DNA from: a virus
DNA: 40,199 nt
Virus record (IMG/VR): IMGVR_UViG_3300020162_002490
Span: 1 to 40,199 of that record
Direction: 5' to 3' (one strand)
A program made the translations under genes and the position numbers. Below, piece after piece: positions 1-40,199 of the stretch; position 1 is the first letter of the stretch, and every line of letters begins with the position of its first letter. Below the pieces are notes generated by a model. It searched no databases, was not told the DNA's origin, and saw only the letters and a list, made by a program, of their open reading frames with translations.

Positions 1-14
1 ACAAATATGACAGA

Positions 15-209
15 ATGAGTTGCTTTTCAGATGATGTTCAACAAGCAATGATTGAATTTGCTAAACTTCATGTAGAAGCAGCTTTAAAAGAAGCTAGTAA
101 AAAAGCTAAAGTAAGAATAATACAAGGTGATTTTGGAGTATTTGATACGAGACCCTCAGTAAAAAAGAACAGTATACTAAATGCTTACCCACTTGAAAAC
201 ATTAAATAA
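15..209 (+). CDS. Small phage protein, unknown function
   Basis: Encodes 64 residues. The N-terminal half is predicted helical (DDVQQAMIEFAK, then an Ala/Lys-rich stretch), and the tail is basic and probably disordered. An upstream ATG at position 7 runs into a stop after three codons, so the start at 15 is preferred. It lies at the window edge and leads a run of short co-directional genes. The sequence looks like a helical phage accessory protein, but I do not recognise a family with a known role. Confidence 0.6.
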   Translation: MSCFSDDVQQAMIEFAKLHVEAALKEASKKAKVRIIQGDFGVFDTRPSVKKNSILNAYPLENIK

Positions 210-215
210 AAGGTT

Positions 216-404
216 ATGAAAACATTTATAATAGTACAAAGTAGGGAGGTAGGTAATTATGAAAGTATTAAGATTAAACTAAAAAATCCTAATATAATAA
301 TACCAAGAGAAAAAGAAAGAATCACAGTTAATAATGGGAATTACGATGTGATATCAGTATATTATGATTATGATAAAGGAGAAATTTTAATAACAGTTAT
401 CTAA
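216..404 (+). CDS. Hypothetical protein, 62 aa
   Basis: The start has the context AAAAGGTTATG that recurs in this genome, which supports it as real. The product alternates hydrophobic and charged residues, suggesting a small beta-rich fold. It has no signal peptide, membrane segment or known motif. It sits between a helical small protein and a lipoprotein gene with only a few bases on either side. Confidence 0.6.
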   Translation: MKTFIIVQSREVGNYESIKIKLKNPNIIIPREKERITVNNGNYDVISVYYDYDKGEILITVI

Positions 405-406
405 TT

Positions 407-613
407 ATGAAACATCTACTAACACTACTAGCAATTGTAACACTGATATCATGTTCATCAGTAGAAGATAGAATTAAAGAACATTCATATACAAATGAGT
501 GGCATTACATTGATACAATGAGATTTCAAGTCTACAAAACAAAATCAGGTAGAAAATACATCATTGTACTAAACGAGAAGCAAACCAATTACAAACGTCA
601 ATACATAAAATAA
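407..613 (+). CDS. Small predicted lipoprotein
   Basis: Encodes 68 residues. The N-terminus is a type II signal peptide: MKH, a hydrophobic core LLTLLAIVTL, then lipobox LISC, giving a mature protein that begins with a lipidated Cys at residue 16 followed by SS. The mature part is about 50 residues, polar and tyrosine-rich. Family knowledge: phage-encoded lipoproteins often act at the infected cell surface, for example by blocking superinfection. That role is only inference here. The gene starts two bases after the previous stop. Confidence 0.65.
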   Translation: MKHLLTLLAIVTLISCSSVEDRIKEHSYTNEWHYIDTMRFQVYKTKSGRKYIIVLNEKQTNYKRQYIK

Positions 614-614
614 A

Positions 615-1301
615 ATGAAAAAAATAACCTTCCTATCAGACACACATACACGACAAGGACGAATTCCTAAAGAAGATCTACCAGGTGGAGACATTCTTAT
701 CCATGCAGGAGACTTAATGAATTCAGGATATAATAAAAATGATATCTTCGATTTCTTATACTGGTATGATTCAATTCCAGGTTATACTACTAAAATCTTC
801 ATAGCAGGAAACCACGATCGTATGTTTGAAAATCATCCTGAAGAAGTAAAACAATGGTTATCTGGATTTCCGAATATAAATTACCTACAAGATCAAGCTA
901 TTACAGTAGATGGAATTAAGATTTACGGATCACCGTGGCAACCGGCATTCTATTCTTGGGCATTTAATTTACAAAGAAATAGTTTACAGTTATCAGGTAA
1001 GTGGGAAGCAATACCAGGTGATACAGATATTTTAATCACACATGGTCCTGCATATGGATCTGTAGATACAGTAGTAGGCCGTTTTTGGGATAATTTAGGA
1101 TGTAATCTACTAGCAGAAAGAATAGAAGTTATAAAACCAAAAATACATGTATGCGGTCACATCCATAGTGGGTATGGTCATGAATTTGAAAATGGAACTC
1201 ACTATATAAATGCTTCAGTATTAGATGAACAATACGAGTACACTCAAAAGCCATGGAATGTAGAATGGGACCCAGAAACAAATGAAATAATTGTAAAATA
1301 A
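615..1301 (+). CDS. Calcineurin-like metallophosphoesterase
   Basis: A 228-residue protein with the full set of metallophosphoesterase motifs: DTH (D9, H11), GD (D33), GNHD (N66, H67, D68), H143 in ITHGP, and GHIH (H182, H184). These residues hold two metal ions in this superfamily. The small size and GHIHSGYG ending resemble the UPF0046/MPPED-type single-domain group, which hydrolyses phosphodiesters or phosphomonoesters. The substrate cannot be read from sequence; nucleotide turnover or RNA/DNA end processing are possible. The gene begins one base after the lipoprotein stop and closes a transcription unit, since a hairpin with a T-run follows. Confidence 0.88.
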   Translation: MKKITFLSDTHTRQGRIPKEDLPGGDILIHAGDLMNSGYNKNDIFDFLYWYDSIPGYTTKIFIAGNHDRMFENHPEEVKQWLSGFPNINYLQDQAITVDGIKIYGSPWQPAFYSWAFNLQRNSLQLSGKWEAIPGDTDILITHGPAYGSVDTVVGRFWDNLGCNLLAERIEVIKPKIHVCGHIHSGYGHEFENGTHYINASVLDEQYEYTQKPWNVEWDPETNEIIVK

Positions 1302-1305
1302 TTGG

Positions 1306-1334
1306 AAAAAGGCTTGTTTATTCAAGTCTTTTTT
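1306..1334 (+). terminator. Hairpin terminator overlapping next promoter
   Basis: Left arm AAAGGCTTG pairs with CAAGTCTTT (one G-T pair) around a six-base loop, followed by a six-base T-run at 1329-1334. This is the best intrinsic terminator shape in the window. It directly follows the phosphoesterase gene, and its right arm lies in the spacer of the promoter at 1314-1342. Confidence 0.7.
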
Positions 1335-1342
1335 CATATATT
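1314..1342 (+). promoter_or_regulatory. Promoter, TTGT-N17-CATATATT
   Basis: TTGT at 1314-1317, 17 bases, then CATATATT at 1335-1342. This is one of eleven sites in the window with exactly this 17-base spacing. The downstream TATAATTTAAAA and the start context AAAGGTTATG at 1369 are also shared with other sites. It resembles the Bacteroidota TTG...TAnnTTTG promoter. Confidence 0.65.
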
Positions 1343-1368
1343 TAAGTATAATTTAAAACAAAAAGGTT

Positions 1369-1641
1369 ATGAAAGTAAAACTCTTAAAGAAAATTAGAAA
1401 AAGATATTCAATTACTCATTATCCAAATGGATGTTATTTATTTGGAGAGTTTGAAGAAGGGCCAATCACTTTTTTAGAAGATAGTCAAAATGAGTGGAAA
1501 TCAAAATGGACCAAACAGAGAAAAAAGGAGGCTTATAAACATCTATATACAACTCTTTTACAATGGATTGAAGAAGATTATGGTACATTTAGAAGTAACA
1601 GAAAGACTATTATTAAAGAAACACTTTGGTACAAAAAATAA
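1369..1641 (+). CDS. Hypothetical basic protein, 90 aa
   Basis: First gene after the promoter at 1314-1342, with start context AAAAAGGTTATG. The product is rich in Lys and Trp (KWTKQRKKEA, LLQWIEEDYG) with no recognisable domain or membrane segment. Its position at the head of a run of very small overlapping genes suggests an accessory early gene; function unknown. Confidence 0.6.
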   Translation: MKVKLLKKIRKRYSITHYPNGCYLFGEFEEGPITFLEDSQNEWKSKWTKQRKKEAYKHLYTTLLQWIEEDYGTFRSNRKTIIKETLWYKK

Positions 1642-1646
1642 AGGTT

Positions 1647-2018
1647 ATGTTTAGAAAGACTAGAATTAAAATTGCTAAAAAATTTAGATCAAAATTAACT
1701 CAAGAAGATCTGAGAGGGTATAGAAACATTCTAAAACTACTATACCACCCTAAAGCTGAAACACCATTAAAACATCCAGACCTAGCAAAGTACTATATTG
1801 AAGTACCATGTCTGCATCTTGATTTAATTATTGATTCAGAAAAAGCAGAAATTGTTAATACAAAACAAATCTACCCTCTCAATCTAGATAAGAAGGTATT
1901 AGAACGTGCCTTAGAGGTGATAAGAGAAAAAGTTATCGAACATCGAGAAATGCACGAACAACGTATTAAACACAAAAAACAAAACATTTTACAAAATCTT
2001 TATATTAGAATAAAATGA
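1647..2018 (+). CDS. Hypothetical protein, 123 aa
   Basis: I place the start at ATG 1647 because it has the AAAGGTTATG context. A reading from 1626 would begin inside the previous gene without such a signal. The N-terminus is strongly basic (FRKTRIKIAKKFRSK) and the C-terminus is helical and charged with many His, Gln and Lys. The middle holds a hydrophobic segment around IEVPCLHLDLII. No family recognised. The stop overlaps the next start as ATGA. Confidence 0.6.
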   Translation: MFRKTRIKIAKKFRSKLTQEDLRGYRNILKLLYHPKAETPLKHPDLAKYYIEVPCLHLDLIIDSEKAEIVNTKQIYPLNLDKKVLERALEVIREKVIEHREMHEQRIKHKKQNILQNLYIRIK

Positions 2019-2233
2019 AACAATTCTTAGCATCAGCAACAGTAAATGGAAATGAAATACAATTTGTAAAACAGGGAGGACATTATTTTATTCATTGGGG
2101 AGAGCAAGGAAAACCTAAAGCCATAAAGAAAATAACAACTCCAACTGGAAGAAGACCTTCACAAAATGTAGCACATAAAAGATTCTTAGAAGCAGTACAA
2201 GCAACTAAAACATTAAAATTTAGTAGATTATAA
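2015..2233 (+). CDS. Hypothetical protein, 72 aa
   Basis: Begins with the ATGA overlap at the preceding stop. It has a short beta-rich N-terminal part (SATVNGNEIQFVKQGG, HYFIHWGEQGK) and a basic C-terminal helix. No known motif. The tight coupling argues that it is translated together with its neighbours. Confidence 0.6.
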   Translation: MKQFLASATVNGNEIQFVKQGGHYFIHWGEQGKPKAIKKITTPTGRRPSQNVAHKRFLEAVQATKTLKFSRL

Positions 2234-2457
2234 TGGCAGCAGAAAGTAACACACCAGCAGATATTGAAATCTGGATTGAGAAAGTAATCAATTCATGTGA
2301 GACATTGAGACATTGTATTAATGCTGAAAGATTAGTAAGACTATATGTAAAAAGATTACAAGATGAAGGAATGCCTTATTACCAATACATCTTTATCAGA
2401 GATAAATTAGAAGCAGCCTCAGACCGTGTAAGAAATAATTTAATACTTAAAAAATAA
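2233..2457 (+). CDS. Hypothetical helical protein, 74 aa
   Basis: Starts at the TAATG overlap with the previous gene. The product is almost entirely helical with regularly spaced Leu, Ile, Arg and Glu, and has two Cys (CETLRHC). It could be a small DNA-binding or protein-binding helical bundle, but no family is recognised. It ends in a TAATG overlap with the next gene. Confidence 0.6.
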   Translation: MAAESNTPADIEIWIEKVINSCETLRHCINAERLVRLYVKRLQDEGMPYYQYIFIRDKLEAASDRVRNNLILKK

Positions 2458-2663
2458 TGGCAGGACTATTTGACATGATGGATTATGCCATCGCAGGAGA
2501 ATTAGGAGTTGACGTACAAACATACGTCAAAATAATTGATGGTAAATGTACTGAAGAAGAAGCCAATTTTATTATTCTAACTATAATGGAAGAGGATCAA
2601 GACAATTTAGAAAAAGCAAAACAAATGTTTAATAAGTATTTAGATGACCATGAAATTATTTAA
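2457..2663 (+). CDS. Hypothetical acidic protein, 68 aa
   Basis: Coupled to the upstream gene by TAATG. The product is acidic and helical, with a segment CTEEEANFIILTIMEEDQDN. No catalytic motif, signal or membrane segment is visible. It belongs to the small accessory cluster at 1.4-3.4 kb. Confidence 0.55.
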   Translation: MAGLFDMMDYAIAGELGVDVQTYVKIIDGKCTEEEANFIILTIMEEDQDNLEKAKQMFNKYLDDHEII

Positions 2664-2850
2664 AATAACTTGGAACAGTAGCACTGTTATCCCAGGATTT
2701 TATTCACCCTTATTTTTAGAGGCACCAAGTGAAATAAAAGCCTTATCAAAATTTATTACTTTATATGAAAGTAAATCTCAACAATTTGCTCCTAGAAACA
2801 TTGAAGCAACACAAATTTGTAAACTAAGGGAAATTATAAAAAATGAATAA
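2650..2850 (+). CDS. Hypothetical protein, 66 aa
   Basis: Overlaps the end of the previous gene by 14 bases. An ATG two codons upstream (2644) is an equally possible start. The sequence KLFKITWNSSTVIPG followed by a charged helix has no family match I can name. The gene ends by overlapping the start of the next one. Confidence 0.55.
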   Translation: MKLFKITWNSSTVIPGFYSPLFLEAPSEIKALSKFITLYESKSQQFAPRNIEATQICKLREIIKNE

Positions 2851-3127
2851 CACAGACATACAACCAGTAATAGACTTTGAAGCAGATAAAAGACGTTTAT
2901 GTGAAATCAGATTTGACTGCCATGTAACAATGCATGATAGTGGAATGAGAGAAACCGGAGGTGGATTCTTATACGAATCTCGAAACCTACCACCACAGTG
3001 GTTTAGACTGAACTCTCAGATTACTTTAGAGAGTATTAAGTATGCAAGTGAATTAGAGTTAGGAGCACAACTAAAACAAATGTATCACGAACTTCAACAA
3101 ACAATAGACAAGTATGAACAACGTTGA
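2843..3127 (+). CDS. Hypothetical protein, 94 aa
   Basis: A 94-residue product with two Cys (ERRLCEIRFDC-like segment near residues 20-26), a Gly-rich turn RETGGGFLYE, and a helical C-terminus. No known fold is evident. It overlaps genes on both sides by 8-14 bases, which indicates tight translational coupling. Confidence 0.55.
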   Translation: MNNTDIQPVIDFEADKRRLCEIRFDCHVTMHDSGMRETGGGFLYESRNLPPQWFRLNSQITLESIKYASELELGAQLKQMYHELQQTIDKYEQR

Positions 3128-3377
3128 TAAACAATACATAATATCAGTTCGTGAACTAATAGACAGACCTATTATCAGGGAGGACTTCAATGAAGAGTGG
3201 ATGAACAAGATGACAGACGATGAAATTAATCAATGGGATGAAGAAACTTATGCAATGCTTAGGGAAGATGGTATTACTGAAGATTCTGATCTAAACAGTG
3301 CTCACTTATCAAAATATATTGACAGAGGTATTCTCTACGAACTATTTAAAATGGCCAAAGATGAACAATTTAGATAA
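3114..3377 (+). CDS. Hypothetical protein with TS-like first residues
   Basis: An 87-residue acidic protein. Its first residues MNNVDKQY match those of the next two genes (MNNLDKQY and the thymidylate synthase start MNKLDKNY). After that the sequence diverges into a Glu/Asp-rich helical region. It overlaps both neighbours. The shared 5' end suggests gene shuffling at a conserved translation start; the function is unknown. Confidence 0.55.
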   Translation: MNNVDKQYIISVRELIDRPIIREDFNEEWMNKMTDDEINQWDEETYAMLREDGITEDSDLNSAHLSKYIDRGILYELFKMAKDEQFR

Positions 3378-3705
3378 ACAATACCAATCACTTCTTCAAG
3401 ACATTCCAACTGATAGACAAATAAATATTTGGTTAGATTACATGACATCAAATTTAATTCAAAAACATTTTAGACCTCTTTACAAAGTAGAACCCCAACA
3501 TGTTCAACATTGGGGTAAACCTAGATTCCCAGTACTAGAAGCAACTTGGGGGACTTACAATCATCCACCTATTGAAATTATAGGATTATATGAATTTATT
3601 GAAAATGGGTCTTTAGAAAAATGGGTTGAAATCAAAAAGAATCCTTTAATAAAGTATGATTCTGCAAGTATAATATTAAAAAGAAAAAATGAACAAACTA
3701 GATAA
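3361..3705 (+). CDS. Hypothetical protein, 5' end copied from thymidylate synthase
   Basis: The start is placed at ATG 3361. The first 45 bases match the first 45 bases of the thymidylate synthase gene (3689-3733) at 40 positions, giving MNNLDKQYQSLLQDI against MNKLDKNYQALLQDI. The rest, about 100 residues, is unrelated to thymidylate synthase and is Trp- and His-containing (QHVQHWGKPRFP, EATWGTYNHPP). No catalytic motif is evident. This may be a chimera built on a duplicated gene start. Confidence 0.6.
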   Translation: MNNLDKQYQSLLQDIPTDRQINIWLDYMTSNLIQKHFRPLYKVEPQHVQHWGKPRFPVLEATWGTYNHPPIEIIGLYEFIENGSLEKWVEIKKNPLIKYDSASIILKRKNEQTR

Positions 3706-4906
3706 AAATTACCAAGCACTTCTTCAAGACATTATTGATAATGGAGTAAAGAAAGAAGACAGAACAGGTACAGGAACAATCTCAGTATTTGGAAGACAAA
3801 TCAGACATAAAATGTCAGATGGTTTTCCAATACTTACAACGAAGAAAATGCCATTCAAAACAATCGTAACAGAACTTCTTTGGTTCTTACGAGGTGATAC
3901 AAATATTAAGTATTTGGTTGATAATAATTGTCATATATGGGATGGTGATGCTTATAAGAACTACATAAATAACCCAGCTTACAAATCTGAATCTGTTGCC
4001 GATTTAATGGCTTCACAAGCCGGTCAATTAGTAAAATGTTCAACACAAGAAGAGTTTGTTGAGAAAATCAAAACAGATGATGAGTTTGCAAAGAAGTGGG
4101 GTGAATTAGGACCAATTTATGGTAAGCAATGGAGAAATTGGGGTAAATTAACAGAACCTACAATTAGTTACAATCTCGGTAATGTTGAGAAATTAATGAA
4201 CGGCGTAGACCAGATCGCAAACCTAATCTCTGAACTCAAAACAAATCCAGACAGCCGTAGGTTAATGGTTAATGCTTGGAATGTAGGTGAGTTAGACCAA
4301 ATGGTTCTTCCACCTTGTCATTATGGATTTCAAGTTTATACAAGAGAGTTGAGTTTGGAAGAGAGAGCAACTATATGGAATAACACACATAACCCTGTTG
4401 GAAATATCTACACACATAATCAATATGATGAAAATGATATACCTGCAAGAGCAATCTCTCTAATGTGGAATCAACGTTCAGTAGATACATTCTTAGGTTT
4501 ACCATTTAACATTGCTTCTTATGGATTGTTATTAGAAATAATAGCAAAAGAAGTTAATATGGTTCCTGAAGAATTGATTGGAAATCTTGGTGATGTTCAT
4601 TTGTATTCGAATCACATTGAACAAGCAAAAGAACAAATTGGAAGAGAATTAACGTTCGAAGAAAAGCTACAATGGGTTATGAGAAACACTGATGTTGAAT
4701 TAGAAAACTTAGCAATAACTGAAGCAGCGGCTGTTTTAAGAAAAAGTACAAGAGAACCTTATCCATTACCCACATTTGATTGTCCCGCAATAGATGAAAT
4801 TCCTCACACAACATTTGATGAGTTAGTTTTTAAATTACAACCAGCAGATTTTTATATGGACGATTATCAATCACACCCAACAATCAAAGCACCTTTATCA
4901 AATTAA
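3689..4906 (+). CDS. thyA: Thymidylate synthase (ThyA type)
   Basis: Makes dTMP from dUMP with methylene-tetrahydrofolate. Seen: phosphate-binding DRTGTGT near residues 24-30, FPILTTKK, ELLWFLRGDTN, GPIYGKQWR, the catalytic LPPCHYGFQ with Cys210, and DVHLYSNH with a C-terminal SHP. At 405 residues it is far longer than the 264-residue E. coli enzyme. Extra sequence sits around residues 88-135, before ELGPIYGKQW, and after the catalytic Cys, between QVYTREL and ISLMWNQRSVD. All active-site motifs remain, so it is probably active. It supplies thymidine for AT-rich phage DNA. Confidence 0.95.
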   Translation: MNKLDKNYQALLQDIIDNGVKKEDRTGTGTISVFGRQIRHKMSDGFPILTTKKMPFKTIVTELLWFLRGDTNIKYLVDNNCHIWDGDAYKNYINNPAYKSESVADLMASQAGQLVKCSTQEEFVEKIKTDDEFAKKWGELGPIYGKQWRNWGKLTEPTISYNLGNVEKLMNGVDQIANLISELKTNPDSRRLMVNAWNVGELDQMVLPPCHYGFQVYTRELSLEERATIWNNTHNPVGNIYTHNQYDENDIPARAISLMWNQRSVDTFLGLPFNIASYGLLLEIIAKEVNMVPEELIGNLGDVHLYSNHIEQAKEQIGRELTFEEKLQWVMRNTDVELENLAITEAAAVLRKSTREPYPLPTFDCPAIDEIPHTTFDELVFKLQPADFYMDDYQSHPTIKAPLSN

Positions 4907-4909
4907 AAT

Positions 4910-5224
4910 ATGAAAATACAGAAAGCAAAAGTAAGAAAAATAGTAAAAGAATATAAAGATGCTACTGCTAAAGAAATTTGGGAAGGAGTAAGAGACAATT
5001 TCTTATTTGCTTTCATTGGTGCAACTTTAGTTGTATTCATAGCAACAAAAACAGATATAGCAGTTTTACTGGGATACCTAGCATATTATGCATTTATGGG
5101 TAAACTTTTAAACAGACCAAAATACGTTACCGATTTAGGAAAACTAATAGTATTCCCAGTACCATCAGCTATAGGAGCATTTGTTGGATATAAATTAAGT
5201 TACTATATAATACAATTAATATGA
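4910..5224 (+). CDS. Membrane protein, 104 aa
   Basis: The N-terminal 30 residues are a charged helix. Two to three hydrophobic segments follow (FLFAFIGATLVVFIA, AVLLGYLAYYAFMG, VFPVPSAIGAFVGY). No recognised family. It starts three bases after thymidylate synthase and overlaps another membrane protein gene by an ATGA, so the two are likely made together. Confidence 0.6.
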   Translation: MKIQKAKVRKIVKEYKDATAKEIWEGVRDNFLFAFIGATLVVFIATKTDIAVLLGYLAYYAFMGKLLNRPKYVTDLGKLIVFPVPSAIGAFVGYKLSYYIIQLI

Positions 5225-5559
5225 AATTTATAATAGGTTTTAGCTTTGGAGTACTAGCACAAATACTCACCTTTGTACAACTACAAGGACAGTTTCGATG
5301 GGAATGGTTTAAACAACATCCATGGGCTGTTTCATTAATGGGTGTTCCAATTTCTTTTCTTTACATTATGTCTGTAAAGTATTTAGTTGACCATTTCCAA
5401 GGAGAGTTGTGGCCATCAAGACTGATGGGATTCTCAATCGGAGCAATAGTATTTAGCTACATGGCACATTCATGGTTTCAAGAACCATTCACTTTAAAGA
5501 CAGGTATATGTCTTGGGTTAGCACTTTGCATAATGGGTATACAGCTTTTTATGAAATAA
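5221..5559 (+). CDS. Multi-pass membrane protein, 112 aa
   Basis: Four hydrophobic segments are visible: residues 1-20, about 38-55 (VSLMGVPISFLYIMSV), 68-85 (MGFSIGAIVFSYM) and 94-111. The overall layout resembles small four-helix membrane proteins, but I cannot assign a family. It ends a transcription unit, since a promoter follows at 5593. Confidence 0.6.
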   Translation: MKFIIGFSFGVLAQILTFVQLQGQFRWEWFKQHPWAVSLMGVPISFLYIMSVKYLVDHFQGELWPSRLMGFSIGAIVFSYMAHSWFQEPFTLKTGICLGLALCIMGIQLFMK

Positions 5560-5592
5560 ACCTAGAAATATTACACTGTTTTTATAAAAAGT

Positions 5593-5621
5593 TTGGAATC
5601 TTAGAATAAAGTTCGTATATT
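5593..5621 (+). promoter_or_regulatory. Promoter, TTGG-N17-CGTATATT
   Basis: TTGG at 5593-5596, 17 bases, CGTATATT at 5614-5621. Unlike other copies it has no hairpin in the spacer. The ATG of the next gene lies only six bases further on, so the transcript would be leaderless or nearly so if the start point is where this promoter type usually places it. Confidence 0.65.
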
Positions 5622-5627
5622 ACTATT

Positions 5628-5828
5628 ATGAGACAAGTAAATGATCACGTAAAAGAGGTTCTGAACATAACTCTTACAGAAAGAAAAATTGAACCTAAAA
5701 AGGTTAAACTAAAACATCAAATCTTTATTCGAAAAACAAATAGAGACTACACAAAAGTATTTATATGGATCATATTAGGAGTCATTACAATTGCTATATG
5801 GACAACAATTTACAACTTAATATTTTAA
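5628..5828 (+). CDS. Small protein with C-terminal membrane anchor
   Basis: 66 residues: a basic soluble N-terminal part of about 42 residues (LTERKIEPKKVKLKHQ) and one membrane helix at the C-terminus (VFIWIILGVITIAIWTTIY). Topology suggests a tail-anchored inner-membrane protein. It is the first gene after the promoter at 5593 and directly precedes queD. Function unknown. Confidence 0.6.
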   Translation: MRQVNDHVKEVLNITLTERKIEPKKVKLKHQIFIRKTNRDYTKVFIWIILGVITIAIWTTIYNLIF

Positions 5829-5834
5829 TAAACA

Positions 5835-6344
5835 ATGGGTAAGTATCAATCAACAAAATTATTCGACAACTATTCAGTAGCAATCAGACAATGGAAAGCA
5901 CAGCATTCACATTGTCAGTTACTTCATGGTTATGCATTAGAATTCAAAGTATGGTTTGAATCAATTGAACCTTTAGAGGAAAATCAATTAGATGAAATGA
6001 ACTGGATTATGGATTATGGTGGATTCAAATCACTTCCTAAAGGAGGAGAATCAGTTGAAGAATTAAAGAAAACAGGAAACGGGCTAAAAGATTGGATGGA
6101 CTATATGTGGGACCACACTCTATTAATTGAGAAAGATGATCCACAATTAGAAACATTCCAATACATGCAAGAATTAGGATTATGTCATTTAAGAGTTATG
6201 GATAAAATTGGAGCAGAATCAGCCGCTAAAATGGTTTATGACAAGTTTAATGATGTAATGTCTAAAAGTGGTGGTGGTAGAGTAAAAGTAGTAAAAGTAG
6301 AATGTTGGGAAGCACCTAAGAATTCATCAATTTATATTGGATAA
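5835..6344 (+). CDS. queD: 6-carboxytetrahydropterin synthase (QueD)
   Basis: Converts dihydroneopterin triphosphate, the FolE product, to 6-carboxytetrahydropterin in 7-deazaguanine synthesis. Seen: HCQLLHGYALEF, with the catalytic Cys and a metal-binding His; MDYGGFK; WDHTLL, matching the catalytic Asp-His pair; and a late Glu in VECWEAPKNSSIY. The usual HGH zinc motif reads HGY here, so one canonical His is Tyr. I believe a bacterial subgroup with RQW...HGY has the same change. It is 169 residues, longer than the E. coli enzyme (about 120). QueE and FolE are encoded just downstream. Confidence 0.85.
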   Translation: MGKYQSTKLFDNYSVAIRQWKAQHSHCQLLHGYALEFKVWFESIEPLEENQLDEMNWIMDYGGFKSLPKGGESVEELKKTGNGLKDWMDYMWDHTLLIEKDDPQLETFQYMQELGLCHLRVMDKIGAESAAKMVYDKFNDVMSKSGGGRVKVVKVECWEAPKNSSIYIG

Positions 6345-6345
6345 G

Positions 6346-6480
6346 ATGGCTGTAGCAGGACATACTCTAACAATGGATGAATTCCATCAGTACTTACAGA
6401 ATGTAATAGACTCTGACTTAAATCTAAGACAAAAAGTAGTAGCAGTAGAAAGGTATATAAAAAACATAACAGGAAGATGA
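6346..6480 (+). CDS. Hypothetical protein, 44 aa
   Basis: A short gene between queD and queE, starting one base after the queD stop. The product is a single amphipathic region (LTMDEFHQYLQNVIDSDL, LRQKVVAVERYI). The stop overlaps the next start as ATGA, which supports it as a translated gene. No function can be assigned. Confidence 0.5.
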   Translation: MAVAGHTLTMDEFHQYLQNVIDSDLNLRQKVVAVERYIKNITGR

Positions 6481-6653
6481 AAAGAATAGTTATAAAATTT
6501 ATTATGTTTTTAGCTAATAAGCTAGGATATGATATTGTATTAATAAAATACACTTCTGGAGAGATTTCACTGCAGGGAGATGGAAGGCTTTTAAACTTTG
6601 TAGATACTATCAACTATATGCAGCATATTCGAAAAGTAAAAAATATAGAATAA
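6477..6653 (+). CDS. Hypothetical protein, 58 aa
   Basis: Starts at the ATGA overlap with the preceding 44-residue gene. The product begins with a hydrophobic and basic segment (KRIVIKFIMFLANK), then a short beta-rich region. It ends one base before the queE start. Function unknown. Confidence 0.5.
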   Translation: MKRIVIKFIMFLANKLGYDIVLIKYTSGEISLQGDGRLLNFVDTINYMQHIRKVKNIE

Positions 6654-6654
6654 A

Positions 6655-7428
6655 ATGAAAAGAATAGAAGACTATAACAAAACACTTCCTATTGTAGAGC
6701 TATATACAGCAGTATAATCAGAAGGAAGTAGAGCAGGTTACCCAACAGTGGTAATCAGAACAACAGGCTGTACTCATAGATGTTGGTTCGGAGATGGTGG
6801 ATGGTGCGATTCTTGGTACACAAGTATCCATCCTGAAAAAGGACATATTAGTTTCCAAGACATTATTAACATGTATGATGCAAATCCTCACATCACAGAG
6901 ATGATGTTAACAGGAGGATCACCAACAATGCACCCAGCATTAGTAAATGAATTAACACATTTTGCACATGAAAGAAATATTTTCATTACAATTGAGACCG
7001 AAGGAAGTCATTTTCTTGAAACGGATTACCCAATCAACCTGTTATCAATTTCTCCGAAGTTTTCTAACTCTGTTCCTAAAGTCGGTGTTCTCACCCCTCA
7101 AGGAGATGTGGTTGACGATAAAATGGTTAAGCAACATAACAAATTAAGATTGAATTATGAGGTAATGGCTAAATCAATCGCTTACCATTCTGACTATCAT
7201 CTGAAACCAGTATGGGATGGAGAGGATCAACAAGCATTGGAAGAAATTATGGGTTGTATTAAGGTACTAGACATACCTCAAGAAAAAGTATGGTTCATGC
7301 CAGCTGGTGATTCAAGAGAGGCTTTATTCAAATCATATCCAAAAATGTTTGATTGGGTGAGAGATAATGGATATAGATTAACCTGGAGACCTCACATCAT
7401 TGCATTTGAAGATCAAAGAGAGGTGTAA
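6655..7428 (+). CDS. queE: 7-carboxy-7-deazaguanine synthase (QueE), in-frame TAA
   Basis: Radical SAM enzyme that makes 7-carboxy-7-deazaguanine. From ATG 6655 the frame reads KTLPIVELYTAV, then TAA at 6715-6717, then SEGSRAGYPTVVIRTTGC. Family members have Gln at the TAA position (QGEG or QSEG motif), so a C-to-T change of CAA explains it. Downstream the frame is intact: CTHRC and a third Cys in GGWCD as likely cluster ligands, TGGSP, and TWRPHI at the end. A GTG at 6748 could start a 226-residue product, but it would lack the QxEG segment. The site could be a real nonsense mutation, readthrough, a suppressed codon or a sequencing error. Confidence 0.8.
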
Positions 7429-7628
7429 TGGATTTTAGAGAAGCTCATTTAACCGAAGTAGATATACTAAACACCTTATGGTGGATGTGGAGTAATTCAC
7501 AACTTACTTTAGGTGATGTAAAATTTCATGCGGGATGTTTGGATCTCGAAATAGAGTTCATTACATTAGACGGATATAAATTTATAAGTAAAGATAAAAA
7601 AACAACTTATTCTTATGACAGAAAATAA
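7428..7628 (+). CDS. Hypothetical protein, 66 aa
   Basis: Begins at the TAATG overlap with queE and overlaps the folE start by 14 bases. The product has a helix with LNTLWWMWSNSQ followed by beta strands (LEIEFITLDGYKFISK). It is not a recognised enzyme. Its place between queE and folE suggests co-expression with the deazaguanine genes. Confidence 0.55.
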   Translation: MDFREAHLTEVDILNTLWWMWSNSQLTLGDVKFHAGCLDLEIEFITLDGYKFISKDKKTTYSYDRK

Positions 7629-8313
7629 TAGAAAGAAAATCCACAACGATTTAGAAGTGGTACAAGAAGGTTTTGCAAATGGTGTTGCACCTGGGTTCCC
7701 ATTAAGTACTGAGGCAAAGTTAATTATGATTGAAGAAGCAGCTGAAGCTTATGGTAAATTTTTAGATGCATTAGGTTGTGATTGGAAAAATGATCCAAAC
7801 TCATCTGATACACCAAGACGTGTAGCTAAAGCTTATGTTAATGATTTATGGAAAGGTAGATATACTCCAATGTCAGAAATCACTTCATTTCCTTCAGATG
7901 GTTATGATGGAATTGTAATCGAAAGAAATATTCCATTAACATCAATGTGTTCACATCACCACCAAACAATTGGAGGAGTAGTTCATATTGGTTATGTAGT
8001 AGGTGAAAATGGTAGAGTAATTGGTTTATCTAAATTAAATCGTATTGTAGAACATTTTGGAAGAAGAGGTGCTATTCAAGAACAATTAACATCTGCCATT
8101 CATCAAGCAGTAAATAAAATTTGTGAAAATAATAGAGGTGTAATTGTTTCTATTGTTGGTACTCACAATTGTGTATCTTGTAGAGGTGTTAAACATCAAG
8201 GTGCGTCAATGGTTACAACTAAAGCATCAGGTGTATTTTTAGAAAATGGAAACTTAGCAAGAGAAGAGTTTTTTGATTCAATTAAAATCAATAACGGTAA
8301 CCATCCAATATAA
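7615..8313 (+). CDS. folE: GTP cyclohydrolase I (FolE)
   Basis: Opens GTP to dihydroneopterin triphosphate, the first step of 7-deazaguanine and folate synthesis. Zinc ligands fit the family: Cys112 and a His in MCSHHHQTIGG, and Cys186 in THNCVSCRG (Cys189 is a second possibility). SKLNRIVEHFGRR matches the family's SKLxRIV signature. Length 232 is normal (E. coli 222). In phages, FolE with QueD and QueE typically supplies deazaguanine for DNA modification. It overlaps the upstream gene and is joined to the downstream gene by TAATG. Confidence 0.93.
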   Translation: MTENNRKKIHNDLEVVQEGFANGVAPGFPLSTEAKLIMIEEAAEAYGKFLDALGCDWKNDPNSSDTPRRVAKAYVNDLWKGRYTPMSEITSFPSDGYDGIVIERNIPLTSMCSHHHQTIGGVVHIGYVVGENGRVIGLSKLNRIVEHFGRRGAIQEQLTSAIHQAVNKICENNRGVIVSIVGTHNCVSCRGVKHQGASMVTTKASGVFLENGNLAREEFFDSIKINNGNHPI

Positions 8314-8717
8314 TGGCTTTAAAAATACAAAATAAAATCTACTTAAGTTGGGACGATATATCCCAACTAGTAGATACATTATGTGAAAAAATTATTACTG
8401 AAATACCTAATATAGACTCAGTATTTGGCGTTTCTAGAGGTGGTTTAATACCTGCGGTTATGGTTTCCCATAAGTTAAATTTACCTTGGTCAAAGGTAAT
8501 GTTACCTAATACCTTAGTAATAGACGATATTGCAGATACCGGGCATACCTTAAAAAATACTGTAGGTTGTTATACAGCGGTTTTATTCTATAAGCCTCAT
8601 ACTTCTTGTTATACACCCCATATTTATGCTCAAGAACATAATAGTAATGAATGGGTAATTTTTCCTTGGGAGAATAAAAATTCTGAATCTATACAAGATT
8701 ATTTAAAAACAAATTAA
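8313..8717 (+). CDS. Phosphoribosyltransferase (Gpt/Xpt-like)
   Basis: A 134-residue purine-type phosphoribosyltransferase. GVSRGGLIPAVMVSH forms the PPi loop, and VIDDIADTGHTL (Asp71-Asp72) is the PRPP-binding signature of the type I fold. Xanthine-guanine phosphoribosyltransferase (about 152 residues in E. coli) is the nearest named enzyme; the specificity loop cannot be read with certainty. Its overlap with folE suggests salvage of guanine or a deazaguanine base, but that is inference. Confidence 0.8.
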   Translation: MALKIQNKIYLSWDDISQLVDTLCEKIITEIPNIDSVFGVSRGGLIPAVMVSHKLNLPWSKVMLPNTLVIDDIADTGHTLKNTVGCYTAVLFYKPHTSCYTPHIYAQEHNSNEWVIFPWENKNSESIQDYLKTN

Positions 8718-8720
8718 AAT

Positions 8721-8912
8721 ATGGCAACAGCTGAACAAATTTTACAAATTACCGAAGTTATCACAAATTTAGGAAAAGACATCTTAATTGAAGAAGAATC
8801 TAAAAAAAATGCATCATCTAAAGATTTACCTATAATAGAACAAAAGATTCAATATCTTGAATCTATTTTAAAAGAACATAAAGATAAGCTTCAACAACTT
8901 ATTTCTAAATAA
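8721..8912 (+). CDS. Small coiled-coil protein, 63 aa
   Basis: Almost wholly helical, with heptad-like Leu/Ile spacing in the C-terminal half (PIIEQKIQYLESILKEHKDKL). No signal or membrane segment. It starts three bases after the phosphoribosyltransferase stop. Function unknown; an oligomerising accessory protein is plausible. Confidence 0.55.
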   Translation: MATAEQILQITEVITNLGKDILIEEESKKNASSKDLPIIEQKIQYLESILKEHKDKLQQLISK

Positions 8913-8915
8913 TAA

Positions 8916-9305
8916 ATGGCAAAAAATTTTGATCCAAATTCTCCTTCAAAAGGGTTAGGTGATACAATTGCCAAATTTACTCATAAAACTGGTATAGCCA
9001 AAACTGTAGAAGTTGTAACTAAAGCCTTGGGCTTAGAAGATTGTGGATGTGATGGAAGGCAAGAATGGGTTAACAATTTAGTCCCTTATGAGAATCAACC
9101 TAATCCTAATGTTTATTATAATCCTGATAATATAGTAGAAGTAGAAGAAGGAATATATGAGATAATGTATGAAATTCATGCCACTAAAGAAAATTATAAA
9201 TTTGATTATAAAGTAGGTGAAAAAGTTTTGATAGATAAAAATCATTTATTATATTCAAATTGGTCTTATTATATAATGGTAGGCGCAGTTAAAAAACAAA
9301 ATTAA
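8916..9305 (+). CDS. Conserved-looking phage protein, GLGD...GCG module
   Basis: 129 residues. The N-terminal part has the pattern GLGDTIAKFTHKTGIAK, then CGCDGRQEWVNNLVPY; the rest is beta-rich. I believe GLGDTIxKxT...CGCxxR modules recur in Bacteroidota phages, but no function is known to me. The two close Cys might bind metal. It lies just upstream of the MazG-like gene. Confidence 0.55.
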   Translation: MAKNFDPNSPSKGLGDTIAKFTHKTGIAKTVEVVTKALGLEDCGCDGRQEWVNNLVPYENQPNPNVYYNPDNIVEVEEGIYEIMYEIHATKENYKFDYKVGEKVLIDKNHLLYSNWSYYIMVGAVKKQN

Positions 9306-9315
9306 AATTAAAGTT

Positions 9316-9978
9316 ATGACCCAATTAGAACAAAAACAACAAGAGTACATTGATTTACTCACAAATCAAGTCATGGATTTATCTATGATGTCTAAAATTG
9401 AACTAGGAGATGATGTTATACTCCAAATTAGAGAATTAAAACATGAAATTGAACATCTAAATCAATATTCAGTACCTTTTATTGACGAAGTAGAAGAATT
9501 TAATGCCCTAATGGGTAAACCTAATAACTATGAACCAAACATCCCCGAAAGAAAAGAATGGGAATTTGTATACAATTTCATCATTGAGGAATTGGAAGAA
9601 TATAGAGAAGCTTGCGAAGCAGGAGACATCATTGAGGTTCTGGATGCTTTGTGTGATATTACTTATGTTGCCACTGGGAACGGTGCTATGTTACATGGCC
9701 TTAAGGATAAGGTATGGCCGGCATATCAAGAAGTACAAGCTTCAAATTTATCAAAAGCTTGCCAAACTGAAGAAGAAGCTAAAGAAACTGTCATTCAAAG
9801 ATCGAGTGAGCAAGGTGAAGAGTGTCATTACGAAAAAGTTGGAGACTATTTTATCGTATATAGATCAAGAGACAGAAAAGTAATGAAAAATGTTAATTAC
9901 TTTAAACCTAATTTAAAACAATTTTTTACAGATAAAGAAATACAAAAATCATATTTAAAACAAATTACTAACATTTAA
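9316..9978 (+). CDS. MazG-like nucleotide pyrophosphohydrolase
   Basis: The core (about residues 50-150) has an all-alpha NTP pyrophosphatase pattern: IIEELEEYREA, then DIIEVLDALCDITYVATG, whose acidic residues would bind magnesium. VPFIDEVEEFNALMGKP precedes it. The N-terminal 40 residues form a helix. The C-terminal 60 residues hold a small beta segment (YEKVGDYFIVYRSRD). The enzyme family cleaves nucleoside triphosphates or similar compounds to monophosphates. Here it probably adjusts nucleotide pools or alarmone levels; the substrate is not determined. It sits just before the replication block. Confidence 0.75.
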   Translation: MTQLEQKQQEYIDLLTNQVMDLSMMSKIELGDDVILQIRELKHEIEHLNQYSVPFIDEVEEFNALMGKPNNYEPNIPERKEWEFVYNFIIEELEEYREACEAGDIIEVLDALCDITYVATGNGAMLHGLKDKVWPAYQEVQASNLSKACQTEEEAKETVIQRSSEQGEECHYEKVGDYFIVYRSRDRKVMKNVNYFKPNLKQFFTDKEIQKSYLKQITNI

Positions 9979-9989
9979 AATAAATTAAC

Positions 9990-10295
9990 ATGAATGGAAT
10001 TGAAGTTATTATCCTAATAGGATTAATTATTGTTATAGCTGCTGGAGTAGGGTACTACATGACAAAAGAATTACCTACTCTAAAAAGTATGGAAGAAGAT
10101 CCTAAAAAAGATATTACAACCTACCCCGCACCATTATCGCTAACAGAATCGGCAAAAGAACTTATCAAAGAAATTGACAAAGTAGCAAAAGTACCAACTA
10201 CACCTAAAGAATCACAGCAGTTAGCAAAAGATCTTGTAGACGTAGTGACAACACCTACTAAAAAGAAAAAAAAATATTACCCTAAAAAAAAGTAA
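9990..10295 (+). CDS. N-terminally anchored protein with basic tail
   Basis: 101 residues: one membrane helix near the N-terminus (VIILIGLIIVIAAGVGYYM), then a polar Pro/Thr/Lys-rich domain and a highly basic C-terminus (KKKKKYYPKKK). This would place a basic cytoplasmic or periplasmic tail at the membrane. No family recognised. It lies immediately upstream of the DNA polymerase. Confidence 0.55.
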   Translation: MNGIEVIILIGLIIVIAAGVGYYMTKELPTLKSMEEDPKKDITTYPAPLSLTESAKELIKEIDKVAKVPTTPKESQQLAKDLVDVVTTPTKKKKKYYPKKK

Positions 10296-10315
10296 TAATA
10301 TAAATAAAGGTTATA

Positions 10316-12046
10316 ATGAGTTATAAAAATATAACAACTACTTCATTAGGGAAAAATAGGTATAATATTACCTTATGGACTGATGATGGAGTAGAACAGC
10401 ATGAATTCCAAAATTATGCCTATGAAGTGTGTAGCCAAGACCAGGCTACACATTTTGGTCTAAATGGAGAACCTTTAAAAAAAGTAACTTATTGGGAAGG
10501 GAGTAATCCATGTATTCATTATCATGATATGCCTATACATCAAAAATTTTTAATTGATAAATATGGTATTAATGATGAACCTTCAACTACTCATCAAGAA
10601 ATATTTTTTGATATTGAGATTGAAATGGGTGGCGCACTTACACCTGAATATATTAGGAAAGCACCTAAACCTGTTACATCAATTGCTTGGTGGCATAAAC
10701 AAGAAGATAAATGGTATATTTTAATTTTAGATAAAGATAATAAAATTGAAAAAACTACTATAGGAAATAAGTATATTATTCCTGTTCCAAATGAAAGAGA
10801 ATTATTAAATAAATGGTTAAATTATTTAACTAAGATTAATCCCGATATTTTAATTGGTTATAATAGTGATTATTTTGATATACCTTATCTATATTATAGA
10901 ATATTAAATCAATTAGGTGAACGTAGAGCTAATACCTTATCTTCAATAGGTAAAATTAAAGAGCAAAAATATACTAGAGATGATGGAATTATAATCTATA
11001 ATGAAGATCAACCTATAAGAATTGAAGGAACTTATTCTTTAGATTATATTCGTTTACATAAAAAATATTCATTTGCAGATGAACCTTCTTACAAATTAGA
11101 TGCATTAGGTGAAAAATATTGTAAATTAGGTAAAATTGAATATGAAGGTAGTTTAGATAGATTATTTGAAACTGATAAAGAAAAATTTATTGAGTATAAT
11201 TTTCGAGATGTCGAAATTTTAAAAGAACTTGATAATAAATTCAACTATATTAGTTTAACTAAAAATCTAGCTCATAAAGGTAAAATCCATTACGACGATG
11301 TTTACCAATCTTCTAAGATTCATGATGGCGCTATTTCAGCTTTTTTATTATCAGAAGATATAATACCTCCATCACGGGATAGAAACCCGATTAAAAAAGC
11401 TAATTACGCTGGTGGTTATTTATTTTGTCCTAAAGCTGGTTTATACCGTTATATGTTTGATGAGGATTTAACTTCATTATATCCTTCAATTATTATGTCT
11501 CTTAACATTGGTAAAGAAACATTAATAGGTAGGATTATTGATTTAAATGATAGAAATAATCATTTAGGTTTAAATGACTTAATAAATGATATTGAAGACA
11601 GACCTCGCACTACTGAATGGTTCACTAATAAAGATAAATTCAATAAAATTGATTGGACTTCTTCTAAAATAGTTAAACTTCTTCAACAATATAATTTGGC
11701 TATCTCGGCAAATGGTGTTATATTTCGTACAGATAAAGAGTCAGTATTATCAACTATATTAAATAAATGGTTTGATGAAAGGGTTTTATATAAAAATTTA
11801 ATGAAAAAAGCTTATAAAGCAGGAGACATAGTAGGTGGTGAAAAATATCATTTATTACAATATACAATGAAGATCTTACTTAATTCACTTTATGGCGCTA
11901 CAGCATTACCAACATTTAGGTATGGTAATGTAATATTATCAGAAGCAATTACATTAAGTGGTCAACGTATTATTCAAGAATCAGCACTTTGTGTTAATAG
12001 ACATATGAATCAAGTTATTAGAGGTGAAATTAAATTAGAGATATAA
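10316..12046 (+). CDS. DNA polymerase B, N-terminal part (exonuclease, motifs A and B)
   Basis: First of two polypeptides that together make a T4 gp43-like family B polymerase. Seen in order: Exo I DIEIE (D99, E101), Exo II YNSDYFD (D188), Exo III YNFRD (D298), motif A DLTSLYPS (D384), and motif B KILLNSLYG (K519, N523, Y526, G527). It stops about 50 residues after motif B, before catalytic motif C. Alone it cannot polymerise, because the second catalytic aspartates are on the next polypeptide. The 576-residue protein starts after AAAGGTTATAATG. Its stop overlaps the next small gene as TAATG. Confidence 0.93.
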   Translation: MSYKNITTTSLGKNRYNITLWTDDGVEQHEFQNYAYEVCSQDQATHFGLNGEPLKKVTYWEGSNPCIHYHDMPIHQKFLIDKYGINDEPSTTHQEIFFDIEIEMGGALTPEYIRKAPKPVTSIAWWHKQEDKWYILILDKDNKIEKTTIGNKYIIPVPNERELLNKWLNYLTKINPDILIGYNSDYFDIPYLYYRILNQLGERRANTLSSIGKIKEQKYTRDDGIIIYNEDQPIRIEGTYSLDYIRLHKKYSFADEPSYKLDALGEKYCKLGKIEYEGSLDRLFETDKEKFIEYNFRDVEILKELDNKFNYISLTKNLAHKGKIHYDDVYQSSKIHDGAISAFLLSEDIIPPSRDRNPIKKANYAGGYLFCPKAGLYRYMFDEDLTSLYPSIIMSLNIGKETLIGRIIDLNDRNNHLGLNDLINDIEDRPRTTEWFTNKDKFNKIDWTSSKIVKLLQQYNLAISANGVIFRTDKESVLSTILNKWFDERVLYKNLMKKAYKAGDIVGGEKYHLLQYTMKILLNSLYGATALPTFRYGNVILSEAITLSGQRIIQESALCVNRHMNQVIRGEIKLEI

Positions 12047-12309
12047 TGGCATTAAAAGGACAATCAATTAGAAACGGAGTTACTATTAACATAAATGGTG
12101 TTAAAACTGAAAAACAATTAATTATTGAATTATCTGAAAGTTGGGATGAATCCCAAGAAAAATTCTTTAAGAAAATGCTTAAACAAGGAGGTAAATGTAA
12201 AGTTAACGGAAACTCATTTGAAATAATTCTTAAAGAAAGATCTGATATAGATTCAAAAGGTAATAGACCAATTAATTTACCACCAATACCAGGAGAAAGA
12301 ACATTTTAA
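12046..12309 (+). CDS. Hypothetical protein inserted between polymerase halves
   Basis: 87 residues between the two polymerase polypeptides, starting in a TAATG overlap. It resembles no homing endonuclease: no HNH, GIY-YIG or LAGLIDADG motif. The middle is helical and acidic (ELSESWDESQEKFFKKML), and the C-terminus is Pro-rich (INLPPIPGERTF). The gap between the two polymerase reading frames is 264 bases, a multiple of three. It may be a remnant of a mobile insertion, or a small partner of the split enzyme. Confidence 0.6.
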   Translation: MALKGQSIRNGVTININGVKTEKQLIIELSESWDESQEKFFKKMLKQGGKCKVNGNSFEIILKERSDIDSKGNRPINLPPIPGERTF

Positions 12310-12310
12310 T

Positions 12311-13246
12311 ATGAAACATTTAGAAGATACTCCATGGTGGATCTGTGATGAAGGTGACTTTAATTTCTGCGCATATGTTGATACTGATTCTAATTACTTT
12401 AACGCTGAACCCTTATTAAAACATTTATACCCAAATTTTGATGAAAAATCAGATCAAGAGAAAGATGATTTATTAGAAAAAGTAGCTCTAAAATATCAAG
12501 ATATTATAACAGAACATTATAATACACTAGCCAAAGAAGCTTTTAATATTAATACACACCGATTAGAAATGAAAACTGAGTGTGTTATTCGTTCTGCTTA
12601 TTTTAGGGCTACAAGACGTTATGCACAATGGATTACTAAAAAAGAGGGTATAGTTAAAGAGGAATTAGATATAAAAGGTTTAGAATTTAAGAAAGCTAAT
12701 TTTCCTAAATATTTTGGTAAATTTTATCAAGAAATCCTTGAATTAATTATTAAAGGTACCCCACAAAGTATTGTAGATAAAAAAATTCATGATTTTAGAC
12801 AAGAAGCTACTTCATCTGATATTGACTTTACTTTAATCGGTAATCCTACATCTGTTAAAACTTTAAATGAGTATGTAGCTGCTCATCCTAGACCTGGTAA
12901 AATATTATCTGAAATAAAATCTGGAGCCGGTGCGTCTGTTAAAGCTGCTATAAAACATAATGATTTATTAAGATTTTGGCAATTAGATTTAAAACATAGT
13001 CAAATAGTACAAGGTGATAAAGTAAAATGGGTTTATTTAAAAAATAATCCTTATAATATAGAAGCAATTGCTTTTTTAGAATTTGATATGGCTGATAAAA
13101 TTAAAGATTTTATAAATGAATATATTGATAGAGGAAAAAGTTTTGAAACTATATTACAAAAAAAATTACAAGGATTTTATGATGATCTTGAATGGCAATT
13201 ACCACCGGCGAATCCACTAATACATAAATTTTTTATATTCAACTAA
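12311..13246 (+). CDS. DNA polymerase B, C-terminal part (motif C, thumb)
   Basis: Second polymerase polypeptide, 311 residues. Motif C AYVDTDS (D24, D26) gives the second pair of catalytic aspartates. FRATRRYAQWI matches the conserved KKRYA-like motif that contacts DNA, and DIKGLEFKKANFPKY follows at the palm-thumb border. The C-terminal peptide LIHKFFIFN has the hydrophobic character of clamp-binding tails. With the N-terminal part all family B motifs are present once and in order, so a working two-chain enzyme is likely. It is followed directly by the sliding clamp gene. Confidence 0.92.
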   Translation: MKHLEDTPWWICDEGDFNFCAYVDTDSNYFNAEPLLKHLYPNFDEKSDQEKDDLLEKVALKYQDIITEHYNTLAKEAFNINTHRLEMKTECVIRSAYFRATRRYAQWITKKEGIVKEELDIKGLEFKKANFPKYFGKFYQEILELIIKGTPQSIVDKKIHDFRQEATSSDIDFTLIGNPTSVKTLNEYVAAHPRPGKILSEIKSGAGASVKAAIKHNDLLRFWQLDLKHSQIVQGDKVKWVYLKNNPYNIEAIAFLEFDMADKIKDFINEYIDRGKSFETILQKKLQGFYDDLEWQLPPANPLIHKFFIFN

Positions 13247-13968
13247 TGGATAAAACAATATTAACACAAATTATTGAAAGTTTTTACTTAAATGGGTTAA
13301 CATCTCAAGTTAAATTTAAAGTAAAAAACAATGAAGCCCACATTAAATTCGCAGTCGATAACAAGGATTGTATAGGGGAAGTTATAGCGCCTATAACCTT
13401 AGAAGATTGTGAAATAGGTATTTTTAATACTAGTCAATTACTTAAATTACTTCATATAACTAATGATTTTATTGAATTAAAATTAGAAAAGCAAAATAAT
13501 CATTTTTTAAAATTACATATTAGTGATAATCAATTTGATTTATCTTATAATTTAAGTGACTTAGGGTTAATACAAGACCCAGGTGTTGTTCCTAATTTAC
13601 CTCCTCATGATTTAGAATTTGATATTAATTTTGATTTCACTCAAAAATATATTAAAGCACATAACGCGTTAGATAAACCGCCTCGTTTTGAAGTAGGTGT
13701 ATCTAAAGATTTTAAAAATGATGAAGTTATTAATTTTATGATTGGTGAAAAATCATCTTATTCAAATAAAGTTAATTTCACTGAATCCGGGAAGATTATA
13801 AATAAAATAAAACCTATAGCTTTCAGTGCTAATAATTTTAGAGAAGTAATATCTGTAAACAAAAACGCAGTAGGTAAAGTATATGTTTATAAAGATGGAT
13901 TATTAAAAATTAATTTAGAAGAAGCAGGTGTAAAATCAGAATATTTTCTTGTAGCCTTACATGAGTAG
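13246..13968 (+). CDS. Sliding clamp (T4 gp45-like)
   Basis: 240 residues, close to T4 gp45 (228). The alternation of beta strands and the overall pattern (FNTSQLLKLLHITND, FDLSYNLSDLGLI, FSANNFREVISVN, VYKDGLLKINLEE) fit a phage processivity clamp that forms a ring on DNA. It starts at the stop of the polymerase second half. The clamp-loader subunits lie 2.8 kb downstream, beyond the chaperone genes. The assignment rests on fold-like pattern and position more than on a single diagnostic motif. Confidence 0.82.
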   Translation: MDKTILTQIIESFYLNGLTSQVKFKVKNNEAHIKFAVDNKDCIGEVIAPITLEDCEIGIFNTSQLLKLLHITNDFIELKLEKQNNHFLKLHISDNQFDLSYNLSDLGLIQDPGVVPNLPPHDLEFDINFDFTQKYIKAHNALDKPPRFEVGVSKDFKNDEVINFMIGEKSSYSNKVNFTESGKIINKIKPIAFSANNFREVISVNKNAVGKVYVYKDGLLKINLEEAGVKSEYFLVALHE

Positions 13969-14050
13969 TAATATTTATGACAAATGACCTAAGGGCAATT
14001 TAAATCATTTATAAACGAGTAGCTAAAGCACTCACAAAACGTAAATCATT
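13969..14050 (+). other. Intergenic stretch, possible gene remnant
   Basis: 82 bases between clamp and hsp20 genes. It begins TAATATTTATGAC, like the regions before 29676 and 34415. One frame reads MT, stop, GQFKSFINE, stop, which recalls the leader peptides at 31535 and 32235 in broken form. No hairpin or good promoter is seen. Confidence 0.3.
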
Positions 14051-14452
14051 ATGAGTACACAATTCAATGAATGGGATATCTTATTCCACAATTTCTTCTA
14101 TCCGACTAGCGGATTTGGCTCAGCAGCCACAACAAAACAACCACACCCACTTAACATTTTTTATGACGAAACCGGCCTTTACTTTGAAGTGGCATGTACT
14201 GGTCTTACTAAAGATGATGTTAAAATAGATATCGAAGAGGATATCTTAAAAATTACCTACAACAAAGACCCAGAAGAACTCCACCCAGGAACAATCCATA
14301 GAGGATTGGCAAAGAGAGCTTTTAATTTAGGTTATAAAATTTCCAGTAAATATGATTTAAGTAAAACTGATGGTAAACTAGAAAATGGTTTATTAGAAAT
14401 CTTTATTCCTATTACTGAAAAAGCAAAACCAAAAACAATAAAAATAAAATAA
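14051..14452 (+). CDS. Small heat shock protein, Hsp20 family
   Basis: 133 residues with an alpha-crystallin domain from about residue 35 to the end. FYDETGLYFEVACTGLTKDDVKIDIEEDILKI is the strand pattern of this family (summarised here in part), and LENGLLEIFIPI matches the conserved GxLxIxIP region. Such proteins hold unfolding proteins in an ATP-independent way. It lies between the clamp gene and groES-groEL, so the phage carries a small chaperone set. A hairpin-like sequence follows. Confidence 0.88.
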   Translation: MSTQFNEWDILFHNFFYPTSGFGSAATTKQPHPLNIFYDETGLYFEVACTGLTKDDVKIDIEEDILKITYNKDPEELHPGTIHRGLAKRAFNLGYKISSKYDLSKTDGKLENGLLEIFIPITEKAKPKTIKIK

Positions 14453-14479
14453 AAACCTTAAGCCCTTAGGTTAAGTTTT
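14452..14479 (+). terminator. Imperfect hairpin followed by T-run
   Basis: AAAACCTTAA pairs with TTAAGTTTT if one C is bulged, around a nine-base loop. An alternative inner pairing CCTTAAG/CTTAGG is possible. It comes right after the hsp20 stop and before the promoter at 14482, so a terminator role is likely but the stem is AT-rich and weak. Confidence 0.45.
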
Positions 14480-14481
14480 AT

Positions 14482-14510
14482 TTGGATAATTCAAAAAAAT
14501 TTATTATATT
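14482..14510 (+). promoter_or_regulatory. Promoter, TTGG-N17-ATTATATT
   Basis: TTGG at 14482-14485, 17 bases with a seven-A run, and ATTATATT at 14503-14510. It would drive the 14531 gene, groES and groEL. The downstream start is in the context AAGTTATG seen elsewhere. Confidence 0.6.
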
Positions 14511-14530
14511 ATATAATAAAATTATAAGTT

Positions 14531-14833
14531 ATGGCAAACACACAATTTAAAGGTAGGCAAAAAGGATCTACTAAAAAAACTTCTACAATTTCAGATCCAT
14601 TATTAGGCAATTACAAAATAATTGTTGATGATGAAAGTTATAATTTAATTTATATAGATCCTGAAACTAAAAGAGAAAAAATAATTGGTTATTATACTAG
14701 ATTAATTAGTGCTTTAAAATTTGTAGTTAAAACTCAAACTATTGAGAAGAAACCTACCTACACTATTAAAGAGTATATCCAAGAATTAGAAACCGTTTTA
14801 AACAATTTAAACAATTTAATTAACAATGAGTAA
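14531..14833 (+). CDS. Hypothetical protein upstream of groES
   Basis: 100 residues. The N-terminus is basic and low-complexity (KGRQKGSTKKTS). It continues with a beta-rich middle (NYKIIVDDESYNLIYIDPE) and a helical C-terminus with Asn/Leu repeats. It has no chaperone motif. It overlaps the groES start by eight bases, so it is probably produced with the chaperonin; a regulatory or adaptor role would be a guess. Confidence 0.6.
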   Translation: MANTQFKGRQKGSTKKTSTISDPLLGNYKIIVDDESYNLIYIDPETKREKIIGYYTRLISALKFVVKTQTIEKKPTYTIKEYIQELETVLNNLNNLINNE

Positions 14834-15119
14834 ATTAAAACCAAGAGGTGGTAGTATCATCTTGAAACAACTTGAAGAAAATGAAATGAAAGTTGGGAAC
14901 ATTATTATTCCTGATGTAGGTCATGAAAAATCACTTGTAGCTGAAGTTATAGCAGTATCAGATGTATTTAATTGGCATAGAGGAGAATTTGTACCATCCG
15001 ATCTAAAAGTAGGTCAAAAAGTAGTTATCCCACCAATGGGTGCACAAAAATTAACATTAGATAATATAGATTATTTAATTATTTCACAAGAACAAATCCC
15101 ATCAATTATAGAAGATTAA
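14826..15119 (+). CDS. groES: GroES-like co-chaperonin
   Basis: 97 residues, the usual GroES size. Seen: KPRGGSIILKQLE at the N-terminus, a mobile loop with the hydrophobic III tripeptide (GNIIIPDVG) used to bind GroEL, AEVIAV, VGQKVVIPPMG, and DYLIISQEQI at the end. It caps the GroEL ring during folding. The gene lies two bases before groEL, the standard arrangement. Together with groEL and hsp20 it forms a phage chaperone cassette inside the replication block. Confidence 0.92.
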   Translation: MSKLKPRGGSIILKQLEENEMKVGNIIIPDVGHEKSLVAEVIAVSDVFNWHRGEFVPSDLKVGQKVVIPPMGAQKLTLDNIDYLIISQEQIPSIIED

Positions 15120-15121
15120 TT

Positions 15122-16762
15122 ATGACAGAAACAGTATTTGGACCCGAATTAAAAACAAAACTATTAGAAGGAGTTAGAAAACTTAATAATAGTGTATCAT
15201 CTACCTTAGGACCAGCAGGTAGAACAGTATTAATTAAAGGTGACTATGGCCAATTGACAGTAACCAAAGATGGTGTGTCTGTAGCTAAAGCCTTTAAAGA
15301 ATTAGAAGACCCAGTAGAATCAACAGGTGCTGAATTGGTGCAAAAAGTATCAGTTAAATCAGCAAATGAAGTTGGAGATGGAACAACTACAGGTACTTTA
15401 TTAGCATATGCACTTTTAGAAGAAGGCTTAAAACATGTTAACGCAGGACAAAACGCGGTAGAAATTAAAAAAGGTATTGATGATGCTGTAGAAGAAATTA
15501 AAACCGCTCTTAACAATCTAACGGAAGATATTTCCGATAATCAACAAATCAAAGAAGTTGCTACTATTTCAGGTAATAATGATACAGAAATTGGGAATTT
15601 AATAGCTACCGCTTTAGAAAAAGTAGGTAGAGATGGAGTAGTTGCCATCGAAGAGTCAAAATCAGGTGAAACTTCACTTGAAGTTGTAGAAGGTATGCAA
15701 TTTGATAGAGGTTATAAATCACCTTATTTTGTAACTGATAATAATACAATGACAGCTGTATTAGATAATCCTTATATCTTAATTTACAATGGTAGAATAA
15801 CATCTGTAAACGAATTAGTACCTGCTTTAACATTAGCTAATACTGAAAAACGTTCGTTGTTAATTGTAGCTGAAGATATAGATGGTGAAGCGTTAGCTAT
15901 ATCAATTGTTAATAAAATGAGAGGTGTTGTAAATGTAGTAGCGGTTAAAGCACCTGAATTTGGAGATCGTAGAACAATGGCTTTAGAAGATTTAGCTATT
16001 ATTACAGGTGGTCAAGTTCTTTCTAAAGATAAAGGACATAAACTTGATAAAATTGATGTTAATACTTTAAAACAATGTTTAGGTACTTCTCGTACTACTA
16101 CAATTAGTAAAGATAAAACAACAATTGTTGATGGTAAAGGTGAAGAAGCTGCAATTAAAACTAGAGCACAAGAAATTAAAAAACAAATTGATGATGCTGG
16201 TTCCCCATTTGAAAAAGAAAAATTGCAAGAACGTTTAGGTAAAATGATTGGTGGTGTAGCTATTATTAACGTAGGTGGTAATAGTGAATTAGAAATTAAA
16301 GAGAAAAAAGATAGAGTAGAAGATGCTTTATTCGCTACAAGAGCAGCTCTTGAAGAAGGTATTGTAATTGGTGGTGGAACAGCATTATTATATGCTAGAA
16401 AAGCAATTACATTTGAAGGTTCAAATGATTTTGTTTTAGGTAAAAAAATAGTTTATAAAGCTGTAACTTCACCATTCCAAAAAATATTAACTAACGCGGG
16501 ACATGATCTTGTAGAAGTACAATATTTAGGTTCTAAATTAACTGATTCAGAGAAAGGAAGTAATTGGAATGGTCTTAACTATAAAGACTTATCAACAATG
16601 GATTTCAAAGCAGCTGGTATTATTGATCCTAAAAAAGTAACTCGTATTGCATTAGAAAATGCAGCATCAGTCGCGGGTACAATTTTAACAACTGAATCTG
16701 TAATTTACGAGAAAAAAGAAGACACTAAAGAAGAAATCAATCCTATGCAAGGAATGATGTAA
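15122..16762 (+). CDS. groEL: GroEL-like chaperonin
   Basis: 546 residues, full length (E. coli 548). The ATP site is present: [19 protein letters not shown], and GDGTTT with D86. The apical substrate surface is kept: [10 protein letters not shown] and NELVPAL correspond to the hydrophobic residues that hold client proteins. [20 protein letters not shown] and [11 protein letters not shown] are further family signatures. The C-terminus is short (NPMQGMM) rather than a long GGM tail. All evidence points to an active folding chamber working with the upstream GroES. Full GroES/GroEL pairs are uncommon in phages. Confidence 0.97.
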
Positions 16763-16767
16763 TAAAT

Positions 16768-16796
16768 TTGGAGAGGTGAAAACCTCTCCATATATT
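16768..16796 (+). promoter_or_regulatory. Promoter, TTGG-N17-CATATATT, hairpin in spacer
   Basis: TTGG at 16768-16771, 17 bases, CATATATT at 16789-16796. Almost the whole spacer is a perfect hairpin (16770-16789). It sits between groEL and the clamp-loader gene, and the start at 16806 is ten bases downstream. Confidence 0.68.
16770..16789 (+). terminator. Hairpin with GAAA loop after groEL
   Basis: GGAGAGGT and ACCTCTCC form an eight-pair perfect stem, extendable by one T-A pair, closed by the GNRA tetraloop GAAA. There is no T-run after it, so it may act as a weak terminator, an RNA-stabilising 3' end or a processing site rather than a standard terminator. Confidence 0.6.
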
Positions 16797-16805
16797 ATAA
16801 AAGTT

Positions 16806-17717
16806 ATGTTCAATAAAAAACACACCTTATTTACTGAAAAGTACCGCCCAGATATCTTAAAAGGATATATTGGTAATGAAGATTTTAAATCATCCTTACA
16901 ACAATGGATTGATACTAATGATATCCCTCATTTATTACTTGCGGGTCCTGCTGGTACGGGAAAAACAACAGCTGCTAAATTAATAGTAAACAATATTAAT
17001 TGTGATTTTATATACATTAATTGCTCAGATGAAAATGGTGTTGATACTATTAGAGATAAGGTAAAGTCGTTTGTTTCTGCTGCTAGTTTTAAACCACTTA
17101 AAGTGGTTATAATGGATGAAGCAGATTTTTTAACTATTAATGCCCAAGCAGCTCTTAGAAACGTAATTGAAACTTATAGTTTAAACGCTCGTTTTGTATT
17201 TACTTGTAATTTTATAGAACGAATCATTGACCCAATCCAGTCTAGAACTGTTATGTTTGAGTTAATACCTCCTTCTATGCAAGATGTAGCATTTAAATGT
17301 GTTGAGATTTTAGATTTAGAGGGTGTGACTTACACTAGGGCTGATATAGTAAGAATTGTTAAACAAACTTACCCTGATATTAGAAAAACTTTAAACTTAT
17401 TACAATCCTCTATTAAAAATGGAGAATTAGTAGAAAGTAGAACTAATACTAATTTTAAACAAACCTCTGATAAAATAATCGAATTACTTAAAGGTCAAAA
17501 CATTAAAAACTTTACTACTATAAGACAGTTAGTAATGGATTCAAATGTTAGAGACTATAATGAATTATATAGGATATTATTTGAAAGATCAGATGAGTAT
17601 AGTAACTCAGCAGTTACTACTCTTATAATAGCAGATTACCAACATAAATCAATTATGGCACCTGATAAAGAAATTACATTTTGTGCCTGCATAGCTAAAT
17701 TATTAACAACTAAATAA
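16806..17717 (+). CDS. Clamp loader large subunit (T4 gp44-like AAA+ ATPase)
   Basis: 303 residues. Loads the sliding clamp onto primer ends using ATP. Seen: FTEKYRPDIL at the N-terminus, Walker A GPAGTGKTT (K53), Walker B VVIMDEAD, sensor 1 FTCNF, and the arginine-finger segment IQSRTVMFEL (usually SRC). Length fits T4 gp44 (319). I choose ATG 16806, preceded by AAAAGTTATG. A start near 16776 would lie inside the promoter-hairpin. The small subunit follows after one intervening gene. Confidence 0.93.
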   Translation: MFNKKHTLFTEKYRPDILKGYIGNEDFKSSLQQWIDTNDIPHLLLAGPAGTGKTTAAKLIVNNINCDFIYINCSDENGVDTIRDKVKSFVSAASFKPLKVVIMDEADFLTINAQAALRNVIETYSLNARFVFTCNFIERIIDPIQSRTVMFELIPPSMQDVAFKCVEILDLEGVTYTRADIVRIVKQTYPDIRKTLNLLQSSIKNGELVESRTNTNFKQTSDKIIELLKGQNIKNFTTIRQLVMDSNVRDYNELYRILFERSDEYSNSAVTTLIIADYQHKSIMAPDKEITFCACIAKLLTTK

Positions 17718-17719
17718 AA

Positions 17720-17968
17720 ATGGAAAATCAACAACCACAAATGAGCTTAGATTTAAGCAAAACAACCCCAATTTTAACTTCTAATGGAGGTAAAATTTGG
17801 CATCAAGGATATCTTTTAAGAAAAGTATCTAAATTTATTACTGGTACTAATGAAGATAATGTACTACCAATTCAAGTATTTTATGACCCAGAAACTGGTG
17901 AGGTTTTAAAAGATGGTTTACCTGATGAATTCAGATTCATTCTAGAAGATGGACAAGAAGGTCAATAA
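17720..17968 (+). CDS. Hypothetical protein between clamp-loader genes
   Basis: 82 residues. Begins MENQQPQMSLDLSKTTPIL, then LLRKVSKFITGT and VFYDPETGEVL. No catalytic motif is seen. Its placement between the two clamp-loader subunits suggests a replication-linked accessory role. It overlaps the next gene by 20 bases. Confidence 0.6.
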   Translation: MENQQPQMSLDLSKTTPILTSNGGKIWHQGYLLRKVSKFITGTNEDNVLPIQVFYDPETGEVLKDGLPDEFRFILEDGQEGQ

Positions 17969-18371
17969 CATATTTGATTGGGTAAAACAAATATCTTATG
18001 ATAAAGAATCATGGTCCTCATTTTCGAATGAGGAGCATGAGATCTTTAACAATTTTATGATTAATAAGATAATCTCAATGAATCCAAACTATATTGAATT
18101 AGTAGCAGAAATTCAAGAATATCAAATACCCAAACAGAAGTTATATGAATTTTATTGTAAAACTTTGCCTAAACAAAAATTCTTTAACAAATATCAAAAA
18201 CCTTCTAAGCAACAGTATAGTAAGGAAGTATTAAACTTATTATCTGAATACTTTCAAATTAGTACTAGAGAAGTTTTAGATTATTGTAATATATTGATGC
18301 AACAAGACATAAAAGATATTTTACAGCAATTAGGTAAAGAAGAAAAAGAAATTAAAAAACTATTAAAATGA
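17949..18371 (+). CDS. Clamp loader small subunit (T4 gp62-like)
   Basis: 140 residues, helical. The part FFNKYQKPSK, then LLSEYFQISTREVLDYCNIL matches the arrangement in T4 gp62, where a helical segment of the form LLAKRYQVNTNDAINY is conserved. Family role: gp62 completes the pentameric clamp loader with gp44. Position just after the gp44-like gene supports the call. T4 gp62 is longer (187), so this version is compact. Confidence 0.7.
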   Translation: MDKKVNNIFDWVKQISYDKESWSSFSNEEHEIFNNFMINKIISMNPNYIELVAEIQEYQIPKQKLYEFYCKTLPKQKFFNKYQKPSKQQYSKEVLNLLSEYFQISTREVLDYCNILMQQDIKDILQQLGKEEKEIKKLLK

Positions 18372-18652
18372 GTGACTCAATAACAAAATGGGCAGAAATG
18401 AATGATAGAGAAGCAACATTTACAATCGATAAAGATAAAAACTCATTAGTAACCCATCCTAAACATTATGGTGGTAAAGATAATCCTTACGAAGCTATTA
18501 AAGTTATAGAAGCTTGGGAAGTAGGATTTAATCTAGGAAATACACTTAAATATATTTCTAGAGCAGGTAAAAAAGATAATATAATTCAGGATTTAGAAAA
18601 AGCTCTATTTTATTTAGATAGAGAAATCCAAAACAGAAAAAAACGTGGCTAA
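18368..18652 (+). CDS. DUF3310 family protein
   Basis: 94 residues. The core HPKHYGG, YEAIKVIEAW, LGNTLKYISRAGKK and DLEKALFYLDREI is the DUF3310 signature found in many phages. T7 gene 1.7, a nucleotide kinase, contains a related domain; whether this short protein has that activity is unknown. It starts at an ATGA overlap with the clamp-loader gene and overlaps the nuclease gene by eight bases. Confidence 0.85.
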   Translation: MSDSITKWAEMNDREATFTIDKDKNSLVTHPKHYGGKDNPYEAIKVIEAWEVGFNLGNTLKYISRAGKKDNIIQDLEKALFYLDREIQNRKKRG

Positions 18653-19616
18653 ACAAATCCCACCAATATTAAAGGATCTTAAAAAAATAATAGTTCCTCC
18701 CGTCAATTACGAAGTTAATAAGTATATATCCTACTCACAATTAAGTATGTTTTCTAACTGCCCGTTTCAATGGGGTTTGAAATATAGAGATGGATTTAAA
18801 GTATTTGAACCTAGTATACACGCGGTGTTTGGAACAGCTTTACACTTAACTTTACAAAACTATTTAACCGTATTGTATGAAGAAAGTGGAGTAGCCGCAG
18901 ATCACTTAGATATTGAAACAGATTTTAAAAATGCCTTAAAAAACGAATACAAACTCACTTTAGAAAAAAATGATAATGTTCATTTCTCCACAGCAGCAGG
19001 ACTAGCAGAGTTTTGTGATGATGGGATTCAAATTCTTAATTTTATTAGAGAGAAAAGAACCACTTACTTTTCTAAAAAAGGTTGGTATTTAGTAGGTTGT
19101 GAATTACCAATTGTTTTGAACCCTATTAAAACTCTAGAAAAAGTCTTTATAACAGGTTTTATTGATGTAGTGTTTTATCATGAACCTACTAATACAATTA
19201 AAATTCTTGATATAAAAACTTCAACTAGAGGTTGGGGTGATAAAGAGAAAAAAGATGATATAAAAATAGCTCAAATATTATTATACAAAAAATTCTTTGC
19301 AGAACAATATGATTTCCCAATTGATAATATTGAAGTAGAATACTTTATTACTAGAAGAAAGGTATATGAAGGAGGAGATTTTCCGCAGAAACGAATCCAA
19401 GAATTTAGACCAGCTGCGGGTAAAATTAAAGTGAACAAATCTACACAATTGTTAGAAGGATTTTTAAATCAAGTATTTGATTCTGAAGGAAATTACAATA
19501 TGGTTGACTTAGAGAAAAAACCAAGTAAACATAATTGTCATTTTTGTCCTTATAAGAATAATCAAGACTTATGTGATAAAAATGAGGAAGTTAAAAAAAC
19601 ATTTAAATTTTATTAA
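18645..19616 (+). CDS. PD-(D/E)XK nuclease, RecB/Cas4-like with Fe-S Cys
   Basis: 323 residues. Nuclease motifs: GTALH, GFIDVV (D174), ILDIKTS (D189, K191), and QILLYKKF as the QxxxY-type motif. Four Cys in the layout of AddB/Cas4-type iron-sulfur clusters: C39 in FSNCPFQW, then C298, C301 and C310 in CHFCPYKNNQDLC. Such enzymes are 5'- or 3'-directed DNA exonucleases in recombination or replication. The start is GTG 18645, overlapping DUF3310; no ATG is available before the first Cys. A transcription break follows. Confidence 0.88.
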   Translation: MAKQIPPILKDLKKIIVPPVNYEVNKYISYSQLSMFSNCPFQWGLKYRDGFKVFEPSIHAVFGTALHLTLQNYLTVLYEESGVAADHLDIETDFKNALKNEYKLTLEKNDNVHFSTAAGLAEFCDDGIQILNFIREKRTTYFSKKGWYLVGCELPIVLNPIKTLEKVFITGFIDVVFYHEPTNTIKILDIKTSTRGWGDKEKKDDIKIAQILLYKKFFAEQYDFPIDNIEVEYFITRRKVYEGGDFPQKRIQEFRPAAGKIKVNKSTQLLEGFLNQVFDSEGNYNMVDLEKKPSKHNCHFCPYKNNQDLCDKNEEVKKTFKFY

Positions 19617-19620
19617 AGTA

Positions 19621-19640
19621 CATATATTTATATATAATAA
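19621..19640 (+). promoter_or_regulatory. Possible promoter before RHH gene
   Basis: CATATATTTATATATAATA follows the nuclease stop and resembles the downstream half of promoters at 31492 and 32199, but no TTG lies 17 bases upstream. It precedes a likely autoregulator gene, so the lack of a -33 element might reflect dependence on an activator. Weak call. Confidence 0.35.
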
Positions 19641-19657
19641 TAATAAAAATATAAATT

Positions 19658-19846
19658 ATGTCACAAAATCAACAATTAACAAGTGTGAAGGTAGATAAAG
19701 ATATCTTTGAGGCTTTCAAAATCGAAACAATTAAAACAAAATTTTCATTACAAAAATTAGCAGACAGGTGTATGCATTTATACTTAACAGACCCTGAATT
19801 CCAAAAAATGGTCCATGATCATATGAATTTAGAATTAGAAAAATAA
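19658..19846 (+). CDS. Ribbon-helix-helix DNA-binding protein
   Basis: 62 residues. TSVKVDKDIFEAFKIETIK gives one beta strand and the first helix; KFSLQKLADRCMHLYLTD gives the turn and second helix. This is the Arc/MetJ-type ribbon-helix-helix pattern, which binds DNA as a dimer. It stands at the head of the glycan locus and may regulate it or itself. Start context AAATTATG. Confidence 0.65.
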   Translation: MSQNQQLTSVKVDKDIFEAFKIETIKTKFSLQKLADRCMHLYLTDPEFQKMVHDHMNLELEK

Positions 19847-19847
19847 T

Positions 19848-20075
19848 ATGAAGATAACAATAGTACAAAACGACGAAAATCTTTTAGAATTAGATTCTGA
19901 AGGTATGTCATCAGAACAGATGGAATCATCTGAAAAAGAACTAAGAGAATTACTAGCAGATAAAGAAGTTCTAGAATGGAATTTAAAATTCGAAGAAGGT
20001 ACGTCTTCTGATGTTTTAGGTGATCTTGATAGCCTTGGTGCTTTTGTAGTAGAACAAATAGTTACAATTAAATAA
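19848..20075 (+). CDS. Acidic hypothetical protein, 75 aa
   Basis: Very acidic, helical middle (GMSSEQMESSEKELRELLADKE) with a beta-rich start and end. It begins one base after the RHH gene and ends four bases before the first glycosyltransferase. It might pair with the RHH protein as an acidic partner, but this is a guess from position and charge only. Confidence 0.55.
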   Translation: MKITIVQNDENLLELDSEGMSSEQMESSEKELRELLADKEVLEWNLKFEEGTSSDVLGDLDSLGAFVVEQIVTIK

Positions 20076-20079
20076 ATTT

Positions 20080-21513
20080 ATGAAAGAAGGTTATATCCCA
20101 AAAGAACAAAGAAAAAAGATATTATTCATTTGCGATGATATCAGAATGCACTCAGGTGTAGCTACAATGTCTAGAGAAATAGTTTTAGGTACAGCTCATC
20201 ATTATAATTGGGTATCAATAGCAGCAGCAATTGATCATCCTGAAGCAGGGCAAAGATTAGATTTATCTCAAGCTACTAATCAAGAAACAGGCCTAACCGA
20301 CGCATCAGTTATATTATATCCAAATAATGGTTATGGTAATGCTGATTTAATTAGAGCTTTAATTAAAAGTGAAAAACCTGATGGGTTATTTTTCTTCACA
20401 GACCCAAGATATTATGATTGGTTGTTTGCTATTGAAAATGAAATCCGAAAACAAATCCCAATGATTTATATTAATATTTGGGATGATTTACCAGCTCCTT
20501 TATATAATAAAGCGTTTTATGAATCATGTGATACTTTATTAGCAATTAGTAAACAAACTAAGAACATCAATGAAATGGTTTTAGGTGCTAAAGCTAAAGA
20601 CAAAATTATTACTTATGTACCTCATGGTATTAATGAAGAAGTATTTTATCCTATTAATACTTCTGAAGAGATGGGTAAATTACAATTAATGAAATCAAAA
20701 CTATTTAATGATAAGGAATTTGACTTTACATTACTTTTCAATTCTAGAAACATTAGAAGAAAGTGTATTAGCGATTTATTAGCCGCTCATAAATTATTTC
20801 TAGATTCTTTACCCAAAGAAAAAGCAGATAAAATAGCTTTAGTATTACATACACAACCCGTAGACAATAACGGTACTGACTTATATGCTGTTAGAGAATT
20901 ATTATTTGGTAGAGATTCAAATGTATTTTTCTCAGACCAGAGATTAGAACCTAAAGAAATGAATTTACTCTATAATATAGCAGATGCAGTGGTATTACCT
21001 ACTTCAAATGAAGGGTGGGGATTAGCATTAACAGAGGCTATGATGTCAGGTAAAATGATTATTGCCAACGTAACAGGTGGTATGCAAGATCAAATGAGAT
21101 TTGAAGATGAAAATGGTAAGTGGGTTGATTTCACTTCTGAATTCCCTTCAAACCATTTTGGCAAGTATAAAAAACATGGTAAATGGGCAGTACCAGTATT
21201 TCCAAATAACATGTCTTTAGTAGGTTCACCAACTACACCTTACATTTGGGATGATAAATTAGACTTTAGAGAATTGGCTCAAGCTATTCAAAAAGTATAT
21301 GAAATGTCACCTGAAACCAGAACTGAAAATGGATTAGCAGCTAGAGAATGGGTTACATCAGATGAGTCAGGTATGTCAGCTAGAGTGATGTGTAAAAATA
21401 TTATTAAAGATATTGATTTAACTTTAAACACATTTACACCAAGAAAATCATTTGAATTTATTAAAACAACAGAGATACCAGCATTAGAATTGGTTCACCC
21501 ACTAACATATTAA
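20080..21513 (+). CDS. GT-B glycosyltransferase (family 4-like)
   Basis: 477 residues. The N-terminal domain begins KILFICDDIRMHSGVATMSREI, typical of sugar-nucleotide transferases (summarised). The C-terminal domain holds FLFNSRNIRRK-like and LPTSNEGWGLALTEAMMSGK, the E-x7-E donor-binding signature of retaining GT-B enzymes, followed by ANVTGG. It probably transfers a sugar from a nucleotide donor in the cytoplasm. It is the first of at least five glycosyltransferase-type genes in the locus. The HNH endonuclease gene lies directly downstream. Confidence 0.85.
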   Translation: MKEGYIPKEQRKKILFICDDIRMHSGVATMSREIVLGTAHHYNWVSIAAAIDHPEAGQRLDLSQATNQETGLTDASVILYPNNGYGNADLIRALIKSEKPDGLFFFTDPRYYDWLFAIENEIRKQIPMIYINIWDDLPAPLYNKAFYESCDTLLAISKQTKNINEMVLGAKAKDKIITYVPHGINEEVFYPINTSEEMGKLQLMKSKLFNDKEFDFTLLFNSRNIRRKCISDLLAAHKLFLDSLPKEKADKIALVLHTQPVDNNGTDLYAVRELLFGRDSNVFFSDQRLEPKEMNLLYNIADAVVLPTSNEGWGLALTEAMMSGKMIIANVTGGMQDQMRFEDENGKWVDFTSEFPSNHFGKYKKHGKWAVPVFPNNMSLVGSPTTPYIWDDKLDFRELAQAIQKVYEMSPETRTENGLAAREWVTSDESGMSARVMCKNIIKDIDLTLNTFTPRKSFEFIKTTEIPALELVHPLTY

Positions 21514-21530
21514 TAGATAATATTGAGTTT

Positions 21531-21576
21531 TCCGTTGGGTACATATATTTATTAATATAAATGCGTACCCAATGGA
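21531..21576 (+). promoter_or_regulatory. Long hairpin covering the HNH gene start
   Basis: TCCGTTGGGTAC (21531-21542) pairs with GTACCCAATGGA (21565-21576), 12 pairs with one G-T, around a 22-base AT-rich loop. The right arm includes the ATG (21572-21574) of the endonuclease gene, so the hairpin would hide the translation start. The loop begins with ATATATTTATTAATATAA, close to the promoter -7 element. The start would be open if transcription began inside the loop. Confidence 0.6.
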
Positions 21577-22243
21577 TTATCAAATAATTTACAATCAACT
21601 AATAGAAAGAGCTCAAAATAGAACCTTAGAAGGTTATAAAGAAAAGCATCATATCCTCCCTAAATGTTTAGGAGGAAATAATAATAAAGAAAATCTAGTA
21701 GAACTTACAGCAAGAGAACATTTCTTATGTCATATGTTACTCTGTGAAATATACCCTAAAGAAAATAAACTTAAACATGCCTTATTCCTAATGTCTATAG
21801 GTAAACAAAAAGTGAAAGAAAATCATTATGTTATAGGTTCTAGAGTGTATGAAAGACTTAAAACTGAGTATTCTCAACTTTTAACTGGTAAAAATCAATC
21901 ACAGGAAACTAAGGATAAAAAGAGTAAAACTATGTTAGAAGTTTGGGAAAATAAAACCCAAGAAGAAAAATCTATAATAGGGTTAAAAAGATGGGATACT
22001 AGAGTTAAAAATGGAACTACTAATATTAAAAGTATTAATAGAAGCAACTCACTAAAAGGTAGAAAAATTACTTGGGATAGAGGAGTTAATAAAGCTATAC
22101 TTCAATATGATAAACAAAACAACTTTATCAAAGAATGGCCAAGTATAGCAGAAGCTCAAAGGCAAATAGGAGGTGATATAAAATCAGCTCTAAACGGTAG
22201 ATCAAAAACTGCTGCTGGTTTTGTTTGGAAATACAAAAAATAG
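21572..22243 (+). CDS. HNH homing endonuclease with NUMOD domain
   Basis: 223 residues. HNH core: KHHILPKCLGG (H26, H27), NLVELTAREHFLCHMLL. A middle NUMOD3-like stretch (GKNQSQETKDKKSKTM) and a C-terminal NUMOD1-type DNA-binding domain (AILQYDKQNNFIKEWPS, then AEAQRQIGG) follow. Free-standing enzymes of this kind cut DNA lacking the gene, so copying spreads it. It is inserted between two glycosyltransferase genes. The start is buried in a 12-pair hairpin, a device also known for T4 homing endonuclease genes. Confidence 0.9.
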   Translation: MDYQIIYNQLIERAQNRTLEGYKEKHHILPKCLGGNNNKENLVELTAREHFLCHMLLCEIYPKENKLKHALFLMSIGKQKVKENHYVIGSRVYERLKTEYSQLLTGKNQSQETKDKKSKTMLEVWENKTQEEKSIIGLKRWDTRVKNGTTNIKSINRSNSLKGRKITWDRGVNKAILQYDKQNNFIKEWPSIAEAQRQIGGDIKSALNGRSKTAAGFVWKYKK

Positions 22244-22253
22244 TTATTATATT
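22225..22253 (+). promoter_or_regulatory. Promoter, TTGG-N17-ATTATATT
   Basis: TTGG at 22225-22228 lies inside the end of the endonuclease gene; 17 bases later ATTATATT spans 22246-22253, the same element as at 14503. It would restart transcription of the glycan genes downstream of the inserted endonuclease. No hairpin in the spacer. Confidence 0.55.
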
Positions 22254-22267
22254 AAAATAAAAAAAAA

Positions 22268-23575
22268 ATGAAAAATACATTTGTTATATCATGCCCTATA
22301 GATTGTTATGCGGGATATGGGGCTCGTTCAAGAGATTTAGTTAAAGCCTTAATTAACCTAGATAAGTACGATGTTAAGATTATGCCACAACGTTGGGGTA
22401 ATACACCTTGGAACTTTATTGAGGATCATAAAGAAGAATGGGGATTCTTAGTTCCCCATATAATGACTACTCAAATGACTTCACAACCTGACATTTGGGC
22501 CCAAATAACTGTACCTAATGAATTCCAACCTATAGGAAAATATAATATTGGCATAACAGCTGGTATTGAAACTACAGTATGTGCTCCACAGTGGATTGAA
22601 GGGATGAATAGAATGAATTTGAATTTAGTCTCATCTGAACATTCTAAAAAAGTATTCTTGGATTCTAAATTCCAAAAACAAGATGACCAAACTAGACAAG
22701 TAATAGGTACTGTTGAATTAACAGCACCAATTGAAGTATTATTTGAAGGAGTAGACATAACTAAATACTTTCCAGTAACATTAACACCAGCTTCAGAAAT
22801 AGGTCAAGCATTAGATACTATAGAAGAAAATTTTGCCTTCTTGTTTACAGGTCACTGGTTACAAGGTGATTTAGGTCAAGATAGAAAAGACGTAGGTGGT
22901 TTAGTTAAAATATTTTTTGAAACATTCAAAAATAAGAAATCCAAACCCGCTCTTATCTTAAAAACAATGTCTGGTCCTGCTTCTATTACTGATAGAGACC
23001 AAATATTAAAGAAAATTGATATAATTAGGGGTACAGTTAACTCTAAAAACTTACCTAATGTTTACCTATTCCATGGTGAGATATCAGATGATGAAGTAAA
23101 TCAATTATATAACCATTCTAAAATTAAAGCAATGGTTAGTTTAACTAAAGGTGAAGGGTTTGGTAGACCATTATTAGAGTTTACTCAAACTAAGAAACCA
23201 GTTATTGCTTCAAATTGGAGTGGTCAAGTTGATTTCTTAAATTCAGAATTCACATCTTTAATACCAGGTAATTTAACCTCAATACATCCATCTGCTCAAG
23301 TTAAAGATATGTTAATTGAAGGTTCACAATGGTTTACAGCTGATTATGGTTTTGTAAGTGGATTATTAAAAGATTATTTTGAAAATTATAAAAAATATCA
23401 AGATAATGGTAAACGTTTAGCTCATTATTGTAAAACTAATTTCTCATTTGAAAAAATGCAAGAAAAATTAGATACAATATTAACTTCTAATATACCTGAA
23501 TTCCCAAAACAAGTGCAGTTGAAATTACCTCAATTGAAAAAAATTGAATTACCAAAATTAAAAAAAGTAGAATAA
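22268..23575 (+). CDS. GT-B glycosyltransferase
   Basis: 435 residues. N-terminal domain: FVISCPIDCYAGYGARSRDL, a Gly-rich start typical of GT-B enzymes. C-terminal domain: MVSLTKGEGFGRPLLEFTQ and VIASNWSGQVDFL, the donor-binding E-x7-E region. After the catalytic domain it has a short repeat of LPQLKKIE/LPKLKKVE at the C-terminus, possibly a membrane- or protein-docking tail. Sugar and acceptor are unknown. It is joined by TAATG to the next gene. Confidence 0.83.
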   Translation: MKNTFVISCPIDCYAGYGARSRDLVKALINLDKYDVKIMPQRWGNTPWNFIEDHKEEWGFLVPHIMTTQMTSQPDIWAQITVPNEFQPIGKYNIGITAGIETTVCAPQWIEGMNRMNLNLVSSEHSKKVFLDSKFQKQDDQTRQVIGTVELTAPIEVLFEGVDITKYFPVTLTPASEIGQALDTIEENFAFLFTGHWLQGDLGQDRKDVGGLVKIFFETFKNKKSKPALILKTMSGPASITDRDQILKKIDIIRGTVNSKNLPNVYLFHGEISDDEVNQLYNHSKIKAMVSLTKGEGFGRPLLEFTQTKKPVIASNWSGQVDFLNSEFTSLIPGNLTSIHPSAQVKDMLIEGSQWFTADYGFVSGLLKDYFENYKKYQDNGKRLAHYCKTNFSFEKMQEKLDTILTSNIPEFPKQVQLKLPQLKKIELPKLKKVE

Positions 23576-24030
23576 TGAAAGATAAAGTAATAGAAAGTCC
23601 TTTAAATGGTGGGTTATGTTATGTAACACCTATTAATGAAATTAAAAATAGTTATTTTTGTTTCTCAACAGGGTTTCAAACAAATGATTTAATGGTTGAG
23701 GGTGAATTTGATTTTGAAACCTATGAAGAAACACTCCCTGAATTATATAAAGATCTAAAAAGAGTAGACGATAATAAGAGAGTATGGTACCCAGCTACTA
23801 TAAATATTCAGGACAAAGGAACAGTATTTGCAAATGGTAATAGTAAGGATAATTGGGTATGGGCCGGAGTATTAGCTGTTGAGGTAAGCGAGGAAGAAAA
23901 AGGCAAATTTAAAATACCTGGTACTGAAGAGTTTTATACTTATAAAACTGATATTAAAACCTTAAAAAATTATTCACAAGAAGATTTTATTGAGGCTTTA
24001 GATTATATAGGATTTTTTCAAGAAAAATAA
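23575..24030 (+). CDS. Hypothetical protein in glycan locus
   Basis: 151 residues, acidic, with beta-rich segments (YFCFSTGFQTND, RVWYPATINIQD, NWVWAGVLAVEV). No glycosyltransferase motif. The overlap with the preceding transferase and the following GT2 gene suggests it belongs to the locus, but similar-looking proteins are also common elsewhere in phages, so the link is not proven. Confidence 0.6.
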   Translation: MKDKVIESPLNGGLCYVTPINEIKNSYFCFSTGFQTNDLMVEGEFDFETYEETLPELYKDLKRVDDNKRVWYPATINIQDKGTVFANGNSKDNWVWAGVLAVEVSEEEKGKFKIPGTEEFYTYKTDIKTLKNYSQEDFIEALDYIGFFQEK

Positions 24031-24031
24031 T

Positions 24032-24646
24032 ATGAAAATAAGTTATGCAATAACAGTTTGTAATGAATTGGAGGAAGTGAAAAGACTAGTCAACTTCCTC
24101 CATTCCAACAAACGTGAACAAGATGAAATAGTTATTCTATTTGATGAAAAAAATGGTACACAGATAGTAAAAGACTACCTAACATCCATAGCTCACCAGG
24201 CTGCAGTAGCAGTTCATGATTTTGAAAATCACTTTGCTGATTGGAAAAACTTACTAACATCATACTGCACTGGAGATTATATCTTTCAGATAGATGCTGA
24301 TGAGATTCCTCATCTCAATTTAATTGAAAACCTACCTACACTATTAGAGACCAACGACATTGACATGCTCAGAATACCTAGAGTTAATACCGTAGAAGGA
24401 TTAACAGAGGAACATATTAAGAAGTGGGGATGGAATGTAAACGAAAAAGGATGGGTGAACTGGGCTGATTGGCAAATGAGAATTTATAAAAATGCTCCTC
24501 ATATTAAATGGGTTAATAAAGTACATGAAGTATTAGAAGGATTTAAGATTCACGGTATGCTTCCAGTAGAAGAGGAGTGGGCTTTGTACCATCCAAAAAC
24601 AATTGATAGACAAGAAAGACAAAATAATTACTATGATACTCTCTAA
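24032..24646 (+). CDS. GT2-like glycosyltransferase, short
   Basis: 204 residues. ISYAITVCNELEEVKRLV is a GT-A start; FQIDADEIP holds a DxD-type metal and sugar-nucleotide motif; RIYKNAPHIKWVNKVHE, then HPKTIDRQ, resembles LPS core transferases of the WaaE type. The protein is shorter than those (about 250) but includes the usual closing region, so it is not obviously truncated. Probably inverting, using a nucleotide sugar. Confidence 0.75.
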   Translation: MKISYAITVCNELEEVKRLVNFLHSNKREQDEIVILFDEKNGTQIVKDYLTSIAHQAAVAVHDFENHFADWKNLLTSYCTGDYIFQIDADEIPHLNLIENLPTLLETNDIDMLRIPRVNTVEGLTEEHIKKWGWNVNEKGWVNWADWQMRIYKNAPHIKWVNKVHEVLEGFKIHGMLPVEEEWALYHPKTIDRQERQNNYYDTL

Positions 24647-24656
24647 AATAAATAGT

Positions 24657-24812
24657 ATGAAAACCGTTTTATTTTTTGACCCAAACCTTAGAGAATTAGT
24701 AAATAATTTTGATCCTCAAAAATATTTTATTATATTAAATGAGTTATTTAATTATACTAAAGAAAATTTAACAACCAAAAATATAGCAAATTATATATTA
24801 TCAAAAATATGA
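24657..24812 (+). CDS. Hypothetical protein, 51 aa
   Basis: ATG 24657 is preferred; longer readings would begin inside the previous gene. The product (KTVLFFDPNLRELV, then KYFIILNELFNYTK) is helical and has no motif. It overlaps the aminotransferase-like gene by an ATGA. Function unknown. Confidence 0.5.
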   Translation: MKTVLFFDPNLRELVNNFDPQKYFIILNELFNYTKENLTTKNIANYILSKI

Positions 24813-26098
24813 TCCAATTAGAAGACATTCAAAAATTAGTAGGTAATCATTTACCACCTTATTTACTTAATAGCAAAAAATTCATCCCAGGTGAAAGTAC
24901 AGTATGGTATTCAGGTCCATATTGGAATAATAAAGAAATTGAAGCTGCTTTAGATACTTTCCTAAATGGAGCTTGGGTCACAACTGGGGCTAAAGTTAAT
25001 CGTTTTGAAATGAAATTCGGAAAAAAATTCAAAACAAAATACTCTCATATGGTCAACTCAGGTTCATCAGCTAACCTAGTATTAATTGCTGCCTTGAAAA
25101 AACGATTCAATTGGGCTGACGGAGACGAAATCATTGTATCACCTGTAGGATTTGCAACCACTATATCAGTTATTGATCAAAATAAACTAAAACCTGTATT
25201 TATTGATATTGAATGGGATACTTTAAACTTTGATTTAAACCTAATTGAAGCTAAAATTACACCTCGTACTAAAGCAATATTTGTATCACCTGTATTAGGT
25301 AACGCCCCTGACTTTGATAAGTTAGTAGAGATAGCTCAAAAACATAATATATTATTAGTTGGTGATAATTGTGATAGTTTAGGTTCTAAATGGGATGATA
25401 AATACTTAAATGAGTATTATGTCGCTTATTCAAATTCATTTTACCCCTCACACCATATCTCAACAGGTGAAGGTGGTATGGTTTGTACTAATGATGAGGA
25501 ACTTAAAAAGTTAGTTATGAGTTATTCATGGTGGGGTAGAGCTTGCTATTGTGTAGGTGCTGCTAACTTATTGCAGCAAGGTAGTTGTGGATGTAGATTT
25601 GGTAGACATTTAGAAGGATATGAAAATGATATTGATCATAAATATATCTTTGACAATATGGGTTACAATCTTAAACCATTAGATTTACAAGGTGCAATTG
25701 GTTTAGTACAGTTAGAAAAGATAGATGAAATTGATGCTAATAGAAAAAATTCTAAAACCCGATTAGATAAAATCTTTACTGATAATATCCCAGGACTTAG
25801 AGCAATTAACTCATTAGATAAAGCAAGCACTAATTGGTTCGGAACACCTTTTATATGTGACGAGCCTGGATTAAAACATAAATTAGTTCAACATTTAGAA
25901 GAGAATTTAATTCAAACTAGAAATTACTTTGCAGGTAATATTTTAATGCATCCAGGTTACAAACATTTAGGTGACTATAAAGAATTTCCTGAAGCAAATA
26001 AAGTGTTAGATAAGGTATTTTTTATAGGTGCTGCTCCTCATTACACTGAAGAAATATTTAGTTATGTTGAAGAAGTAGTTAAAAAATTTAATAAATAA
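24809..26098 (+). CDS. RfbH/DdhC-like dehydrase (E1), PMP and Fe-S dependent
   Basis: 429 residues, DegT/DnrJ/EryC1 fold, the size of CDP-4-keto-6-deoxyglucose-3-dehydrase (E1). The cofactor Lys of ordinary aminotransferases is replaced by His: SFYPSHHISTGEGG (H215), as in E1. Cys188 in GDNCDSLGS, Cys246 and Cys248 in WGRACYC have the E1 [2Fe-2S] spacing C-x57-C-x-C; Cys260 or Cys262 would be the fourth ligand (spacing longer than I recall for E1). E1 removes the C3 hydroxyl of a CDP-4-keto-6-deoxysugar toward 3,6-dideoxyhexoses. No E3 reductase or CDP-sugar synthase is in the window, so host enzymes may supply them. Confidence 0.85.
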   Translation: MIQLEDIQKLVGNHLPPYLLNSKKFIPGESTVWYSGPYWNNKEIEAALDTFLNGAWVTTGAKVNRFEMKFGKKFKTKYSHMVNSGSSANLVLIAALKKRFNWADGDEIIVSPVGFATTISVIDQNKLKPVFIDIEWDTLNFDLNLIEAKITPRTKAIFVSPVLGNAPDFDKLVEIAQKHNILLVGDNCDSLGSKWDDKYLNEYYVAYSNSFYPSHHISTGEGGMVCTNDEELKKLVMSYSWWGRACYCVGAANLLQQGSCGCRFGRHLEGYENDIDHKYIFDNMGYNLKPLDLQGAIGLVQLEKIDEIDANRKNSKTRLDKIFTDNIPGLRAINSLDKASTNWFGTPFICDEPGLKHKLVQHLEENLIQTRNYFAGNILMHPGYKHLGDYKEFPEANKVLDKVFFIGAAPHYTEEIFSYVEEVVKKFNK

Positions 26099-26099
26099 A

Positions 26100-26303
26100 A
26101 TGGATTTACAATCTAGTATAAAATCTCAAGGTGAGTATGTGACCCAAATTATCCATTTTACTGGAGGTGAAAAACGTACTTTTGAAAACATTAAATCTAC
26201 ATCAGTTAAGCAAGGCCAGTTTACTAAATTATTAACTAAAGATGGTAGAATGATTTTGATAAATGATAAAAATGTTCTCTGTATAGAGGTATTTTCTGAA
26301 TGA
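26100..26303 (+). CDS. Small hypothetical protein, 67 aa
   Basis: A compact beta-rich protein (YVTQIIHFTGGEKRTFENI, TKLLTKDGRMILIND, VLCIEVF). I believe similar short proteins are common in phages of Bacteroidota, with no known role. It lies between the dehydrase and SDR genes and overlaps the latter's start by four bases. Confidence 0.6.
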   Translation: MDLQSSIKSQGEYVTQIIHFTGGEKRTFENIKSTSVKQGQFTKLLTKDGRMILINDKNVLCIEVFSE

Positions 26304-27022
26304 AAGTAGTTATTTTAGGTGATGGATTATTAGGGAGTAATATTCATCAAATAATGAGATGGGATATTATATCAAGAAAACAAGATGGTTTTGATATTAC
26401 TCAACCTGAATTGTTTCATAAATATTTTATAGAATGTCATGAAGGGGTTATCTTTACTCCTAAATACAATGTCATTATTAATTGTATAGCTAATACTAAT
26501 ACTTACAGTACTAGTAAGCAAGATCATTGGAATATAAATTATAAAGGAGTAGCAGACTTAGTTGATTTCTGTAACATTCATAACATTAAATTAGTTCATA
26601 TATCGTCAGATTATGTTTATACTAATTCAATAGAAAATGCCTCAGAGAATGATGTTCCTATTCATGGTGACAACTGGTATTCATACACTAAATTATTAGC
26701 AGATGCTTATATTGAATTAAAATCTAATAATTATTTAATTTGTAGAGGTACTCATAAACCTAAACCATTTCCTTATGATAAAGCCTGGGTTAATCAAATA
26801 GGTAATTTTGATTATGTAGATTGTATAGCAACTTATATTACTTATTTAATTAATATGGATTTTACAGGATTATATAATATAGGTACTGAAACTAAAACAA
26901 TGTATGAATTGGCTAAACAAACTAATCCTAATATTAAACAGGCCTTCAAACCCGAAAATATACCTACTAATACCACTATGAATCTTAATAAATTGAAAGA
27001 ACAATGCTTATTAAAGAATTAG
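26300..27022 (+). CDS. NAD(P)-dependent sugar reductase (SDR, RmlD-like)
   Basis: 240 residues. Rossmann motif ILGDGLLGSN (G7-x-G9-xx-G12), a serine in HISSDYVYT, and the catalytic Y127-xxx-K131 in WYSYTKLLAD: an extended short-chain dehydrogenase. RmlD-type enzymes reduce the C4 keto group of nucleotide-linked 6-deoxysugars. Next to the E1-like dehydrase, a role as C4 reductase on a 3-deoxy or 6-deoxysugar is plausible but inferred. Slightly shorter than RmlD (about 300), lacking part of the C-terminal substrate domain. Confidence 0.8.
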   Translation: MKVVILGDGLLGSNIHQIMRWDIISRKQDGFDITQPELFHKYFIECHEGVIFTPKYNVIINCIANTNTYSTSKQDHWNINYKGVADLVDFCNIHNIKLVHISSDYVYTNSIENASENDVPIHGDNWYSYTKLLADAYIELKSNNYLICRGTHKPKPFPYDKAWVNQIGNFDYVDCIATYITYLINMDFTGLYNIGTETKTMYELAKQTNPNIKQAFKPENIPTNTTMNLNKLKEQCLLKN

Positions 27023-27804
27023 TAAATAAATCTGTATATGGAACTATAGGTTATATTTCTTCTCAAGAAGATATAGATACTTTAGAACAGTATTTAATTT
27101 ATAATTTACCTATTTTAACTGAATATAAACAGATAATAGTCGCGACTAATTGGAAACAATTAGATTTAAACCTTATAAATCGACATATTGATATGTGGGA
27201 AAGGTATTTTCCTAATGTTGTAATAATAGACTCTGAAGTAAATAGAGGACATAACCATGGATATGCTGATTTAGATAATCTTATAATAAATTATTGTAAA
27301 GAGAACAATATAGATTGGTTATGTAAATCTGCTAATGATACTATATTGATTGATAGTTTTTTTGAAAAAGAAATACCTGAAGCCGATTTTTATTATTTAA
27401 ATGGAGTAGGTTATGGTGGAATGGTTCCATTTAATTTTGATTTTGATAAAATAATAGAAGAAGCTTTTTACCCACAAACTAATTTCTATTTTATAAATGT
27501 ATCTAAAATAGATTATTTAAATGATAAACAATTTTTGGATGAAACTTATAATTACATTCAAACTATAATCAATTATAATGGTAAAATATGGGAATATATT
27601 AAAGGATGGTCATGTGAAGATTTCTTAAAAAACTGTGTTCAAAGAAATAACCTTTCAAAACATCATTTAATTCCTTTAAATAAGTATCATATTCTTTTAC
27701 AACATGTTAAAGATAATATTCTACATGATTGTAGTCATAAAAATCTATTAATAGAAGGAGTATGCCATATGCATTATAAAGAACAACCTATGACTATAAT
27801 ATGA
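27004..27804 (+). CDS. Predicted GT-A-like glycosyltransferase
   Basis: 266 residues. NRGHNHGYADLDNLIINYCKENNIDW (summarised) followed by LCKSANDTILID resembles the donor-binding region of GT-A enzymes, with ANDT in the DxD position. FYYLNGVGYGGM and WSCEDFLKN may form the acceptor side. It is more divergent than its neighbours, so the call rests on the pattern and the surrounding glycosyltransferase genes. It overlaps both neighbours. Confidence 0.55.
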   Translation: MLIKELVNKSVYGTIGYISSQEDIDTLEQYLIYNLPILTEYKQIIVATNWKQLDLNLINRHIDMWERYFPNVVIIDSEVNRGHNHGYADLDNLIINYCKENNIDWLCKSANDTILIDSFFEKEIPEADFYYLNGVGYGGMVPFNFDFDKIIEEAFYPQTNFYFINVSKIDYLNDKQFLDETYNYIQTIINYNGKIWEYIKGWSCEDFLKNCVQRNNLSKHHLIPLNKYHILLQHVKDNILHDCSHKNLLIEGVCHMHYKEQPMTII

Positions 27805-28487
27805 AAAAGTATTTAATTATATCACCTCTAGGAGATAAATCCCTATGTGAAGAATGGCTTTACAAAGCATCTAATTTTGATATAGTATTTCTTTATTATG
27901 GGGATAATTTTGAAAAGGCCCAATATTATTTAAAATACACACCTTATATTTATTCAGCTAAAGGAACCAAATATTCATTAATTAAATCATTTATTCAGGA
28001 TAATTTAGAATTTCTATCTCAATATACTCATATTTGGTTACCTGATGATGATGTTTCTATATCAACTGATGAAATTAATAGATTATTTGAGTTTGCTAAA
28101 GACCATGATTTAAGTATCTGTCAGCCTTCTATGGGTGGTTATGTATCTCATGAAATAACTAAACAAGTTCCTAATAGTTTATTAAGATATACTAATTTTG
28201 TAGAAGTATTAGCACCTATGTTTAATTTAGAGTCATTATTAAAAGTATATGAAACTTTTGATGAAAATTATTCAAGTTGGGGTTTTGATTACTTATGGGC
28301 ACATTTACTTAATTACCCTCAAGATAAAATAGCTATTATAGATGATATAATAATGATTCATACTAAACCTGTGGGGCAAGATTATTCACACTTCCCAAGA
28401 CAACCTTGGGATGAATTAATAGAACTTTTAAGTAAATATAATATTATTAAACAAGAAATTAATTATTCTCATATATGGAAAAAATAA
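27801..28487 (+). CDS. DUF707-like putative glycosyltransferase
   Basis: 228 residues. YTHIWLPDDDVSIS carries a run of acidic residues in the DxD position; SSWGFDYLWAHLL and AIIDDIIMIHTKPVG match the conserved closing region of the DUF707 family, whose members have a GT-A-like fold. Likely a sugar transferase of the locus. It begins in an ATGA overlap and overlaps the next gene by 13 bases. Confidence 0.72.
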   Translation: MKKYLIISPLGDKSLCEEWLYKASNFDIVFLYYGDNFEKAQYYLKYTPYIYSAKGTKYSLIKSFIQDNLEFLSQYTHIWLPDDDVSISTDEINRLFEFAKDHDLSICQPSMGGYVSHEITKQVPNSLLRYTNFVEVLAPMFNLESLLKVYETFDENYSSWGFDYLWAHLLNYPQDKIAIIDDIIMIHTKPVGQDYSHFPRQPWDELIELLSKYNIIKQEINYSHIWKK

Positions 28488-29662
28488 CATATTGTATACC
28501 TAGTAAATCTAATTTAAGATACTTAAAAACTTGTATACCTTCTATTAGAAATAACGCCCACCGACCTGACCATGACATTATAATATTTGTTGACTCAGAT
28601 GAAGATGGTACTATAGAATGGTTAGAACAAGTTAAAGATAAATATAATTTATCTTATTATGTTAATCCGGATTTAGGGAAATCCTTATTTGGGATTGGTA
28701 AAGCCTATGATTATTGTATTGAAAAATCAACTACAGACGTATTTACAATTTTTCATGCTGATATGATGTTAGGTAAAGATGCTGATTTAAAAGCTTTTAA
28801 TCATTTAAAACCTAAAACTGTAGTTTGTGCTACTCGTATTGAACCACCAATACATCCAAATAATGGAGAAAAAATCTTACTTGACTTTGGAATGTGGCCT
28901 GAAGAGTTTAAAGAAACTGAATTTAATGCTTACGTTGAACAGCATAATAGTGATAATAAAATCACTAATGGCATATTTGCTCCTTGGATGATGTATAAAA
29001 ATGATTTTATAGCTTTAGGGGGTCATGATCCTATTCTACATTCATGTAGAGAAGACTCAGATGTATTTAATAGAATGAAATTAGCAGGATATGAATTTAT
29101 ACAACCCTGGAACTCATTAGTTTATCATTTAACAGGTAGAGGTGCTGGTAGTTTTGACGGTGATCCAGAACGTCATGCTAAATGGAAAGCTGATATGAAT
29201 AGATCCACTTTAGAATTTATTCGTAAATGGGGTTCAAATGTAAATCATACAGAATTAATGGAACCTATTATAGCTCCTAAGTATAATATAGCTTATGTAA
29301 TTAAACATGCTAATATGCAAATTGTAGAAGTGTTAGAACCTTGGTGTGATAGAATGTACATTGATGACGAAATGGGAGTATTGCGAGTAGCATATTTTGA
29401 GAATGAACATAAGAATACATCTTATGATTTAACCAAACGAGTTTTTGATACAAAATATAACGATCCTAAGGGAGAAAATGATATTATAGTGGAATTTGAT
29501 GCTAAACAATTTACTAATGCTGATTTTGCCTTTCTACAAAAATTTCCTGAGGTAGTGAAAGATAATGGAGATATAGGTGAATTTGAATTTAATATATTTA
29601 AAATAACTATTAATTCAATGACTGAGTATCAAAATGATTTAATTTATCTTAATAATAATTAA
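28475..29662 (+). CDS. GT2 family glycosyltransferase
   Basis: 395 residues. The N-terminal GT-A domain has ITYCIPSKSNLRYLKTCI, VDSDEDGT and FHADMMLGK (the DxD-like site), then GGHDPILHSCREDSDVFNR, the acceptor ED(D/x) motif of GT2 enzymes. An extra C-terminal domain of about 130 residues (from IIAPKYNIAYVIKH) is beta-rich and unassigned. It closes the glycan locus; the following gene belongs to a different group. Confidence 0.82.
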   Translation: MEKITYCIPSKSNLRYLKTCIPSIRNNAHRPDHDIIIFVDSDEDGTIEWLEQVKDKYNLSYYVNPDLGKSLFGIGKAYDYCIEKSTTDVFTIFHADMMLGKDADLKAFNHLKPKTVVCATRIEPPIHPNNGEKILLDFGMWPEEFKETEFNAYVEQHNSDNKITNGIFAPWMMYKNDFIALGGHDPILHSCREDSDVFNRMKLAGYEFIQPWNSLVYHLTGRGAGSFDGDPERHAKWKADMNRSTLEFIRKWGSNVNHTELMEPIIAPKYNIAYVIKHANMQIVEVLEPWCDRMYIDDEMGVLRVAYFENEHKNTSYDLTKRVFDTKYNDPKGENDIIVEFDAKQFTNADFAFLQKFPEVVKDNGDIGEFEFNIFKITINSMTEYQNDLIYLNNN

Positions 29663-29675
29663 TATTTATACTAAA

Positions 29676-30110
29676 ATGAATAATATGAAATTTAAATTAC
29701 AAGATTTTTTCTTAAGTGAAGAACTTCTTAGAGAAGAAGGTGAATTAAATTATGAGGCTACTTTAGGTGGTGAAAAATTTAGAGTAGTAGTTGATGTAAA
29801 TAAAAACCCAACTAAAAAAGGCATTAAAGTTAAATTCTTCCCAGTTAATGAACAAGGAATGGTACTTAATAATTTAACACCCGAAGAAATAGACACATTA
29901 CAAAATAGTATCGCAACATCAATATCTAAAAAATTCAATGAATATGGTTTAGAATTTGACAGAGATACAGATGCCCCAGATAAACAAGCAGCCAATTTTC
30001 AAATACCTTTAGATTCAGTTTTTACTTTCATTAGAGATAAAGTATTAGGTGGAGGTGAAGAAGCATCAGCTGCAGAAACAGAGGTTCCAAATGAAGAAGA
30101 AAACACCTAA
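29676..30110 (+). CDS. Candidate internal head or virion protein with leader
   Basis: 144 residues. The N-terminus MNNMKFKLQDFFLSEELLREE resembles the leaders at 31535 and 32235 (FNLKxFLxEGxLLKE), with LSE in the place of a possible protease site. The body is acidic and beta-rich (VVVDVNKNPTKKGIKVKFFPV), ending in a Glu/Ala-rich tail. In T4, head-packaged proteins start with a short targeting peptide cut after (L/I)xE by the prohead protease. That role is inferred here. ATG 29685 is an alternative start. Confidence 0.6.
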   Translation: MNNMKFKLQDFFLSEELLREEGELNYEATLGGEKFRVVVDVNKNPTKKGIKVKFFPVNEQGMVLNNLTPEEIDTLQNSIATSISKKFNEYGLEFDRDTDAPDKQAANFQIPLDSVFTFIRDKVLGGGEEASAAETEVPNEEENT

Positions 30111-30411
30111 TTTAGTTCTAACAAATTATAGTTTAAGAGGGGTACTAGATACCCTTTTTAATACTAAAATTCAAGAAATTTTATATGTTGAAACTTTTAA
30201 CAATATAAAAAAAGCATTACAAGAAAAAAAACGAGAATGCGTTGTATGTGATATTGGACAATTAGAAACCACTATAACACTTTCTAAACCTAATTGGGAG
30301 CCTGCTTTATATTCAATATTAGAATATTATATTAAGATAGAGGATTATGATACATGTTCTCAAATTAATAAATTAATACAAGAGTTAAATGGAGAAGGAA
30401 GTAAAAAATAA
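30091..30411 (+). CDS. Small protein, paralog of the 33377 gene
   Basis: 106 residues from ATG 30091; earlier starts would only extend it inside the previous gene. Its C-terminal half (TITLSKPNWEPALYS, then YDTCSQINKLIQEL) matches the C-terminal half of the gene at 33377 (VILTVQEHEWERALE, then YEMCSQVKKLLETI). Helical; one conserved Cys. No known family. The duplicated region suggests a repeated accessory function. Confidence 0.6.
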   Translation: MKKKTPNLVLTNYSLRGVLDTLFNTKIQEILYVETFNNIKKALQEKKRECVVCDIGQLETTITLSKPNWEPALYSILEYYIKIEDYDTCSQINKLIQELNGEGSKK

Positions 30412-30808
30412 TCTTGAAGAGGGATTTAATAAACTTTTCAATACAACAATTAATATTAAAAGACAAAAAAAAGATAAAGAATTAAGAAAAAAAACTTTAT
30501 TTATATCTCTTATTAAACAATATGAAGAATCTATATCCAATTCATTTAAGCTATTTGAAGGTTTTGGAATTGATCTAAAAGATTATGAAGATAATTACCA
30601 TCAAATCATAGATAAAGTAATTCTATTAAGTTGGGGACCTGATATATATGAGGTAATTAATTATTATTTATATGATCGTTTTGCTATAGATGGGTTACCT
30701 AATTGTATTATAGAACAAATTGATGGGGAGGAACAAGAAGTGTTTTTAAGTAATCCTGAAGAATTGTATAATTATTTAGTAAATATAAATCCAAATTTTT
30801 TAAAATAA
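30389..30808 (+). CDS. Hypothetical protein, 139 aa
   Basis: Mostly helical, basic in the first third (INIKRQKKDKELRKK) and acidic later. The segment FNKLFNTTINIKR resembles DTLFNTKIQEIL in the preceding gene, hinting at a distant relation or shared binding element. No motif. Overlaps the previous gene by 23 bases. Confidence 0.55.
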   Translation: MEKEVKNNLEEGFNKLFNTTINIKRQKKDKELRKKTLFISLIKQYEESISNSFKLFEGFGIDLKDYEDNYHQIIDKVILLSWGPDIYEVINYYLYDRFAIDGLPNCIIEQIDGEEQEVFLSNPEELYNYLVNINPNFLK

Positions 30809-30811
30809 GTT

Positions 30812-31468
30812 ATGGGAACTAGAGGCAAGGCCGCTAAAATTTACTCTAAAGAAGATTTATTACGTGCAATGAAGGTTACTAAAAGTATTAGAGCAGCTGC
30901 TCGATACTTAAACTGTTCATACCAGCATATTAAACCTTACTTTAAATCATACCGAGTTGACGACAACGATCCCAACTCACCTACATTATTTGATACTCAC
31001 AAGAATCAATTAGGAAAAGGTATTCCCAAATTTCTAAAACATCATGGTAAAGACCCTGACCTACAAAAAATACTAACTGGTGAATTATACACTGAATCAT
31101 TTAGTGTAGACAAATTCAAACGCAGACTAATTCAAGAAGCAATACTAGCAGAAGAATGTGTTTGCTGCGGATTTAAAGAGCAACGTGTATCAGATTATAG
31201 AGTACCATTATTAATTAATTTTAAAAATGGGAACAAAAGAGATTGGAAACGGGAAAATCTAGAATTCCTCTGCTACAATTGCTACTTTTTAACTATTGGA
31301 GATGTATTCACTAAGAAACAAGAACAGGGTATTGAAGATTATAATGAGGGTTATAAAGTAAATCAAGTAACATGGGAGTTAGATGAATACGCTGAAGAGC
31401 ATTTTCGTTCATTAGGATTAATGGATGATAAGAAAGAGGATGATGACTTTATTTCTTATAATAAATAA
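30812..31468 (+). CDS. HTH plus zinc-ribbon protein, HNH-like but degenerate
   Basis: 218 residues. Residues about 14-45 form a helix-turn-helix (KEDLLRAMKVTKSIRAAARY, then LNCSYQHIKPYFK). Residues about 115-165 carry ECVCCGF and LCYNCYF, two CxxC pairs that should bind zinc in an HNH-like frame. The expected catalytic His residues are missing: the usual HHxNG region reads PLLINFKNGN. It may therefore bind DNA without cutting, or use another metal-ion set as in endonuclease VII. The tail is acidic. Followed by a promoter. Confidence 0.6.
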   Translation: MGTRGKAAKIYSKEDLLRAMKVTKSIRAAARYLNCSYQHIKPYFKSYRVDDNDPNSPTLFDTHKNQLGKGIPKFLKHHGKDPDLQKILTGELYTESFSVDKFKRRLIQEAILAEECVCCGFKEQRVSDYRVPLLINFKNGNKRDWKRENLEFLCYNCYFLTIGDVFTKKQEQGIEDYNEGYKVNQVTWELDEYAEEHFRSLGLMDDKKEDDDFISYNK

Positions 31469-31470
31469 GT

Positions 31471-31499
31471 TTGTTAATCTAATTTTTTCTTCGTATATT
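31471..31499 (+). promoter_or_regulatory. Promoter, TTGT-N17-CGTATATT
   Basis: TTGT 31471-31474, 17 bases with a T-run, CGTATATT 31492-31499. The region from here to the start codon is nearly the same as at 32199-32235, so promoter and 5' coding end appear duplicated. Confidence 0.65.
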
Positions 31500-31515
31500 T
31501 ATTTATATAACTTAA

Positions 31516-31536
31516 AATAATAATAATAATAATAAT
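31516..31536 (+). repeat. AAT trinucleotide tract touching the start codon
   Basis: Seven consecutive AAT units, the last one overlapping the ATG at 31535. The matching site at 32222-32234 has only two units, so tract length varies between copies. Slippage here would change leader length. Confidence 0.7.
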
Positions 31537-32152
31537 GAACAATAATTTTAATTTAAAACAATTCCTTACTGAAGGAAAATTATTAAAAGAAGATATTCAA
31601 AGCTCTTTTAAACAATTAGTAGATGCTATTCCTAATGAAAAGTATTTTTATATAGCAGATGAACAAGCTGATACTTTTTTTAATCCTGAAGAAAATGGCC
31701 CTGATTATAATTATGCTGGATTTGACGACTTCTCAGATGGGGATTTAGTAGATTATTTCTATGATGATATTTTTAATAATGAATTAAAAGGTAAACCCGG
31801 AGTTGAAGGGAATAATTTTAATGAATGGCAAAGTATAGATAGAGAAGAAAATCCTACAGAAAAAGGTGGTGGAAAAAATGAAATGTTACTCTATAATAAA
31901 ATTAAACAAATAATTTCTGATTATAAAATATCAAAATTTTCAGATGAGATTCCTTTAACTTCAGAAATAAAAGATTATATTGATGAAACTATTCAAGATG
32001 CTAGAGATAGGGGAGAATTTGATTATTTACTTGATGCTGGTTTCTTTGGTACAGATTTAGCAGATAATATTTTAACTGAGTTTATGGATGAATATCCAAA
32101 TGCTTATACTCTAAGTCAAGAAGTAGAAGATTATATTGATTCACAACTTTAA
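31535..32152 (+). CDS. Acidic protein with N-terminal leader (candidate internal head protein)
   Basis: 205 residues, strongly acidic. It begins MNNNFNLKQFLTEGKLLKE, almost the same as the 32235 gene (MNNNFNLKKFLAEGILLKE), while the bodies differ. LTE-G fits an (L/I)xE prohead-protease site as in T4 internal proteins. The remainder is helical with Asp/Glu clusters (DEQADTFFNPEE, GFDDFSDGDLVDYFYDD). A high negative charge might suit DNA-like packing or mimicry, but this is a guess. It has its own promoter. Confidence 0.6.
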   Translation: MNNNFNLKQFLTEGKLLKEDIQSSFKQLVDAIPNEKYFYIADEQADTFFNPEENGPDYNYAGFDDFSDGDLVDYFYDDIFNNELKGKPGVEGNNFNEWQSIDREENPTEKGGGKNEMLLYNKIKQIISDYKISKFSDEIPLTSEIKDYIDETIQDARDRGEFDYLLDAGFFGTDLADNILTEFMDEYPNAYTLSQEVEDYIDSQL

Positions 32153-32177
32153 TTAATACCCCTTACATATAAAATAC

Positions 32178-32206
32178 TTGGCCTCTTAAAGAGGCCTTCG
32201 TATATT
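32178..32206 (+). promoter_or_regulatory. Promoter, TTGG-N17-CGTATATT, hairpin in spacer
   Basis: TTGG 32178-32181, CGTATATT 32199-32206, with the hairpin at 32180-32196 filling the spacer. Drives the second leader-bearing gene at 32235. The downstream bases TATATTTATATTATATAACTTAAA are nearly those following 31494 (summarised). Confidence 0.68.
32180..32196 (+). terminator. Hairpin GGCCTCT/AGAGGCC
   Basis: Seven perfect pairs with a three-base loop. Only two T follow, then CG of the promoter element. It could end the 31535 transcript or mark the promoter; a classical T-run is missing. Confidence 0.6.
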
Positions 32207-32234
32207 TATATTATATAACTTAAAATAATAAAAA

Positions 32235-32948
32235 ATGAACAATAACTTTAACTTAAAAAAATTCCTTGCTGAAGGGATATTATTGAAAGAGGAACGTTTC
32301 TATGCCCCTAACTATGTAAAACAAAAATATGGTAATAAAGCATCTGAAATAGAAAATAATATACATGATGAAGAAGATAATAATCCTAATATTTGGGATT
32401 TATATACTTCTTTAGAATCACCTGAAGAAGTAGATGATTTTGTTCAAGGATTTATTAATGAATCCGAATTAAATGAAGAAGCTCAAGTAGATGAGAATCT
32501 TATTAAAAGCATTTTTGATGAGAAAGTACAAGACGATTATAAACCATTAATTGGTACTGATCCAATTTATGACGGTTTAGAAGAAGTATTAAACTCACCT
32601 AAAACCTTTCAAAAAGTAGCAGAATGGGTTAAAGACCAATTTGAATCTTCTGGAGAGGATTTAGAAGAAGGAGATGAAGCAGGTTATGCTTCTGATGCTA
32701 CTGATTATAGTATTATGGAAGCTTTTGCTCCTCGTTTAGTTCAAAATCTAATTAAAGCTGGGTTTACTTATGATAAAGGAGAAGATGATTGGACAGTACC
32801 TGAAAGTTATTCTGATAAAACTGATTATGAGGCATTAACATCATATGGTGTTATTTATGATATCTGGGGATTAGGAGGTGATTATGATACATCACCTAGA
32901 GAGACAATATCTCAGTTTTTAACAAGTGCTGCTGAACAAGCAGTTTAA
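32235..32948 (+). CDS. Acidic protein with N-terminal leader (candidate internal head protein)
   Basis: 237 residues. Shares its first 19 residues almost exactly with the 31535 gene, with LAE-G at the possible cleavage point. The body is different: acidic, with a domain from about 90 to 230 including EEVLNSPKTFQKVAEWVKD and YDIWGLGGDYDTSP. No enzyme motif is recognised. The shared promoter, leader and start region with unlike bodies point to gene shuffling behind a common targeting peptide. Confidence 0.6.
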   Translation: MNNNFNLKKFLAEGILLKEERFYAPNYVKQKYGNKASEIENNIHDEEDNNPNIWDLYTSLESPEEVDDFVQGFINESELNEEAQVDENLIKSIFDEKVQDDYKPLIGTDPIYDGLEEVLNSPKTFQKVAEWVKDQFESSGEDLEEGDEAGYASDATDYSIMEAFAPRLVQNLIKAGFTYDKGEDDWTVPESYSDKTDYEALTSYGVIYDIWGLGGDYDTSPRETISQFLTSAAEQAV

Positions 32949-32971
32949 TTAAAACTTTTTAGATAAAACGC

Positions 32972-33000
32972 TTGGCTCCCATAGGGAGCCTTCGTATATT
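32972..33000 (+). promoter_or_regulatory. Promoter, TTGG-N17-CGTATATT, hairpin in spacer
   Basis: TTGG 32972-32975, CGTATATT 32993-33000, hairpin 32974-32990 in the spacer. The downstream AAGGTATAAAATTAGAG leads to the start at 33020. Confidence 0.68.
32974..32990 (+). terminator. Hairpin GGCTCCC/GGGAGCC
   Basis: Seven perfect pairs with an ATA loop, ending two bases before the CG of the promoter element. Same geometry as at 32180-32196, with unrelated stem sequence. No T-run. Confidence 0.6.
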
Positions 33001-33019
33001 AAGGTATAAAATTAGAGTT

Positions 33020-33376
33020 ATGGCTAAAGGTAGACCAGCAGAAAATGACACTGTTATAAAACAATACACTCAAGTATTTACAGATCATAAAGGTGAAATA
33101 ACTACTTGGGAATGGGATAAAAACATTCATGCAAATGGTCCTATTAGTGTTACAGTTAAAGATCCTTATTGGAGTGTATTTGATAAAAAGGAAAAACAGT
33201 TAGCTGAACTATTAAACAAATATGAACCTAAAGGTAACGAGCGTAAACCACGTATTACAAAAGCTGATAAAGAATTAATGGAGCAACTAGAATTTGAGAT
33301 AAATGAAATCTGGTATGACTCATTCCCTGAAGATAGACCCAAAACTAGAAAACCTAGAACACCTAAAAACAAATAA
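33020..33376 (+). CDS. Hypothetical basic protein, 118 aa
   Basis: Starts at ATG 33020, after the promoter at 32972 and with a GAGTTATG context. An upstream in-frame reading would begin within the hairpin. The N-terminus is short and basic (AKGRPAEND), followed by a beta-rich part with TTWEWDKN and DPYWSVF, and a C-terminus rich in Lys/Arg/Pro. It may bind nucleic acid, but no family is recognised. Confidence 0.6.
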   Translation: MAKGRPAENDTVIKQYTQVFTDHKGEITTWEWDKNIHANGPISVTVKDPYWSVFDKKEKQLAELLNKYEPKGNERKPRITKADKELMEQLEFEINEIWYDSFPEDRPKTRKPRTPKNK

Positions 33377-33691
33377 ATGAAAGCCAAAAAAATGACCTTA
33401 AGGGATTTAGATGAACTAATTGACTTCTCTGAAAATGAACCTGACCAAATCCATAATCAGACCTATAAAATGTTAAAACAAGAATGGAATAAAAATAAAA
33501 AACATTCTATAGTTGATTTATTTGTAGTTGAATTAACAAACGATGAAGAGATGGAAGAGGTCATTTTAACTGTTCAAGAACATGAATGGGAACGAGCTTT
33601 AGAATTAGGATTAGAACATTTCGAATTAGTTGAAAACTATGAAATGTGTTCCCAAGTTAAAAAATTATTAGAAACAATTAAAATTAAATAA
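33377..33691 (+). CDS. Small protein, paralog of the 30091 gene
   Basis: 104 residues. The first half is helical (MTLRDLDELIDFSENEPD). The second half matches the gene at 30091: VILTVQEHEWERALE and NYEMCSQVKKLLETI, with the same Trp and Cys. It begins directly after the preceding stop. Function unknown; the pair share a domain of about 40 residues. Confidence 0.6.
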   Translation: MKAKKMTLRDLDELIDFSENEPDQIHNQTYKMLKQEWNKNKKHSIVDLFVVELTNDEEMEEVILTVQEHEWERALELGLEHFELVENYEMCSQVKKLLETIKIK

Positions 33692-33693
33692 AA

Positions 33694-33900
33694 ATGAGTT
33701 ATTTTCAAGTAAATGTGTCTATTATAGACATCAATGACAAAGGTAAACAAAGTAAAGTTACTGAACAATACCTAGTAGATGCCGTAAGTGTAACTGATGC
33801 TGAAGTAAAAGTTACTAAAATGTATGAAGATGAAGGAGGTCAAGTTGACTTTCAAGTTAAAAGTGTTAAAGAAACCAAAATTCTACAAGTAATAGAATAG
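33694..33900 (+). CDS. DUF4494-like protein
   Basis: 68 residues. YFQVNVSI, KVTEQYLVDAVSVTDAE and FQVKSVKETKI follow the pattern of DUF4494, a short family I know mainly from Bacteroidota and their phages. Function unknown. The gene is useful here because it supports a Bacteroidota host. It follows the previous gene by two bases. Confidence 0.7.
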   Translation: MSYFQVNVSIIDINDKGKQSKVTEQYLVDAVSVTDAEVKVTKMYEDEGGQVDFQVKSVKETKILQVIE

Positions 33901-33939
33901 CATCACCCACCCTAATATCCCTCCATCCGTATATACACC

Positions 33940-34155
33940 ATGAAACAATTATTTAAACATAACGATAAACTCTATGTTATCATACGCGCTATGGCTTTTC
34001 ATAACTTTGAAAATTCAAACAGGAGTATTAACATGGAGGTTCTTAAGGCATGGAGGGATCATTTAGGATGTGATCACGTTTTAAGACATAATGATAGATT
34101 TTTATTAGTACAAACAATACAAGACGCAATAATAGAAGATGAAAACAGTAATTAA
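33940..34155 (+). CDS. Hypothetical protein upstream of thioredoxin
   Basis: 71 residues, helical, with several His and Asn (AMAFHNFENSN, HLGCDHVLRHNDRF). A CGTATATA at 33928 lies just upstream but lacks the TTGG partner. It overlaps the thioredoxin gene by 17 bases. I recall similar proteins before thioredoxin genes in phages, but no function. Confidence 0.55.
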   Translation: MKQLFKHNDKLYVIIRAMAFHNFENSNRSINMEVLKAWRDHLGCDHVLRHNDRFLLVQTIQDAIIEDENSN

Positions 34156-34390
34156 ATACGGAGCCGCTTGGTGTGGACCTTGCAAGATGTATGCTCCTAA
34201 ATTCAATGAAGTAGCAACTACAATTTCAGGAGTTAATTTCCAATCAGTAGATGTTGATTCAGGTGATCCAAGAATCATTGAACATGGGATTAGAAACGTG
34301 CCTACAACAGTAGTGATTGATGAGAACGGAAATATTCGTAAACAAATAGGTATTATGAGTGTAGAACAATTAAAAGAATTCATAGGGTAA
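34139..34390 (+). CDS. Thioredoxin
   Basis: 83 residues, a short thioredoxin (bacterial ones about 105). The active site is WCGPC (C12, C15) and the cis-Pro loop is NVPTTVVID. Family role: reduces disulfides, for example to recycle ribonucleotide reductase or as a polymerase processivity factor in T7. Here the first is more likely, since the polymerase is family B. The gene ends in a small hairpin. Confidence 0.9.
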   Translation: MKTVIKYGAAWCGPCKMYAPKFNEVATTISGVNFQSVDVDSGDPRIIEHGIRNVPTTVVIDENGNIRKQIGIMSVEQLKEFIG

Positions 34391-34401
34391 TATTTATTAC
34401 C
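34386..34401 (+). terminator. Short hairpin at thioredoxin stop
   Basis: GGTAAT and ATTACC form six pairs around ATTT, covering the stop codon. It is AT-rich with no T-run, so only a weak or partial terminator. Confidence 0.4.
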
Positions 34402-34414
34402 ATACACTAAACTT

Positions 34415-35641
34415 ATGGCTCAATTAAAAGATTTATTACCTCAAATACCTAAAGACGAATTATCAATTTTAAAAGATTTAAATTTAAAATTAGATGAATC
34501 TAAATTAACAGAAGCAACAGCTAAAGAAGCTGCACAGGCTGTTAAAACCATTATTCAAAATTGGAAAGGATGGTCACAGGCAATGCTAGTTGCAATGTTA
34601 TTAACACCTAATATATCTAATGCCTTAGAGACATATGCACCTGACACATTAGAGGCTATCAAAACTGAAATATCAGCAGAAACATCAAGTAAAACTACTG
34701 GTAACCCAACCGCTGTCAAAACTGTAGATTTTTCACAAACATTTGCTTCGGGGCAATCAGAAATTGTTAATAAACAAGTTATACTTGATAAAGTAAAGGA
34801 TTTAAAACAATGGATAAATTCAAATAAAACTAAACCATTTAAAATAGTAATTACAGCTAGTGAATCTAAAGTACCTAACCCTGAAGGGTTCGGAGAAGGG
34901 GAATTAGCTCAAGCTAGAGGTGAAGCAATTCAATCATTAGTTACTAAATTAGGAGCACAAGATGTTGAAGTTAAAACATTAGTAGGTGGGCCAGCTTGGG
35001 ATGGTAAAAATAAAGATGATGATAAATATACTAAACATCAATATATTAAAGTAAGTATAGTAATTGATACTGAAAATATATGTTCTATGAAAGATATTGA
35101 TGATAAGGGTAGACAAGGTACTTCATCTAATAATTATAAAACTTATGATGAGTATTTAAGTGGGAATGGTGATGTAATACTACATACAGGAACTATACCT
35201 GATAGAATGGTTATATTAGACTCAAATAATAAAATCACTTATGATACAGGATATGTAGCCACTGATGTGACTGATTCTGCTAGTGGATATAAGGAATGGC
35301 AATATGTCCCAATTTATGTTTTACAATTAACAAAACTTGCTCAGAATCAAACTATAATGGGTTCAAATATAGAAACTATTGATGTTAAAACATTTGAAGA
35401 ATTAATTAGTAAAATGTTAAAACCTGGAGCTACACGAGAGAAAAGTGATACTGTAGATAAGGCTTTAGATGAATTAGAATTAATGTTTAAGAGTGGTGTT
35501 AGAAAATTTGTTAAATATAAAGTAGGAACAGGTGATTTAAAAATAGAATTTAAAGATAGTAGGGGTGACTCTAAAGTCCAAATATTCTCACCTGTAGGTA
35601 AAACAGGGTTTAGTTTAAAGGGACAATGTAATAAACCATAA
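34415..35641 (+). CDS. OmpA-like-domain protein, probable virion component
   Basis: 408 residues. N-terminus with a helical segment (AMLVAMLLTPNISNAL) that may be a membrane or signal helix. Residues about 110-220 resemble an OmpA/MotB domain: TFASGQSEIVNKQV, IVITASESKVPNPEGFG, ELAQARGEAIQSLV. Such domains bind peptidoglycan. A C-terminal region of 180 residues is beta-rich. In Bacteroidota phages, proteins of this type are found among virion proteins; the assignment is inference. It is followed by a strong hairpin. Confidence 0.6.
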   Translation: MAQLKDLLPQIPKDELSILKDLNLKLDESKLTEATAKEAAQAVKTIIQNWKGWSQAMLVAMLLTPNISNALETYAPDTLEAIKTEISAETSSKTTGNPTAVKTVDFSQTFASGQSEIVNKQVILDKVKDLKQWINSNKTKPFKIVITASESKVPNPEGFGEGELAQARGEAIQSLVTKLGAQDVEVKTLVGGPAWDGKNKDDDKYTKHQYIKVSIVIDTENICSMKDIDDKGRQGTSSNNYKTYDEYLSGNGDVILHTGTIPDRMVILDSNNKITYDTGYVATDVTDSASGYKEWQYVPIYVLQLTKLAQNQTIMGSNIETIDVKTFEELISKMLKPGATREKSDTVDKALDELELMFKSGVRKFVKYKVGTGDLKIEFKDSRGDSKVQIFSPVGKTGFSLKGQCNKP

Positions 35642-35642
35642 A

Positions 35643-35666
35643 AAGGGCTTGGATTTCCAAGCCCTT
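35643..35666 (+). terminator. Hairpin GGGCTTGG/CCAAGCCC
   Basis: Eight perfect pairs plus two A-T pairs outside, loop ATTT, then TTCTTCG. The strongest GC stem in the window. It contains the TTGG of the next promoter in its left arm. Confidence 0.65.
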
Positions 35667-35677
35667 CTTCGTATATT
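35649..35677 (+). promoter_or_regulatory. Promoter, TTGG-N17-CGTATATT, hairpin in spacer
   Basis: TTGG 35649-35652, CGTATATT 35670-35677. The downstream TAAAGCATAATTTAAAA and the AAAGGTTATG start at 35703 match the organisation at 1335-1369 and 38872-38907. Confidence 0.7.
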
Positions 35678-35702
35678 AAAGCATAATTTAAAAATAAAGG
35701 TT

Positions 35703-35876
35703 ATGGTAAATTATAAAGGTTATGAAATCATTATAAATGATTACAACTATGAACATCATGAAAATACTAAGTATGTATTCTATAATACAAACGACTGTGA
35801 TGAGCCAGGTGGGACCGGTAGTAGTATTGAAGATTGTAAACAACAAATTAATCATTTAATAGGAGAAAGATTATGA
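35703..35876 (+). CDS. Hypothetical protein, 57 aa
   Basis: Start at ATG 35703, fixed by the upstream promoter and AAAGGTTATG. The product is small, acidic and Tyr/Asn-rich (YKGYEIIINDYNYEHHE) with a Gly-Thr-Gly turn. It overlaps the ligase start by four bases. Function unknown. Confidence 0.6.
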   Translation: MVNYKGYEIIINDYNYEHHENTKYVFYNTNDCDEPGGTGSSIEDCKQQINHLIGERL

Positions 35877-36991
35877 TAAAATTCCCAGTGTTATACAAAC
35901 GTTCAAATAGTAAAGAACACATCAACCAATGGCAGATTGAGGTTCAAGGTTGTATGTTTAGAACAACAACAGGGTTTGTAGATATGAAAATGTTTACAGG
36001 TGATTGGACAGTTTGTTCACCTAAAAATGTAGGTAAAAAGAATGCTACAACAGCTGAAGAACAAGCATTATTTGAAGCACAAGCACTTCACACTAAACGT
36101 AAAGATTTAGGTTATTGGGAAGATATAAATGATTGTGATAAGAAAGTATTCTTTCAACCAATGTTAGCTCAGGACTATGACAAACGTAAAGATAAAATTA
36201 AATTCCCTATACTTTCTCAACCTAAATTAGATGGCATCAGATGTATTATTAAATCAGATGGTATGTGGACAAGAAATGGTAAAGAAATTATATCTGCGCC
36301 TCACATATATGAATATTTAAAACATATCTTTGATAATCAACCCGACTTAGTATTGGACGGTGAATTATATACTTCAGATAGGGATGTTGATTTTAACACT
36401 ATTATTTCATGTGTTAGAAAAACAAAACCAACACAAGCTGATTTAGAAATGTCAGCCAAATATATTGAGTTCTGGGCTTATGATTTATATGATGGTGAGG
36501 ATTTAATGTATGAAGATAGAAGAAATTTATTAAAAGGATTAGAAACTAAGTATAGTATAGGTTATCCTTTATATAGAGTAGTTGTAACTTATGAACTACC
36601 TAATGAAAAATATGTTACAGAACAACTTCAACATTACATTTATCAAGGTTTTGAAGGCCAAATATTAAGAGACCCAAACACACCTTACGAAAATAAAAGA
36701 TCAAATGGTTTATTAAAACATAAAACGTTTCATGATGAGGAGTTTGAAATAATTGGTTACGCTGAGGGTGTAGGTAAATTTTCAGGTAAATTAGCAACTT
36801 TAAAAGTAGATGTTAATGGGGTTCAAGTTGATTGTACTATAAATGGTACAATGGGTTATTTAGAAGAATTATTTGAGATTAAAGATAATTTAATAGGTAA
36901 AAAAGCAACTGTGAAATATTTTGAAAAAACAACTGACAATTCATTACGTTTTCCAAAAGTGATTCAAATAGATAGAAACAGTTATGAATAG
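35873..36991 (+). CDS. ATP-dependent DNA ligase
   Basis: 372 residues. Motif I KLDGIR with the adenylated K118; motif III LVLDGELY; motif IV EGQILRD; motif V LLKHKTF; then an OB-fold domain (FEIIGYAEG, GKKATVKYFE). The first 85 residues resemble a WGR-type domain (WQIEVQGCMFRTTTG, then EEQALFEAQALHTKRKDLGY). Family role: seals nicks in DNA with ATP during replication and repair. It is shorter than T4 ligase (487). Confidence 0.92.
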   Translation: MIKFPVLYKRSNSKEHINQWQIEVQGCMFRTTTGFVDMKMFTGDWTVCSPKNVGKKNATTAEEQALFEAQALHTKRKDLGYWEDINDCDKKVFFQPMLAQDYDKRKDKIKFPILSQPKLDGIRCIIKSDGMWTRNGKEIISAPHIYEYLKHIFDNQPDLVLDGELYTSDRDVDFNTIISCVRKTKPTQADLEMSAKYIEFWAYDLYDGEDLMYEDRRNLLKGLETKYSIGYPLYRVVVTYELPNEKYVTEQLQHYIYQGFEGQILRDPNTPYENKRSNGLLKHKTFHDEEFEIIGYAEGVGKFSGKLATLKVDVNGVQVDCTINGTMGYLEELFEIKDNLIGKKATVKYFEKTTDNSLRFPKVIQIDRNSYE

Positions 36992-37190
36992 AAAACCTTA
37001 TAAAAGGATCTATTGCGAAGATACATCCCCTACCTTGAAGTTAATAACAACAGCTAAAAATAATGGTAAAATCAGGACAATAAATGATTTAACTTATGAA
37101 CAAATAGGGGATGATATGCTGTATTGCTTTAAAACCTCTCGTGTTGTTAAACTTGGCTCTTTAGAATTAGATTTGTATATTAAAACATAA
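36984..37190 (+). CDS. Hypothetical basic protein, 68 aa
   Basis: Overlaps the ligase end by eight bases. Basic N-terminus (MNRKPYKRIYCED), then LKLITTAKNNGKIRTIND and a beta-rich end. Could be a small nucleic-acid-binding protein, but no family is recognised. Confidence 0.55.
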   Translation: MNRKPYKRIYCEDTSPTLKLITTAKNNGKIRTINDLTYEQIGDDMLYCFKTSRVVKLGSLELDLYIKT

Positions 37191-37200
37191 TTAAAATAAT

Positions 37201-37587
37201 ATGAATAAACTTATATTAACCTTAATATTATTTAGTAGTATAATTTGTACTGCTCAACCTTTTAATAATAATTTAGATAGAAGGTATTTTTACCATTGGG
37301 AATCCGTTAACTCACAGCAGAATAATATGGAGATTATTATTCATAAAGAAAATAATAAAGTTAGAGTGACTGAGATTAGGTTCGAGAAAGAAGGTGAATT
37401 AGGGCAAGCTATTATTTACATCACAGTTTATATTTGTAAAAATAAGAAAAATAGGATGATAGTTGAAACAATTGATCCCACTACATTACAAATTAATAAT
37501 AATGAATACATACTTACTAAAGATAAAAAATTATTGCGAGTAACACAAAACGACACTATTACATTTAAAAGAAGATACACAAAATGA
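37201..37587 (+). CDS. Secreted or lipid-anchored protein, 128 aa
   Basis: The N-terminus is a signal peptide: MNKLILTLILFSSIICTAQP. A cut at TA-QP or lipid attachment at Cys17 are both possible. The mature part (about 110 residues) is beta-rich and basic with no motif. It could work in the periplasm or envelope of the infected cell. It ends at an ATGA overlap with a tiny membrane protein. Confidence 0.6.
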   Translation: MNKLILTLILFSSIICTAQPFNNNLDRRYFYHWESVNSQQNNMEIIIHKENNKVRVTEIRFEKEGELGQAIIYITVYICKNKKNRMIVETIDPTTLQINNNEYILTKDKKLLRVTQNDTITFKRRYTK

Positions 37588-37706
37588 TATACGCTATAAT
37601 AGGAGTAATAACGGCAGGCTTAGTATTAAGTGGATTTATAATAGGTTTTACTTTAATTATACAAGGTATAATAAAAGACATACATAAAAATGGAAAAAAC
37701 AGGTAA
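37584..37706 (+). CDS. Single-helix membrane peptide, 40 aa
   Basis: A hydrophobic segment covers most of it (MIYAIIGVITAGLVLSGFII, continuing GFTLIIQG), then a short basic end (KDIHKNGKNR). Coupled to the secreted protein by ATGA and overlapping the next gene by 17 bases. Small phage membrane peptides may act in lysis control or exclusion; no evidence picks one. Confidence 0.55.
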   Translation: MIYAIIGVITAGLVLSGFIIGFTLIIQGIIKDIHKNGKNR

Positions 37707-37959
37707 CACTGAAAAACTTAAATTTGAATTTGAGACGGCGTCTAATTTAGAAGTATTTATGCCTAATTTAAATAATTGGTATAGAGTTACCGCGCGAGAA
37801 TTTCGATCATTTAATGGAAAAAGACGTATAAATAATATTGAATATAGTGGTAATGTATACTTGTATGGAACTAATAAATTAGCTGATTTAAAAACTATTA
37901 TTCAAGGGAAAATAGCAGGATTTAGTTGGGTTTCTAAAAGAAGAGCTGGAGATGATTAG
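37690..37959 (+). CDS. Hypothetical protein, 89 aa
   Basis: Soluble, basic, beta-rich (KFEFETASNLEVFMPNL, RVTAREFRSFNGKRR, GNVYLYGTNKLADL). The stop TAG lies in the -33 position of the next promoter. No family recognised. Confidence 0.55.
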   Translation: MEKTGNTEKLKFEFETASNLEVFMPNLNNWYRVTAREFRSFNGKRRINNIEYSGNVYLYGTNKLADLKTIIQGKIAGFSWVSKRRAGDD

Positions 37960-37985
37960 GATTATTAAATTTTTCTTTGTATATT
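37957..37985 (+). promoter_or_regulatory. Promoter variant, TAGG-N17-TGTATATT
   Basis: TAGG 37957-37960 (one change from TTGG), 17 bases, TGTATATT 37978-37985, followed by AAAATATAAATTTAAAAATATG as in other copies. Weaker match than the rest. Confidence 0.45.
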
Positions 37986-38004
37986 AAAATATAAATTTAA
38001 AAAT

Positions 38005-38052
38005 ATGGAAATAGTAATTAAAATTTTAGGAACAAAAGAAAACGAATTATAA
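38005..38052 (+). CDS. Very short ORF, 15 aa, possible leader
   Basis: MEIVIKILGTKENEL. Its first 25 bases match the start of the gene at 38255 (ATGAAAACAGTAATTAAAATTTTAG) with few changes. It may be a remnant of a duplicated gene start or a leader peptide; it may also not be translated. Confidence 0.3.
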   Translation: MEIVIKILGTKENEL

Positions 38053-38054
38053 TT

Positions 38055-38255
38055 ATGGAAAAAGTAGGAGCATTATTAGTAGCAGTAGCATTGCTTGCAT
38101 TAGGGGCAGTTGTGCTAGCATGGCCAGTTCAATTACTATGGAATTATTCATTAGTAGGAGCAGTAGAAGGAATCAATCCAATTACATTTTGGCAAGCATT
38201 AGGAATTAATTTCTTATTTGGAATATTATTTAAAAATTCAAGTTCAAGTAAATAA
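38055..38255 (+). CDS. Membrane protein, 66 aa
   Basis: Two hydrophobic segments: residues 4-28 (GALLVAVALLALGAVVLAW) and 46-60 (FWQALGINFLFGILF). Ends in a Ser-rich tail. No family. The stop overlaps the next start as TAATG. Confidence 0.6.
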   Translation: MEKVGALLVAVALLALGAVVLAWPVQLLWNYSLVGAVEGINPITFWQALGINFLFGILFKNSSSSK

Positions 38256-38491
38256 TGAAAACAGTAATTAAAATTTTAGCAGGTTTGCTAATAGCATTTG
38301 GATTGGTACAATTAACAGACTTAGGATTCTATTTAATGAATCAGCCGGACACCTTTGTATTCAATTTAGGTATTGTAGTATTAGCGGTAGTAGGTATAGC
38401 ATTTGCTTATTTAGGATTGTATTTAATGAATATATTGAAGCCTGAACAAGTGGAACATGAAGTTAAACAAGAAAAACAAGAAGAGTTATGA
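38255..38491 (+). CDS. Membrane protein, 78 aa
   Basis: Two membrane helices (VIKILAGLLIAFGLVQL and FNLGIVVLAVVGIAFAYLGL) and an acidic-basic C-terminal tail (EQVEHEVKQEKQEEL). Coupled on both sides by short overlaps, so the three genes at 38055-38850 probably form one membrane unit. Role unknown. Confidence 0.6.
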   Translation: MKTVIKILAGLLIAFGLVQLTDLGFYLMNQPDTFVFNLGIVVLAVVGIAFAYLGLYLMNILKPEQVEHEVKQEKQEEL

Positions 38492-38850
38492 TAGTAGTAT
38501 TAGCAGTATTAACAGCATTTATTCTAGTATACTCTGTAGTGCTAGGAATATATTTAGCAGAAAATAGTGGGGTACTTGAAGAACAAATCTTAAAGGACTA
38601 TTTAGATACTCTAGGAGATGATTATGAAATACACACATCAGAATATTATACTAGAATTTATCCTAAAGCATCGAGTAATGTACGTAGAAATATAGAAATA
38701 TCACCTATAGGATTTAAAATGTTATTTCCATACTATATAGAGGATATAGGAGTGATACCATTTTGGAGTAAATCAAAAACTAGAATTGATACTATGTTTA
38801 CTAATGCTCCTAAAAAAGATTGGAAAAGAGAAAGATTAGGGTTAAAATAG
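38488..38850 (+). CDS. Membrane-anchored protein, 120 aa
   Basis: One N-terminal membrane helix (MIVVLAVLTAFILVYSVVLG), then a soluble domain of about 95 residues with basic end (KDWKRERLGLK). No motif identified. It ends the membrane unit; the next promoter's TTGG begins right after its stop. Confidence 0.6.
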   Translation: MIVVLAVLTAFILVYSVVLGIYLAENSGVLEEQILKDYLDTLGDDYEIHTSEYYTRIYPKASSNVRRNIEISPIGFKMLFPYYIEDIGVIPFWSKSKTRIDTMFTNAPKKDWKRERLGLK

Positions 38851-38879
38851 TTGGCTCTTAGAATTATATTTCGTATATT
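38851..38879 (+). promoter_or_regulatory. Promoter, TTGG-N17-CGTATATT
   Basis: TTGG 38851-38854, CGTATATT 38872-38879, then AAGGTATAATTTAAAA and AAAAGGTTATG at the 38907 start. No hairpin in the spacer, yet TTGGCTC begins like the 32972 copy. Confidence 0.68.
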
Positions 38880-38906
38880 AAGGTATAATTTAAAACACAA
38901 AAGGTT

Positions 38907-40199
38907 ATGAGTAAGTATAGATTTAAAACTGAAGAAGAATTCAAAAGAGATGGCCTTTGGGTTAAAGACCATCCTAATAGTTGGACTTCAAGTGGAAGTA
39001 TGAATAAATATCTTGGACAAGATATTCCTGATAAGTATAATAGATTTTGTGATGTAAACAAAGATTTTAGTTATGAAGGTTGGTCTTTCAGTAATGATGA
39101 TTATGTCTTAAAAGAAACAGCTTTTGTTCTTCCTTCTAATTGGTGTATTAAAGTTGATAGAGATTGTCAACCTGAAGAAGTGTATAAATGGAGACAATGC
39201 AGTTGGATTGATGCTGGGTACATAAATAATTCTACAATTTGGACTGATGTAGTTCTAGATAATTATACAGAAATTACTCTTGAACAATTCAAACAACATG
39301 TATTAAAAGAATCTCCTGTTGTAGAAACTACTAAAGAAGTAGACATGAAAGAAATTCAAGAAGAAGCTAAAAAAAGATTTCCTATTGGTTGTAAGTTTAT
39401 TCCTGTAAATGGTACAGGTACATACACATTAAAAGAAGATAGTTACACTTATACAATTCATAGTAAACAAATTTATGCACATGATTGTCATGGAACTCTT
39501 TATAATAATGGTAAATGGGCAACATTAGTTTCTAGTCCTGAAACAACAAAAGAAATGTTCCATCAAGGAGATTACATTGTTACATTAGATGTTGAAAATG
39601 GTTGGAATTGTGCTAAGAAAAACTATTGTTTTAAACAAAGAATGAATTTCACAGGAATGGCTCCAGCAGTAGATTTAAACGGGAGTACATCTAATAGTCA
39701 TGGTGTTATGTCTTTTGATAAAACACAATATTTAAAAGACTGGAGATATGCCACACCTGAAGAAGCAGCTGAATATGAAAGAATAGGTAAGCCTTATGAT
39801 GTAACAACATTACAAAAGAAAGAAGAACCTATCCCAGAGTATGTAGAATGTATTGAAGTGCCTAGAGGTTGGAGTATAACTGAAAAAGGAGTTATTTATA
39901 AAATTGATTCTTTTGATTCTGTTAAGGGTTATTTTAGATTAATATTTGATAAAGGAGGTCAGAAAGTTACATCAGAAAAACATTGCTTCAAACCATCAAC
40001 AAAAGAAGCTTATGAGGCTCAAAATGCACCTAAACAATTAAAAGCTACTCCACCACCATCATGGTCTGATACATCTGAATTAACTCCTTTAGAAATCTGT
40101 AAACAGAAATACAGAAAAGGAATGAGAGTAATGAGTGCCGATAATTCTGGTATGTTTTCAGGAGAGTTTACTATTGAAGTAGACCCTGATAAGTTTACA
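38907..40199 (+). CDS. Large repeat-like protein, 3' end cut by window
   Basis: Open for 431 codons to the window end; the stop lies outside. The product looks modular: several segments of 50-60 residues each with a Gly-turn, Tyr/Trp-rich strands and Cys (for example FPIGCKFIPVNGTGTYTLKE, QGDYIVTLDVENGWNCAKK, YRKGMRVMSADNSGMF), joined by Glu/Lys/Pro-rich linkers. The layout suggests a chain of small beta domains. Function unknown. It has its own promoter and the standard start context. Confidence 0.7.
   Translation, partial: MSKYRFKTEEEFKRDGLWVKDHPNSWTSSGSMNKYLGQDIPDKYNRFCDVNKDFSYEGWSFSNDDYVLKETAFVLPSNWCIKVDRDCQPEEVYKWRQCSWIDAGYINNSTIWTDVVLDNYTEITLEQFKQHVLKESPVVETTKEVDMKEIQEEAKKRFPIGCKFIPVNGTGTYTLKEDSYTYTIHSKQIYAHDCHGTLYNNGKWATLVSSPETTKEMFHQGDYIVTLDVENGWNCAKKNYCFKQRMNFTGMAPAVDLNGSTSNSHGVMSFDKTQYLKDWRYATPEEAAEYERIGKPYDVTTLQKKEEPIPEYVECIEVPRGWSITEKGVIYKIDSFDSVKGYFRLIFDKGGQKVTSEKHCFKPSTKEAYEAQNAPKQLKATPPPSWSDTSELTPLEICKQKYRKGMRVMSADNSGMFSGEFTIEVDPDKFT

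Follow-up and report, generated by a model that had tools for sequence, protein, structure and literature searches.

A shared leader in front of unrelated bodies

The window, by which we mean the whole 40,199-nucleotide stretch of viral DNA that was analysed, contains two neighbouring open frames on the plus strand, at positions 31535–32152 (205 aa) and 32235–32948 (237 aa), whose products start with MNNNFNLKQFLTEGKLLKE and MNNNFNLKKFLAEGILLKE, respectively. The initial annotation had described these genes as sharing a start while having unrelated bodies, and both parts of this description were borne out. The N-terminal 19 residues were identical at 16 of 19 positions and gave a similarity score of 78, compared with a maximum of 37 in controls made of internal 25-mers of the same proteins (2,556 pairs); no similarity between the two proteins was found past the leader. 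The 19 leader codons differed by five synonymous and three non-synonymous changes, and judged from this comparison the leader is kept at the level of the protein. The leaders span 31535–31591 and 32235–32291 (both plus strand), as defined by the shared residues and by the end of conservation at the E of KLLKE, with cuts predicted after E13 (bases 31573 and 32273) and after E19 (bases 31591 and 32291).

The acidic body of 31535 (31592–32152, plus strand) belongs to no known family, and no relative of it was found. The body of 32235 consists of two modules on the plus strand. The first (residues 20–87, positions 32292–32495) also occurs in a protein of contig G032 (69698) that carries the second sub-type of the leader, type b (60% over 97 residues including the leader, E 2e-29). 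The second (about residues 102–234, positions 32538–32936) stands in L216 behind a different leader, RMQ, which is discussed below (52% over 141 residues, E 5e-43). Further (L/I)xE sites number five in the 32235 protein and two in the 31535 protein. The AlphaFold models reached a mean pLDDT of 42 for 31535 and 45 for 32235, and tblastn searches of cultured phages with the two proteins gave no relevant match.

The DNA 5' of the two genes is also common to both. The upstream elements, at 31490–31521 and 32197–32229 on the plus strand, have the form TTCGTATATTTA...TATATAACTTAAAATAAT and include ATATTTAT at 31495–31502 and 32202–32209. This octamer was present upstream of 8 of 11 leader genes, 35 of 52 structural genes and 60 of 471 other genes, and it appears to be a structural-gene promoter motif of the late type that the leader genes carry, in line with the T4-like promoter arrangement proposed at the outset. 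We rejected the idea that this upstream DNA is peculiar to leader genes, TTCGTATATT being a general phage motif found before many genes; it is only the variant of TTCGTATATT continuing into ATATTTAT that distinguishes leader and structural genes.

The gene at 29676–30110 (plus strand) had been counted as having a looser version of the leader, MNNMKFKLQDFFLSEELLREE. Its leader scored 36 and 34 against those of the pair, not above the control maximum of 37, so that the pairwise evidence taken alone is at noise level and the gene is by itself a weak member. Its layout (F-x-L..F-L-S-E..L-L-R-E) nevertheless matches that of the pair, ATATTTAT lies ahead of it at 29662–29669 (plus strand) and its body contains zero further (L/I)xE sites. 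The body is conserved vertically, to about 78–86% in related contigs, and has another N-terminus in the Flavobacterium phage immuto and in two other contigs. A further candidate, at 34415–35641 on the plus strand with ATATTTAT at 34390–34397 (plus strand), encodes an OmpA-like protein starting MAQLKDLLPQ..ESKLTEA (Pfam OmpA match with E 1e-4, under the curated cut-off); its relative in G032 (26140; 36% over 402 residues) has the type b leader at its front instead. The window also holds another N-terminal family, in genes 3114, 3361 and 3689.

The leader in other phages and its link to the head genes

A search beyond the window found about 70 proteins that open with the leader on other phage contigs, falling into 47 body clusters; the cultured phage immuto, whose host is Flavobacterium sp. 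LMO8, has four of these proteins, gp003, gp076, gp077 and gp092. Exact-pattern scans alone recovered about 110 body clusters, almost none of them annotated. Comparison of the bodies with Pfam, PHROGs, NCBIfam and PADLOC gave nothing convincing, and nearly all bodies are orphans. Isolated matches, for example to coiled-coil families, were taken as chance, and in L019 and L023 a GxGxxG stretch reminiscent of kinases was dropped as unsupported in Pfam or PDB.

An S77 (T4-type) prohead protease, which the initial proposal presupposed, was not found in the 40 kb window fragment but was present in all 10 carrier contigs of at least 100 kb, among the contigs with the protease being the closest relatives, G001 and G005, and in immuto. 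Gene order in a dozen contigs revealed a T4-type head module (portal, S77 protease, scaffold, Gp23 capsid), and immuto has such a module by Pfam matches; the probable scaffold was recognized throughout from position and the site IAE↓A (the arrow marks the cut). Leader genes adjoin the protease in at least six contigs, and several are placed between the protease and the protein in the gene 22 position. The latter keeps the T4 gp22 site IAE↓A and, from its position and motifs, is the probable scaffold.

The C-terminus of this probable scaffold is matched by the second leader, RMQxLAGIIxE, which likewise ends at (L/I)xE. Both leaders stand in front of eight body families, that of 32235 among them, and the two are very probably, on these sequence comparisons, exchangeable capsid-targeting propeptides.

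The predicted cut site and the scarcity of (L/I)xE in the bodies

The cut had originally been placed after LTE or LAE, in front of G. The motif is indeed there, but because the following GKLLKE is conserved to an equal degree and conservation stops at this second (L/I)xE site, we moved the predicted final cut to KLLKE↓; cleavage after E19 is likely to be the last step, rather than cleavage only after E13. In the immuto proteins, those with RMQ leaders included, the predicted leader ends read ..LLKE↓, ..LINE↓ and ..IITE↓. The (L/I)xE at the end of the leader fell at one position in 19 of 22 type a leaders and in 16 of 31 of type b, most others being within two residues.

The motif [LI]xE occurred in the leader bodies at 0.80 of expectation, compared with 1.22 in other phage proteins and 1.13 in a second control (P of 1/5000 and 10/5000, respectively). 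Other motifs were not depleted, so the loss is selective for [LI]xE. An independent repeat with bodies behind the RMQ leader gave 0.73 of expectation (0/5000). No (L/I)xE at all was present in 44% of the bodies, compared with 17.5% of acidic controls; in probable scaffolds the motif was mostly enriched. The median charge of the bodies was -9 per 100 aa, that of all ORFs -1.8. Poverty in (L/I)xE is expected of proteins that survive the prohead protease, and as a group the bodies appear to fit such survival.

Interpretation and alternatives

We consider it quite likely, from the sequence evidence, that in immuto-like Bacteroidota phages the leader serves as a cleavable propeptide that targets proteins to the capsid, as part of a prohead system of the T4 type, and that the bodies are, most likely, ejected with the DNA. 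The tagged proteins would be made late in infection from a structural-gene promoter, and the leader would dock them into the core or shell of the prohead. The S77 protease would then cut after (L/I)xE, last at KLLKE↓ (type a) or ..RLLxE↓ (type b), and the body would stay inside the head, most likely to be ejected with the DNA and to act on the host, for example by countering defence. We strongly infer the packaging of the tagged proteins into the head; we also infer a docking partner, actual cleavage, presence in the virion, ejection and a function in the host. Whether the system amounts to open cargo loading, in which several interchangeable tags, one copying the C-terminal tail of the scaffold, send fast-turnover, mostly acidic and possibly anti-defence effectors into the head for delivery with the DNA when fused to any late gene, seems to us evenly balanced.

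The placement of several leader genes between the protease and the gene-22-position protein, the acidity of the bodies and the five (L/I)xE sites that 32235 retains could also be accounted for if the tagged proteins served in the prohead as core or filler, in the manner of T4 gp67, gp68 and gp22, and were chopped and lost in maturation. We regard this as unlikely, given that the bodies are depleted of (L/I)xE, unlike most of the probable scaffolds, and are extremely diverse, unlike core proteins. A destination other than the head (tail, membrane or a phage compartment), with the (L/I)xE motifs coincidental, would suit those leader genes that sit among tail or metabolic genes. It is highly improbable, however, since the bodies have lost (L/I)xE, leader genes adjoin the prohead protease and the exchangeable second leader is identical to the tail of the protein in the gene 22 position, all of which points to the head. 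That gene starts are a recombination hot spot where the leader has been copied as a cassette for translation or expression, with no role in packaging, appears improbable in the extreme: the common upstream DNA and the other N-terminal family in the window would be in keeping with it, but the leader is conserved as a protein with frequent synonymous change, it ends at (L/I)xE in both sub-types and in the RMQ leader, and depletion of the motif farther along the protein would not follow from a translation cassette.

Comparison with known systems

The capsid-targeting analogy with T4 proposed in the initial annotation gained support from the leader, the protease in the relatives, the gene context, the promoter motif, the depletion and the exchange with the scaffold-tail-like leader. 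Common to both systems are a short N-terminal leader ending at (L/I)xE before unrelated bodies, as in T4 IPI, IPII, IPIII and Alt (PMC9026906, PMC3012670), an S77 prohead protease (here that of the carrier contigs of at least 100 kb and of immuto), a late structural-type promoter and fast-changing bodies. The T4 record shows MKTYQEFIAE↓A and FLTE↓A as counterparts of the leader; the former resembles F(N/D)LKKFLxE by eye but is too short for significance, and homology between the leaders is not demonstrable at the sequence level. The leader described here differs in having 19–25 residues and two (L/I)xE sites, and the system in having many more cargo families and a further leader, interchangeable with the first, that reproduces the tail of the scaffold; the bodies are acidic, whereas the T4 internal proteins are basic (PMC9026906).

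In phage P1, N-terminal residues of DarB send this anti-restriction protein, and also a reporter, into the head (PMC9024508), but the Dar proteins have no common leader, and a separate scaffold protein seems to be missing from P1. The head ejection proteins of phiKZ and SPN3US are cut by a prohead protease after a short x-x-E, and their propeptides can hold several sites (PMC9026906); the phiKZ motif differs (S/A-x-E), and the portion of that account drawn on here describes no shared short leader of this kind for either phage. A relative in culture is immuto (Immutovirus), with four leader copies, two RMQ leaders (on proteins 25061 and 111675), the S77 protease and a portal and capsid that resemble those of T4. 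The annotation of immuto lists the leader genes as hypothetical proteins or an unrelated enzyme, and its DNA aligned with only 5% of the 12 kb of the window that was tested.

The tag principle is known from phage T4; the leaders described here, which very probably serve as such tags, are new, and one of them copies the end of the probable scaffold. If our reading is true, a short regular expression recovers the candidate repertoire of injected proteins for a group of aquatic phages that is large and has hardly been studied. Injected proteins act ahead of any phage gene expression, which would make them a first place to look for new factors of counter-defence and host takeover. The tag resembling the scaffold tail points to a simple route for cargo into T4-type heads outside enterobacteria, and since immuto is cultured, the system is open to experiment now.

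A shared leader precedes unrelated bodies

The window is an IMG/VR virus fragment of 40,199 bases, and the Flavobacterium phages immuto (Immutovirus) gave the only cultured-phage DNA matches to its 24-36 kb part. The proteins of genes 31535 and 32235, named like other window genes by start coordinate, begin with MNNNFNLKQFLTEGKLLKE and MNNNFNLKKFLAEGILLKE, respectively. In a comparison of all pairs among the 72 window ORFs these N-termini scored 78, against a maximum of 37 in 2,556 pairs of control internal 25-mers from the same proteins, and no relatedness was detected past the leader, which bears out the initial annotation of a common start on unrelated bodies. The leader codons of the two genes show five synonymous and three non-synonymous differences, indicating that conservation acts on the protein. 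The looser version of the leader ascribed to 29676 has a similar layout, but its scores of 36 and 34 against 31535 and 32235 are at noise level.

A search for the leader beyond this pair, performed as degenerate DNA scans of viral contigs, detected it at the N-termini of differing bodies on many contigs. With longer contigs added, the leader expression matched 71 proteins in 47 body clusters (34 singletons), counts that are lower bounds because exact degenerate patterns were used, and not independent because near-duplicate contigs are included; ATG was assumed as the start codon throughout, and one match (L066) is apparently due to chance. Two sub-types were distinguished, FNLK(K/Q)FL(A/T)EGKLLKE (type a) and F(N/D)LKKFL(T/V)ENKLTxNSRLLxE (type b). 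In a single scan covering 84,980 genomes of bacteria and archaea, a type-b pattern matched one contig only, which is probably phage too since the adjoining genes resemble TerL and portal. Immuto encodes four leader proteins (gp003, gp092, gp077 and gp076), the last two immediately preceding the terminase. On contig L040 (4418-5893) the counterparts of gp077 and gp076 are fused in one frame, and the long protein holds a second leader internally, MKEGFNLKKFLVENKLTTNSK. Leader proteins L019 1526 and L023 6972 contain a glycine-rich kinase-like stretch, LGSGKNGKVFRIG, for which Pfam and PDB sequence searches gave no support.

The leader ends at a predicted cut site of the prohead protease

The carrier contigs have T4-type heads, as judged from Pfam matches of the immuto head proteins (Portal_T4, 4e-71; Peptidase_S77, 9e-35; Gp23, 6e-84). 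The prohead protease gene that was to be located is absent from the 40-kb window, but PF03420 was found in immuto, in 6/6 leader contigs of at least 100 kb and in 4/4 such contigs with the second leader described below. At least six contigs carry a leader gene that adjoins the protease and is followed by a gene positioned like T4 gene 22 and by the capsid gene. The gene-22-position protein had no scaffold match in a database search, so that we infer its scaffold role; most members retain the T4 gp22 cut site IAE-A (hyphens mark the cut), and most proteases carry their own N-terminal (L/I)xE-(S/G/A). Both features support a T4-like cut specificity.

Column conservation in type a (22 non-redundant proteins) stays at about 2 bits or more through the E of KLLKE and is close to zero a few residues further on; for type b (31 proteins) the fading occurs at the E of LLxE. 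The cleavage originally placed at LTE-G or LAE-G corresponds to the earlier of the two (L/I)xE motifs (FLTE-G), and the second marks the leader end. Two sites are not unusual, since T4 propeptides measure 10-19 residues and those of phiKZ hold several redundant sites (PMC9026906). Mature proteins would be expected to begin after E19, possibly with an earlier cut at E13.

Two other N-termini were observed. The family M..FDIHxWQxK(F/Y)L(K)ES, probably another capsid tag, directly adjoins the prohead protease (immuto 125241; G032 79423 and 79689; G024 12649; G022 1187). MKxSxLKxLIKEExxxxLxE ends close to an (L/I)xE (G020 65331, 142860, 146061 and 148758; immuto 102294, 113188 and 123355), and one such gene lies between portal and protease.

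Bodies are depleted of the cut motif

A packaged protein that survives S77, the T4-type prohead protease, should have lost internal (L/I)xE. The motif occurred at 0.80 of the composition-based expectation in 55 non-redundant leader bodies, compared with 1.22 in 570 other proteins (1/5,000 permutations) and 1.13 in acidic control proteins (10/5,000), all controls being drawn from the same genomes. The same test revealed no depletion of the reversed motif, [LI]xD or [LI]xK in leader bodies. The depletion holds statistically for the group; 32235 retains five internal sites and 31535 two. Probable scaffolds, the T4 counterpart of which is degraded, were mostly enriched in the motif, opposite to the leader bodies.

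Leaders are exchanged between bodies

All-against-all comparison of immuto N-termini identified a second leader, MKKQILSEQF(K/R)RMQxLAGIITES. In nearly every carrier the probable scaffold terminates in the core of this leader (11/12 have RMQKLAGI, and immuto has WQKLAGIIK), so this tag equals the tail of a protein with a probable role in building the head interior. A scan with RMQxLAGIIxE yielded at least 80 loci; among the matches listed, 85/88 occurrences were at a protein start and one at a protein end, with at least 62 body clusters. Conservation of this leader stops at an LxE (LNE), and bodies among the matches listed contained [LI]xE at 0.73 of expectation (0/5,000 permutations), an independent repeat of the depletion test.

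At least eight families of bodies are preceded by the first leader in some proteins and by the second in others. The bodies of L015 and L167, one behind each leader, are 77% identical from the leader end onward, and the C-terminal 130 residues of 32235 match L216, which has the other leader (52%, E 5e-43). Protein 34415 has a relative in G032 that carries a leader, and the 29676 body occurs in immuto with a different N-terminus. From these shared bodies with altered N-termini, the leaders are read as replaceable modules serving the same cargo.

A late-type motif precedes leader genes

The motif TTCGTATATT lies upstream of many genes, and its variant running into ATATTTAT marks structural genes (35/52, a class hand-picked by conserved N-terminal prefixes; P 7e-17). 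Among leader genes whose upstream region is intergenic, this variant precedes 8/11 (P 1e-5), versus 60/471 other genes. In the window it is found before 29676, 31535, 32235, 34415, 19658 and 21572; the 8-mer alone is not rare in this AT-rich DNA (17 found, 15.5 expected), so the promoter case depends on where the motif lies and on the class of gene that follows it. Series of small genes, each following TTCGTATATTTA(A/G)GTAT, were seen in G001 (37.9-50.3 kb), G005 (161-172 kb) and G032 (20.7-39.7 kb); this is apparently a second kind of promoter, probably early, that differs from the one with ATATTTAT.

Other features of the window

Consecutive genes 3114, 3361 and 3689 (3114-4906) have the common N-terminus MN(N/K)(V/L)DKxYxxLLQDI. 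Gene 3689 encodes thymidylate synthase (Pfam 9e-92); 3114 and 3361 had no family match, and their N-termini look like the thyA start copied ahead of other bodies. A family B DNA polymerase appears split into the exonuclease and first polymerase-domain part (10316-12046), an 87-aa ORF (12046-12309) and the likely C-terminal part (12311-13246). Genes for PTPS (QueD-like), radical SAM (QueE-like), GTP cyclohydrolase I and a phosphoribosyltransferase-like protein (5835-8717) nearly match the order of the immuto queuosine cluster, suggesting 7-deazaguanine-modified DNA.

Comparison with T4 and proposed role

As read from sequence, the leader system works like T4 capsid targeting, a packaging scheme that is itself already known. 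The proteins are not classed as homologues of T4 internal proteins because the leader is too short for such a claim, the bodies are unrelated and the charge is opposite, T4 internal proteins being basic whereas these bodies are acidic. The leaders, two-site layout, scaffold-tail-like tag, leader exchange and repertoire size appear to be new; the leader peptides were not found in the literature searched, which covered only part of the journals.

The sequences show the tag, the swapping of modules, the setting among head genes, the late-type motif and the loss of cut sites. In the mechanism that we infer, the tag would bind the prohead core or shell, S77 would remove it after (L/I)xE, and the body would stay inside the head and be ejected along with the DNA. 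T4 IPI protects against modification-dependent nucleases in a modified-DNA setting. The queuosine-type genes of the window hint at a similar setting, which is a parallel only and no test of an anti-defence role. By analogy with T4 IPI (PMC9026906, PMC3012670), the favoured use of the tagged proteins is most likely action against host defence.
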